Shown piece after piece: positions 1 to 64,000 of a stretch of DNA of 64,000 bases. Origin of the DNA: Apostichopus japonicus (lineage: Eukaryota; Echinodermata; Holothuroidea; Aspidochirotida; Stichopodidae); the NCBI RefSeq assembly GCF_037975245.1, contig NC_092576.1, forward strand, positions 6,304,001 to 6,368,000, written 5' to 3'. Position 1 is the stretch's first letter, and every line of letters begins with the position of its first letter. Below the pieces are notes generated by a model. The model was not told the origin of the DNA and ran no database searches. It was given only the letters and a program-made list of their open reading frames with translations. Made by a program: the position numbers and the translations under genes.

Positions 1-313
1 GATACAGTGTCTTGGAGATTTTCACATTTTCCCTCTATATAGGAATAGGTGACTTGGCCAAATATGGCAAGGAACCAATAAAGAATTAAATTTATTAATA
101 TTCCACATAAATTATATCATCTTCGGCTATTGAACTGATTGAAAAGAAATTTACTTTGTTGTTATATATTAATACATGGAAAACAATCTAATAGTCAAGT
201 GATGAATAGGAAAAAGTGTCTCATCCATATTTCATAATTGATTTTATCAATTGGTTTGTTGTTCTAAGTGGGATCCTTAACTATAATTTGTCTCACTCTT
301 ATTTACATTTCAG

Positions 314-636
314 CTGATTACGGCAGATTAATGGTTAATGTTGCCGATGATCTTACTCTAGACAGTTGTCTGAAATTAGCAACTCTGTTTCGTCTACCAC
401 CGGCAGAAACTGATATGCTACGCCGCGTTTCTCAGACAGAGACGTCAGGAATCACTCTGCTTAACTTCCTGCAATCACGAAACATCATCAGCATGTATGA
501 TGTCACTAACCTACAAGAGGCTTTGCTCTATATTCAGCTACACCGAACAAATGAAAATCTCTTAGCTCCATATCAGTCTAAACTCTTAGCTTCATATCAT
601 TCTAAAGTTGAACCCTTTCGGTTTGATGGATACTAG
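314..636 (+). CDS. Last exon of a death-effector-domain (DED) protein
   Basis: The exon opens after a clear acceptor (TTACATTTCAG, ending at 313) in a split codon and reads 107 residues to TAG at 634-636; upstream exons lie before the window. The first ~88 residues match the six-helix DED pattern: an N-terminal YGRLMVNVADDLT helix, a KLATLF helix, an LLNFLQSRNIIS helix, and a final helix ending LHRTNENLL where canonical DEDs carry RxDLL. DEDs are homotypic adaptor domains in caspase-8/FADD-type apoptosis and immune signalling, so a cytosolic adaptor role is likely by family. The in-frame GTG at 268 lies in the intron and is not a start. The stop codon coincides with the first three bases of a transposon terminal repeat, so the present C-terminus is probably truncated. 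Family call from pattern only; a death or CARD fold is possible but less likely. Confidence 0.68.
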
Positions 637-850
637 TGTTCAAACGATAATCTGAATCCGAATCGGGCCGATTATTGCATAATCGGAACATAATCGGAAT
701 CGGTAAAAATTACGTGGAATACCAGTTATGGCATACCGATTATTCGAAAATATATGGAAGTTGAAAATATCATTATGCAAAAACATATGGAAGGTGAAAA
801 TATCAACTGATGTTCTACTGTAGGTTCGTTCTTTTACTACGAAACATTAA

Positions 851-856
851 AATAAA
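851..856 (+). promoter_or_regulatory. AATAAA polyadenylation signal inside the transposon
   Basis: AATAAA about 215 bases after the current DED stop codon; another copy lies at 1176-1181. Either could end the truncated transcript within transposon sequence. Only the hexamer is seen, so use is inferred. Confidence 0.3.
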
Positions 857-1372
857 GACACCCTCTATACGTCTTTCACAATGTAATTTCATCAAATTAG
901 GCTGCCAGGGTCGCCGATTTTGCTTCCCTCGTGGTTAATGACTTCATATTTCTCGGCACAGTAAGCATGGTAACAATACCAATTTCGCGAATTAACGAAT
1001 GTGCTGGATATATAAGGCTTATGTTGACTAGCTGAGTATAGGTTATAATGTTTTAGGCATGAAAAGCTCCGTAGTGCAGTATTTTATGCACTAATTTGTA
1101 ATTTTGATGTTTCTTATTCTCAAAATGTGCAAGGGGCCATACTTCCCTGCCCATCTATAGTGTTTAGTTGTTATGAATAAAGACACGATGTTCTTGATTC
1201 ATGAAGATAGATTGCCTGTTTATTTCTTACTCGTAAGTGCGTAGCACTGCCATCTTTGAGAGGGCGTACTTCAAGAATACATATCATAAATACATAAAGA
1301 ATGTCATTACAATAACTGAACACAACACCATCACCTCCCTTTTACCGTGGACCCTCTTATCTCCATTTTTAT

Positions 1373-1649
1373 CAGGCGCGTAGCGAAGGGGGAGACCGCT
1401 CCCCCATCCCCCTTGAGCATATTTTTTGTATTTTTTCGCTAGTAATTTCAAGCTTAGATGCAACTTACAAGGCCTGGGAAGTGCCATTTTCAGCGATCTG
1501 GGAGGCATTTTCGGCCAAAATTTTCTTGTAAGCTTCGCGCCAAATTATGGTGGCGCTACGCTTAGATAGTTTTCAATGCAGAATCTACGGCTCTGATAGA
1601 TTGCCTACATGTTCGCCCTTCCCTTGGCAAATTCTTGGCTATGCGCCTG
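1373..1649. mobile_element. Short hAT-like MITE nested in the larger element
   Basis: 277 bp bounded by CAGGCGCGTAGC and its near inverse GCTATGCGCCTG, with a perfect 8-bp direct duplication ATTTTTAT on each side (1365-1372 and 1650-1657). An 8-bp duplication with CAG...CTG ends is the hAT hallmark. No coding capacity. It belongs to the same terminal-repeat family as the elements at 7601-8679, 7914-8313 and 24440-24974. Confidence 0.82.
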
Positions 1650-2526
1650 ATTTTTATCAACCTTTGGATGTTTGCCGCAATGACCTCAAAATAATTTAAT
1701 TTCGGCAGAAATGCTTATATGCTTCGAATCCATAGCCGTCGCATTAGGCCTAACACTAGGTTGTTTAATAGTTAAACAGGTCTCGGAATGCGGTCTAGAA
1801 TTTTGCTCAAATCAGTTATGCACAAGTAAATTGTTCATGTGAAATAACAATATTGGAGTAGTTTCTAGTTGTTATGAATGCTTTACATCAATCTGGTAAC
1901 ATTTTACAGTAATTATAAACAAGTTACATTTGCTGCTCAGTTTGATTGGCCTAAGCTTACATCTTCTAATTGAACTTGAATGGAGTTAAATAGGTAACGA
2001 GTGCTGATGTTTAACTTCAAGTTCGTAACATTTATATTTCTTAAGTACAAAATAATGTCGGAATTTAAGAAATATGTATTTAAAATTTACACTTTTGTAA
2101 AGATTGAAGATGAATGGCTTGTCTGAGATACTTTTTGAGATGGATATTTTGATTTCAGGCCATTAACAGGTGACATACATGTCGAGGTGGTTAGGCCATT
2201 CGCTTAGCACAGTGCCAACTCGGTAGGATGTCATATTTTCGTAATTTTGGAAATTTGTAATAAAAAACTATTTCTTTCTTTCTGCGAAACTCCAGAGGTG
2301 ATTTGGTACATACAAAGGATTAATAAGAGCATTTTTTTTACAATGAAAGCAACAGAAAACAGAGGAAAATCGCAACAGTAATTGTTTCTATCACATACTT
2401 TATTGCCGATTTCGTAAAAACGGGATATTTTCTCTTTTTCAAATAATCGGAATCGGCCCGATTATGAACAAAATCGGTAATCGGTAGTTTCTTTTTAAGC
2501 ATAATCGTTTGAACACTAAAGAAAAC

Positions 2527-2569
2527 CAATCACCACAAGTACTTGACTGGCCTGTTAAGAATGAATAAA
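2527..2569 (+). other. Probable displaced 3' end of the DED gene
   Basis: Directly after the transposon and its presumed octamer, the reading frame of the DED exon resumes if the insertion is ignored, giving 13 codons (QSPQVLDWPVKNE) and then TAA at 2566-2568, overlapping an AATAAA at 2564-2569. This fits a native C-terminus and poly(A) signal pushed 1.9 kb downstream. It is an inference: it depends on removing exactly one 8-bp duplication, and that duplication is imperfect. Confidence 0.45.
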
Positions 2570-5500
2570 ATGATGTAACCAGAATACATCAAACAAAAAT
2601 AGTACAGTACAGTAAAAACTTTAGAAAATGTGTGTGAGTCAGAGGTGATAATGTTCGTCTTTCAGGCAATTTTGTTATTCAAACTATTAATTATCATTAA
2701 TTATTATTATATGTATATATATGGTGAAAGTAATTAAAAGTGGATCTTTTAACCAATTTTGTGTGGCCATTTGGTCCCTTTCTTTATAACAAAAGATTGA
2801 AAACAGAAGTACTCTGCACAATGCTCCCACCCCCCCCCCCACCCCAACTCCACCACCTGCACTGTCCAGCTTACCTCTTGGTAATATCAACTCATAAATG
2901 TACATTACAACAGCATATACACAGTAAATAGACCTATAGTCACTAGTCATCAAGGTTGTGACAGTGAAATATAAAATATCCAACCCGTTCTAACCCTACT
3001 TGTCTCCCCTCCCTTTCTTCTCTGTGGTGGTGGTGGGGGCCCTACTGCTACCGGGGCCTTCGAAGGTCGTTGTTCACCAGCAGTACCAACATTTGCTACG
3101 AGGGGGGGGAGGGGGCAGTGGAGGAATGGGCAGGTCTTCCTCTTCTTCTACAGTTATATTCTACAACCATAAATAAAGGTACAAGAAAGGTAAGCTACAA
3201 CACACATATTTACTATTCAAGGGGGAGATTAGTTGGCTTTTAGAACACGATATCTCAAGAAGGTGGAGGTCAAATGTCATTTGGGGAAACAAGGATTCAA
3301 AGTGTGAATACTTCCGCGACTTCTAACAACGGCGTTACTGTATCATTTGATCCGTCATTCGCATGTTTTTCATTACCGATGCATTCAATGTCCAACCTGC
3401 ATGGGGACAAAAACTATCATCCTAATACACTGTAGCATCCGCATATTGGAGCCTATACCGCAATTTTCTCTGGATATTCATAACCTTCCCAACAATATTG
3501 CAATGGTATTTTCTTAAGTTTCCCATGATTTTGAAATATTTTATTTTAAATAGAGTAGGGACAACAGGAGAAGTGTAGAGCTGTAGCTGCTGAAAATTAT
3601 TCCAGATTAAAAATGACCATTGTGTACAACTTATGACCAGTAACTTTTTAATTATGGGTTGCCATGATTGAAAGAATCAAGTAGGGTTATATCCAGGGCC
3701 CGGTGAATAACAATACAGCAGCTGTACCAGACGACACTAGTAAAGTAAATAGATTCCTGTGTAATTGCTTCTACTCTCGCTTCCTAAGAATTACCTGTGA
3801 AACTGCAGTCACCGGCCACATGTTTGACGATTTTGGCACCCAAATTCCGCACACGATATCACCATTGCGAGTGATTTACGTCAACGTTATCATTTTAGTT
3901 ATGTCAAAGACGTAGTGTTTGTATTACGCGCGGTTACTTTCTTGCCGTACAAGCAAAACGCCATCAGTTAGATAGATGGCCTCAGTATATGTCATATGAC
4001 GTCATTCGCTCGATGTGAATGACCTTTGAAGAAAAAAACTCTGATCGGACAGGTTATTCCATATACTGCTTTAAGATTATTTTGACTATTCAAATAATCT
4101 TTTGCAAATTGTTTTGTTTATACATCATCCACTAGCAATATTATTGCCGGCGCGCAAAATCGTAATTTCCCCCTAGTTTTGACCGTTGAGAGGCCACTCC
4201 CCCTCCTTCCCCCCCCCCCCCCCCCTCTAATATCGACCTGTTGTGTTACCCTAGATCCAGGAGCTTTAAAAGATTACGTTGGCCCTGGGAACTTTGAAGT
4301 CGAACCCCAAACAACGAATCATTGGGTCCTTCCCTAGATCAAAAACATTAAAAGTTACGACATCAAATGATGCATTGACATGGCCATGTAGACTTTGAAT
4401 AAAATCAATAATTAGTTCTAATCGCGAGGTTTTGCTAATCAATACATTTTAATCTTCGTGTTAGGCTGAACGAGGGCGTGCACCCCACTGAACGTAGGCT
4501 ACAAATCCCCCGGTAGAACGTTTTTTCGCCGCAGATCGAAAACGAAGATCCCAGAGACTGATGTGTTTGTTAGACCTGTTTAGGGTAAATTCCCCCTTGC
4601 CTATACGTTCCAAGTCCATACATCCCCTCCTTCCCTCCCCCCCCCCCCCCACGCACACTCCCTTACCTATGATTGTTCTCCTCTGTGAACAGTGCTCGCG
4701 TGTCTATCCAGAGGGAACAGCGACAACTCTTCTAAGCCTTGTAGGAAGGTCGTTGAAATTTGAATAACAGGGTCCAGTGGAGCATGGATGTGTGATACCC
4801 CTGCTGGGACACAGATGGGCAACGTGAGGTCCACAAACAAATGTTTCCAAAATTCTATCAATTAATGGGCCAACGAAACCTTATGGCAAGAAAACTCATC
4901 TAATAATAGACTCAGGGACTTTGTAGAAGGCCTAGGGCCTATTTGTGCTAGGATACTTCAGCGTAACAGATGGACAACGCAAATGTATAGGGGAGTTCTG
5001 ATCTCTTATTTAATCTCATTTTATCTCATGTCGCAAGAGTAAATATATTCATAAGTGTTGTGGCTCACGGATTGGGTATAAAGTTTCATTTTTGCCAACA
5101 AGATCCATTTCCTGCCCGCATATGTCGTAGAAGACGTAGAGTATGCTGACTACTACCGCAAACTTTGCTTATACTTTAGAATAACGTATTGGCTTAGGTT
5201 TTCTCATCAATGCAAATTTTGCCCAGGTTTTCAATTTCTTGTTTTGCGTATATAACGGTAGCCTTCGAGATAGTCACCCCATCTCACTATTTCATCTAAT
5301 ATCGTTTTAGCAATTGGGAACAATTTGGAAGTCTTTACGTTAAATTTCACAAATGACACATATTCGTATAGAAACAGAGGATTGGAATAGTGAGAACATA
5401 TGTTTATGCAGCCTTATTCTTACATCAAATGACTGCTGTTGGAATCACTCACTTAATTTAAACATGGCTTTTTGTTTTACAGTTCCTGTGTTAAAGAGTT

Positions 5501-5763
5501 TGTAATACTTAAAGCAACATATAAAAATAACTCAGAAGCAGTTGATACTTGATACTTCCGTGTTTTTTCTCATTTAACATGTACTGCCGTTTAGATAATA
5601 CGGAATAGGATATTCACATTATCATATTCATTATTTTGATTGTGAGTCCTATATAGTTTACCGGGAGAATGGGAGCATATCATGCCACCCCCCCCCCCTC
5701 AGATTCAGTAACACCGCTTCCCTCTAAGATCGCCTCTCCTGGTTTGTTTGTCAGTTACGAAAC
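2570..5763. other. Intergenic, no gene recognised
   Basis: Non-coding by inspection: many stops in all frames, poly-C runs (around 2830, 4209-4226, 4638-4650, 5688-5698), and short GT- or G-rich tracts near 3030-3110. It separates the plus-strand DED gene from the convergent minus-strand SnoaL gene A. Open frames here are short and run through C-rich low-complexity sequence. Confidence 0.5.
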
Positions 5764-8700
5764 CTAAGGGCTGTTGGTGTTAAAGATATCAATGTATACT
5801 AACAACTTCCCGTTGACTCGTTTCCACAGCTTCACAAGTCTGCAGGAAGGAAAGAAAAGGCAAATTCACTGGCGCTCAAAACGAACTCTTTGAACTAGAT
5901 CTCTCGTATATCATTTGATTACAGTAATAATAATATGAAGAATCATAATGATAATAATCATAATAATAATGGCTCGGTCCTTATGGTAGATCCTGGGTCA
6001 TTATAATAAAAGCTTGCAGACTGCTGGACTAAAGATATAATTATTAGTATGTTCTATTAAAGTATTAAATTATTTTAACATCATAAAAAGAAATATGATA
6101 TTATTCAGGGCTTTATTGGCTATCATGGGTCCCGCTACCCTTAATTTATAGTTGTAATATGGAGTTCTTCTGGTTGAACAATTGATACGACATTTATAGT
6201 GATTGTGATTAAGGACACCCCCTCTCCTTAGACCCCTCCTCCTTATCAGTCGGGGAAATCACAAGTCCCCTCCCCGTACCTCCGAAATCCTACGCACGCC
6301 ACTGACCACCGGGTACTCATGCAACCAACATCCAATCCTTCAGCTGTTTAAATGAATAAATATGTTACTCTATAGGAAAATGTAACCAAACCTTTAAATT
6401 AATTTACTTGCAAGTATAGCTATCATACAGGCAGTGTCTTAAACTTCGTCCTGTGTAACAATGTTTTGTTTGCGACCTATACATAACTAACCTAAACGAC
6501 GGATGCTAGGTGGGAGGTGGGATGAGGGAGGTCGGAAGTGGGAGGTGCTGTAGTATACCTTTGCATCACCATATAACCAGTGATCACATCCCTGTTCCAC
6601 TGGAAGCAATTTCTAGAGCAACAACAGAGATTTCAAGAAGAACTATGTGTCCGTAATGTATAACATTTATGAAGTAAAAAAGAGCGACAGACTGACTATA
6701 TAGGGGAATATAAACAAATACAGAAAAGAGCAAGAATGTTTTGCTCTTTAAATTAATAAAGCTAGCACTCACTTTCCATCTTGCGCTACTTTTCCATCGG
6801 CCAAAAAGAACTTGTAGAAAGATATGGAATAGGTCACGTCACCACCGGCTGCACCTATCTCTACAGTTTCACTCTGTAAGGTTGTAAAACCAGAGTCGTA
6901 CAGGCCCTGAAATATCTTGGCGATCACTATCATTATTGATAAAGAAAAAAGTTTAACCAAGTGAACGCGTAAGGTATCATATCCCAGTATTTTTTGGTGT
7001 TTTTTTTTTTTTTTTTTGGGGGGGGGGGGTATAACGGTATAAGGTTTTATAGTGACCCATCAATTTCATTGATGTAATAGTCCTTATTTGGTGGTGATTT
7101 ATGTACTAGGCTGACCACAGCATACGGTTGACATGATGGGGTGTCATGCTATAATTTTTTAGGATTACCGACCCATTTCGTTAATGAAATGGAATAATTA
7201 TATCTAAAGCTTTTATAATCAAAATGTCACGTTATGATCAATTTCAGTTTTTACGATTGTATGGCATATCACATTGGTCCAAATGTAAACATAGAGGTTG
7301 AAAGTAAGAAATAAGATGAATATATTGATAACTTGATTTTATTGGTAGATTGCATTAAAAGTGTCGATAAAACCATGCAGTATACCTACCTTCACGTCCT
7401 TCTACCATGGGAGATCCAAACGGAAGCAGTTTACAATCTTCTGTGAAGAGGTTACTCAGACCAATGAAGTCTTTGTCTGCGTACAGCTTCACAAATCTGC
7501 TAGAGGTAGCCAATATTTCTTCTTTCATACCTTTAGGAGAAACAGAATCATCGAGAGACAGGTTCAAGATATAATTATTTATATGTATATGTATATATAT
7601 CAGGCGCGGCGGAACGGAAAAATTATTGGGGGGGCTAATGTGTGGACACTATCTAAGCGGAGCGCCACCATCGGTTGGCGCGGATCGTACAAGAAAATTT
7701 TGGTTTTTTTCAAACCTCCAGATGGCCGGAAACGGCACTTACCGAGTGTTTTATGCTGCGAATACCTAGCCCTAGAATATGGGTCTCAAGCCTGCAATTT
7801 CTCAGATTGCACGAAAGTCTGTAAAAACATTGTAATTTGTATATTCGATGGTGTTTTAAGAGAGTCTATTACTCGTAGTGTACTCGCAAAGACGTTTTTG
7901 AATGTAGTAAGGGCAGTGGCGGAGCTAGGGGTATTGGTCACGGGGGGGGGGGCAAGAATATATTCTGTAGGGGCGCTTTCGACACTATCTAAGCGGAGCG
8001 CCACCACAGGTTGGCGCGGAGCGGTCAGAAAATTTTTTAGTAAAGACACTCCCTAGATTGCAGGAAATCACCCTTTCCGGGCCTTACTAATTTGCAGATA
8101 AACGGAGAATAAATAGGTGTCGTCGCCATTTTGTCGGAAAATTACACCAACAGAATATGACAAATGTCAATAGGTATATAAGAGCGCAATAAAATAGTCA
8201 ATAATCGCGAATAAGTAAAAAGTAGTGAAAAGCTGAAAAGGGCGCCAGCAGTCCATTTGAGTCCGTCAGGGGCGGATCCGCCCCTGACTGTATATATGGA
8301 CGCTCCGCCACTAAGTAAGGGGATGTTGGAAAACTGGCTGAAATGAGGCAAGTCACTGGCCTAAGACGAAGTTGTGTTACGCTTACCGATACTCACACTA
8401 ACTTCTTCCACTTTTCACGGGGCGTGAAGACGCGGTTGGGGTGACAATGTGGTCTATAGCCAGGGGACGGGCCGAGGGTCCCCCAGCAATTACTAAAATT
8501 ATTAAACCTATATAGTATACATGTGCATCGGACAGATCGACAAGTATGCATTGAAAAATGGGCAGATGCACGTTTGGAGCCTTTGTAAATATTGGGGGGC
8601 TTATCATGCATTTGCCCCCTCAACTTTTTCATTGGGGGGCTGAGCCCCCCAAGCCCCCCCCCCGGTTCCGCCGCCACTGATATATATATATTTACATTAT

Positions 8701-9081
8701 ATGATATATCATATTTTCCAACTCACTATAATTTCAATTATATACAAATATATATAAATATATATATATATCCTTTCATTCATTCGTTTATTTGTTTCTT
8801 CACAATATCAATACAGAGAAGTTAACTAAGTGACAAACCATATCAACAACAGGGAAAACTGTTAAAAGGAAGCACTCCAAACAATCCAGAGGGCTTGTTT
8901 AGTAGAGCGCTCACATTAAGTAAATAGAGAACAATACAAGAAAAAGTAACACTTATATCCACCCACACACCTACCCAATACGTATAACCCACCCACCCCA
9001 CCCCCGCCCCCACCACCCACAATACATAAATATACACATATGCATACATACACCATTGAATACAAATACACACACGCATAA

Positions 9082-9126
<45 letters not shown>

Positions 9127-9470
9127 TGGTTGGTTGGCGTCTATCTTGGCCCAGAGTGCTCTATGTTCGGTGGACAGAGCGAAATATATGTTGAGACTAG
9201 TTGAGACTAGTGGAACACTAGTTGTTGTAACTCAGAGTTTCACGCTTTGAGCGATCATCAGACAAATACCAGTTTCTTAAGCAAAAAGTAAACCTATTCT
9301 ATGCATGTTTTCATGTTACTTATGCCTTTCGCATAACGGTAATCTTTGGACCGTAGGTCAGCCGAAAGTACCAACACGGTATATAGATTGATGTATATAC
9401 TTATCACTGAAAATGCAGGTTAACGCGAGATATTTTACTTACCTTATTTATTCGTGTACTCACCTGACAT
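5764..9470 (-). CDS. SnoaL/DUF4440-like protein, gene A (complete, four exons)
   Basis: Assembled from exon 1 (9464-9470, ATG TCA G), exon 2 (7390-7530, 141 bp), exon 3 (6773-6926, 154 bp) and exon 4 (5764-5839, ending TAG). Donors are GTGAGT, GTAGGT and GTGAGT; each acceptor ends in AG and all phases agree, giving 125 aa. The protein shows the SnoaL-like (NTF2 fold) layout: an N-terminal helix, the core FTEDCKLLPFGSPM at about 31-44 followed by EGRE, an AGGDVTYS strand, FFLADGK, and a C-terminal LWKRVNGK...YIDIFN strand pair. The family has a cone-shaped ligand pocket; most animal members have no known reaction, so none is claimed. No signal peptide or membrane segment is seen. Intron 1 carries a nested hAT-like element pair. 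Genes B and C are paralogs. Confidence 0.85.
6200..6304. mobile_element. Possible hAT-like element end in intron 3 of gene A
   Basis: The sequence ends CCTACGCACGCCACTG at 6304, the inverse of the CAGTGGCG-type ends seen on the other hAT-like elements in this window. It is preceded by C-rich sequence like the interiors of those elements. No matching left end or target duplication was found, so this is a fragment at best. Confidence 0.35.
6999..7030. repeat. Poly-T followed by poly-G tract
   Basis: A run of about 18 T followed by 11 G in intron 2 of gene A. Low-complexity sequence prone to slippage. Confidence 0.8.
7601..8679. mobile_element. hAT-like element in intron 1 of gene A
   Basis: Ends are CAGGCGCGGCGGAACGG and, inverted, CAGTGGCGGCGGAACCGG. 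ATATATAT sits on both sides (7593-7600 and 8680-8687), consistent with an 8-bp duplication, though the host sequence is a TA repeat and therefore weak evidence. The interior is C/G-rich near the right end and contains the phrase CTAAGCGGAGCGCCACCA, which recurs inside the nested element at 7914-8313. No transposase is visible. Confidence 0.72.
7914..8313. mobile_element. 400-bp hAT-like MITE nested in the previous element
   Basis: Bounded by CAGTGGCGGAGC on the left and GCTCCGCCACTA on the right, flanked by a perfect 8-bp duplication AGTAAGGG (7906-7913 and 8314-8321). Close to the right end is a short palindrome GGGGCGGATCCGCCCC. It shares internal words with the host element, so a family member jumped into a relative. 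Confidence 0.88.
8680..9122. repeat. TA-rich and CA/CCCAC-rich simple sequence
   Basis: TA tracts at 8681-8690, 8738-8771 and 9076-9122, with a C/A-rich pyrimidine stretch at 8955-9060 (ACCCACCC-type). No gene is seen. It lies in intron 1 of SnoaL gene A. Confidence 0.7.
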
Positions 9471-9632
9471 GTTTGTTCGTATCTTCTCCTGAGATATAGA
9501 CCCAACAACGACTAGCTTGTGTTTGCTTATGGCTTCTATCAATTTTTGTGTATCTGTTTTTGCGGGTTTAAGAAGATCAATTTCACGCAGGAACGATTAC
9601 TTTATTGAAATATTTCTGGTCAAAATAAACCG

Positions 9633-9648
9633 GGGTTCAAATGAACCC
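9633..9648. promoter_or_regulatory. Inverted repeat GGGTTCA-AA-TGAACCC upstream of gene A
   Basis: A perfect 7-bp inverted repeat with a 2-bp spacer, about 163 bases upstream of the gene A start. Gene B has the related GGGTTCAAAATCACCC at 19745-19760, about 171 bases before its start. Symmetry and position in two paralogs suggest a protein-binding site. The half-sites look like nuclear-receptor half-sites (GGTTCA), which is inference. Confidence 0.4.
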
Positions 9649-9769
9649 TGGACAACAGACCTGGCTGAATACTCCATTAGTCTGTTATTATTATATCTAT
9701 CATTATTGTGCCTTATAATGCCCCGTGTTAAACAAGCCCTTCGCATATGGAGACCAAATCTTTCATATT

Positions 9770-9990
9770 TCATAAGTGATCACGCGTACTGTAATGAATG
9801 AATGGATGGATGATAACAGACTGACAATCAATCAAATATGGCTGGACCATTCTCAAAGAAGTCACATCTCGTAATTGGATTTCCGTCCATATATTGGTGG
9901 TCATTTCCTCTGTCAAGTTTCGAACGCGCAGATCTCTGACGCCGACATGCTCTTTTGTAGTTAGCTTATGTATTCCTGTTTATCAGACTT
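9770..9990 (-). promoter_or_regulatory. Conserved upstream block of SnoaL gene A
   Basis: This block resembles 19878-20065 upstream of gene B in order and spacing: GATCACGCGTACT (9778-9790 and 19886-19898), then a GTCACATCTC word, then CTGTCAA...TCGAA...GACGCCGACA-type sequence. GATCACGCGTACT lies 308 and 312 bases upstream of the two start codons. Conservation shows the duplication took in the promoter region; no TATA box was identified. Confidence 0.55.
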
Positions 9991-13407
<3,417 letters not shown>

Positions 13408-13653
13408 TCAAAAATGGTCAAATCCTAAACTGAAATAGGGCCCTCGATATGGAAATAGCAACTTCACACTGTAGCCAGACTCTACCATGCCATGGTCAGT
13501 TGGAACCCCAATATCTACACTATGTCCCGAGCCGCCTCCCCCAAGAGCAGCAGATGCATAAAAACCCCAACCACATTTTTTGTAACAATAAATTAGGTCT
13601 TCGAAAGCCGAATATCCTTCAAAGCACTTTGTTGATCTCAAATGAATGAACAT
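13408..13653 (-). other. 81-codon open frame after gene B exon 3, unrecognised
   Basis: An open frame ending at TGA 13408-13410, with no family I recognise and a glycine-rich middle (ALGGGGSG). A potential acceptor (GGCTACAG, exon from 13468) would join its last 19 codons in the correct phase to gene B exon 3. That peptide starts VKL like gene A exon 4 but lacks the WKR...DIFN motif, so it is a weak candidate for a replaced or decayed last exon. Confidence 0.18.
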
Positions 13654-13870
13654 TCATTGCACATTTTTCAGAGCCATCTGCTTGTCGAGTTTATTCTTTG
13701 CCTTTTTTTGTGTGCAATTTATGAAACTGCAATAGAATGACTTACAGTTAAGCCCAGAAGTTGTCTCTTTTTTCTTTTCTTTTTTTTTACATCCTTACAG
13801 CTCTATGACAGATTTTCTTTTTCCTCTTTGACAAAGTTAACTCGTTAAATTAAGATTATTAAATACTCAC

Positions 13871-16800
13871 TTCCCTTCTTGTGCTACCTTTCCATCCGCA
13901 AGAAAGAATTTGAAGTTTGCAACTGAGTAGACTACGTCACCACCTGCGGTACCAGTCTCTGTGGTTGTAGTGAGTAGATCTGTAAAACCAGATGCATGTA
14001 GGCTCTGAAACACCTTACCGATCGCTGAAATTAAAGTTTAAAATCAAAAATATGATCTTTTTAGTTTTTCTTGAACCAGTTAAGCTATTTCCCGCCTTAC
14101 AGGTATGCTCCTGGTTCTGTTGGTCTTGAACCAGTTTAGCTATTCCCGCCTTACGCTTATACTCTTGGTTTCTGTTAATAATCTTGCATAGTTTACCTAT
14201 TTCCCAACTTACGGTTCTACTCATGGCTTACTGTTGGTCTTGAAGCATACAAGCAATGTCAGATCATATGTTCATTTAACACATACTTGGATGGTATATA
14301 TTGGCGCCATGTACAATGAGGTTGAAGGTAAGAAATAATGTTAACCGTAATTGATCAATTGGTTTTATTGATAGATTGATTAGACGGATCGATAAAACCA
14401 TGTAGTATAGGCCATATAGGCAGTATAGGCCGATGTAGTATAGGCCATAAACCATGTAGTATAGGCTTACCTTCACGTCCTTGTAGCATAGGAGCGCCAA
14501 ATGGAAGTAGTTTACAGTCTTCTGTGTAGAGGTTACTCAGAGCTACGAAGTCCCCTTCAGTGTAGAGTTTCCTAAAGTTGCAATAAGCAGCAATTATTTC
14601 ATTTTGAAGGGCTTTAGAACAAAAGAGAAGAGGAGTATATTTAATCGGCATTACTTTGAGGGAGGCGAAATCCAACCCAGGAACTCATCATACCCAAAAC
14701 TTCATAAAATAAAGGAGCATATTTTGTTTGAGTCGTTAGTATTTAGTAAACAATCGCTTTACATTGTCATTTAGGCCTTCGTACATTGCAGAGCCGAAGC
14801 TCATCATCAGTATAATTATAATAGAATATTCCAGAAATTTACCATATAGCATAAGATAACCGGAATAGCCATGGAATCATTAGTTAGAACTCAATTATAT
14901 TGAATTATATCTTGTCAAGATTCATATTTTGCCAATAACTCCCCCGTTCTTATTAAGGGCTCTATAGAAGGCAACACCTTAGTGGCGACACAACTCGCAC
15001 AAACTCTCTTATATTTTTCACTGTTTTTGGAACTTTTGTACATTAATGCTACCCCTTGTACATATGATTGGAAATTCAGCTAAACGTGTAACTGGTGATG
15101 GATTTAAGCTGTTACGAGGCAATTGGATTCCGGCTCCTGGGAAAGGGAAGAAGGGTGCAGCATGGAGCTATAAATAGAGCTCCATGGGTGGAGGGGTGGC
15201 GTTTGCATATATACGTTAATGATAAGTGGTGTCATCCAACCATGCCTTTATTAAATATTATTCATGATCAGTGAATATCGAGATGTTCACAGTCAGTATG
15301 AGGCCATACACTGAAAAAATAAACTAGTCAATATTGCCACGGACTAACGTTAAATTAGTCTGTAACGTTAGTTAATGCACACGGACTAGCAAAAATCTTC
15401 GTTTCATCGCTGCTTCTTAGTCAGTTTACACTGACTAAGGAAAATATAATCGCAGCTTGGTCGGTGGCGACGGACTAAGGTATTTTAACCCATGGACTAA
15501 GAACGATACGGACACCCGATTTACGCCATAATCGTAGCTTAGTCGGTGTCGACGGACTAATGTATTTTAACCCAATTCGATTCACTTCAATTTGGAAACC
15601 GAGAGGCAACGGCAGCTTGCTGGACTTAGTTTCATACGATCACTCTAAGCAACTTTCAACCGTAAATCACCCAAGAAGGTCTTTAGAAGAATGGAGGTAT
15701 TAACTGCCATCATCGGCCTACCTGTTATTCCTTTAACTTGAAGGTAAAATTAAAGTTAATTGTTAGGCCACTGGCACTAGTATTGTATTATGGTTAGTGT
15801 AACGCTACCGTTGCCACGCTGGCGTTTCGCAATACACAAGTGCAATGACAGTGAGTAGCCTATAGGCTTCTACTGGGTACTGCAGTGCATTCTCAACACT
15901 AAAGTGTGCATTCTAAACACCAATTAACAATGTGTTATGTGTGTATTGGGCTAGATTGAACAGTGGCACATAATCTTCTAATTTATTCCCAAACAAATGC
16001 TGGAACTATAAGTCTCAATAGTTTATTTGAAGTCTACACTCATTTGGTAAAGATTTCCTGTAATTTCCCATGTGAATCTAAATGGGTAGGCTTTGTGATA
16101 TTGAATAAGCAAGGCTAGACCTTCAAACGTACAGTCACAGTAGGCTGAACAAATTATGTTGGCTAGTCAACGGTATTATATGTTGCGAGCAGTCAGGATG
16201 CACGCTTCAGTTCTATTTAACCTTTTCATTTATCATTTTTTAGTATTTTATTTCCGGTCACGCCATGAAACAATTGCGACATTCCTTCACGGTCGACTTG
16301 TTTACTGTAAGAAGTATTAACCGTTTTTTTCTCAGGAAAGCTTGATAGTCTGAAGTTATTATAAACATGTGCTTTTAGTATACTGCCAAAGAGTAAGTTG
16401 TTGTATTTGTATTGATATTTTATGTAGAAGTAACGGAAAATTTAGTATGTTTAGTTTGGTCTAAGTGCACGTTTTTTTCTGTCCAATGTAGTGCAGGGTT
16501 CACTTGCGCGAATTCAAATTATTCTGTTTATGTATATGTATATGCATCGATTCGTAGATTATGATGTTTTTTTTGACATTTATTTGTAATTCAAGCATAT
16601 CTGTTTAGTAGCAAAGTTTATAGGTTAAGATTAATTAGTTTTTTCTTTTTGATCCTAGATTGAATGAAACTCATTGACGTAAATAATAGATCAGATGATA
16701 CAGTTTAACGCAGTTGCTAAAACTCTGGGTATTCTCTAGTCTTCGCCGGTCCATTATATACTTTAGTACTACTAGTAAGACTAAATCAAACGACCTAAAG

Positions 16801-19574
16801 ACAAACTTAGTGTAACAACGTACTGATTCTCCTCTAGCCCAGGTCTAAACAGGCTTGTTATGTGAGCAAGCAAAATAACAACTAAAAACGATTAGGCCTA
16901 TAAATAAGTTGGCTCAGTGCATTTCTGTTTCTAAAATTTTATATTTTTAAAGACCATAAAAACAAACAAAGATTTAGCCCATGTTTTATTATCTCTGTAT
17001 TCTGGGCATTTGACACTCTCGTTCAAATTTTCAGCTTTATACAGTCTGCTTCAAACTTTGGGATTGTTTTTTGAGACTATAGTGTAAGCAAATCTCACAT
17101 AACTTTATGGTGACAACTTTATTTAATTTTTTTTTCAAATGATGAATACTTTGCTGTTTCTTTTTTCCAGCAGGAATTGAAAAGCCAAATATCTAAGTCA
17201 AGGGTGAGGTTTCCTGTGATGTACGACACCAGTGTGGAGGCAACAACAGAAGAGGAGAACTGTGTTATATATGGCTTAAAGACATGTTTTAAGATGATAT
17301 ATTGGTACCCTTCACAGAACAAAAGAGTTTATCCAAGAGTCCAAAAAGCAAAGGAACAAGTACCGTAGAGAAAAAAGATGGAAGAGTGAGTTTAACTATT
17401 GTACCCAACTGTTTAATGATATTAAAGATACTTTTCATAACCTGTTTTAAAAAAAAAAACAGTCTAGTATATCATTTACGTGCAAGCTTCATAAGTTTGG
17501 TCAAATTTTCACTGATCTGTAAAGCTGGAGTCCAGAGGGTTTGGTTAGCTGGGAAGGTAACCAATTGCCTGGTACATCACAATGTTCACAATGCATTTTG
17601 GGGGTCTACTGGCAGGGGTACCCCACCAATAAAAATTACTGGCAATGCCCATCAGTTGTATCTGAAGTCCTAACCAACATTTTCCAGTAGGTTTCAAGTG
17701 GTTACCTCATGAGCTGACCTAGGTTAGCTATTAGGTGACTTTAAAATTGCTCTCCCAGCCACACCCACCACAGTCGGTTTGCCAGTCGTCTGGTTTCATA
17801 TACAGGAATGCACTGTGAACATTGTGATGTACAAGGCAATTGGTTACCTTCCCAGCTAACCAGCCCTCTGGGCTCCCGGTCTATTGGGATCATTATTAAC
17901 ATGATTAACATAATTATTAAGCTTTGAAAAATAACTTGGTGTTATGCTGTGCAAAGCTAATAATTATTTGGTAAAGCTGCTATTCCTGGCTTATAATTTG
18001 AGAGACCTAGATTTAAATGTATACCTCCCAACATGTTATAAAATTTTAATGTAAATGTATGTTTATGATAATGTGAGTTATCATGTGCTATATCTGTATC
18101 TGTGCTTACACGTATATCATATTTTCTGTTCACAGGTCAATAATGGTGCAGATTTTGGCTTCCTGAAGACAAGTGGGAGGCCATTTGTAGTAAAGAGAAA
18201 CACTCTTTGTTCGTGAAGACTTAACTGGTGTCGATTTGGGGTACCACTTTAAAACGAAAGTCATGAGGAACCCTTGCCCACGATTCAACTTTGCATTATT
18301 GTGCAGTGCTATACTTTTGTGATTCATGTTTGATCCATTAACTTGTCTTAACTTTGTTGGAATAAAATCATTATTTTCAGATTTTTGTTTACAGTGATGT
18401 CTTCTCTATCTGTCGAAAGTCAGCCTTTGTAGACATCAGAAGTTTTATCAGAAATAAATACTGCCAACGTACACATTATTTGTGTTTCTTCTGCTCTCTT
18501 TTCTTTCAGTGATGCTAGTCAGTGAAACTAGTCGGGTTTAATTCTTTCAGTGATTCTAGTCAGTGCAACTAGTCAGTCGATACCGACTAAGAAAGGTTAG
18601 TCGGAAGAGGCACCATCCTGACTAATGTAAAACCTGCTATAAACTAGTCGGTGGCTCATATAAATTAGTCGGTGAAGACCGACTAATGTCACCAACCAAT
18701 GTAACTGACTAATATACATTTACCGACTAAGAAATTGTTGATCGACTAAGCTGACGGACTAAGATGACCGACTAAGAAATCCAACTGACTAAGGAATAAA
18801 TTAGTCGGTATAGCAATTGACTAAGGCTATGTTAGTCGGGAGAGGCACCAGATGGACTAACGTTATGTTAGTCGGTGAACCAATTTAAGTTTTCAGTGTA
18901 CTATTAACAGAGACAAGCCGACAACCATGACCGTCGACCATTGGAACGAAGATAGCTTAAAACACTATAGCTAAGAGCTGAACTCTAGACGCTACCAAAT
19001 GGAATGCGTTTATAGACATTACTGGAATAATTGACAGAAACAGTATAAACTCTGTGAGTTGCCAATAGAGTCTTATCAAAACTATGTTTTTCTAATGTCA
19101 CTCCTAAATGAATGTAAAGTAAATTTTCGAGCATATACGCATCTTCTTGGTCGCTTGCCTATCCGCTGAATTAAACAGAAATTCTTTTTTCCTATTTGGC
19201 TTCCGAATTCGGACTTTAGAACTCATAACTGACTCAGGTCAAGTTTGGAAATCACCGGTGGACACTGGAAGGGTCTCCCCCTCCCAACTGATTCAACTGG
19301 TACAGATAGGCTTACATAGATACACACGAGTCAGAAAGAACTTAGTCTTTCAAGTAGCATATATACCATATCCACCATAGCCGATAGTTTGGCCTGCCTT
19401 AACTCTTGCAAATTGCCATACTATATGACTTTGTAAAATTCGATCTAGGAGAGGAGAAAGTTTAGTAACCTACACAGTGTGAAAATGAGGTAATTTAAAA
19501 GTCCTTTCAGAAATTTGCTGCAGAATTTACATACTTTACGATCTTAGCTTTATGCTTACTCACTTACCTGCCAT
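13871..19574 (-). CDS. SnoaL/DUF4440-like protein, gene B (last exon not found)
   Basis: Exon 1 (19568-19574, ATG GCA G, donor GTAAGT), exon 2 (14471-14611, 141 bp, donor GTAAGC) and exon 3 (13871-14024, 154 bp, donor GTGAGT) match gene A in size and phase. They give an N-terminal ~100 residues with the same landmarks: LYTEDCKLLPFGAPM, QGRE, AGGDVVYS and FFLADGKVAQEGK. Gene A and C proteins end with a WKR...MDIFN or IDIFN exon of about 25 codons. I found no equivalent between 13870 and 9600, so B may be truncated, use a diverged exon (see 13408-13653) or be a decaying duplicate. No stop or frameshift is seen in the three exons. Intron 1 (19567-14612) is enlarged by a 3.6-kb transposon-like element. 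Confidence 0.72.
14070..14253. repeat. Three degenerate ~63-bp tandem repeats
   Basis: The phrase CTTGAACCAGTTAAGCTATT with CCCGCCTTAC and a GGTTCTGTTGGT tail recurs about three times in intron 2 of gene B, with increasing divergence. Confidence 0.7.
14395..14468. repeat. Short CATGTAGTATAGGCC repeats next to a splice donor
   Basis: Copies of TGTAGTATAGGCC-type words directly downstream of the exon-2 donor of gene B. The equivalent place in gene A (7371-7389) has a single ACCATGCAGTATACC, so this is a local expansion after the duplication. Confidence 0.6.
17171..17368 (+). other. Exon-like open frame inside the CACTG-ended element
   Basis: After a good acceptor (TCTTTTTTCCAG) an open frame of 65 codons runs to TAG at 17366-17368. 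A possible donor, AGA|GTGAGT, follows near 17383, so the true exon may use another frame. The peptide is polar and contains TTEEENCVIYGLKTCF; I do not recognise it. It could be a relic of a transposon protein or a captured host exon. An AATAAA at 18361-18366 could end a transcript. Confidence 0.25.
17525..17879. mobile_element. Foldback/MITE with ~70-bp inverted repeats
   Basis: Left arm 17525-17606 contains GGTTAGCTGGGAAGGTAACC, AATTGCC and CATCACAATGTTCACAATGC. The right arm, about 17800-17879, is its inverse with few changes. The interior is about 200 bp with no reading frame. Nested inside the larger element. Confidence 0.75.
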
Positions 19575-19744
19575 TTTTGGTCAGTTACAACGATGATATC
19601 TCTGATAATCTTTAGTTCTTCCAGTGATAGGCCTAAAGATCTAACGACTACTACTAGGTTGTGTCTCACCAATGATCCAAAACGAATGGAAATGGTTATT
19701 TAAAGGCTATTTCGAATTGTGGATCTTGTTTACAGATCAATCCA

Positions 19745-19760
19745 GGGTTCAAAATCACCC
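19745..19760. promoter_or_regulatory. Gene B counterpart of the upstream inverted repeat
   Basis: GGGTTCAAAATCACCC, aligned by position and sequence with the perfect inverted repeat upstream of gene A. Here the right half-site has diverged. It sits about 171 bases before the gene B start. Confidence 0.35.
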
Positions 19761-19877
19761 AAGCATGAAAATTCGTCCAGACTGGTTTTGTTATAATTTG
19801 TTCCAACGTATAGAAAAATATCAGTTGTCATAACAGAGCAAAAAGTTTGTCCGCGGGATTGTATCTTTATAATTATT

Positions 19878-20065
19878 CCATAAGCGATCACGCGTACTAA
19901 ATGAAATGAACGGGCGGATATGGAGAGGCAGATGATCAATAAAACAGTCACATCTCATTAGTTTATTTCCTTTCCCGTATGAATTACCATCTCTGTCAAT
20001 GATCGAATGCGGACGGACTGTCGCCGACACGTATTGCACTTTAGAGTCTTAGTTTGCAAGTTAGA
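19878..20065 (-). promoter_or_regulatory. Conserved upstream block of SnoaL gene B
   Basis: Paralog of the block at 9770-9990, including GATCACGCGTACT at 19886-19898. It marks the probable promoter-proximal region of gene B, and no core promoter element is evident. Confidence 0.55.
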
Positions 20066-20366
20066 CTTGGTGAAGTCTTATTGTGAGACCCCCCCCCCCA
20101 CCTTTTTAATTTACTAGGATTTCAATTATATATATTTTCATTTGCTTTAGTCGTTTACCTCCATTTCATTAACAAACTCTGTTCAAAGTATCTATTTCGA
20201 GATCCGGCGTTAGGAATTACAAATGCTTTCGAGTTGGATAGCATCATGTTTGATCTCTAGAGTGAGGTAAATATGTCACCAAAACAGAACTAGTATTGTT
20301 CGATACAGGTGGCAAACGCCTACAGTGGAATTACGATCTTCCTTGCCGGTTTCCGTTTTCCGTACC

Positions 20367-20477
<111 letters not shown>

Positions 20478-20490
20478 ACTATGGATCCTA

Positions 20491-20696
20491 CCTTAGGTCG
20501 ACAGTTACATTGACTTACACACTAAATTTAATCTAACCCTAACCCTTTTTTCTAACCCTAACCCTGAACCGACCCTAACCAAAACTTTTAAATGAACGTT
20601 TTAGAGGACGGAGAACATTATAAAGCTATTTGCGACAATAAAAAAGTGTCTTAAAATGGTACTGAAAACATTAGGTCGACACTGAAATGTCGACCT

Positions 20697-20700
<4 letters not shown>
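20491..20700. mobile_element. 210-bp TA-target MITE with telomere-like interior
   Basis: Perfect 13-bp terminal inverted repeats CCTTAGGTCGACA and TGTCGACCTAAGG, with TA on both sides. It sits in a (TA)n tract that continues on either flank. The interior includes several CTAACCCTAACCC-type units (20531-20580), which resemble the animal telomere repeat. Non-coding. TA duplications suit a Tc1/mariner-type mobiliser, but in a TA tract the duplication is uninformative. Confidence 0.75.
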
Positions 20701-20782
<82 letters not shown>

Positions 20783-20841
20783 AAAATATATATATATATA
20801 TCCAAATATATATATATACAAATATATATATATATATATAT
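20701..20841. repeat. (TA)n tract, interrupted
   Basis: Continuous TA to 20780, then TA blocks separated by CAAAA, TCCAAA and CAAA interruptions. Confidence 0.9.
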
Positions 20842-20850
20842 CCAAAAAAA

Positions 20851-20909
20851 GGACGAAACCGGTCGTGAAGTGGAATTTTTCTGGTGTGTTTTTTTTTAAA
20901 TTTATTTAC
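20851..20909 (+). mobile_element. SINE 3'-tail fragment
   Basis: GGTCGTGAAGTGG, AATTTTT, GGTGTGTT and TTTATTTAC match the tail of the fuller SINE at 21107-21245. The tRNA-like head is missing, so it is a 5'-truncated copy. Confidence 0.6.
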
Positions 20910-21106
20910 TTTGTATCTGTCATACCACTTGCTACACATTCATTTCTTATTTTCGGCTTGGCTTGCCTATAAAGAGTGTTTATTCTGTGTTCAATTGTCA
21001 GATTCAAAGCACCGGGGGTGCGCTCTGTACAATCATAACACTTGGGTAATACGCCCTCAATACCAGTTATACAAAGCCAATTTATACGCATTCACACACC
21101 AGTAGA

Positions 21107-21242
21107 ATCACTGTGGTCGAGTGGTACGGACTTCGGTCCGTGACACAAGATCCGGGGGTTCGATTCCTACCTTCGCCTGATGAGCCCCAATAAAAGAACG
21201 GTCGTGAGGTGGAAATTTTTGGTGTGTTCTTCTTTATTTATT

Positions 21243-21245
<3 letters not shown>
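21107..21245 (+). mobile_element. tRNA-derived SINE
   Basis: Has an RNA polymerase III A box TGGTCGAGTGG (21114-21124) and B box GGTTCGATTCC (21157-21167) with tRNA-like spacing. A tRNA-unrelated tail (GGTCGTGAGGTGGAAATTTT and on) follows, then a (TA)n tract. The head does not fold as a normal tRNA with its own 3' acceptor strand, so a functional tRNA is unlikely. Confidence 0.75.

Positions 21246-21288
<43 letters not shown>
21246..21288. repeat. (TA)n at the SINE 3' end
   Basis: TA run directly after the SINE tail. Confidence 0.9.
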
Positions 21289-21291
<3 letters not shown>

Positions 21292-23960
21292 TATATAGTT
21301 CCGATGTTTAAGTAAATGTATATATGAAGAAGTTTTATTGCAGATTTTGATCTATTTATAGCTGTCGCCATGGCGATAGACGTTTCATTAGAAAAATGTA
21401 ATCGAAGTGAAGAAGTAATCAATTACTATTGGCTTTACAGTTTGCAAAGAAAGCTAAATAAATAAAGTTGTTGTGTACACCCTCATTTGCGCAATTTAAA
21501 GGTATAGTCTACACTTGTTTTGATTTGTTTGTTCCTATATCTATTTCTAGTTTGGGTTTTCGTTTTCAATTTCTTATTTTGGAGGTGGTTTCCTTCACCC
21601 AACTAATGAAGACTCTGTACGGGTCTTTATATGTTATTACATTAGAGGACGTTATAATTGATTTGGGCCAGTCGATTTTTTTCATATAACTTTCTTCTGT
21701 CCATTCTGATTACAGAGGTTACCGGAGATCGATTTTAACATGATCACCAATTTATTACGGTACGTTGCCTTCATTGCGTAAGAACTTGACGTTACGTTAG
21801 GTAATGTTCAATGACGTTTTCCGATGAACAATACAGTACAGCAATATTGTAATTTTAGAATAAGAGAAATGAAATTTATCTTTTCAAATATCGTACCCTT
21901 ATCATACATAATGTGTAGACCTATAAGTAATACGATTGATGCAGACCTTTCATATGAGCCACTAAATTAATTATAAAACTAAAATAATTCAAAACAAGAT
22001 TGCTGCATTTGTAACTTTAACATTTTCGGCACGTAAATAATAAAGCCTAATCTATTTTGTTAGATTCTTGCATTTTAATATCTCGAGAAAGTCGTTGACT
22101 ATTGGGTTAAAGGATCACTCTTTTTCAAATGAAACAAGCCCTGGTAGGTTCGATGATTTATTTCACAGTAATTGGTCACAGCTTCCTATTGTCTTTTTCA
22201 GACAGGCTCTATAGAGGGTCCGAAATGTATGATTTCTAGCAATGCTGAGGTTAGAGTTGAAGTTGTCTCTCTATGACATAACAATAATATATATTTGTCT
22301 TTCTATGATAAATGTAGCTGTTACCTAATTAGAACAAACGTTCCGTCCTTCTATCCAATAGACCACATATGCTTGCCCCATCCACCGCTTTTGGCAGGCA
22401 CAAATACAAACTGGGAACTCGGTATATCTTGTTGAGTATTATTCACGAAGAACCCTAAAGGACCTATGGGGCCATTTGACCTTGAGACAATTAGCCTTGG
22501 AACTCCAGTCGCTTTGGTCCTCGCGCCATCTTCATATCGGGTAATCCGGCACTGCTAATAAGCCTGTAATACTTTCACGGCACACACACACACACGCATA
22601 GAGGAATGACCACCATTAGCACAAATATTATTATTATGAATCCTGGCAGTCATCAGGACTGTTGAGATCATCAATAAATTATTACAACTGATAATTACAA
22701 ACCTTTAGGACAAAGAAACAGTCAAATTAATATGTTATTTCTTTTATGGTACAGACTAGTAAACTGCAGTCTATTAGAATATTTGCATGAATGACAACGA
22801 AAATGCAAATTTGATATGAAGAAGGCTATTCCAGATTTGTTCAAATGATAAATCTCAACAGTTCTTTTTTAAATGGAAGAATCCACATATAAAAACATAA
22901 GCCAATATGGTGCAAGGTATGAATTATGAGACTATACACGATTCACATAAATACGTAAATGACTAAAGCGTCACTTTGTGTAAGATAGTCCATACGGTGC
23001 ACCCGTTTATGCTTATGACGTCATTGTGACGAAATCCGAAATTTCTTCGTCTTCCAATTTTTTTTGTGTTTCGTGCATCATGCCGGTGCATGTATGCATA
23101 TTCATCCTTATAATTCAGTTGCAGTTTGTCGTCTGCATCGCAAACATAACCTAGTAGCCACCAAAATGTCTTCGGAAATCCTTTTCCATGAAAGGAGGAA
23201 ACAAAAAATGTACATACGGAAATTAATCCATTCTAGTTCAACCGCATCCGTATAAGTTTAAAACTAAAACATCTTGGGGTTTTTTTTTTTTTTTGGTGGG
23301 GGGTTGTCCTCTTTTTCTTGGCGGCGAAACTTGGGTATTCGTTCAGTCAGTTGCATGATGCTTTCATCCGAACTGTTGTAAAAGTCTTTACTCTTTGTGT
23401 TTCTGTTTTTCAGTGATCGGGTTAATCGCATCAAGGTTAGATCAGGCAGGGTAAGTATACCTTGATCCAGATAATCACGAATGTCGTTACCAGCTTGTGC
23501 GTTCATCAGCTATTCATCAAAGTATGCAGGAATTTAACTCCTATATTGTTATTTAAATTAACAGCCATACTCCTATACGGAAAGTATAAAAGACTGATTT
23601 TAGCCGATCTATCGAGGCACCGTATTATAGGCCTTCACATGCAGGCCTGTGTGTGTACACTGTGCGTGGGCTTTCAGTATATAGCCTTTATAAGCAGACG
23701 TTAACTTCACCACTATACCTTCAATGGGACTGGGGTTGAGAGTGGAACAAGTTGTTTGTTACACAGGCTCTATTTTGAGTCACCTTTCTTAAACAGTAAC
23801 TTCATTTGCACACTTCGGAATGGATTATCTTCTCCACGGTTCCAACAATATTTATGGACAAACGTTCGTTATCACGGTTTCCAGTAGAACAATATTATAT
23901 ATCTTATCATTGACAGAAAATATTACCGGAAAAAACTCGCGTTTATTCCACTGGAACTAA
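21289..23960. other. Intergenic, no confident gene
   Basis: AT-rich unique sequence with a 12-bp palindrome TCGCCATGGCGA near 21366, a short (CA)n at about 22581-22596 and a T/G tract at 23279-23302. At 23414-23451 a good acceptor (TTCTGTTTTTCAG) and a consensus donor (GGTAAGTAT) bracket about 37 bases on the plus strand, which could be a micro-exon or chance. No protein family is recognised. Confidence 0.45.
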
Positions 23961-23961
23961 A

Positions 23962-24180
23962 AATAAGATTTTCGGAACTATAAATACATGATGTTTTTAA
24001 CTAAATTCAGGATTTTCGGAACTACATACAGGATTTTTGGAACTACATTCAGGATTTTCGGAACTTAATACAGGATTTTCGGAACTAAAATTCAGGATTT
24101 TTGGAACTAAATTCAGGATTTTCGGAACTTAATACAGGATTTTCGGAACTAAATTCAGGATTTTTGGAACAAAGTTCAGG
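23962..24180. repeat. 21-22-bp tandem repeat
   Basis: About nine copies of CAGGATTTTCGGAACTAAATT with A/T and TTTTTGG variants. Single copies of CAGGATTTTC recur at about 25092-25175, on the other side of the satellite remnants and a hAT-like element. Confidence 0.88.
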
Positions 24181-24289
24181 CTATCTGCCCATTTTGTGAG
24201 TATATTTTTCTTACAAGTTTGATATGGCCTAGTCTGTTTCGTATATGTATTCTACAAATGATAAATCTAGTATAAGTAAGTGATTTTAA

Positions 24290-24439
24290 TTTTTAAGCCA
24301 CAGATATTTATAATAAGTGCACTCTAAAAGTATTCTAACCACATATATTCCTAGGTAAAACTATTACGTAAGTGATATAACACACACATTCATCAATAGA
24401 CTAGCTATATCACTTGTCTCAGCCACAGATATTCAAATA
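24290..24439 (+). repeat. Decayed monomers of the 43-bp satellite, left of an insertion
   Basis: Contains TTAAGCCACAGATATTTATA, TATTCTAACCACATATATTC and CAGCCACAGATATTCAAATA, all recognisable but diverged versions of the main satellite monomer found from 26.8 kb on. Confidence 0.7.
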
Positions 24440-24974
24440 CAGTGGCGTAGCTAGATGTTTTGGCGCCCGGGTGCAAGAGTAGAAAATTGCGCCCTCCCCC
24501 TCACACTACTGAAAGAAAACTAAATTGCGCGCGAAGCGCACGGAAATTGTTGGTTATAGTTTTTCGGGCAAGTCGTTACAGCCCCCCCCCCCCCCCAAAT
24601 CAAATTGTGCTCCTACGTCTATGATATTTCCACCTTTAGAAATCTACTGCCTTGGAACTGTGTAATAAAATACCCGAATTTTCTTGACATGTAGTCATTA
24701 CAGAATACAGAACAGCATAAAGAAGAAATGAGAAAACAGTCGAAATGGACTGAAAAGAAATCACAATCTATAAATTTGCTAATAAAAACAACTACATTCA
24801 GTTCAGATTCTTATTAGTAACTGGAAAATATTCATGTCTGACGACGTATATCAATTTCGTCATGTTTTTCTGAAAAGTGCTTACACTTTTTACTCTCATA
24901 ATCCCATTTCAGCGCCCCTCTAAACCCGGCGCCTGGGGCACGTGCCCTCCCTTGACCCCCTAGCTACGCCTCTG
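24440..24974. mobile_element. hAT-like element inserted in a satellite monomer
   Basis: 535 bp with ends CAGTGGCGTAGCTAG and, inverted, CAGAGGCGTAGCTAGGGGG. The flanking octamers TTCAAATA (24432-24439) and TTCAAAGA (24975-24982) match at 7 of 8. The interior has poly-C and GCGCGCGAAGCGC-type sequence and no reading frame. Confidence 0.82.
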
Positions 24975-24982
24975 TTCAAAGA

Positions 24983-25090
24983 TAAGCTAAATTTACATGT
25001 TTCGTATGTATAGAAGCCACTGATATTCATAGACACATCTGTTATGTAAGCCACAGATATTCATACACAAATGTGTTTCGTATGTATTTG
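24983..25090 (+). repeat. Decayed 43-bp satellite monomers, right of the insertion
   Basis: AGCCACTGATATTCATAGAC and AAGCCACAGATATTCATACA are spaced about 42 bases apart, continuing the remnant interrupted by the hAT-like element. Confidence 0.7.
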
Positions 25091-25279
25091 CAGGATTTTC
25101 GGAACGAAACACAGGATTTTCTTGCGTTCTCGGAAGCTGATTGGATTCATATAGGAAACTAGCTACAGGATTTTCTTGCCTTCTCTGAGTGATTGGATTC
25201 ATAAAGGAACCTGCGTATATCAATGAACTGCTTAGGGCAACCCTCGATAAGGAGGCTCTCTGACCATGTGCCGTACCAA

Positions 25280-25655
25280 ACACAAACAATCAAACGGCGC
25301 CATTTTGAATTCCCTTGCCCTGGATACATGCAAGGGATATCTTTTTTTCCACTCTTAAGTTGTGTCGGATTCTGTTTGTCAATCGTGGTGATCGACTGAG
25401 CTTTTACTTCGCTGGTCCGTGGTAAGTATCTAGGGACAGTAAGGGGACCAAGGGGAAGGAAGGGAACAGATGAGGAAGAAAAACCGTGAGTACACTTTGT
25501 CTATACTAAATGTTCCGGATGGTCTTACTAACACTGCAAGATGTCGCACTCAAACAATTTTATTGACGTACATTGAGACCCCATTTGAAACCGATTTGAA
25601 TCATTTATTCAACAGATACGAGAGAAAGCTTAATGAATTACAAATCCAAAGGTAA
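25280..25655 (+). CDS. Possible first exon(s) of an unrecognised gene
   Basis: Weak gene-start signs: a YY1-like GGCGCCATTTTG at about 25296-25307, a candidate 5' UTR exon ending at a consensus donor GTAAGTATC near 25422, then an acceptor-like GGGAACAG before ATG at 25470. From there an open frame of 61 codons runs to TAA, with a possible donor AAAG|GTAATT near its end. The predicted peptide is basic at the N-terminus (MRKKNRE) and amphipathic later (YERKLNELQIQ). No family is recognised. The island lies between satellite remnants and the main array. Could be chance. Confidence 0.25.
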
Positions 25656-26451
25656 TTATAAATAATTATTGTAATTCCAAGTAACTACGTATGGGCATTA
25701 TTTTATCGATTAAAAAAAAGCTGTGCTTAAAGCTCGAACTTACTTTTAAATATTGTTTACATTTTTTTCAACTAATTACAAATGTGGAATTAAACAAATT
25801 TAATCATTGCAAAACGTGCTTAATTTACTGACTTCTATTCCCATTACAAATCCCCATAACTTATCTTGCGGATAAGTGGATCAACTGTAACCAGCGATTG
25901 TAAGACATCTGACATTTTGTTCTCCTTTAAGAGAGAACAACTATTAACGGATGCATCTATACTTTGATTTCAATCTCTGTACGTTCTTCAAGTTCGAAGA
26001 CCACGAAAGTATTCATCATTTCCTTTGCCTCGTAGCTCACTTGGCGAAAAGAATAAATTGCTGTACACACTTTTCATTTTTTTTTTTTTACTGTAAAGAA
26101 TTTGTTTGGGAGGAACATTGTTATGTAGCTGAGGGCGCTACTATGACATATCACTTACATTTTAAGTTCAGTATAAATTTTGTTTTTAAATATCTATTTC
26201 ATTAAAAGACCAATAGTTTTCAGCGAAACGGTACATAATGTTGCTTTCATGGAAGTATGTCGCTTGAGTACAGGCGTTTTACCCAATTATCCACACGGTG
26301 TGCCTCGCTAGGAAATATCTCAAAGAAATGTTCTAGACATTAGCTCGTTTGGTCTTACTTTTCCAACCACAAACATTACCTTGGCATTCCACCACACCTT
26401 ATATTCGCTTCCCGAAAAATTAGATGTAACTTATGCACTTGTGCAAAATAA

Positions 26452-26685
26452 TTGCGAACGGAAGATCACGAAAGGGGTAATACAACAAGTGTATTTATAT
26501 GTACAAACGCACTACCGAACGGCATTTCAATACCTGCCGATATCGATTCCATTCTCGATGCGGTATTCACGGTATCGCCAAAGAGAGGCCATACGAAGTC
26601 ATTCTGGAACCGGTTACATCAGCTACAACCGATCCTGAAAATAAATCCGTGTCAAGGTCAACTTGATATGTGCACTTTACGGTGA
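26452..26685 (+). CDS. Possible terminal exon of an unrecognised gene
   Basis: An open frame that reads like protein after about 26470 (IPADIDSILDAVFTVSPKRG, then SFWNRLHQL) and ends at TGA. There is no convincing acceptor or start codon, and no family is recognised. It could belong with the candidate exon at 25470 or be a relic. The overlapping open frame from 26381 is less protein-like. Confidence 0.22.
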   Translation: MRTEDHERGNTTSVFICTNALPNGISIPADIDSILDAVFTVSPKRGHTKSFWNRLHQLQPILKINPCQGQLDMCTLR

Positions 26686-26784
26686 TGTCAGTATACAGTG
26701 ATCTATTTATCACAACATTGTTTTATTCTTGTCACTAGTTGTTTGTATTTATGTAAAAAAATGTAGGCTTATTTAATGCTCTAT

Positions 26785-28650
26785 TGTTGTAGTATATATA
26801 TTTATAGATACAACTGTTTTGATAGTGTTGGAGGCCACATATATTCATAGATACATCTATCATGTTAGTGATGCAGGCTGTTATTGTTGTAGGCCACAGA
26901 TATTCATAAATACAGCTGTTATGTTAATGTTGTAGGCCACACATTCATAGATCTATTATATTAGTGTTGAATGTCACATATATATTCATAGATATATCTA
27001 ATATGTTAGAGTTGCATGCCACATATATTCATTGATACAGCTTTTATGTTAATTTTCTCGGCCACATATATTTATAGATACATCTATTATGTTAGTGATG
27101 CAGGCCACAGATATTCATAGATACAACTGTTATGTTAATGTTGTAGGCCACAGATATTCATAGATAGGGGCCTACATATATCGTATGTTAGTATCGTAGG
27201 CCACATAAATTCATAGATACATCTACTTTATTAGTGTTGTAGGTCACATATATTCATAGGTATATCTAGTATGTTAGGGTTGTAGGCTACATATATTCAT
27301 AGATACAGCTGTTATATTAGTGTTGTAGGCCACAGATATTCATAGATACAGCTGTTTTGTTAGTGTTTTAGGCCACATATATTCATAGATACAGCTGTTA
27401 TGGTAATGTTGTAGGCCACAGATATTCATAGATACATCTATTATGTTAGTGATGCAGACCACATATATTCATAGATACAGCTGTTATGGTAATGTTGTAG
27501 GCCACAGATATTCATAGATACATCTATTATATTAGTGTTGTAGGCCACATATATTCATAGATACAGCTGTTATGGTAATGTTGTAGGCCACATATATGCA
27601 TAGATGCCGCGTATCTGTTAGTGATGTAGGCCACAGCAATTCATTGATACAGCTGTTATGTTAGTGTTGTAGGCCACAGATATTCATAGATACAGCTGTT
27701 TTGTTAGTGTTGTAGGCCACATATATTCATAGATACATCTATTATGTTAGTGATGCAGGCCACATATATTCATAGATACAGCTGTTATGGTAATGTTGTA
27801 GGCCACAGATATTCATAGATACAGCTGTTATGGTAATGTTGTAGGCCACATATATTCATAGATAGGGGCCTACATATATCGTATGTTAGTATCGAAGGCC
27901 ACATAAATTCATAGATACATCTACTTTATTAGTGTTGTAGGTCACATATGTTCATAGATATATATAGTATGTTAGGGTTGTGGGCTGCATATATTCATAG
28001 ATACAGCTGTTATATTAGTGTTGTAGGCCACATATATTAATAGATACAGCTGTTTTGTTAGTGTTGTAGGCCACATATATTCATAGATACATATATTATG
28101 TTAGTGATGCAGGCCACATATATTCATAGATACAGCTGTTATGGTAATGTTGTAGGCCACAGATATTCAGAGATACATCTATTATATTAGTGTTGTAGGC
28201 CACAGATATTCATTGATACAGCTGTTATGTTATAGTTATGTAGGCCACAGATATTCATAGATACCTCTATTTTTTTAGTGATGCAGGCCACATATATTCA
28301 TAGATACAGCTGTTTTGTTAGTGTTGTAGGCCACATAGATACATCTATTATGTTAGTGATGCAGGCCACATATATTCATAGATACAGCTGTTATGGTAAT
28401 GTTGTAGGCCACAGATATTCATAGATACATCTATTATATTAGTGTTGTAGGCCACATATATTCATAGATACAGCTGTTATGGTAATGTTGTAGGCCACAT
28501 ATATGCATAGATGCCGCGTATCTGTTAGTGATGTAGGCCACAGCAATTCATTGATACAGCTGTTACGTTAGTGTTGTAGGCCACAGATATTCATAGATAC
28601 AGCTGGTATGTTAGTGGTGTAGGCCTCATATTCATAGATACATTTACAAT
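26785..28650 (+). repeat. 43-bp satellite, domain 1
   Basis: Tandem monomers of the form GGCCACAGATATTCATAGAT followed by ACAGCTGTTATGTTAGTGTTGTA (43 bp together). Local higher-order copies are seen: a TAGATAGGGGCCTACATATA variant at 27161 and 27859 (698 bp apart) and a TAGATGCCGCGTATCTG variant at 27601 and 28508 (907 bp apart). Monomers at the left edge are most degenerate. Non-coding. Confidence 0.95.
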
Positions 28651-28860
28651 GTAGGTCTTGTAAGCCAGTGGTATCCATAGATACAAATGTATAAGTGAAT
28701 TAAGCAAATAAGCAATTATGTTCATAAGTTAGATAAGTAATAGTTGTAAGCAAAATATCTCAATAAATTAATATATTCGTTAGATCTCTAAGCCACATAT
28801 ATTCATAGTTTAATCATATTCGTTAAATTTTTAAGCCACATATATTAATATTTTAATATA
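28651..28860 (+). repeat. Transition zone between satellite domains
   Basis: Degenerate monomers with the GCCACATATATTCATAG core but changed second halves (TAATCATATTCGTTAAATTT and similar), intermediate between domains 1 and 2. Confidence 0.75.
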
Positions 28861-30379
28861 AGTCACAGATATTCATAGATAAACCCCCTGTGTAAGTATT
28901 CAAAGCCACAGATATTCATAGATTAACCCCCTGTGTAAGTATTCTAAGCCACAGATATTCATAGAATAACCCCCTGTGTAAGTATTCTAAGCCACAGATA
29001 TTCATAGATTAACCCATGTGTAAGTATTCTAAGCCACAGATATTCATAGTTTAATCCTATTGATAAGTATTATAAGCCACAGATATTCATAGATTAACCC
29101 CCTGTGTGAGTATTCTAAGCCACATATATTCATAGATTAACCCCCTGTGTAAGTATTCTAAGCCACAGATATTCATAGATTAACCCCTTTGTAAGTATAA
29201 TAAGCCACAGATATTCATAGTTTAATCCTATTCGCAAGTATTCTAAGCCGAAGGTGTTCATAGTTTAATCCTATTCGCAAGTATTCTAAGCCGAAGATGT
29301 TCATAGTTTAATCCTATTCGTAACTATTCTAAGCCACAGATATTCATAGATTAACCCCCTGTGTAAGTATTCTAAGCCACAGATATTCATAGATTAACCC
29401 CTTTGTAAGTATAATAAGCCACAGATATTCATAGTTTAATCCTATTCGCAAGTATTCTAAGCCGAAGGTGTTCATAGTTTAATCCTATTCGCAAGTATTC
29501 TAAGCCGAAGATGTTCATAGTTTAATCCTATTCGTAAATATTCTAAGCCACAGATATCCATAGCTTAATCTCATTTGTATGTATTCTAAGACACAGATAT
29601 TCATAGATTAACCCCCTGTGTAAGTATTCTAAGCCACAGATATTCATAGATAAACCCCCTGTGTAAGTATTCAAAGCCACAGATATTCATAGATTAACCC
29701 CCTGTGTAAGTATTCTAAGCCACAGATATTCATAGATTAACCCCCTTTGTAAGTATAATAAGCCACAGATATTCATAGTTCAATCCTATTCGCAAGTATT
29801 CTAAGCCGAAGATGTTCATAGTTTAATCCTATTCGTAAATATTCTAAGCCACATATATCCATAGCTTAATCTCATTTGTATGTATTCTAAGCCACAGATA
29901 TTCATAGATTAACCCCCTGTGTATGTATTCTAAGCCACAGATATTCATAGATTAACCCCCTGTGTAAGTATTCTAAGCCACAGATATTCATAGATTAACC
30001 CCCTGTGTAAGAATTCTAAGCCACAGATATTCATAGATTACCCACTGTGTAAGTAATCTAAGCCACAGATATTCATAGATAAACCCCTTTGTAAGTATAA
30101 TAAGCCACAGATATTCATAGTTTAATCCTATTCGCAAGTATTCTAAGCCGAAGGTGTTCATAGTTTAATCCTATTCGCAAGTATTCTAAGCCGAAGATGT
30201 TCATAGTTTAATCCTATTCGTAAATATTCTAAGCCACAGATATCCATAGCTTAATCTCATTTGTATGTATTCTAAGACACAGATATTCATAGATTAACCC
30301 CCTGTGTAAGTATTCTAAGCCACAGATATTCATAGATAAACCCCCTGTGTAAGTATTCAAAGCCACAGATATTCATAGA

Positions 30380-33170
30380 TTAACCCCCTGTGTAAGTATT
30401 CTAAGCCACAGATATTCATAGAATAACCCCCTGTGTAAGTATTCTAAGCCACAGATATTCATAGATTAACCCATGTGTAAGTATTCTAAGCCACAGATAT
30501 TCATAGTTTAATCCTATTGATAAGTATTATAAGCCACAGATATTCATAGATTAACCCCCTGTGTGAGTATTCTAAGCCACATATATTCATAGATTAACCC
30601 CCTGTGTAAGTATTCTAAGCCACAGATATTCATAGATTAACCCCTTTGTAAGTATAATAAGCCACAGATATTCATAGTTTAATCCTATTCGCAAGTATTC
30701 TAAGCCGAAGGTGTTCATAGTTTAATCCTATTCGCAAGTATTCTAAGCCGAAGATGTTCATAGTTTAATCCTATTCGTAAATATTCTAAGCCACATATAT
30801 TCATAGATTAACCCCCTGTGTAAGTATTCAAAGCCACAGATATTCATAGATTAACCCCCTGTGTAAGTATTCTAAGCCACAGATATTCATAGAATAACCC
30901 CCTGTGTAAGTATTCTAAGCCACAGATATTCATAGATTAACCCATGTGTAAGTATTCTAAGCCACAGATATTCATAGTTTAATCCTATTGATAAGTATTA
31001 TAAGCCACAGATATTCATAGATTAACCCCCTGTGTGAGTATTCTAAGCCACATATATTCATAGATTAACCCCCTGTGTAAGTATTCTAAGCCACAGATAT
31101 TCATAGATTAACCCCTTTGTAAGTAAAATAAGCCACAGATATTCATAGTTTAATCCTATTCGCAAGTATTCTAAGCCGAAGGTGTTCATAGTTTAATCCT
31201 ATTCGCAAGTATTCTAAGCCGAAGATGTTCATAGTTTAATCCTATTCGTAACTATTCTAAGCCACAGATATTCATAGATTAACCCCCTGTGTAAGTATTC
31301 TAAGCCACAGATATTCATAGATTAACCCCTTTGTAAGTATAATAAGCCACAGATATTCATAGTTTAATCCTATTCGCAAGTATTCTAAGCCGAAGGTGTT
31401 CATAGTTTAATCCTGATCGCAAGTATTCTAAGCCGAAGATGTTCATAGTTTAATCCTATTCGTAAATATTCTAAGCCACAGATATCCATAGCTTAATCTC
31501 ATTTGTATGTATTCTAAGACACAGATATTCATAGATTAACCCCCTGTGTAAGTATTCTAAGCCACAGATATTCATAGATTAACCCCCTGTGTAAGCATTC
31601 TAAGCCACAGATATTCATAGAATAACCCCCTGTGTAAGTATTCTAAGCCACAGATATTCATAGATTAACCCATGTGTAAGTATTCTAAGCCACAGATATT
31701 CATAGTTTAATCCTATTGATAAGTATTATAAGCCACAGATATTCATAGATTAACCCCCTGTGTGAGTATTCTAAGCCACATATATTCATAGATTAACCCC
31801 CTGTGTAAGTATTCTAAGCCACAGATATTCATAGATTAACCCCTTTGTAAGTATAATAAGCCACAGATATTCATAGTTTAATCCTATTCGCAAGTATTCT
31901 AAGCCGAAGGTGTTCATAGTTTAATCCTATTCGCAAGTATTCTAAGCCGAAGATGTTCATAGTTTAATCCTATTCGTAAATATTCTAAGCCACATATATT
32001 CATAGATTAACCCCCTGTGTAAGTATTCAAAGCCACAGATATTCATAGATTAACCCCCTGTGTAAGTATTCTAAGCCACAGATATTCATAGAATAACCCC
32101 CTGTGTAAGTATTCTAAGCCACAGATATTCATAGATTAACCCATGTGTAAGTATTCTAAGCCACAGATATTCATAGTTTAATCCTATTGATAAGTATTAT
32201 AAGCCACAGATATTCATAGATTAACCCCCTGTGTGAGTATTCTAAGCCACATATATTCATAGATTAACCCCCTGTGTAAGTATTCTAAGCCACAGATATT
32301 CATAGATTAACCCCTTTGTAAGTAAAATAAGCCACAGATATTCATAGTTTAATCCTATTCGCAAGTATTCTAAGCCGAAGGTGTTCATAGTTTAATCCTA
32401 TTCGCAAGTATTCTAAGCCGAAGATGTTCATAGTTTAATCCTATTCGTAACTATTCTAAGCCACAGATATTCATAGATTAACCCCCTGTGTAAGTATTCT
32501 AAGCCACAGATATTCATAGATTAACCCCTTTGTAAGTATAATAAGCCACAGATATTCATAGTTTAATCCTATTCGCAAGTATTCTAAGCCGAAGGTGTTC
32601 ATAGTTTAATCCTGATCGCAAGTATTCTAAGCCGAAGATGTTCATAGTTTAATCCTATTCGTAAATATTCTAAGCCACAGATATCCATAGCTTAATCTCA
32701 TTTGTATGTATTCTAAGACACAGATATTCATAGATTAACCCCCTGTGTAAGTATTCTAAGCCACAGATATTCATAGATTAACCCCCTGTGTAAGCATTCT
32801 AAGCCACAGATATTCATAGAATAACCCCCTGTGTAAGTATTCTAAGCCACAGATATTCATAGATTAACCCATGTGTAAGTATTCTAAGCCACAGATATTC
32901 ATAGTTTAATCCTATTGATAAGTATTATAAGCCACAGATATTCATAGATTAACCCCCTGTGTGAGTATTCTAAGCCACATATATTCATAGATTAACCCCC
33001 TGTGTAAGTATTCTAAGCCACAGATATTCATAGATTAACCCCTTTGTAAGTATAATAAGCCACAGATATTCATAGTTTAATCCTATTCGCAAGTATTCTA
33101 AGCCGAAGGTGTTCATAGTTTAATCCTATTCGCAAGTATTCTAAGCCGAAGATGTTCATAGTTCAATCCT
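30380..33170 (+). repeat. 1199-bp higher-order repeat
   Basis: Rare variants recur at this spacing: TCCTGATCGC at 31411 and 32610, and the GAATAACCCCCTG monomer near 30421, 31620 and 32818. About 28 monomers per unit, with slightly over two units. Confidence 0.85.
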
Positions 33171-34239
33171 ATTCGTAAATATTCTAAGCCACATATATTC
33201 ATAGATTAACCCCCTGTGTAAGTATTCTAAGCCACAGATATTCATAGATTACCCCCTGTGTAAGTAATCTAAGCCACAGATATTCATAGATTAACCCCTT
33301 TGTAAGTATAATAAGCCACAGATATTCATAGTTTAATCCTATTCGCAAGTATTCTAAGCCGAAGGTGTTCATAGTTTAATCTTATTCGTAACTATTCTAA
33401 GCCACAGATATCCATAGCTTAATCTTATTTATATGTATTCTAAGCCACAGATATTCATAGATTAACCCCCTTTGTAAGTATAATAAGCCACAGATATTCA
33501 TAGTTTAATCCTATTCGTGAGTATTCTAAGCCGAAGATGTTCATAGTTTAATCCTATTCGTAAATATTCTAAGCCACAGATATCCATAGCTTAATCTCAT
33601 TTGTATGTATTCTAAGCCACAGATATTCATAGATTAACCCCCTTTGTAAGTATAATAAGCCACAGATATTCATAGTTCAATCCTATTCGCAAGTATTCTA
33701 AGCCGAAGATGTTCATAGTTTAATCCTATTCGTAAATATTCTAAGCCACATATATCCATAGCTTAATCTCATTTGTATGTATTCTAAGCCACAGATATTC
33801 ATAGATTAACCCCCTGTGTATGTATTCTAAGCCACAGATATTCATAGATTAACCCCCTGTGTAAGTATTCTAAGCCACAGATATTCATAGATTAACCCCC
33901 TGTGTAAGAATTCTAAGCCACAGATATTCATAGATTACCCACTGTGTAAGTAATCTAAGCCACAGATATTCATAGATAAACCCCTTTGTAAGTATAATAA
34001 GCCACAGATATTCATAGTTTAATCCTATTCGCAAGTATTCTAAGCCGAAGGTGTTCATAGTTTAATCATATTCGTAACTATTCTAAGCCACAGATATCCA
34101 TAGCTCAATCTTATTCGTATGTATTCTAAGCCACAGATATTCATAGATTAACCCCCTTTGTAAGTATAATAAGCCACAGATATTCATAGTTTAATCCTAT
34201 TCGCAAGTATTCTAAGCCGAAGATGTTCATAGTTTAATC

Positions 34240-37200
34240 CTATTCGTAAATATTCTAAGCCACATATATCCATAGCTTAATCTCATTTGTATGTATTCTA
34301 AGCCACAGATATTCATAGATTAACCCCCTGTGTAAGTATTCTAAGCCACAGATATTCATAGATTAACCCCCTGTGTAAGTATTCTAAGCCACAGATATTC
34401 ATAGATTAACCCCCTGTGTAAGTATTCTAAGCCACAGATATTCATAGATTACCCCCTGTGTAAGTATAATAAGCCACAGATATTCATAGATAAACCCCTT
34501 TGTAAGTATAATAAGCCACAGATATTCATAGATTAATCCTATTCGCAAGTATTCTAAGCCGAAGGTGTTCATAGTTTAATCCTATTCGTAACTATTCTAA
34601 GCCACAGATATCCATAGCTTAATCTTATTTGTATGTATTCTAAGCCACAGATATTCATAGATTAACCCCCTTTGTAAGTATAATAAGCCACAGATATTCA
34701 TAGTTTAATCCTATTCGCAAGTATTCTAAGCCGAAGATGTTCATAGTTTAATCCTATTCGTAAATATTCTAAGCCACAGATATCCATAGCTTAATCTCAT
34801 TTGTATGTATTCTAAGCCACAGATATTCATAGATTAACCCCCTGTGTAAGTATTCTAAGCCACAGATATTCATAGATTAACCCCCTGTGTAAGTATTCTA
34901 AGCAACAGATATTCATAGATTACTCCCTGTGTAAGTAATCTAAGCCACAGATATTCATAGATAAACCCCTTTGTAAGTATAATAAGCCACAGATATTCAT
35001 AGTTTAATCCTATTCGCAAGTATTCTAAGCCGAAGGTGTTCATAGTTTAATCCTATTCGTAACTATTCTAAGCCACAGATATCCATAGCTTAATCTTATT
35101 TGTATGTATTCTAAGCCACAGATATTCATAGATTAACCCCCTTTGTAAGTATAATAAGCCACAGATATTCATAGTTTAATCCTATTCGCAAGTATTCTAA
35201 GCCGAAGATGTTCATAGTTTAATCCTATTCGTAAATATTCTAAGCCACATATATCCATAGCTTAATCTCATTTGTATGTATTCTAAGCCACAGATATTCA
35301 TAGATTAACCCCCTGTGTATGTATTCTAAGCCACAGATATTCATAGATTAACCCCCTGTGTAAGTATTCTAAGCCACAGATATTCATAGATTAACCCCCT
35401 GTGTAAGAATTCTAAGCCACAGATATTCATAGATTACCCCCTGTGTAAGTAATCTAAGCCACAGATATTCATAGATAAACCCCTTTGTAAGTATAATAAG
35501 CCACAGATATTCATAGTTTAATCCTATTCGCAAGTATTCTAAGCCGAAGGTGTTCATAGTTTAATCCTATTCATAACTATTCTAAGCCACAGATATCCAT
35601 AGCTTAATCTTATTTGTATGTATTCTAAGCCACAGATATTCATAGATTAACCCCCTTTGTAAGTATAATAAGCCACAGATATTCATAGTTTAATCCTATT
35701 CGCAAGTGTTCTAAGCCGCAGATGTTCATAGTTTAATCCTATTCGTAAATTTTCTAAGCCACAGATATCCATAGCTTAATCTCATTTGTATATATTCTAA
35801 GCCACAGATATTCATAGATTAACCCCCTGTGTAAGTATTCTAAGCCACAGATATTCATGGATTAACCCCCTGTGTAAGTATTCTAAGCCACAGATATTCA
35901 TAGATTAGCCCCTGTGTAAGTATTCTAAGCAACAGATATTCATAGATTACCCCCTGTGTAAGTATTCTAAGCCACAGATATTCATAGATAAACCCCTTTG
36001 TAAGTATAATAAGCCACAGATATTCATAGTTTAATCCTATTCGCAAGTATTCTAAGCCGAAGGTGTTCATAGTTTAATCCTATTCGTAAATATTCTAAGC
36101 CACAGATATCCATAGCTTAATCTTATTTATATGTATTCTAAGCCACAGATATTCATAGATTAACCCCCTGTGTAAGTATTCTAAGCCACAGATATTCATA
36201 GATTAACCCCTTTGTAAGTATTCTAAGCCACAGATATTCATAGATTAACCCCCTGTGTAAGTATTCTAAGCCACAGATATTCATAGATTAACCCCCTGTG
36301 TAAGTATTCAAAGCCACAGATATTCATAGATTAACCCATGTGTAAGTATTCTGAGCCACAGATATTCATAGTTTAATCCTATTGATAAGTATTCTAAGCC
36401 ACAGATATTCATAGATTAACCCCCTGTGTAAGTATTCTAAGCCACAGATATTCATAGATTAACCCCTTTGTAAGTATAATAAGCCACAGATATTCATAGT
36501 TTAATCCTATTGATAAGTATTCTAAGCCACAGATATTCATAGATTACCCCCTGTGTAAGTAATTTAAGCCACAGATATTCATAGATAAACCCCTTTGTAA
36601 GTATAATAAGCCACAGATATTCATAGATTAATCCTATTTGCAAGTATTCTAAGCCGAAGGTGTTCATAGTTTAATCCTATTCGTAAATATTCTAAGCCAC
36701 ATATATCCATAGCTTAATCTCATTTGTATGTATTCTAAGCCACAGATATTCATAGATTAACCCCCTGTGTAAGTATTCTAAGCCACAGATATTCATAGAT
36801 TAACCCCCTGTGTAAGTATTCTAAGCCACAGATATTCATAGATTAACCCCCTGTGTAAGTATTCTAAGCCACAGATATTCATAGATTACCCCCTGTGTAA
36901 GTATAATAAGCCACAGATATTCATAGATAAACCCCTTTGTAAGTATAATAAGCCACAGATATTCATAGATTAATCCTATTCGCAAGTATTCTAAGCCGAA
37001 GGTGTTCATAGTTTAATCCTATTCGTAAATATTCTAAGCCACAGATATCCATAGCTTAATCTTATTTGTATGTATTCTAAGCCACAGATATTCAAAGATT
37101 AACCCCCTTTGTAAGTATAATAAGCCACAGATATTCATAGTTTAATCCTATTCGCAAGTATTCTAAGCCGAAGATGTTCATAGTTTAATCCTATTCGTAA

Positions 37201-38700
37201 ATATTCTAAGCCACAGATATCCATAGCTTAATCTCATTTGTATGTATTCTAAGCCACAGATATTCATAGATTAACCCCCTGTGTAAGTATTCTAAGCCAC
37301 AGATATTCATAGATTAACCCCCTGTGTAAGTATTCTAAGCAACAGATATTCATAGATTACTCCCTGTGTAAGTAATCTAAGCCACAGATATTCATAGATA
37401 AACCCCTTTGTAAGTATAATAAGCCACAGATATTCATAGTTTAATCCTATTCGCAAGTATTCTAAGCCGAAGGTGTTCATAGTTTAATCCTATTCGTAAC
37501 TATTCTAAGCCACAGATATCCATAGCTTAATCTTATTTGTATGTATTCTAAGCCACAGATATTCATAGATTAACCCCCTTTGTAAGTATAATAAGCCACA
37601 GATATTCATAGTTTAATCCTATTCGCAAGTATTCTAAGCCGAAGATGTTCATAGTTTAATCCTATTCGTAAATATTCTAAGCCACATATATCCATAGCTT
37701 AATCTCATTTGTATGTATTCTAAGCCACAGATATTCATAGATTAACCCCCTGTGTATGTATTCTAAGCCACAGATATTCATAGATTAACCCCCTGTGTAA
37801 GTATTCTAAGCCACAGATATTCATAGATTAACCCCCTGTGTAAGAATTCTAAGCCACAGATATTCATAGATTACCCCCTGTGTAAGTAATCTAAGCCACA
37901 GATATTCATAGATAAACCCTTTGTAAGTATAATAAGCCACAGATATTCATAGTTTAATCCTATTCGCAAGTATTCTAAGCCGAAGGTGTTCATAGTTTAA
38001 TCCTATTCATAACTATTCTAAGCCACAGATATCCATAGCTTAATCTTATTTGTATGTATTCTAAGCCACAGATATTCATAGATTAACCCCCTTTGTAAGT
38101 ATAATAAGCCACAGATATTCATAGTTTAATCCTATTCGCAAGTGTTCTAAGCCGCAGATATTCATAGTTTAATCCTATTCGTAAATTTTCTAAGCCACAG
38201 ATATCCATAGCTTAATCTCATTTGTATATATTCTAAGCCACAGATATTCATAGATTAACCCCCTGTGTAAGTATTCTAAGCCACAGATATTCATGGATTA
38301 ACCCCCTGTGTAAGTATTCTAAGCCACAGATATTCATAGATTAGCCCCTGTGTAAGTATTCTAAGCAACAGATATTCATAGATTACCCCCTGTGTAAGTA
38401 TTCTAAGCCACAGATATTCATAGATAAACCCCTTTGTAAGTATAATAAGCCACAGATATTCATAGTTTAATCCTATTCGCAAGTATTCTAAGCCGAAGGT
38501 GTTCATAGTTTAATCCTATTCGTAACTATTCTAAGCCACAGATATCCATAGCTTAATCTTATTTATATGTATTCTAAGCCACAGATATTCATAGATTAAC
38601 CCCCTTTGTAAGTATAATAAGCCACAGATATTCATAGTTTAATCCTATTCGCAAGTATTCTAAGCCGAAGATGTTCATAGTTTAATCCTATTCGTAAATA
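34240..38700 (+). repeat. ~2436-bp higher-order repeat
   Basis: AGCAACAGATATTC at 34901 and 37338, GATTACCCCCTGTGTAAGTA at 34447 and 36884, and a CATGGATTAACC variant all recur 2436-2437 bases apart. Nearly two complete units of about 57 monomers. Confidence 0.85.
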
Positions 38701-41700
38701 TTCTAAGCCACAGATATCCATAGCTTAACGCTCAATTGTACGTATTCTAAGCCACAGATATTCATAGATTAACCCCCTGTGTAAGTATTCTAAGCCACAG
38801 ATATTCATAGATTAACCCCTTTGTAAGTATTCTAAGCCACAGATATTCATAGATTAACCCCCTGTGTAAGTAGTTTAAGCCACAGATATTCATAGATTAA
38901 CCCCCTGTGTAAGTATTCAAAGCCACAGATATTCATAGATTAACCCATGTGTAAGTATTCTGAGCCACAGATATTCATAGTTTAATCCTATTGATAAGTA
39001 TTCTAAGCCACAGATATTCATAGATTAACCCCCTGTGTAAGTATTCTAAGCCACAGATATTCATAGATTAACCCCTTTGTAAGTATAATAAGCCACAGAT
39101 ATTCATAGTTTAATCCTATTGATAAGTATTCTAAGCCACAGATATTCATAGATTACCCCCTGTGTAAGTAATTTAAGCCACAGATATTCATAGATAAACC
39201 CCTTTGTAAGTATAATAAGCCACAGATATTCATAGTTTAATCCTATTTGCAAGTATTCTAAGCCGAAGGTGTTCATAGTTTAATCCTATTCGTAAATATT
39301 CTAAGCCACAGATATCCATAGCATAATCTTATTTGTATGTATTCTAAGCCACAGATATTCATAGATTAACCCCCTTTGTAAGTATAATAAGCCACAGATA
39401 TTCATAGTTTAATCCTATTCGCAAGTATTCTAAGAAGAAGATGTTCATAGTTTAATCCTATTCGTAAATATTCTAAGCCACAGATATCCATAGCTTAATC
39501 TCATTTGTATGTATTCTAAGCCACAGATATTCATAGATTAAACCCCTGTGTAAGTATTCTAAGCCACAGATATTCATAGATTAACCCCCTGTGTAAGTAT
39601 TCTAAGCCACAGATATTCATAGATTAACCCCCTGTGTAAGTAATCTAAGTCACAGATATTCATAGATTAACCCCTTTGTAAGTATAATAAGCCACAGATA
39701 TTCATAGTTTAATCATATTCGCAAGTATTCTTAGCCGAAGGTGTTCATAGTTTAATCCTATTCGTAACTATACTAAGCCACAGATATCCATAGCTTAATC
39801 TTATTTGTATGTATTCTAAGCCACAGATATTCATAGATTAAACCCCTGTGTAAGTATTCTAAGCCACAGATATTCATAGATTACCCCCTTTGTAAGTAAT
39901 CTAAGCCACAGATATTCATAGATTAACCCCTTTGTAAGTATTCTAAGCCGAAGATGTTCATAGTTTAATCCTATTCGTAAATATTCTAAGCCACAGATAT
40001 CCATAGCTTAATCTCATTTGTATGTATTCTAAGCCACAGATATTCCTAGATTAACCCCCTTTGTAAGTATTCTAAGCCACAGATATTCATATATTATTCC
40101 CCTGTGTAAGTATTCTAAGCCACAGATATTCATAGATTAACCCCCTGTGTAAGTATTCTAAGCCACAGAATTTCATAGATAAACCCCTTTGTAAGTATAA
40201 TAAGCCACAGATATTCATAGTTTAATCCTATTCGCAAGTATTCTAAGCCGAAGGTGTTCATAGTTTAATCCTATTCGTAACTATTCTAAGCCACAGATAT
40301 CCATAGCTTAATCTTATTTATATGTATTCTAAGCCACAGATATTCATAGATTAACCCCCTTTGTCAGTATAATAAGCCACAGATATTCATAGTTTAATCC
40401 TATTCGCAAGTATTCTAAGCCGAAGATGTTCATAGTTTAATCCTATTCGTAAATATTCTAAGCCACAGATATCCATAGCTTAACGCTCAATTGTACGTAT
40501 TCTAAGCCACAGATATTCATAGATTAACCCCCTGTGTAAGTATTCTAAGCCACAGATATTCATAGATTAACCCCTTTGTAAGTATTCTAAGCCACAGATA
40601 TTCATAGATTAACCCCCTGTGTAAGTAGTTTAAGCCACAGATATTCATAGATTAACCCCCTGTGTAAGTATTCAAAGCCACAGATATTCATAGATTAACC
40701 CATGTGTAAGTATTCTGAGCCACAGATATTCATAGTTTAATCCTATTGATAAGTATTCTAAGCCACAGATATTCATAGATTAACCCCCTGTGTAAGTATT
40801 CTAAGCCACAGATATTCATAGATTAACCCCTTTGTAAGTATAATAAGCCACAGATATTCATAGTTTAATCCTATTGATAAGTATTCTAAGCCACAGATAT
40901 TCATAGATTACCCCCTGTGTAAGTAATTTAAGCCACAGATATTCATAGATAAACCCCTTTGTAAGTATAATAAGCCACAGATATTCATAGTTTAATCCTA
41001 TTTGCAAGTATTCTAAGCCGAAGGTGTTCATAGTTTAATCCTATTCGTAAATATTCTAAGCCACAGATATCCATAGCATAATCTTATTTGTATGTATTCT
41101 AAGCCACAGATATTCATAGATTAACCCCCTTTGTAAGTATAATAAGCCACAGATATTCATAGTTTAATCCTATTCGCAAGTATTCTAAGAAGAAGATGTT
41201 CATAGTTTAATCCTATTCGTAAATATTCTAAGCCACAGATATCCATAGCTTAATCTCATTTGTATGTATTCTAAGCCACAGATATTCATAGATTAAACCC
41301 CTGTGTAAGTATTCTAAGCCACAGATATTCATAGATTAACCCCCTGTGTAAGTATTCTAAGCCACAGATATTCATAGATTAACCCCCTGTGTAAGTAATC
41401 TAAGTCACAGATATTCATAGATTAACCCCTTTGTAAGTATAATAAGCCACAGATATTCATAGTTTAATCATATTCGCAAGTATTCTTAGCCGAAGGTGTT
41501 CATAGTTTAATCCTATTCGTAACTATACTAAGCCACAGATATCCATAGCTTAATCTTATTTGTATGTATTCTAAGCCACAGATATTCATAGATTAAACCC
41601 CTGTGTAAGTATTCTAAGCCACAGATATTCATAGATTACCCCCTTTGTAAGTAATCTAAGCCACAGATATTCATAGATTAACCCCTTTGTAAGTATTCTA

Positions 41701-41940
41701 AGCCGAAGATGTTCATAGTTTAATCCTATTCGTAAATATTCTAAGCCACAGATATCCATAGCTTAATCTCATTTGTATGTATTCTAAGCCACAGATATTC
41801 CTAGATTAACCCCCTTTGTAAGTATTCTAAGCCACAGATATTCATATATTATTCCCCTGTGTAAGTATTCTAAGCCACAGATATTCATAGATTAACCCCC
41901 TGTGTAAGTATTCTAAGCCACAGAATTTCATAGATTAACC
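38440..41940 (+). repeat. 1755-bp higher-order repeat
   Basis: The unique variants CTTAACGCTCAATTGTACG (38724 and 40479) and TAAGAAGAAGATG (39431 and 41186) are both exactly 1755 bases apart, giving two units of about 41 monomers. Confidence 0.88.
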
Positions 41941-43012
41941 TTCATGTGTAAGTATTCTAAGCCACAGATATTCATAGATTAACCCCCTGTGTAAGTATTC
42001 TAAGCCACAGATATTCATAGATTAACCCCCTGTGTAAGTATAATAAGACACAGATATTCATAGATTAACCCCCTGTGTAAGTATTCTAAGCCACAGATAT
42101 TCATAGCTTAATCCTATTGATAAGTATTCTAAGCCACAGATATTCATAGATTAACCCCCTGTGTAAGTATTCTAAGCCACAGATATTCATAGATTACCCA
42201 CTGTGTAAGTAATCTAAGCCACAGATATTCATAGATTAACCCCTTTGTAAGTATAATAAGCCACATATATTCATAGTTTAATTCTATTCGCAAGTATTCT
42301 AAGCCGAAGTTGTTCATAGTTTAATCCTATTCGTAACTATTCTAAGCCACAGATATCCATAGCTTAATCTTATTTGTATGTATTCTAAGCCAAAGATATT
42401 CATAGATTAACCCCCTGTGTAAGTATTCTAAGCCACAGATATTCATAGATTAACCCCTGTGTAAGTATTCTAAGCCACAGATATTCATAGATTAACCCCC
42501 TGTGTAAGTATTCTAAGCCACAGATATTCATAGATTAACCCCTTTGTAAGTATTCTAAGCCACAGATATTCATAGATTAACCCCCTGTGTAAGTATTCTA
42601 AGCCACAGATATTCATAGATTAACCCCCTGTGTAAGTAATCTAAGCCACAGATATCCATAGCTTAATCTTATTTGTATGTATTCTAAGCCACAGATATTC
42701 ATAGATTAACCCCCTTTGTAAGTATAATAAGCCACAGATATTCATAGTTTAATCCTATTCGCAAGTATTCTAAGCCGAAGATGTTCATAGTTTAATCCTA
42801 TTCGTAAATATTCTAAGCCACAGATATCCATAGCTTAATCTCATTTGTATGTATTCTAAGCCACAGATATTCATAGATTAACCCCCTGTGTAAGTATTCT
42901 AAGCCACAGATATTCATAGATTAACCCCCTGTGTAAGTATTCTAAGCCACAGATATTCATAGATTAACCCCCTGTGTAAGTAATCTAAGTCACAGATATT
43001 CATAGATTAACC

Positions 43013-44150
43013 CCTTTGTAAGTATAATAAGCCACAGATATTCATAGTTTAATCCTATTCGCAAGTATTCTAAGCCGAAGTTGTTCATAGTTTAATCCAA
43101 TTTGTAACTATTCTAAGCCACAGATATCCATAGCATAATCTTATTTGTATGCATTCTAAGCCACAGATATTCATAGATTACCCCCTTTGTAAGTAATCTA
43201 AGCCACAGATATTCATAGATTAACCCCTTTGTAAGTATAATAAGCCACAGATATTCATAGTTTAATCCTTTTCGCAAGTATTCTAAGCCGAAGTTGTTCA
43301 TAGTTTAATCCAATTCGTAACTATTCTAAGCCACAGATATCCATAGCATAATCTTATTTGTATGCATTCTTAGCCACAGATATTCATAGATTACCCCCTT
43401 TGTAAGTAATCTAAGCCACAGATATTCATAGATTAACCCCCTTTGTAAGTATTCTAAGCCGAAGATGTTCATAGTTTAATCCTATTCGTAAATATTCTAA
43501 GCCACAGATATCCATAGCTTAATCTCATTTGTATGTATTCTAAGCCACAGATATCCATAGCTTAATCTTATTAGTATGTATTCTAAGCCACAGATATTCA
43601 TAGATTAACCCCCTTTGTAAGTATAATAAGCCACAGATATTCATAGTTTAATCCTATTCGTAAATATTCTAAGCCACAGATATCCATAGCTTAATCTCAT
43701 TTGTATGTATTCTAAGCCACAGATATTCATAGATTACCCCCTTTTTAAGTAATCTAAGCCACAGATATCCATAGATTAACCCCTTTGTAAGTATAATAAG
43801 CCACAGATATTCATAGTTCAATCCTATTCGCAAGTATTCTAAGCCGAAGTTGTTCATAGTTTAATCCAATTCGTAACTATTCTAAGCCACAGATATCCAT
43901 AGCATAATCTTATTTGTATGCATTCTAAGCCACAGATATTCATAGATTACCCACTTTGTAAGTAATCTAAGCCACAGATATTCATAGATTAACCCCCTTT
44001 GTAAGTATTCTAAGCCGAAGATGTTCATAGTTTAATCCTATTCGTAAATATTCTAAGCCACAGATATCCATAGCTTAATCTCATTTGTATGTATTCTAAG
44101 CCACAGATATCCATAGCTTAATCTTATTAGTATGTATTCTAAGCCACAGA
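43013..44150 (+). repeat. 556-bp higher-order repeat
   Basis: Monomer blocks around 43113-43301 and 43669-43857 repeat with a 556-bp offset (13 monomers), sharing GCCGAAGTTGTTCATAG and TAATCCAATTCG-type variants. Confidence 0.75.
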
Positions 44151-47100
44151 TATTCATAGATTAACCCCCTTTGTAAGTATAATAAGCCACAGATATTCAT
44201 AGTTTAATCCTATTCGCAAGTATTCTAAGCCGAAGGTGTTCATAGTTTAATCCTATTCGTAAATATTCTAAGCCACAGATATCCATAGCTTAATCTCATT
44301 TGTATGTATTCCAAGCCACAGATATTCATAGATTAACCCCCTGTGAAAGTATTCTAAGCCACAGATATTCATAGATTAACCCCCTGTGTAAGTATTCTAA
44401 GCCACAGATATTCATAGATTAACCCCCTGTGTAAGTATTCTAAGCCACAGAATTTCATAGATTAACCCCCATGTGTAAGTATTCTAAGCCACAGATATTC
44501 ATAGATTATCCCCTGTATAAGTAATCTTAGCCACAGATATTCATAGATTAACCCCCTGTGTAAGTATAATAAGCCACAGATATTCATAGTTTAATCCTAT
44601 TTGCAAGTATTCTAAGCCGAAGATGTTCATAGTTTAATCCTATTCGTAAATATTCTAAGCCACAGATATCCATAGATTAATCTCATTTGTATGTATTCTA
44701 AGCCACAGATATCCATAGATTAACCCCCTTTGTAAGTATAATAAGCCACAGATATTCATAGTTTAATCCTATTCGCAAGTATTCTAAGCCGAAGATGTTC
44801 ATAGTTTAATCCTATTCGTAAATATTCTAAGCCACAGATATCCATAGCTTAATCTCATTTGTATGTATTCTAAGCCACAGATATTCATAGATTAACCCCC
44901 TTTGTAAGTATTCTAAGCCACAGATATTCATAGATTATTCCCCTGTGTAAGTATTCTAAGCCACAGATATTCATAGATTAACCCCCTGTGTAAGTATTCT
45001 AAGCCACAGAATTTCATAGATTAACCCCCATGTGTAAGTATTCTAAGCCACAGATATTCATAGATTAAGCAAATGTGTAAGTATTCTAAGCCACAGATAT
45101 TCATAGATTAACTCCCTGTATAAGTATTCTAAGCCACAGATATTCATAGATTAACCCCTGTGTAAGTATAATAAGCCACAGATATTCATAGTTTAATCCT
45201 ATTCGCAAGTATTCTAAGCCGAAGGTGTTCATAGTTTAATCCTATTCGTAAATATTCTAAGCCACAGATATCCATAGCATAATCTTATTTGTATGCATTC
45301 TAAGCCACATATATTTCATAGATTTACCCCCTTTGTAAGTATAATAAGCCACAGATATTCATAGTTTAATCCTATTCGCAAGTATTCTAAGCCGAAGATG
45401 TTCATAGTTTAATCCTATTCGTAAATATTCTAAGCCACAGATATCCATAGCTTAATCTCATTTGTATATATTCTAAGCCACAGATATTCATAGATTAACC
45501 CCCTTTGTAAGTATTCTAAGCCACAGATATTCATATATTATTCCCCTGTGTAAGTATTCTAAGCCACAGATATTCATAGATTAACCCCCTGTGTAAGTAT
45601 TCTAAGCCACAGAATTTCATAGATTAACCTTCATGTGTAAGTATTCTAAGCCACAGATATTCATAGATTAAGCAAATGTGTAAGTATTCTAAGCCACAGA
45701 TATTCATAGATTAACTCCCTGTATAAGTATTCTAAGCCACAGATATTCATAGATTAACCCCTGTGTAAGTATGATAAGCCACGGATATTCATAGTTTAAT
45801 CCTATTCGCAAGTATTCTAAGCCGAAGGTGTTCATAGTTTAATCCTATTCGTAACTATTCTAAGCCACAGATATCCATAGCATAATCTTATTTGTATGCA
45901 TTCTAAGCCACAGATATTCATAGATTAACCCCCTTTGTAAGTATAATAAGCCACAGATATTCATAGTTTAATCCTATTCCCAAGTATTCTAAGCCGAAGA
46001 TGTTCATAGTTTAATCCTATTCGTAAATATTCTAAGCCACTGATATTCATAGATTAATCTTTTTTGTAAGTATTCTAAGCCACAGATATTCATAGATTAA
46101 CCCCTGTGTAAGTATTCTAAGCCACAGATATTCATAGATTAACTCCCTGTGTAAGTAGTCTAAGCCACAGATATTCATAGATTAACCCCGTGTGTAAGTA
46201 TTCTAAGCCACAGATATTCATAGATTAACCCTTGTGTAAGTAGTCTAAGCCACAGATATTCATAGATTAACCCCCTTTGTAAGTATTCTAAGCCACAGAT
46301 ATTCATAGATTAACCCCATGTGTGAGTATTCTAAGCCACAGATATTCATAGTTTAATCTTATTTGTAAGTATTCTAAGCCACAGATATTCATAGATTAAC
46401 CCCTGTGTAAGTAATCTAAGCCACAGATATTCATAGATTAACCCATGTGTAAGTATTCTAAGCCATAGATATTCATAGATTAACCCCATGTGTAAGTATT
46501 CTAAGCCACAGATATTCATAGATTAACCCATGTGTAAGTATTCTAAGCCACAGATATTCATAGTTTAATCCTATTGATAAGTATTCTAAGACACAGACAT
46601 TCATAGATTAACCCCTTTGTAAGTATAATAAGCCACAGATATTCATAGTTTAATCCTATTCGCAAGTATTCTAAGCCGAAGGTGTTCATAGTTTAATCCT
46701 ATTCGCAACTATTCTAAGCCACAGATATTCATAGATTAACCCATGTGTAAGTATTCTAAGCCACAGATATTCATAGTTTAATCCTATTGATAAGTATTCT
46801 AAGCCACAGATATTCATAGATTAACCCCCTTGTGTAAGTAATCTAAGCCACAAATATTCATAGTTTAATCCTATTGATAAGTATTCTAAGCCACAGATAT
46901 TCATAGCTTAATCTTATTTGTAAGTATTCTAAGCCACAGATATTCATAGATTAACCCCCTTGTGTAAGTATTCTAAGCCACAGATATTCATAGATTAACC
47001 CCCTGTGTAAGTATTCTAAGCCACAGATATTCATAGATTAACCTCCTGTGTAAGTATTCTAAGCCACAGATATTCATAGATTAACCCCCTGTGTTATTAT

Positions 47101-48127
47101 TCTAAGCCACAGATATTCATAGATTAACCCCTTGTGTTAGTATTCTAAGCCACAGATATTCATAGATTAACCCCCTGTGTTAGTATTCTAAGCCACAGAT
47201 ATTCATAGATTAACCCCCTGTGTAAGTATTGTAAGCCACAGATATTTATAGATTAACCCCCTGTGTAAGTATTCTAAGCCACAGATATTCATAGAATAAC
47301 CCCCTGAGTTTGTATTCTAAGCCACAGATATTCATAGATTAACCCCCTGTGTAAGTATTCTAAGCCACAGATATTCCGTGTAAGTATTCTAAGCCACAGA
47401 TATTCATAGTTTAATCCTATTGATAAGTATTCTAAGCCACAGATATTCATAAATTAACCCCATGTGTAAGTATTCTAAGCCACAGATATTCATAGTTTAA
47501 CCCACTGTGTAAGTATTCTAAGCCACAGATATTCATAGATTAATCCTATTAATAAGTATTCTAACCCACATATATTCATAGTTTAATCCTTTTCTTAAGT
47601 TTTCTAAGCCACAAATATTCATAGTTTAATTTTAATCATAAGTATTCTAAGCCACAGATATTCATAGTTTGATCATATTCGTAATTATTTTATGCCACGT
47701 TATTCATAGTTTATTCTTATTCGTAAGTATTCTAAGCCTCAGATATTAATAGTTTTATACTATTGATGAGTATTCTAACCTGTGATATTCATAGTTTAAT
47801 CCTATATGTCAGTTTTCTTAGTCACAGATATTCATAGTTTAAGTAAATTCGTAAGTATTCTAAGTCACAGATATTCTTAGTTCAAGTATATTCGTAAGTA
47901 TTCTAAGCCACATAGCCTATATTTATAGTTTAATCATATTTATAAGTATTTTAAGCCACAGATATTCATAGTTTAATCCTATTCGTAAGTTTTCTAACCC
48001 ACAAATAATCATAGTTTAATTTTAATCATAAGTATTCTATGCCACAGCTATTCTTAGTTTAATCCTATTCGTAAGCATTCTTAGCCACATATATTCATAT
48101 CGTTTAATCCTATTCGTAAGTATTCTG

Positions 48128-48245
48128 AGCGTCTGAGCGCGTCTGCGGTTGTCTGCGATTGTATGCGACTGTCTCATTGGCTGATAGGCCACGTGCCTGA
48201 TAGGCTGCGCACCTGATTGTCTGCGTGTATGATTGTCTGCGCGTC
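48128..48245 (+). repeat. GC-richer GTCTGCG short repeat at the satellite edge
   Basis: Repeated GTCTGCG, TGATTGTCTGCG and CTGATAGGC words directly after the last satellite monomers. It marks an abrupt composition change. Confidence 0.75.
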
Positions 48246-50275
48246 TGCTTTATCCGATTGATAATTTAAAGCAGCTTATTAACAAGAATAAATTGTTACT
48301 TGTGTATGAGGTCCGTATGTGTGTATACAGTGTTGCATTGCGAATCAAGCTTCCTACTGCAAAACTAGGTTCACAAATCCATATACAGGCTAGACTGTCT
48401 AGGACTCTAGGTGCTGAGATGGGTACGAGACCGGAACCAGACCAAACGAAAATACTGCTGAGGGCTGTTTTCCAACTATTTGAAACACCCGATGTGTAAC
48501 CTATTAAGAAGGTATCAATGGAACTAACTCCTCGCCAGGTCCTACGGGACGAAAAGAGGGCATGGGCAGGGCCTAGGGGGGCAGTTCCTCAGGCGCTCAA
48601 CCATGATATCGTTTTTTTTCTTTGCCATTATTAATCAACCTTGTGGGAATGGAACTAACTATACACGTGTGCAATTTGGCGGTAACAATGTATGCATCAA
48701 CATATTAAAATCAACGGCGTAGTGTCATTTTCTGAACGTCACCGGTAGAGTCCCATCGAATACAATAGCGTTATAATTAAATTAATAATACTAATTCATT
48801 AACTTTGTTAAGGGAGGAAACAAAGCATAAAAAGATATTTCACTGAACAACTGTGATAACAATAAATGTTTGTTTGAAATTCCTTTGATGGGTTCCTTTT
48901 ATTTCCAAAATCGACAGTTTGGGAATTGAAAATACATTTCAAGAAGATAACTACATTCCTCTGTTTCCATGCAAAATAAGACAGATTTAACACTTTACTG
49001 TCCTTTTTTCAATAAAGGGAACATTAGGAAATGAATATCAGGTATGTAAAGCAAGAAAATAATAAAAATTATCATCAATAATTTCTTTCAGGAATCTGCG
49101 AGATCATTGAGGTCAAACGAAGACCTATACACTGAGTATCGATAAACTGTATAATATCTGATACTAAACGTAAGTAGGATGGTGAGTATAGAAATTTCGG
49201 AAAGCTAGGAGTACAAATGTATGTTTATTTTTAATGCTGAGTTTGTATACTGTGGTTTAGTTCGGTTCTTCAACTAAGTGTGGTCCAGATTCGGTCAGGC
49301 TGGGATAAATGAGAGGTGTAAAGGCCTCGAGTCAAAACGCAGTCGAAAGTGAAGATAGTTTTAACCTCATGGCAGTGTAAATAGATGTTTAAAGATTACT
49401 GTATAATTCCGGGAAAATCTGTGAAAAATTCTTGCAAAGAGCCTCATAATAACATGTTTTCTCTTTTTACTGTATCAATGTTAGCTGTCTTCGTTGAAGC
49501 CTGTGTAAGTTAAAACTGCCGTTGCTAAATTCTGACTTTGAAACGCGGAAGCTATAAGTGCAGTTATACATATTGAGAACATAGTTCGTGAAGCTATAGG
49601 GGAGCCGTGGAGTTATATTATACCACAATACAAAACATATACAGTGGTTTCGTGGTAAGGAAAGAAGCCATTACTGGTAAAAAATTTAGGCTATGTGAGT
49701 CAATGATTTTGTATTCTCACAACCAAAACGATTCCTTAAAACATATGATATTTGAAACCAATTCGAAAAACATTAGCTTATCAATGAACACCAGTTACAC
49801 CTTCCCTTGTAATGACAAGACTGGTGATAGATTTTTGCCGTTTTTCTATTGTTTTATGAGAATTACGCTGAAGAAAAGAAACAATTTTCATCCGGAAATG
49901 AAGAAGTAAAAACTTGCTTTCCCGAAAGAGTCTCTTCTTCGAGTATTTCAAACAGACTATAGGCTATGACGTCACGTCACAAAGTCGCCGAATGACACGG
50001 ATAGGTTACGCGATATTGAGGGATATCAAATGAAAATAATAGGATAAGAAAGGTTAAAGGCTAAAGGCTAAAGGAGACACAAACTGAAATAGCATTATTG
50101 TGAAAACCCGATAAAGTTTGTTGAACCCTTCGCCAAAACAGCGAAGGGTTTGTGTCCTACAGTATAGATGCTACAAATTGAATAAAACGTGTGCTTCGGA
50201 CATGCTAAATACTCCATTAGTGAGAGATCTCCGTCGATGTGTCCACACAGAGGTGCTCCAGGGGAACTCGGCGAT
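48246..50275. other. Intergenic / 3' flank of SnoaL gene C
   Basis: No gene recognised. Open frames at 48233-48499 and 49607-49909 start at TTG or GTG and have no splice support. Contains a 10-bp-stem hairpin at 50124-50150. Confidence 0.5.
50124..50150 (-). other. Stem-loop in the probable 3' UTR of gene C
   Basis: AACCCTTCGC and GCGAAGGGTT form a perfect 10-bp stem around a 7-base loop, about 126 bases after the gene C stop codon. It could be an RNA element or chance; no function is inferred. Confidence 0.4.
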
Positions 50276-53200
50276 TTAAGAATGGGAGTCGGAATTAAAT
50301 ATATCCATGTACATGTACATCTGACCGTTGATCCGTTTCCACAGGGCAATAAATCTGTAGGGAAATATGAGATAAATTAACAGGGACAATTATAATGGTG
50401 AATCTTACGAGGACTTGCTGTCCTAACTAGATAAAAAATAAAGCCCTCATGCAGTGTCATGTGACGAGTTGACCATACCGTTCCATTGGTCGTGAGACTT
50501 TTCACCAATCGAAATGCAACCAACATATTATGTCAATGACAAGCCTAAAGTATCTTACTGCCTGCCTCAAACTCAGCCACAATACTACTTCATGTACTGT
50601 CAGGCTGAAGGTAAGCTTCAATACATCAAGTATTATTATTCTCATACTGAACCAAAATACCTCAAATACTGCCCCCAACTTGCTAAACCACAATATGGAA
50701 CGCACAGTCACCATCTAGCTAAACCGCAATACCCCAGATACTGCCACCAACAAGCTTAACCACAATATGGAACGCACAGCCACCATCTAGCTAAACCTCA
50801 AAACCTCAAATACTGCCACCAACAAGTTTAACCACAATACGGAACGCACAACCACCATCTAGCTAAAACCTCAATACCTCAAATACTGCCATCAACTAGC
50901 TAAACCACAACATGGAACGCACAGCCACCATCTAGCTAAACCTGAATACCTTTAATACTGCCTACCTCCAAATAGACTTCCACACTCTTCTTAATATTAT
51001 CATTAAGCGACTACCCACTCCTTGCGTTCTGTCACTCTCAAACTAAACCACGTACCTCCAGTACAGTCACGCAATAACCGTAGCTCAAACCTCAAATACT
51101 GCAACCCTTTAAAATAGACCCCCGGTCGTACCCCTGGTACTATCCTCATCAAGTGAAGCCCATATTTCTCAAATACTTCCACCCTGTACTCTACTTAATG
51201 TACTCTACTTAATGTACTCTAATGTACTCTATTTAATGCAATATAACTCTTCGGATTTACAGCTACACTACACAGACTGTAAGTTTCGTTACAAACACTA
51301 ATCTAGAATGCGGTGCCTGCAAACCTTATGTAGACATAACACTCCACTGTACTCTGTACTATATGATGCTGCCCCTGAGTAGAAAAACATGAATACATCA
51401 TACAATGTCACCATCAAGATTAACATTTGTACCTATTAAGCTGACGAACGCAAAGTAAAAATTTTCAAAACAAACATAATATATGTTTTGGACACCAATT
51501 AGGAGCTTTCTTCGTGAATTAATAATAAACAGAGAGGAATAGATAGTTCCCTATAACGTAGTGATAAAGCAACGTAACTAATTGTCTGGCAGGCTTACTT
51601 TCTCTGAACTATTACATCAACATTGTCAAATAAAGGCCATTAAGCAAGAAAGGGATACTTAAGTCAACAGAACTAGTTATAAAGTGACTTTCTGCCGTCT
51701 ATTTTTGACAGCACCCAAGGTGATGTCATGAGTATCTCAGAACTAGCTATGAAATGATTTACGTCCCTTTAGTTTCGAAAGCACCCGGGGCATATCAGAA
51801 AGATGTACATCAGTCAACAGAGCTAGTTATGCAGAGGAGTTATCACGTCAACAGAAGTGGTTGTAAAAATGACTTACTCAACCTTATCTCTGATATTATC
51901 CGAAGCCATTGCAGGGAAGGTATACCTAAGTCAACAGAACTATTTATAAAGTGACTTATATACTCTTATTTTCGACAGCACTCGAGACAATAGCAAGAAC
52001 TCGATCCCTAGATCAATAGAACTAGCTATGAAGTGATTTACGTCCCTTTAGTTTCGAAAGCAACCGGGGCATATCAGAAAGATGTACATCAGTCAACAGA
52101 GCTTGTAATACAGGGAGATACCTACGTCAACAGAAGTGGTTGTAAAAATGACTTACTCAACCTTATCTCTGACATTATCCGAGGCCATTGCATGGAAGGT
52201 ATACCTAAGTCAACAGAACTATTTATAAAGTGACTTATATACTCTTATATTCGACAGCACTCGAGACAATAGCAAGAACGCGACCCCTATATTTCGACAG
52301 CACCCAATGTGACGGTAGGAGTATCTCAGTCAACAGAACTAGCTATGAAGTGATTTGCTTCCCTATATTTCGACAGCACCCAATGTGACGGTAGGAGTAT
52401 CTCAGTCAACAGAACTAGCTATGAAGTGATTTGCTTCCCTATATTTCGACAGCACCCAATGTGACGGTAGGAGTATCTCAGTCAACAGAACTAGCTATGA
52501 AGTGATTTGCTTCCCTATATTTCGACAGCACCCAATGTGACGGTAGGAGTATCTCAGTCAACAGAACTAGCTATGAAGTGATTTACTTCCCCTATTTTCG
52601 ACAGCACCCAATGTGACGGTAGGAGTATCTCAGTCAACAGAACTAGCTATGAAGTGATTTGCTTCCCTATATTTCGACAGCACCCAATGTGACGGTAGGA
52701 GTATCTCAGTCAACAGAACTAGCTATGAAGTGATTTGCTTCCCTATATTTCGACAGCACCCAATGTGACGGTAGGAGTATCTCAGTCAACAGAACTAGCT
52801 ATGAAGTGATTTGCTTCCCTATATTTCGACAGCACCCAATGTGACGGTAGGAGTATCTCAGTCAACAGAACTAGCTATGAAGTGATTTGCTTCCCTATAT
52901 TTCGACAGCACCCAATGTGACGGTAGGAGTATCTCAGTCAACAGAACTAGCTATGAAGTGATTTACTTCCCCTATTTTCGACAGCACCCAATGTGACGGT
53001 AGGAGTATCTCAGTCAACAGAACTAGCTATGAAGTGATTTGCTTCCCTATATTTCGACAGCACCCAATGTGACGGTAGGAGTATCTCAGTCAACAGAACT
53101 AGCTATGAAGTGATTTACTTCCCCTATTTTCGACAGCACCCAATGTGACGGTAGGAGTATCTCAGTCAACAGAACTAGCTATGAAGTGATTTGCTTCCCT

Positions 53201-56200
53201 ATATTTCGACAGCACCCAATGTGACGGTAGGAGTATCTCAGTCAACAGAACTAGCTATGAAGTGATTTGCTTCCCTATATTTCGACAGCACCCAATGTGA
53301 CGGTAGGAGTATCTCAGTCAACAGAACTAGCTATGAAGTGATTTGCTTCCCTATATTTCGACAGCACCCAATGTGACGGTAGGAGTATCTCAGTCAACAG
53401 AACTAGCTATGAAGTGATTTACTTCCCCTATTTTCGACAGCACCCAATGTGACGGTAGGAGTATCTCAGTCAACAGAACTAGCTATGAAGTGATTTGCTT
53501 CCCTATATTTCGACAGCACCCAATGTGACGGTAGGAGTATCTCAGTCAACAGAACTAGCTATGAAGTGATTTGCTTCCCTATATTTCGACAGCACCCAAT
53601 GTGACGGTAGGAGTATCTCAGTCAACAGAACTAGCTATGAAGTGATTTGCTTCCCTATATTTCGACAGCACCCAATGTGACGGTAGGAGTATCTCAGTCA
53701 ACAGAACTAGCTATGAAGTGATTTGCTTCCCTATATTTCGACAGCACCCAATGTGACGGTAGGAGTATCTCAGTCAACAGAACTAGCTATGAAGTGATTT
53801 GCTTCCCTATATTTCGACAGCACCCAATGTGACGGTAGGAGTATCTCAGTCAGCAGAACTAGCTATGAAGTGATTTACTTCCCCTATTTTTGACAGCACC
53901 CAATGTGACGGTAGGAGTATCTCAGTCAACAGAACTAGCTATGAAGTGATTTGCTTCCCTATATTTCGACAGCACCCAATGTGACGGTAGGAGTATCTCA
54001 GTCAACAGAACTAGCTATGAAGTGATTTGCTTCCCTATATTTCGACAGCACCCAATGTGACGGTAGGAGTATATCAGTCAACAGAACTAGCTATGAAGTG
54101 ATTTGCTTCCCTATATTTCGACAGCACCCAATGTGACGGTAGGAGTATCTCAGTCAACAGAACTAGCTATGAAGTGATTTGCTTCCCTATATTTCGACAG
54201 CACCCAGTGTGACGGTAGGAGTATCTCAGTCAACAGAACTAGCTATGAAGTGATTTGCTTCCCTATATTTCGACAGCACCCAATGTGACGGTAGGAGTAT
54301 CTCAGTCAACAGAACTAGCTATGAAGTGATTTGCTTCCCTATATTTCGACAGCACCCAATGTGACGGTAGGAGTATCTCAGTCAACAGAACTAGCTATGA
54401 AGTGATTTGCTTCCCCTATTTTCGACAGCACCCAATGTGACGGTAGGAGTATCTCAGTCAACAGAACTAGCTATGAAGTGATTTGCTTCCCTATATTTCG
54501 ACAGCACCCAATGTGACGGTAGGAGTATCTCAGTCAACAGAACTAGCTATGAAGTGATTTGCTTCCCTATATTTCGACAGCACCCAATGTGACGGTAGGA
54601 GTATCTCAGTCAACAGAACTAGCTATGAAGTGATTTGCTTCCCTATATTTCGACAGCACCCAATGTGACGGTAGGAGTATCTCAGTCAACAGAACTAGCT
54701 ATGAAGTGATTTGCTTCCCCTATTTTCGACAGCACCCAATGTGACGGTAGGAGTATCTCAGTCAACAGAACTAGCTATGAAGTGATTTGCTTCCCTATAT
54801 TTCGACAGCACCCAATGTGACGGTAGGAGTATCTCAGTCAACAGAACTAGCTATGAAGTGATTTGCTTCCCTATATTTCGACAGCACCCAATGTGACGGT
54901 AGGAGTATCTCAGTCAACAGAACTAGCTATGAAGTGATTTACTTCCCCTATTTTCGACAGCACCCAATGTGACGGTAGGAGTATCTCAGTCAACAGAACT
55001 AGCTATGAAGTGATTTGCTTCCCTATATTTCGACAGCACCCAATGTGACGGTAGGAGTATCTCAGTCAACAGAACTAGCTATGAAGTGATTTGCTTCCCT
55101 ATATTATCGACAGCCCCCGAGACCACATCAGAAAGGGATTCCATCAGTCAACAGAACTAGTTATGCATTAAAGAGTTACCTAAGTCAAATAACTATAGCT
55201 GTGAGGTGACTTACTTCCCCTTATCCCCGACAGTGCCATCGTCACGGAAGAGGGTGTAGACTCCTCTAGAGTAGACCAGATCACCACCAGCTGGGCCGAT
55301 CTCCTCTTCTACGATTTTGACTTTCTTCATACCTTTATCATAAACATGCTGGAAAGCCTTAGCTGCTCCTGAAAGGTATTAAACCGAAAAAGGAAAATAA
55401 ACTTGTTAGTATTACCTAAAGATTGAAAACAAATGCACAATATTACAAACATATTTTTTGAGACACACATACAAGCCTGACTCAAGGTTTGTTGCACAGC
55501 GAAGCCGAGGACCTAATAAAATTTAATAAACAGAAACATGGGCAAAGAAACATAATTGTCTAGCTGTGTTTTCGTAGCTTGTTCGTTATTGAGACTCTCT
55601 TAAGACGCTCTTTTCTTTTCTAAGTTTCTCAAAATTCAATGAAGATTATTTTAAAAAATTGAATAAGTGCTTAATTTTACTTGACGTAAGCATATAATTA
55701 TATGTAACGGTGCTTACGTAATCATAACAGTTTACAAACAAAGCATTTGCTGTTTCTAGGAACTGAAATTGTTTCTTGCATCACTTGAACCGTTCAACGA
55801 TTCCGTTTCTTGGTTTTCATATACTATAACGACGGAAAAGCCCTGCTCCCACAACCCCCTCCCTCAACCACCTACAAGAAAAATTCATGCCATCCTCACC
55901 TTCACGTCCTTGTCCCATGGGATGCCCAGCTGGGAGAGTCTTACAGTCTTCAGTGTAGAGTTGACTCATGGCACGGAGGTCTCCGTTTCCGAACAGTTCT
56001 TCAATTTTACGGTCAGTAGCCTCTATTCCGTCTCGGAGACCTTCACGTTACAGAAAAATAAAAACAAATGTGTAGTCTCCCAGATTATGGTGACGCTTCA
56101 GAAGTTCAGAGATAATTGGCGATATATGACGTATGTGACATCTATAAAAGATATAGCAATGATGATGATGATGATGATGACGAGGATGAAGATGACGATA

Positions 56201-57719
56201 ATGATAACAATGATGAGTACGATGGCGATAACAATGACGTATGAGATGCGATAACAATGACGTATGACGGTGAGAATGACCGTTACGGTGACGAAGACGA
56301 TGGCGATGACGATAGAGGAAACAATGACGAGTACGATGACGAAAACAATGACGAATGAGATGACGGTGAGAATGACAGTTACGGTGACGGTGACGATGAC
56401 GATGACGAAGACGATGGCGATGACGATAGATATAACAATGACGAGTACGATGGCGATAACAATGACGTATGAGATGAAGATGAAGATGACCGTTACGGTG
56501 ACGGTATCGAACGACGATGTCGATGTCGATGACGATGAAAATTACGCTGACGATGACGATGTCGAAAACGATGACGATGACAATGACTATGACGATAATA
56601 TACGATGACGATGACACTTGCGAGTGAATAATCTCAACAGTTGTTATCTAGGCATATGCTTACTTTTAACCGTGATGAATATTCAGAGCGACGCTTTGTG
56701 AAAACTACTCATTTTTGTGACCTGGGTTATTAATAGTCTGTAAATGCTCCAAAGTATACAAACTCAGTACTAAGATGTTTGTACACAGTTTGGTCTACAT
56801 TATTCGACGTTACTGTAGTTTGCTTGCATCCATAAGCTGTATCAATTAAACCAATAAAATTATGAAAATTATTCCTCAACTCAAGTGGGTGTTTAAGCAG
56901 ACTATTAATAAAGGTCTCGGTAAGCTTGTTTTTCTTCTTTCGTCTTTTTATATTATCTTTTTTGTGGTCTTTCTTTTTATAATTTTAACAGGTGTGGCAA
57001 GTATTTGACATTCGGAAATACTTGTTCTGGGGTGGTGGGGGGGGGGGGCTAGAGTTAACATGAATAGTCTAGGGGCAATCTTCATTTGTAACTAATCAAA
57101 AAGACCCACTTATTCTAAGCCTCTTGGTGAAAGTTGCATGTAAATCCTACATAACGTTTAAGATAATTATTGCTAGTTGAAATTGTCAAGGTTTGCACAG
57201 AACGTGAACTTCAAACAAATGTATGTGACGTCACTGTTGCATAATGGCAGCAAAAAGGTTTTGTTTGGCCTAATTTTTTTTGACCTGGTATTTGGATTAG
57301 AGTTCTAATCTATCACAATAAGGTAGCGTTAACAAACGATAAAACAAATGCTTGGAGTAAAATGATATTGATAGCATCCAAAAATTGAAGTAAATATTTG
57401 TTGTATATTAATTGGAGACAAAACGGGAAAAAAATTGTCAGTGTATATCTTTTACATCACACACCTCTTTGCTTCAAGTTCACTATTATAATATATACGA
57501 AACGTGTAAAGATCAAATGCTGACACTTCTAAAAAGATATATAGGAATTCAATTGTCACTGCGGAGTGCTGGAGAATATGTTTCTCTCCCACCGTTAATA
57601 GAAAATTTACACCTGAAATAGGCCTATATCCGTACATTAATAGCGATGACATAATTTCAAACTTAATGGTATTCTAATAAAATGTTGAAATAGCTTACGA
57701 TAAATAACTTACTAGTCAT
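50276..57719 (-). CDS. SnoaL/DUF4440-like protein, gene C (complete, four exons)
   Basis: Exon 1 (57713-57719, ATG ACT A, donor GTAAGT), exon 2 (55900-56040, 141 bp, donor GTGAGG), exon 3 (55215-55368, 154 bp, donor GTAAGT) and exon 4 (50276-50354, acceptor TTTCCCTACAG, stop TAA) join in phase to 126 aa. Exon sizes and phases equal those of genes A and B, which supports every boundary. Landmarks: LYTEDCKTLPAGHPMGQGRE (about 30-49), AGGDLVYS, LFRDDGT, and C-terminal LWKRINGQ...YMDIFNSD. Same SnoaL/NTF2-like fold by family; ligand unknown, cytosolic by lack of a signal peptide. It is more diverged from A and B than they are from each other. Intron 3 is filled with tandem repeats related to the exon-3 end; intron 1 carries a GAY-codon-like repeat. 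Confidence 0.85.
50514..50965 (+). repeat. 36/72-bp tandem repeat in intron 3 of gene C
   Basis: Alternating 36-bp units (CTAGCTAAACCGCAATACCC... and CAAGCTTAACCACAATATGG...) give a 72-bp period (copies at 50688, 50760, 50832, 50905). Because 36 is a multiple of three, the plus strand reads as an open 81-codon frame rich in KPQY and YCHQ from ATG 50514, but stops appear in later units. Treated as repeat, not gene. A 16-bp TACTCTACTTAATG repeat follows at 51188-51238. Confidence 0.8.
51720..52290. repeat. 279-bp direct duplication related to gene C exon 3
   Basis: Two copies offset by 279 bp (for example CATATCAGAAAGATGTACAT near 51790 and 52069). Each includes GACTTACTCAACCTTATCTC, a diverged match to the gene C exon-3 donor boundary, and AACAGAACTA-type intron sequence also found next to exon 3 at 55130-55215. 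These look like older, longer relatives of the 76-bp satellite. Confidence 0.8.
52290..55106. repeat. 76-bp satellite derived from a gene C exon/intron junction
   Basis: About 37 near-identical copies of a 76-bp unit in intron 3 (for example GTATCTCAGTCAACAGAAC at 52321 and 52397). Two main variants occur: TTTGCTTCCCTATATTTCG, most common, and TTTACTTCCCCTATTTTCG. The unit aligns with the native sequence at 55190-55260: AGCTATGAAGTGATTTACTTCCCC against AGCTGTGAGGTGACTTACTTCCCC, then CGACAG, then GTGACGG against GTCACGG. On the gene's strand each unit therefore holds a copy of the exon-3 end and its donor. The rarer variant keeps GT (GTAAAT); the common one has GC (GCAAAT). Confidence 0.93.
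56155..56612. repeat. GAT/GAC-rich degenerate repeat in intron 1 of gene C
   Basis: Begins as (GAT)n and continues as imperfect GACGATGACGATAACAATGA units with larger duplicated blocks (ACGAGTACGATG and TGACGGTGAGAATGAC recur). Open frames on both strands (Asp/Met-rich on plus, His/Arg-rich on minus) are by-products of the trinucleotide pattern. Confidence 0.9.
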
Positions 57720-58308
57720 TGTTGTTAATTTTCTGTTTTTCCGTCACTTAGTAAATGAGATCATACACCATACACACTTCCTGTAGTCTCTGCACACCTG
57801 TTCAACTAGGAAAAATGCTTCCCAATACACCCACCCAAGTTACTTATATATTGGCATAGTGACATTTCTTACAGTTTTATGAACACGTACATTATATGTA
57901 TTATACACATTGTGTTTTGAACAGCGAATCAAATTCGTTTTCACACCGATCTAGGGTAGCAAAGAGAACCTACAAGGGTATCATGTATAATAGACTGACA
58001 CAGGGGTCGGTCCCCCCTTGACTGCGTGGGTACATTGTCCAGGGCAGCAAATACAACGACTTTACAAAGATCGAGGGTAGCAAATATGTAGGGAGGGTGA
58101 CAGGGTCGAGGGTCGGTACCATTTTGACCCCTTTTATCGAGTCAGTCAAGTGACCACAAATAAATGGAAAAGGACAGAGCATCCGTCTCGACTCTATACA
58201 CGGTTCTGAAAGAGAGTGTTCTGTTACGCATGCGCATCAAGAGATTCAATCTCAACCACCCAGTTCAGTTTTTTTTTACTATACTGCAGTGACATGTCCC
58301 GCTTCATT

Positions 58309-58395
58309 GCACTCATATTGTCAGTACGAGCAGTATGAATATCAAGTTTCTATCAGATCAAGGTTAGAAACTGTTTGTACTGACAATACCAGTGC
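58309..58395. ncRNA. 87-nt imperfect hairpin, candidate only
   Basis: Arms: GCACT, a 2-base mismatch and TATTGTCAGTAC pair with GTACTGACAATA, CC and AGTGC. After an asymmetric internal loop, AGTTTCTA pairs with TAGAAACT around a 12-base loop. Length suits a microRNA precursor, but the internal loop (about 17 against 4 bases) is unusually unequal, and a small foldback element is equally possible. Confidence 0.25.
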
Positions 58396-61149
58396 TTTGA
58401 GAGCATAGTATTGGTGTGCAGTTTTGAGAGGTGTTAGCATTAGGAAATTGTCCCGACTGGCTGTCTCAACCAATTAAGGGATGGTAGAATCAGAGGCGGC
58501 CGGAAAGGGGTTCATTCCGAAGAAATGGGGGAGGAGGGGAAAAAACGTCGAGTGGCTCGGATGTCATGTGACTTCGATTTGATGGGAAGTCTAAACAAAA
58601 CGAGAAAACACCAAAGCTTCCCAATAAAATGGATCGTCTATGCACGCTGTGCACTAGTTCTAGTACAAATATGAATGATGGGTTTTTGTTTACATGAACA
58701 CGGCAACTTTTTATTACAACTTTTTCTCATTTTTTGTTTTCAACAAAAGCGCAACTTTTAGCGACTCTTGTCTTTGATTTCTCGACATCGTGGCCCCTTT
58801 TTTCACATAATCAAATTAAGGAAAGTTTGTAGATCCTTTAAGAAATTCTTGAAATGGAAAAGGGGTAACGGACTTTTCATCGTCAAAGAAGAAGGGAGAA
58901 CTTGCAATGTTTGAAGAGGAGCATTTATGAAGATTTTCACAACCTTTCCCGGTTCCACTTTTCCTGGGTTGTAATATTAGCTTACAATCACGATAAGGGT
59001 GCCATCGACAGGTGAGAATGTTTTAGTATGTCAGCAATTCTATGCAAAGTTCAAGTTGAACTGCGCTCGATTTCAACGAAAGTTCGACAACGTCAAAAAT
59101 TGATTACGTGTTGAACAGAAAAATGTTTAATAAAATGAATTTTCTGTGCCTTTCGTGCCACAAATTGCATTGTTCCTATAATTTTCAACAAAACTAGATT
59201 TTTAACGATTTTTAACTTTTCAGCAAACGGTAATGCTTTTTTATTTATTTATTTTTTTGACAAAACGGAATAAGGTTACGTTTCACTTAAAAGAGAGGCA
59301 CCAGTAATATATACAAAATAGGGGCACTTTTCAAGTTTTTCTGAAAATGTGCCCTCCTTCAGTACAAATTAATCCACTCATGTCCCCCTAAATCCCCTAC
59401 CCTCGGGCAAGCCCCCCCCCCCGACCCCTCCTCCCTTTCAAATTATCTCTCAAACGTCAACCTCGTGTTGTTTTCGTTTCATTTCTTTGCAGAGAGAAAG
59501 TCTGTCAAAATAAGAGCGATCTGTTCTATAGTGGACGTGTCTCCCTGCAGTGTGCCTAAATACGTCATATATCGGGGTATATTGTATAAGAATTATATTA
59601 GGCTGTCAATACCCATGAAAAACAAAACACTCGAAAATAGATTCCAAACAATCACCTAATAATTGACCTTTCACTGCTTCACTAGTTTCTGGATCCTGTT
59701 GTTGTAAAATAAGTTATATTTTTGTCTTCTTTTCTTTTTTTTGGTTCAAATCAAGCAAAGAAAACTGGTATTTATCACGTACAGAACTACCGAAGCGCTA
59801 AATATCTCAAATGAGTGAAAGATGTAGAAATAAATAAGTGGGCATAATTAAAATACCTACTTTGATAATTATCTAAGTATACAAATACCTTATACTTCAT
59901 TGGTTTTCCAGACCGTCTATAGTTTGATCGTAGTAGACAGTGTATACAACTTAGAATGCAGTACTGATTTGCTTACAATTATATCTGGACCTCATAAAAG
60001 TATTCACCCTTAGGTAAAACAACGTTTATTTTCCACAACTCAGGACTGAATGAGTTGGGTGAAATGGAGAATTTAGTTTAGCTGGCGGACAGGGATTTCT
60101 TCAAGTTCTTATTTCTCACATAAACTCTATTATCAGTTTCATCGAACAAAAATTCTTGCCTACCATAGTAAAGGTGTGAAGTATACGTAGCCTACACAAG
60201 GCGATTTTACAAGTGACGTGCACTATTCTGGAAATACACAACAACGAGAAAGACATGACGGTAAGTTATCATCTACATATCATAATTCATGACAGCCCAA
60301 GAACTGTTTCCAAAAATCAACTCTCTTCCAGCTCAGTTGGAGAATTATCATACGTGACAAGCTGTAGGGTATTTAAATTAACATAAACTTCATCCAATTG
60401 CATGGTCCCTCTTGTCGCACCCCTACCCCCCACCCCTCACCCCTCCAACCCTCGTTTTATATTCTTACCTTACCAGTCCATGCCGTGTTTTGTTCTGTTG
60501 ATCTTAATAAAAAATTAAAAAATTGAAGAGAAAAACTGACCGACTTAGCTAACGTTATCATACAAAATTAATGTGACATGGTTCTATACGACTTCCACAA
60601 TAAGTTCTCGGTATAAAATTCGCGGATAAAATTAATCCAAAACTCTTGTTAAAATATTGTGTTAAAAATGCTGAGTTGTGAGGAAATGTTGGTGTCAATC
60701 CAATATCAGTTTGTGATCAGCTGCTAAGGTGATATAGACTAATAGTGTGTATATATGCGGCATATACCCTCATACAGGGTATTAATGACAAGCCGTTTAT
60801 ACCCATCACAAAGTTTTCGATGACAACTTGATGGAAAATAGGCATGTTTAAAGGGAACGTGTCACTGTATAAAACTGAAAGGAAAGGCATTTGTCAGAAC
60901 CAACGCAATTTGTAATTAACTGATGCATGCATTGTTGTAATATAATGTTACATTATTGGTAACAACTGACGCACTGAAAGTTGTCGTCTTTGTAGTAACT
61001 GGCGCATTACTGATGAATTGATGTTGCGGCATTTTCTAATAACTGATTCATTTTGTAACAAATTTGCAAATAACTGAAGCATTGGTAATAACGGTTGGGG
61101 GCATTTCATTGAATGACAGATGGGGTGGGTGCTATTCGCGCTTTAAATT

Positions 61150-61190
61150 GCTTAGAACAGGGAGTTGTTATAACAACTCCCTGCTTAGAA
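61150..61190. mobile_element. 25-bp palindrome between 8-bp direct repeats
   Basis: GCTTAGAA at 61150-61157 and 61183-61190 flank CAGGGAGTTG TTATA ACAACTCCCT, a near-perfect inverted repeat. This is what would remain if a hAT-like element with CAGGGAGTTGT ends lost its interior but kept both termini and its 8-bp duplication. Confidence 0.45.
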
Positions 61191-63398
61191 TATCTAAAAG
61201 GCAGAACACAGTCCTTCCAAGCATAGGTTTCACCCTGGGGGAGGGGGGTGGGCTGGCTTGGGCCGTAAGTTTCACAGCACTGCTTTTCACGTGAGCGTGT
61301 TGTCGCCACTGGCGGTAATTTTCAAAACCAGTGAACCTTAATCTAACTTCTCCCCTTACCCCGGCCCCCATACCCCTTTCCCATCTGAAACCTTTGCCAG
61401 GGTCCCAACACGCCCCCTCCCCCATCTCAATCCTATGCCCCAGGGGTCCCAGCATAGCCTACTACCTCCAGGCATTGGGGGATTGTAAGTTTTGATAATT
61501 ATATGCATCATTGAAGGAACCTGCCATGAGAGTTTTTGTAAAATTGGCAAAAATTAAAAGTTTAAAACATGGGTGACCATAAATTTACTATCTAGCATAT
61601 TTAGATCAGGACAGTACAGAACTCTCTCGATATCACTGTTATCAATCTCCTTCTATCTTTCTCTCAGTACGTATTTCCGTTCAACTTCAGTTTGTCTGTG
61701 TGTACGTGTATATTCAATCGTGATATCTTAATTGCAAAACAAACATATCACTAAAAGACAAAGGTCTGCATAATATCAACAGACAATCCACCGCAAGTAA
61801 TGATTATCTCTATTCATCACAAAAACATGCAGTTACCCTTTAAACTTGAAACCAAAAATAACTCGATTGCTATATCGGAAACTAACCATTGAGGCTATTT
61901 CCTATCGGGCTGAGCATATACTGACAGTAACGTAATGACTATATCGCTCTATAGGACGGTTAAATCTAGTGCGCTTTTATCGTATACGTGAAGGCTGACT
62001 AAAGGCTGATTCGTAAAGCTTGTGAATGGCCTGCATGGACTCTGTTTAGTAATGGGATCTGTTGATATTATTCATTGTATAGAAAAAGGTTTTTGATTAA
62101 TTACCTTTTTGGGATAATAGGTATGTAAATAGTGTTTTGTTTTTATATACTCTGTTTAGTTATTAACATTATAAGTAGTATAGTAGTAGTAGTACCATTC
62201 AAGTAAGAACTGGCGTTTTGTTAAACTCCTTTTCCTTCTCCTCCTCTTTATATAAATTACGTTGTTTCTATTCTATTAGTATTTGAGTACACAGAAGGGA
62301 TTAAAATAATTAAAAGAAGGCCACAATTACCTTGTCATAGAGAATGTGTACTAGCTCTTTCATGATACTTCGCATTTTGAATGACCAGGAATGTATGCTT
62401 TTCCACATGAATAGAGTACAACTTGTTGATCAAACTATTTCATTTACATATTATCATGTATAGGCCTACTGTTATTTATTTATTTATAAATATTAAATTC
62501 CTCTCTAATTCTACCATGAATTAGCTGTACCTCCCCTTCCCCCAACACCTCCCCCCTCTCCAACACCCCACCCCCCTCCTCTTCCCGTTTTGATATATAT
62601 CGACGACGGGAATAATCCTCTTTCCATTAAGACATTAGCTTTTGTTTCAGATGACCACTTATTGACCCATTACTATGTACCCTTGTCAACTCAAATACTA
62701 ACATATGCCTTAACATATCGCTGTTTTCTTTCTTGTGACCAAGATGACCCAATGTGACGTTATTTATGCGTAACGGTTGCTCACGTGTGGTTACAGTGTA
62801 CAGGGATATATGCTAAACAGTCTTACGTTACTGATCACATTTGCAATTCTTTTGATCTGTTAACAGTCGACACATACACTTATGGTTTTACGCCTTGAAT
62901 AATGATATATTTCAATATACTTTAATACGAAGGACGTACACTTACCATCAACAGCCTCTTCTTCCCTACACCCTAACCCCCCCCCCTTCTCCCTCCACTC
63001 TTAAACCCCCTCCCTCCACACAACAACCCCCCCGACCTCGCCCCCCCCCCTCCCTTGGCTGATTTACCCAATAGGTCTATAAGGCAAGTGCAGGACCGAC
63101 GATTCCCCGAGCTGTTACAGATCGCAATTTAAATATCAATGTTACTACGCACACACGTAATCAAACGTCCGTTGTGATGGAGGGGTTAGGACTATAAATA
63201 TGCACCAGGTTTACCCAAGGTAAACACTATACCAGGCAAGACATACCAACCTGATATGTTCAGGTTATACCTTTAGGGGCCCAAGGGTGTTAATCAGACC
63301 CTTCCTCCACCCAAAATATCCCTGTACTTATTACACTGCCTATTTCATGATTCTCATTAAACATATTTCTAATATCTTTCTTTGTTTTTATTCTACAG

Positions 63399-63406
63399 GT
63401 CAAATC
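63399..63406 (+). other. 5' UTR end of the TRIM coding exon
   Basis: A strong acceptor (TTTGTTTTTATTCTACAG ending at 63398) puts eight untranslated bases before ATG, so at least one upstream non-coding exon exists. It was not located. Confidence 0.65.
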
Positions 63407-64000
63407 ATGGCCGCGCGTCTGGTGGATTTTATCGAGGACCTAGAAGGTAAATTCTTCCATTGTAATATATGTTTAGATGTTTTGCAAGATCCAAAACAGC
63501 TACCCTGTTTCCATAGATTCTGTCAAAATTGCCTGAATCGCGTGTGCAATGTTACTGCTACTGACGTCATCAAATGTCCAGCGTGTAGGAGGAGCGTTAG
63601 CACTACATCGGTCAAGAATTTGAAAATTGATTATTTGCTGAAACAATTGATCGACCATTGTAAGGAAAAGAAATCTACTGAGACGAAGAATGGCTTGAGA
63701 CAATGTTATGGATGTATCAGCGATAAATGGGTTCACCTATACTGCTTTGCGTGTTATGCATTCTACTGTCAACATTGCGCACGATCGCATTCTGATGAGG
63801 GCGTGGCTAAAGATCATAATGAGTTTGTATTACATATTCATAACTTTCCAGAGCTGTCTGCTCAGGGACTTGACAACCTTGAAAGCTTAAGAAGCGCTAG
63901 GAGATGTCCGAACCATCCCGAGCTTTTGATTCAATCAGTCTGTACGACTTGTCAAAATGTCGGTCTGTGTGTCGTATGTATGTCTGTCAGTCACAAAGGG
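63407..64000 (+). CDS. TRIM-family RING/B-box protein, 5' part (runs off window)
   Basis: 198 codons open to the window edge from ATG 63407, the first ATG after the splice acceptor. A C3HC4 RING finger uses C19, C22, C34, H36, C39, C42, C57 and C60, within about 15 residues of the N-terminus as usual for TRIMs. B-box 1 follows with C100, C103, C113, C116, C121, C124, H128 and H137; B-box 2 starts with C167, H170, C179, C182, C188, C191 and H196. By family it is a RING E3 ubiquitin ligase; RING and two B-boxes normally precede a coiled coil and a C-terminal recognition domain (NHL, filamin or B30.2), which lies beyond the window. The single large exon resembles the multi-copy TRIMs of invertebrate deuterostomes. 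Subfamily not assignable. Confidence 0.93.
   Translation, partial: MAARLVDFIEDLEGKFFHCNICLDVLQDPKQLPCFHRFCQNCLNRVCNVTATDVIKCPACRRSVSTTSVKNLKIDYLLKQLIDHCKEKKSTETKNGLRQCYGCISDKWVHLYCFACYAFYCQHCARSHSDEGVAKDHNEFVLHIHNFPELSAQGLDNLESLRSARRCPNHPELLIQSVCTTCQNVGLCVVCMSVSHKG

Follow-up and report, generated by a model that had tools for sequence, protein, structure and literature searches.

An intronic 76-bp tandem array most likely born from the exon-3 donor junction of its host gene

Genes and repeats at the locus

The host is most likely an echinoderm. Contig C35 of the genome (16,099 bp) is mitochondrial; translated with code 9, in which AAA is Asn, its first gene gives a normal cytochrome oxidase 1, and its open frames, named by eye, run cox1, nad4L, cox2, atp6, cox3, nad3, nad4, nad5, nad6 (minus strand), cob, nad1, nad2, as in sea urchins and sea cucumbers. 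The window analysed here, a stretch of 64,000 bases (C16:6304001-6368000), contains three paralogous SnoaL/DUF4440-like genes (A, B and C), all on the minus strand, and a search of 284 kb, the window included, gave no further paralogs. None of the Pfam matches of gene C reaches its curated cut-off (SnoaL_2, 24.2 against 27 bits; DUF4440, 20.8 against 25.2). When spliced, its exons 2-4 give a single open frame that runs to a stop in exon 4, introns 2 and 3 being GT/AG-ended, and this frame matches PDB 3hx8 (E=3.6e-9) in an alignment that is ungapped across the exon 3/4 junction. Exon 3 of all three genes has a common DGxVxxxGK end, with the GT donor placed within the last codon. Exon 4 of gene B was not found in 9001-13869. 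The genes and the parts of gene C are as follows.

5767-7531, minus strand: gene A, matched exons (protein-level comparison of the paralogs).
13870-14612, minus strand: gene B, matched exons, exon 4 not among them.
50276-56041, minus strand: gene C, matched exons (paralog comparison and spliced frame).
55900-56041, minus strand: gene C exon 2, coding, 5' end approximate (tblastn to paralogs, GT donor, spliced frame).
55215-55368, minus strand: gene C exon 3 (AG acceptor, GT donor, open spliced frame, paralog match).
50355-55214, minus strand: gene C intron 3, host of the array (donor GTAAGT, acceptor TTCCCTACAG, frame continued by exon 4).
50276-50354, minus strand: gene C exon 4 with the stop codon (spliced translation).
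55184-55259, minus strand: native junction and proposed source, comprising 45 bp of the exon 3 end, the donor GT (55214/55213) and 31 bp of intron.

A 2.8 kb tandem array lies within intron 3 of gene C; its period of 76 bp is also the length of the native junction stretch at 55184-55259. The initial annotation had placed about 37 copies in this intron, a figure with which TRF agrees. Among the 36 intact units (52329-55064) there are only six distinct sequences, with a mean pairwise identity of 97.5%; 26 are identical and carry GC at the donor position, six carry GT there (units 4, 9, 11, 15, 21 and 35), two are mixed, combining GC at the donor with CCCC (units 28 and 32), and two are single-base variants of the GC type. 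The prevalence of GC over a GT minority, also noted initially, therefore amounts to 30/36 against 6/36 units. The two mixed units could be either intermediates or products of recombination. The array and its flanking copies are listed here.

51578-51662, minus strand: J0, a possible still older copy, weak (by eye; exon tail not significant, z 2.1 against native).
51663-51738, minus strand: M1, the outermost clear monomer (67.1 bits, as a profile member; z 5.0 against native).
51739-52289, minus strand: older higher-order repeat built of diverged monomers, 279 bp x 2.0, in the orders M2-S1-J1-M3 and M4-S2-J2-M5 (TRF, 94% matches).
51847-51929, minus strand: J1, a diverged junction copy with GTAAGT, preceded like the native junction by a truncated monomer (alignments).
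52126-52208, minus strand: J2, a second copy of J1 with GTAAGT kept (alignments).
52285-55118, minus strand: tandem array, period 76 bp, 37.3 copies (TRF, 98% matches; unit listing).
55065-55146, minus strand: R, the exon-side edge monomer, half array-like and half M2-like (unit listing).
55147-55183, minus strand: SR, a truncated monomer adjoining the native junction and counterpart of S1 and S2 (S1-SR 29/33, S2-SR 26/34).

Diverged relatives had been reported at 51720-52290 and near exon 3, and both groups were recovered, with the intron-side group starting earlier, at 51663 and perhaps at 51578. Using a profile built from 10 monomer sequences, from which the native junction was excluded, we found seven matches of 57.9-67.1 bits and one short match of 8.1 bits at 51663-52285, together with a match of 69.7 bits on the exon side at 55065-55143; eight of these nine flank matches were themselves profile members, so that their scores are merely descriptive. 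The array is homogenised in its core, at 97.5% identity, whereas the edge units have been left outside this process and are 67-86% alike, both mutually and to the array. The exceptions are R, which is 88-92% identical to the array, and the duplicated pairs within the 279-bp blocks (M2-M4, J1-J2 and M3-M5), which are 95-97% identical. The two sides of the array are themselves related, with 82.7% identity between 51739-51833 and 55071-55167, and both 279-bp blocks repeat the element order of the native side, namely an M-type end, a truncated monomer and a junction copy (107/133 and 104/133 positions identical). This match in order scores 100 and 91; shuffled sequence reached at most 36 and 35, and the array in its best phase 67. 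Judged by divergence, these layers fit an old seed, followed by duplication of the blocks and then by a recent burst.

The unit and the exon-3 junction

The initial annotation held that the unit aligns with gene C through the intron, the donor and the exon end, and this is borne out, with an exon share that is secure over about 20 bp. The monomer profile matches the native junction at 55196-55248, the core of the homology, with 26.2 bits (E=3.5e-7), while five shuffled controls reached at most 9.8 bits; the native junction aside, the window outside the repeat region gave no match above 5.5 bits. We also aligned the doubled unit locally to 55184-55369, with 1000 dinucleotide shuffles of each partner. 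The GT unit scored 42, which was reached by 0/1000 and 0/1000 shuffles, and the GC unit scored 32, reached by 1/1000 and 0/1000; identities to the native junction were 59/73 (z 12.2) and 57/73 (z 10.6), respectively. The intron part by itself was significant for both unit types alike (1/1000 and 4/1000), and the exon part by itself was not in the same local test (78 and 37 of 1000 shuffles for GT, 967 and 839 for GC). For J1, the native score was reached by 1 and 14 of 1000 shuffles and the score against the exon alone by 72 and 97.

When aligned globally to the 45-bp exon tail, four of the eight monomer tails were significant (array GT, array GC, J1 and J2; p<=0.0025 in both shuffles) and the other four were not (J0, M1, M2 and M3). 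For the part of the exon beyond the first 19 bases or so, p values were about 0.03 for J1 and J2, these two chosen tails jointly giving p=0.047, and the other five of the seven tails compared were not significant. The homology thus takes in the donor, with about 31 bp of the intron on one side and some 20 bp of exon 3 on the other, and these data are suggestive of a deeper reach into the exon, perhaps to 45 bp. The repeat unit crosses the exon-intron boundary of its host gene, and the authentic boundary is retained beside the repeats.

Comparison of the consensus with exon 3 of every paralog had been proposed initially, and the similarity held for gene C and not for its relatives. The exon-3 edges of genes A and B were not significant against the units in local alignment, and in the global exon-tail test, with eight p values for each gene, A reached 0.0225 at the lowest (array GT) and B 0.0805 (J1). 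A genome-wide protein search for relatives of gene C gave at least 23 matches; those on C16 are genes A-C, and the others lie on C13, with family members near 7.7-8.6 Mb. Among the matches listed, gene D (C13:26390273-26393182) is nearest to gene C; its exon 3 is 60% identical, and it has the same exon end, the same GTAAGT donor and the same first few intron bases, all within one alignment through the junction (score 103). Neither TRF nor the monomer profile detected an array in the 1345 bp of D intron 3, where the best profile match, a weak one of 4.0 bits (E=0.094), falls on the D exon-3 junction itself. The link between unit and exon rests on gene C, because the scores of the repeat units against the D exon-3 edge are within chance (reached by 153, 550 and 605 of 1000 shuffles). 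Since D has the same edge and no array, the exon edge would be older than the array, which would have arisen on the gene C side, and it is most likely the exon that seeded the repeat. The exon end and donor position common to A, B and C, and the ungapped 3hx8 alignment, likewise speak for an ancestral edge.

Gene D carries repeats of its own. The only array that TRF lists there is one of 71 bp x 3.9 before exon 3, beside the acceptor; derivation of this array from the acceptor edge was considered and rejected, the unit showing no significant match to that edge (273/1000). D intron 3 also contains two short and almost exact copies of parts of exon 3, with 24 and 33 bp matching exactly (L033 520-543 and 752-784), both of which end short of the donor; the longest match in 60 shuffled introns was 11. 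The longest exact matches between exon 3 and intron 3 in A, in B (first 900 bp) and in C were of 8-9 bases, which is the level of chance. One might speculate that in this echinoderm gene family, as a case outside the lancelets, introns grow recurrently by taking up copies of the preceding exon, with C and D as stages of one process, but we regard this as rather unlikely. In such a scheme the C edge would have seeded more than one repeat generation, ending in the homogenised array, and D would have gained its two copies separately.

Origin of the array and fate of its donors

We consider it highly probable, on the strength of these sequence comparisons, that the array is an intronic minisatellite of the kind known as mirages and that it was born from the exon-3 donor junction of gene C. 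Tandem duplication would first have affected a stretch of about 76 bp comprising the exon 3 end, its donor and some 31 bp of the intron; the homology itself is observed, and slippage or unequal exchange would be the mutational process. The copy still attached to the main part of exon 3 would remain the working donor, such that extra copies would fall into the intron, where they can decay. Old copies would then have been duplicated again as the larger 279-bp blocks, and one unit would later have been amplified and homogenised into about 37 near-identical copies, an order suggested by the divergence of the layers.

Homology by itself has no direction, and one could also suppose that the repeat came first, with a pre-existing intronic satellite giving exon 3 its end and donor by exonisation or through gene conversion by the array. 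Single-base conversion is compatible with the data, but gene D, which lacks an array, shares the exon end and donor, and the reading frame and the V...GK residues are kept in A, B and 3hx8. Furthermore, the GT units, which are closer to the native sequence, are in the minority, as would be expected were GC derived. We therefore hold this order of events to be very unlikely.

Assuming instead that the exon junction was the seed, the array would have filled part of intron 3 with copies of a donor site, and it is worth considering what these mean for splicing. Donor scores, calculated from splice-site frequencies, were 7.55 for the native donor, 3.04 for the GT unit and -2.88 for the GC unit, and among the flank copies 4.76 for J1 and J2, 7.15 for J0 and 6.24 for SR. 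Two unrelated donors in intron 3, at 50965 (9.17) and 51055 (8.96), score above the native one, so a simple rule by which the strongest donor wins is insufficient here. Splicing is expected to pass over the array donors, given that the native donor is both exon-proximal and higher-scoring than they are. Reading through the native donor meets an immediate stop (GK*), such that use of a decoy donor would truncate the protein. The array probably has no role beyond lengthening intron 3.

It was proposed initially that decoy donors were being silenced, and in a fuller form of that idea the array donors would be functional, length-variable decoys that bind U1 and tune the splicing of intron 3, with the change from GT to GC reflecting selected silencing. 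That GT is kept in 6/36 units and in J1 and J2, with GC in the other 30 units, could be read in this way. The donor columns are, however, no more diverged than the intron part, with matches to the native base across the seven monomer types in 11/14 cells (0.79) compared with 0.76. The GC count is explained by a single haplotype; GC is probably derived, because the GT units share more with the native junction, and it probably represents one derived haplotype that spread. In addition, the array units, including those of GT type, are without the +5 G, while J1 and J2 keep GTAAGT. The silencing proposal is thus not upheld, and functional array donors seem to us very improbable.

Two units were compared with the genome (671,581,487 bases in 35 contigs) in a DNA search that skips very common words and so gives a lower bound; all of the matches, at least 19, lie at C16:6355662-6359096. 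Abundance at many loci or in megabase arrays, as is the hallmark of satellite DNA, is not seen, the matches listed forming a single locus, and nor do they include the dispersed copies at unrelated loci that mark introners and mobile elements. With arrays carried by mobile elements and resembling satellites reported in oyster (PMC7492417), insertion of a mobile or dispersed satellite beside an exon edge of chance similarity might be entertained, but with genome matches listed only at the gene C locus and homology that passes through the host gene's own donor, its likelihood is close to nil. A 48-base stretch of the array had no exact match in viral_contigs, a result with little bearing on dispersal, and Rfam gave no match at gathering scores. 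A role for RNA structure was rejected, since four stretches of the array formed poorer folds than shuffled versions of themselves (z +1.1 to +3.2), the native stretch giving -0.45.

An exon-derived origin of other arrays was also considered and rejected; they were searched as 12 stretches, each of up to the first 401 bases, with the gene C repeat region plus 60 bp masked. Eight of the 12 were unmatched outside the listed array regions and four were matched, with seven outside rows for the array at 23953, 13 for 26796, 15 for 28859 and one for 50650; no exon of gene A, B or C was found among the rows listed (10/13 and 10/15 for the two longest lists). Taking together the profile match, the array-free paralog D and the lack of abundance elsewhere in the genome search (a lower bound), abundance being a finding that the initial annotation had said would refute its proposal, an origin from the exon-3 donor junction, as the initial annotation envisaged, is well supported.

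Comparison with known repeats at exon-intron boundaries

The array resembles satellite DNA, its units being tandem and homogenised and its edges retaining older copies, but it measures only 2.8 kb and occupies one locus among the genome matches listed. Human tandem repeats at such boundaries have been discussed (PMC2812944), and tandem duplication is known as a source of new introns (PMC2812944, PMC4974935). The likeness lies in the tandem duplication of splice-junction sequence; unlike in those cases, gene C shows growth of an existing intron, with no new intron evident.

The closest parallel is found in the lancelet. The suggestion that few satellites have so traceable a birth needs to be tempered, as a named class of such repeats exists. 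PMC3087553 and PMC3902484 describe these mirages as tandem repeats of exon-intron boundaries, present in the globin genes BflGb6 and BflGb9 (PMC3087553) and also in Adh (Adh3), troponin C and PGBD5 of amphioxus (PMC3902484), and credit their first description to Canestro et al. 2002. According to the same two sources, the units measure 10-72 bp in Adh3 and 150-160 bp in the globins, many of them carry splice signals, and they are homogenised to the exclusion of the cluster edges; regular splicing is undisturbed and the length of the clusters is unstable.

The gene C array shares with the amphioxus mirages a similar unit length, splice signals in many units and a homogenised core without its edges. 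It differs in its copy number, of about 37 compared with six and three in two BflGb6 haplotypes, in its host, most likely an echinoderm, in its several age layers and in the decay of most of its donors. No boundary-spanning repeat from an echinoderm was found among the literature matches listed, in a search mostly of papers outside subscription. The array most likely belongs to the known mirage kind, and its interest lies in the lineage, the readable layers and the array-free paralog. It is rarely possible to trace where a tandem repeat was born; in this case the seed can be set beside old intermediates, a young array and a paralog that lacks one. Should mirages be present in echinoderms too, duplication of exon-intron boundaries may contribute more widely among animals to intron growth and new splice sites, and existing genomes allow this to be surveyed.

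Exon-3 copies and an array in paralog D

Gene D (C13:26390273-26393182), the closest paralog of gene C that was found, has an intron 3 that is free of the 76-bp array, and within this intron we observed 24- and 33-bp exact copies of the gene's own exon 3, as if pieces of that exon had been copied into the intron that follows it. In coordinates of the gene's own stretch of C13, the region concerned is:

317-543 and 752-784 (C13:26391617-26392084), exon-3/intron-3 region with the two copies

The same stretch also opens with a 71-bp tandem array (positions 1-285, 3.9 copies) which ends approximately 30 bp ahead of the exon-3 acceptor, and comparison of this array with the acceptor edge gave no significant match.

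Arrays in and downstream of gene C

Intron 3 of gene C harbours a second tandem array (50650-50962; 72-bp unit, 4.2 copies), for which the sole outside match in the window, with the gene C repeat region and 60 bp around it masked, was at 51087-51106. Downstream of the gene lies a 43-bp tandem array of approximately 21 kb (26796-48130), the unit of which contains GTAAGT on the plus strand; diverged relatives were among the matches listed in the window, at 24280-24449 and 25011-25065.

Intron 2 of genes B and A, and further matches

Gene B intron 2 opens with approximately four copies of a ~15-bp CCTATACTACAT-like repeat (14400-14472), directly adjoining the exon-2 donor without spanning its GT; gene A carries a single copy at the corresponding place. 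A 58-bp repeat in intron 2 of gene B (14069-14244, 3.1 copies), without a match elsewhere in the window, lies ~43 bp ahead of the gene's exon-3 acceptor. Two fragments gave weak, below-cut-off Pfam matches, to guanylate cyclase (26469-26618, E=0.0011) and to the death effector domain (268-633, E=0.0039). Among the genome-wide matches listed, further and more distantly related genes of the A-D family form a cluster on C13 at 7.68-8.59 Mb.
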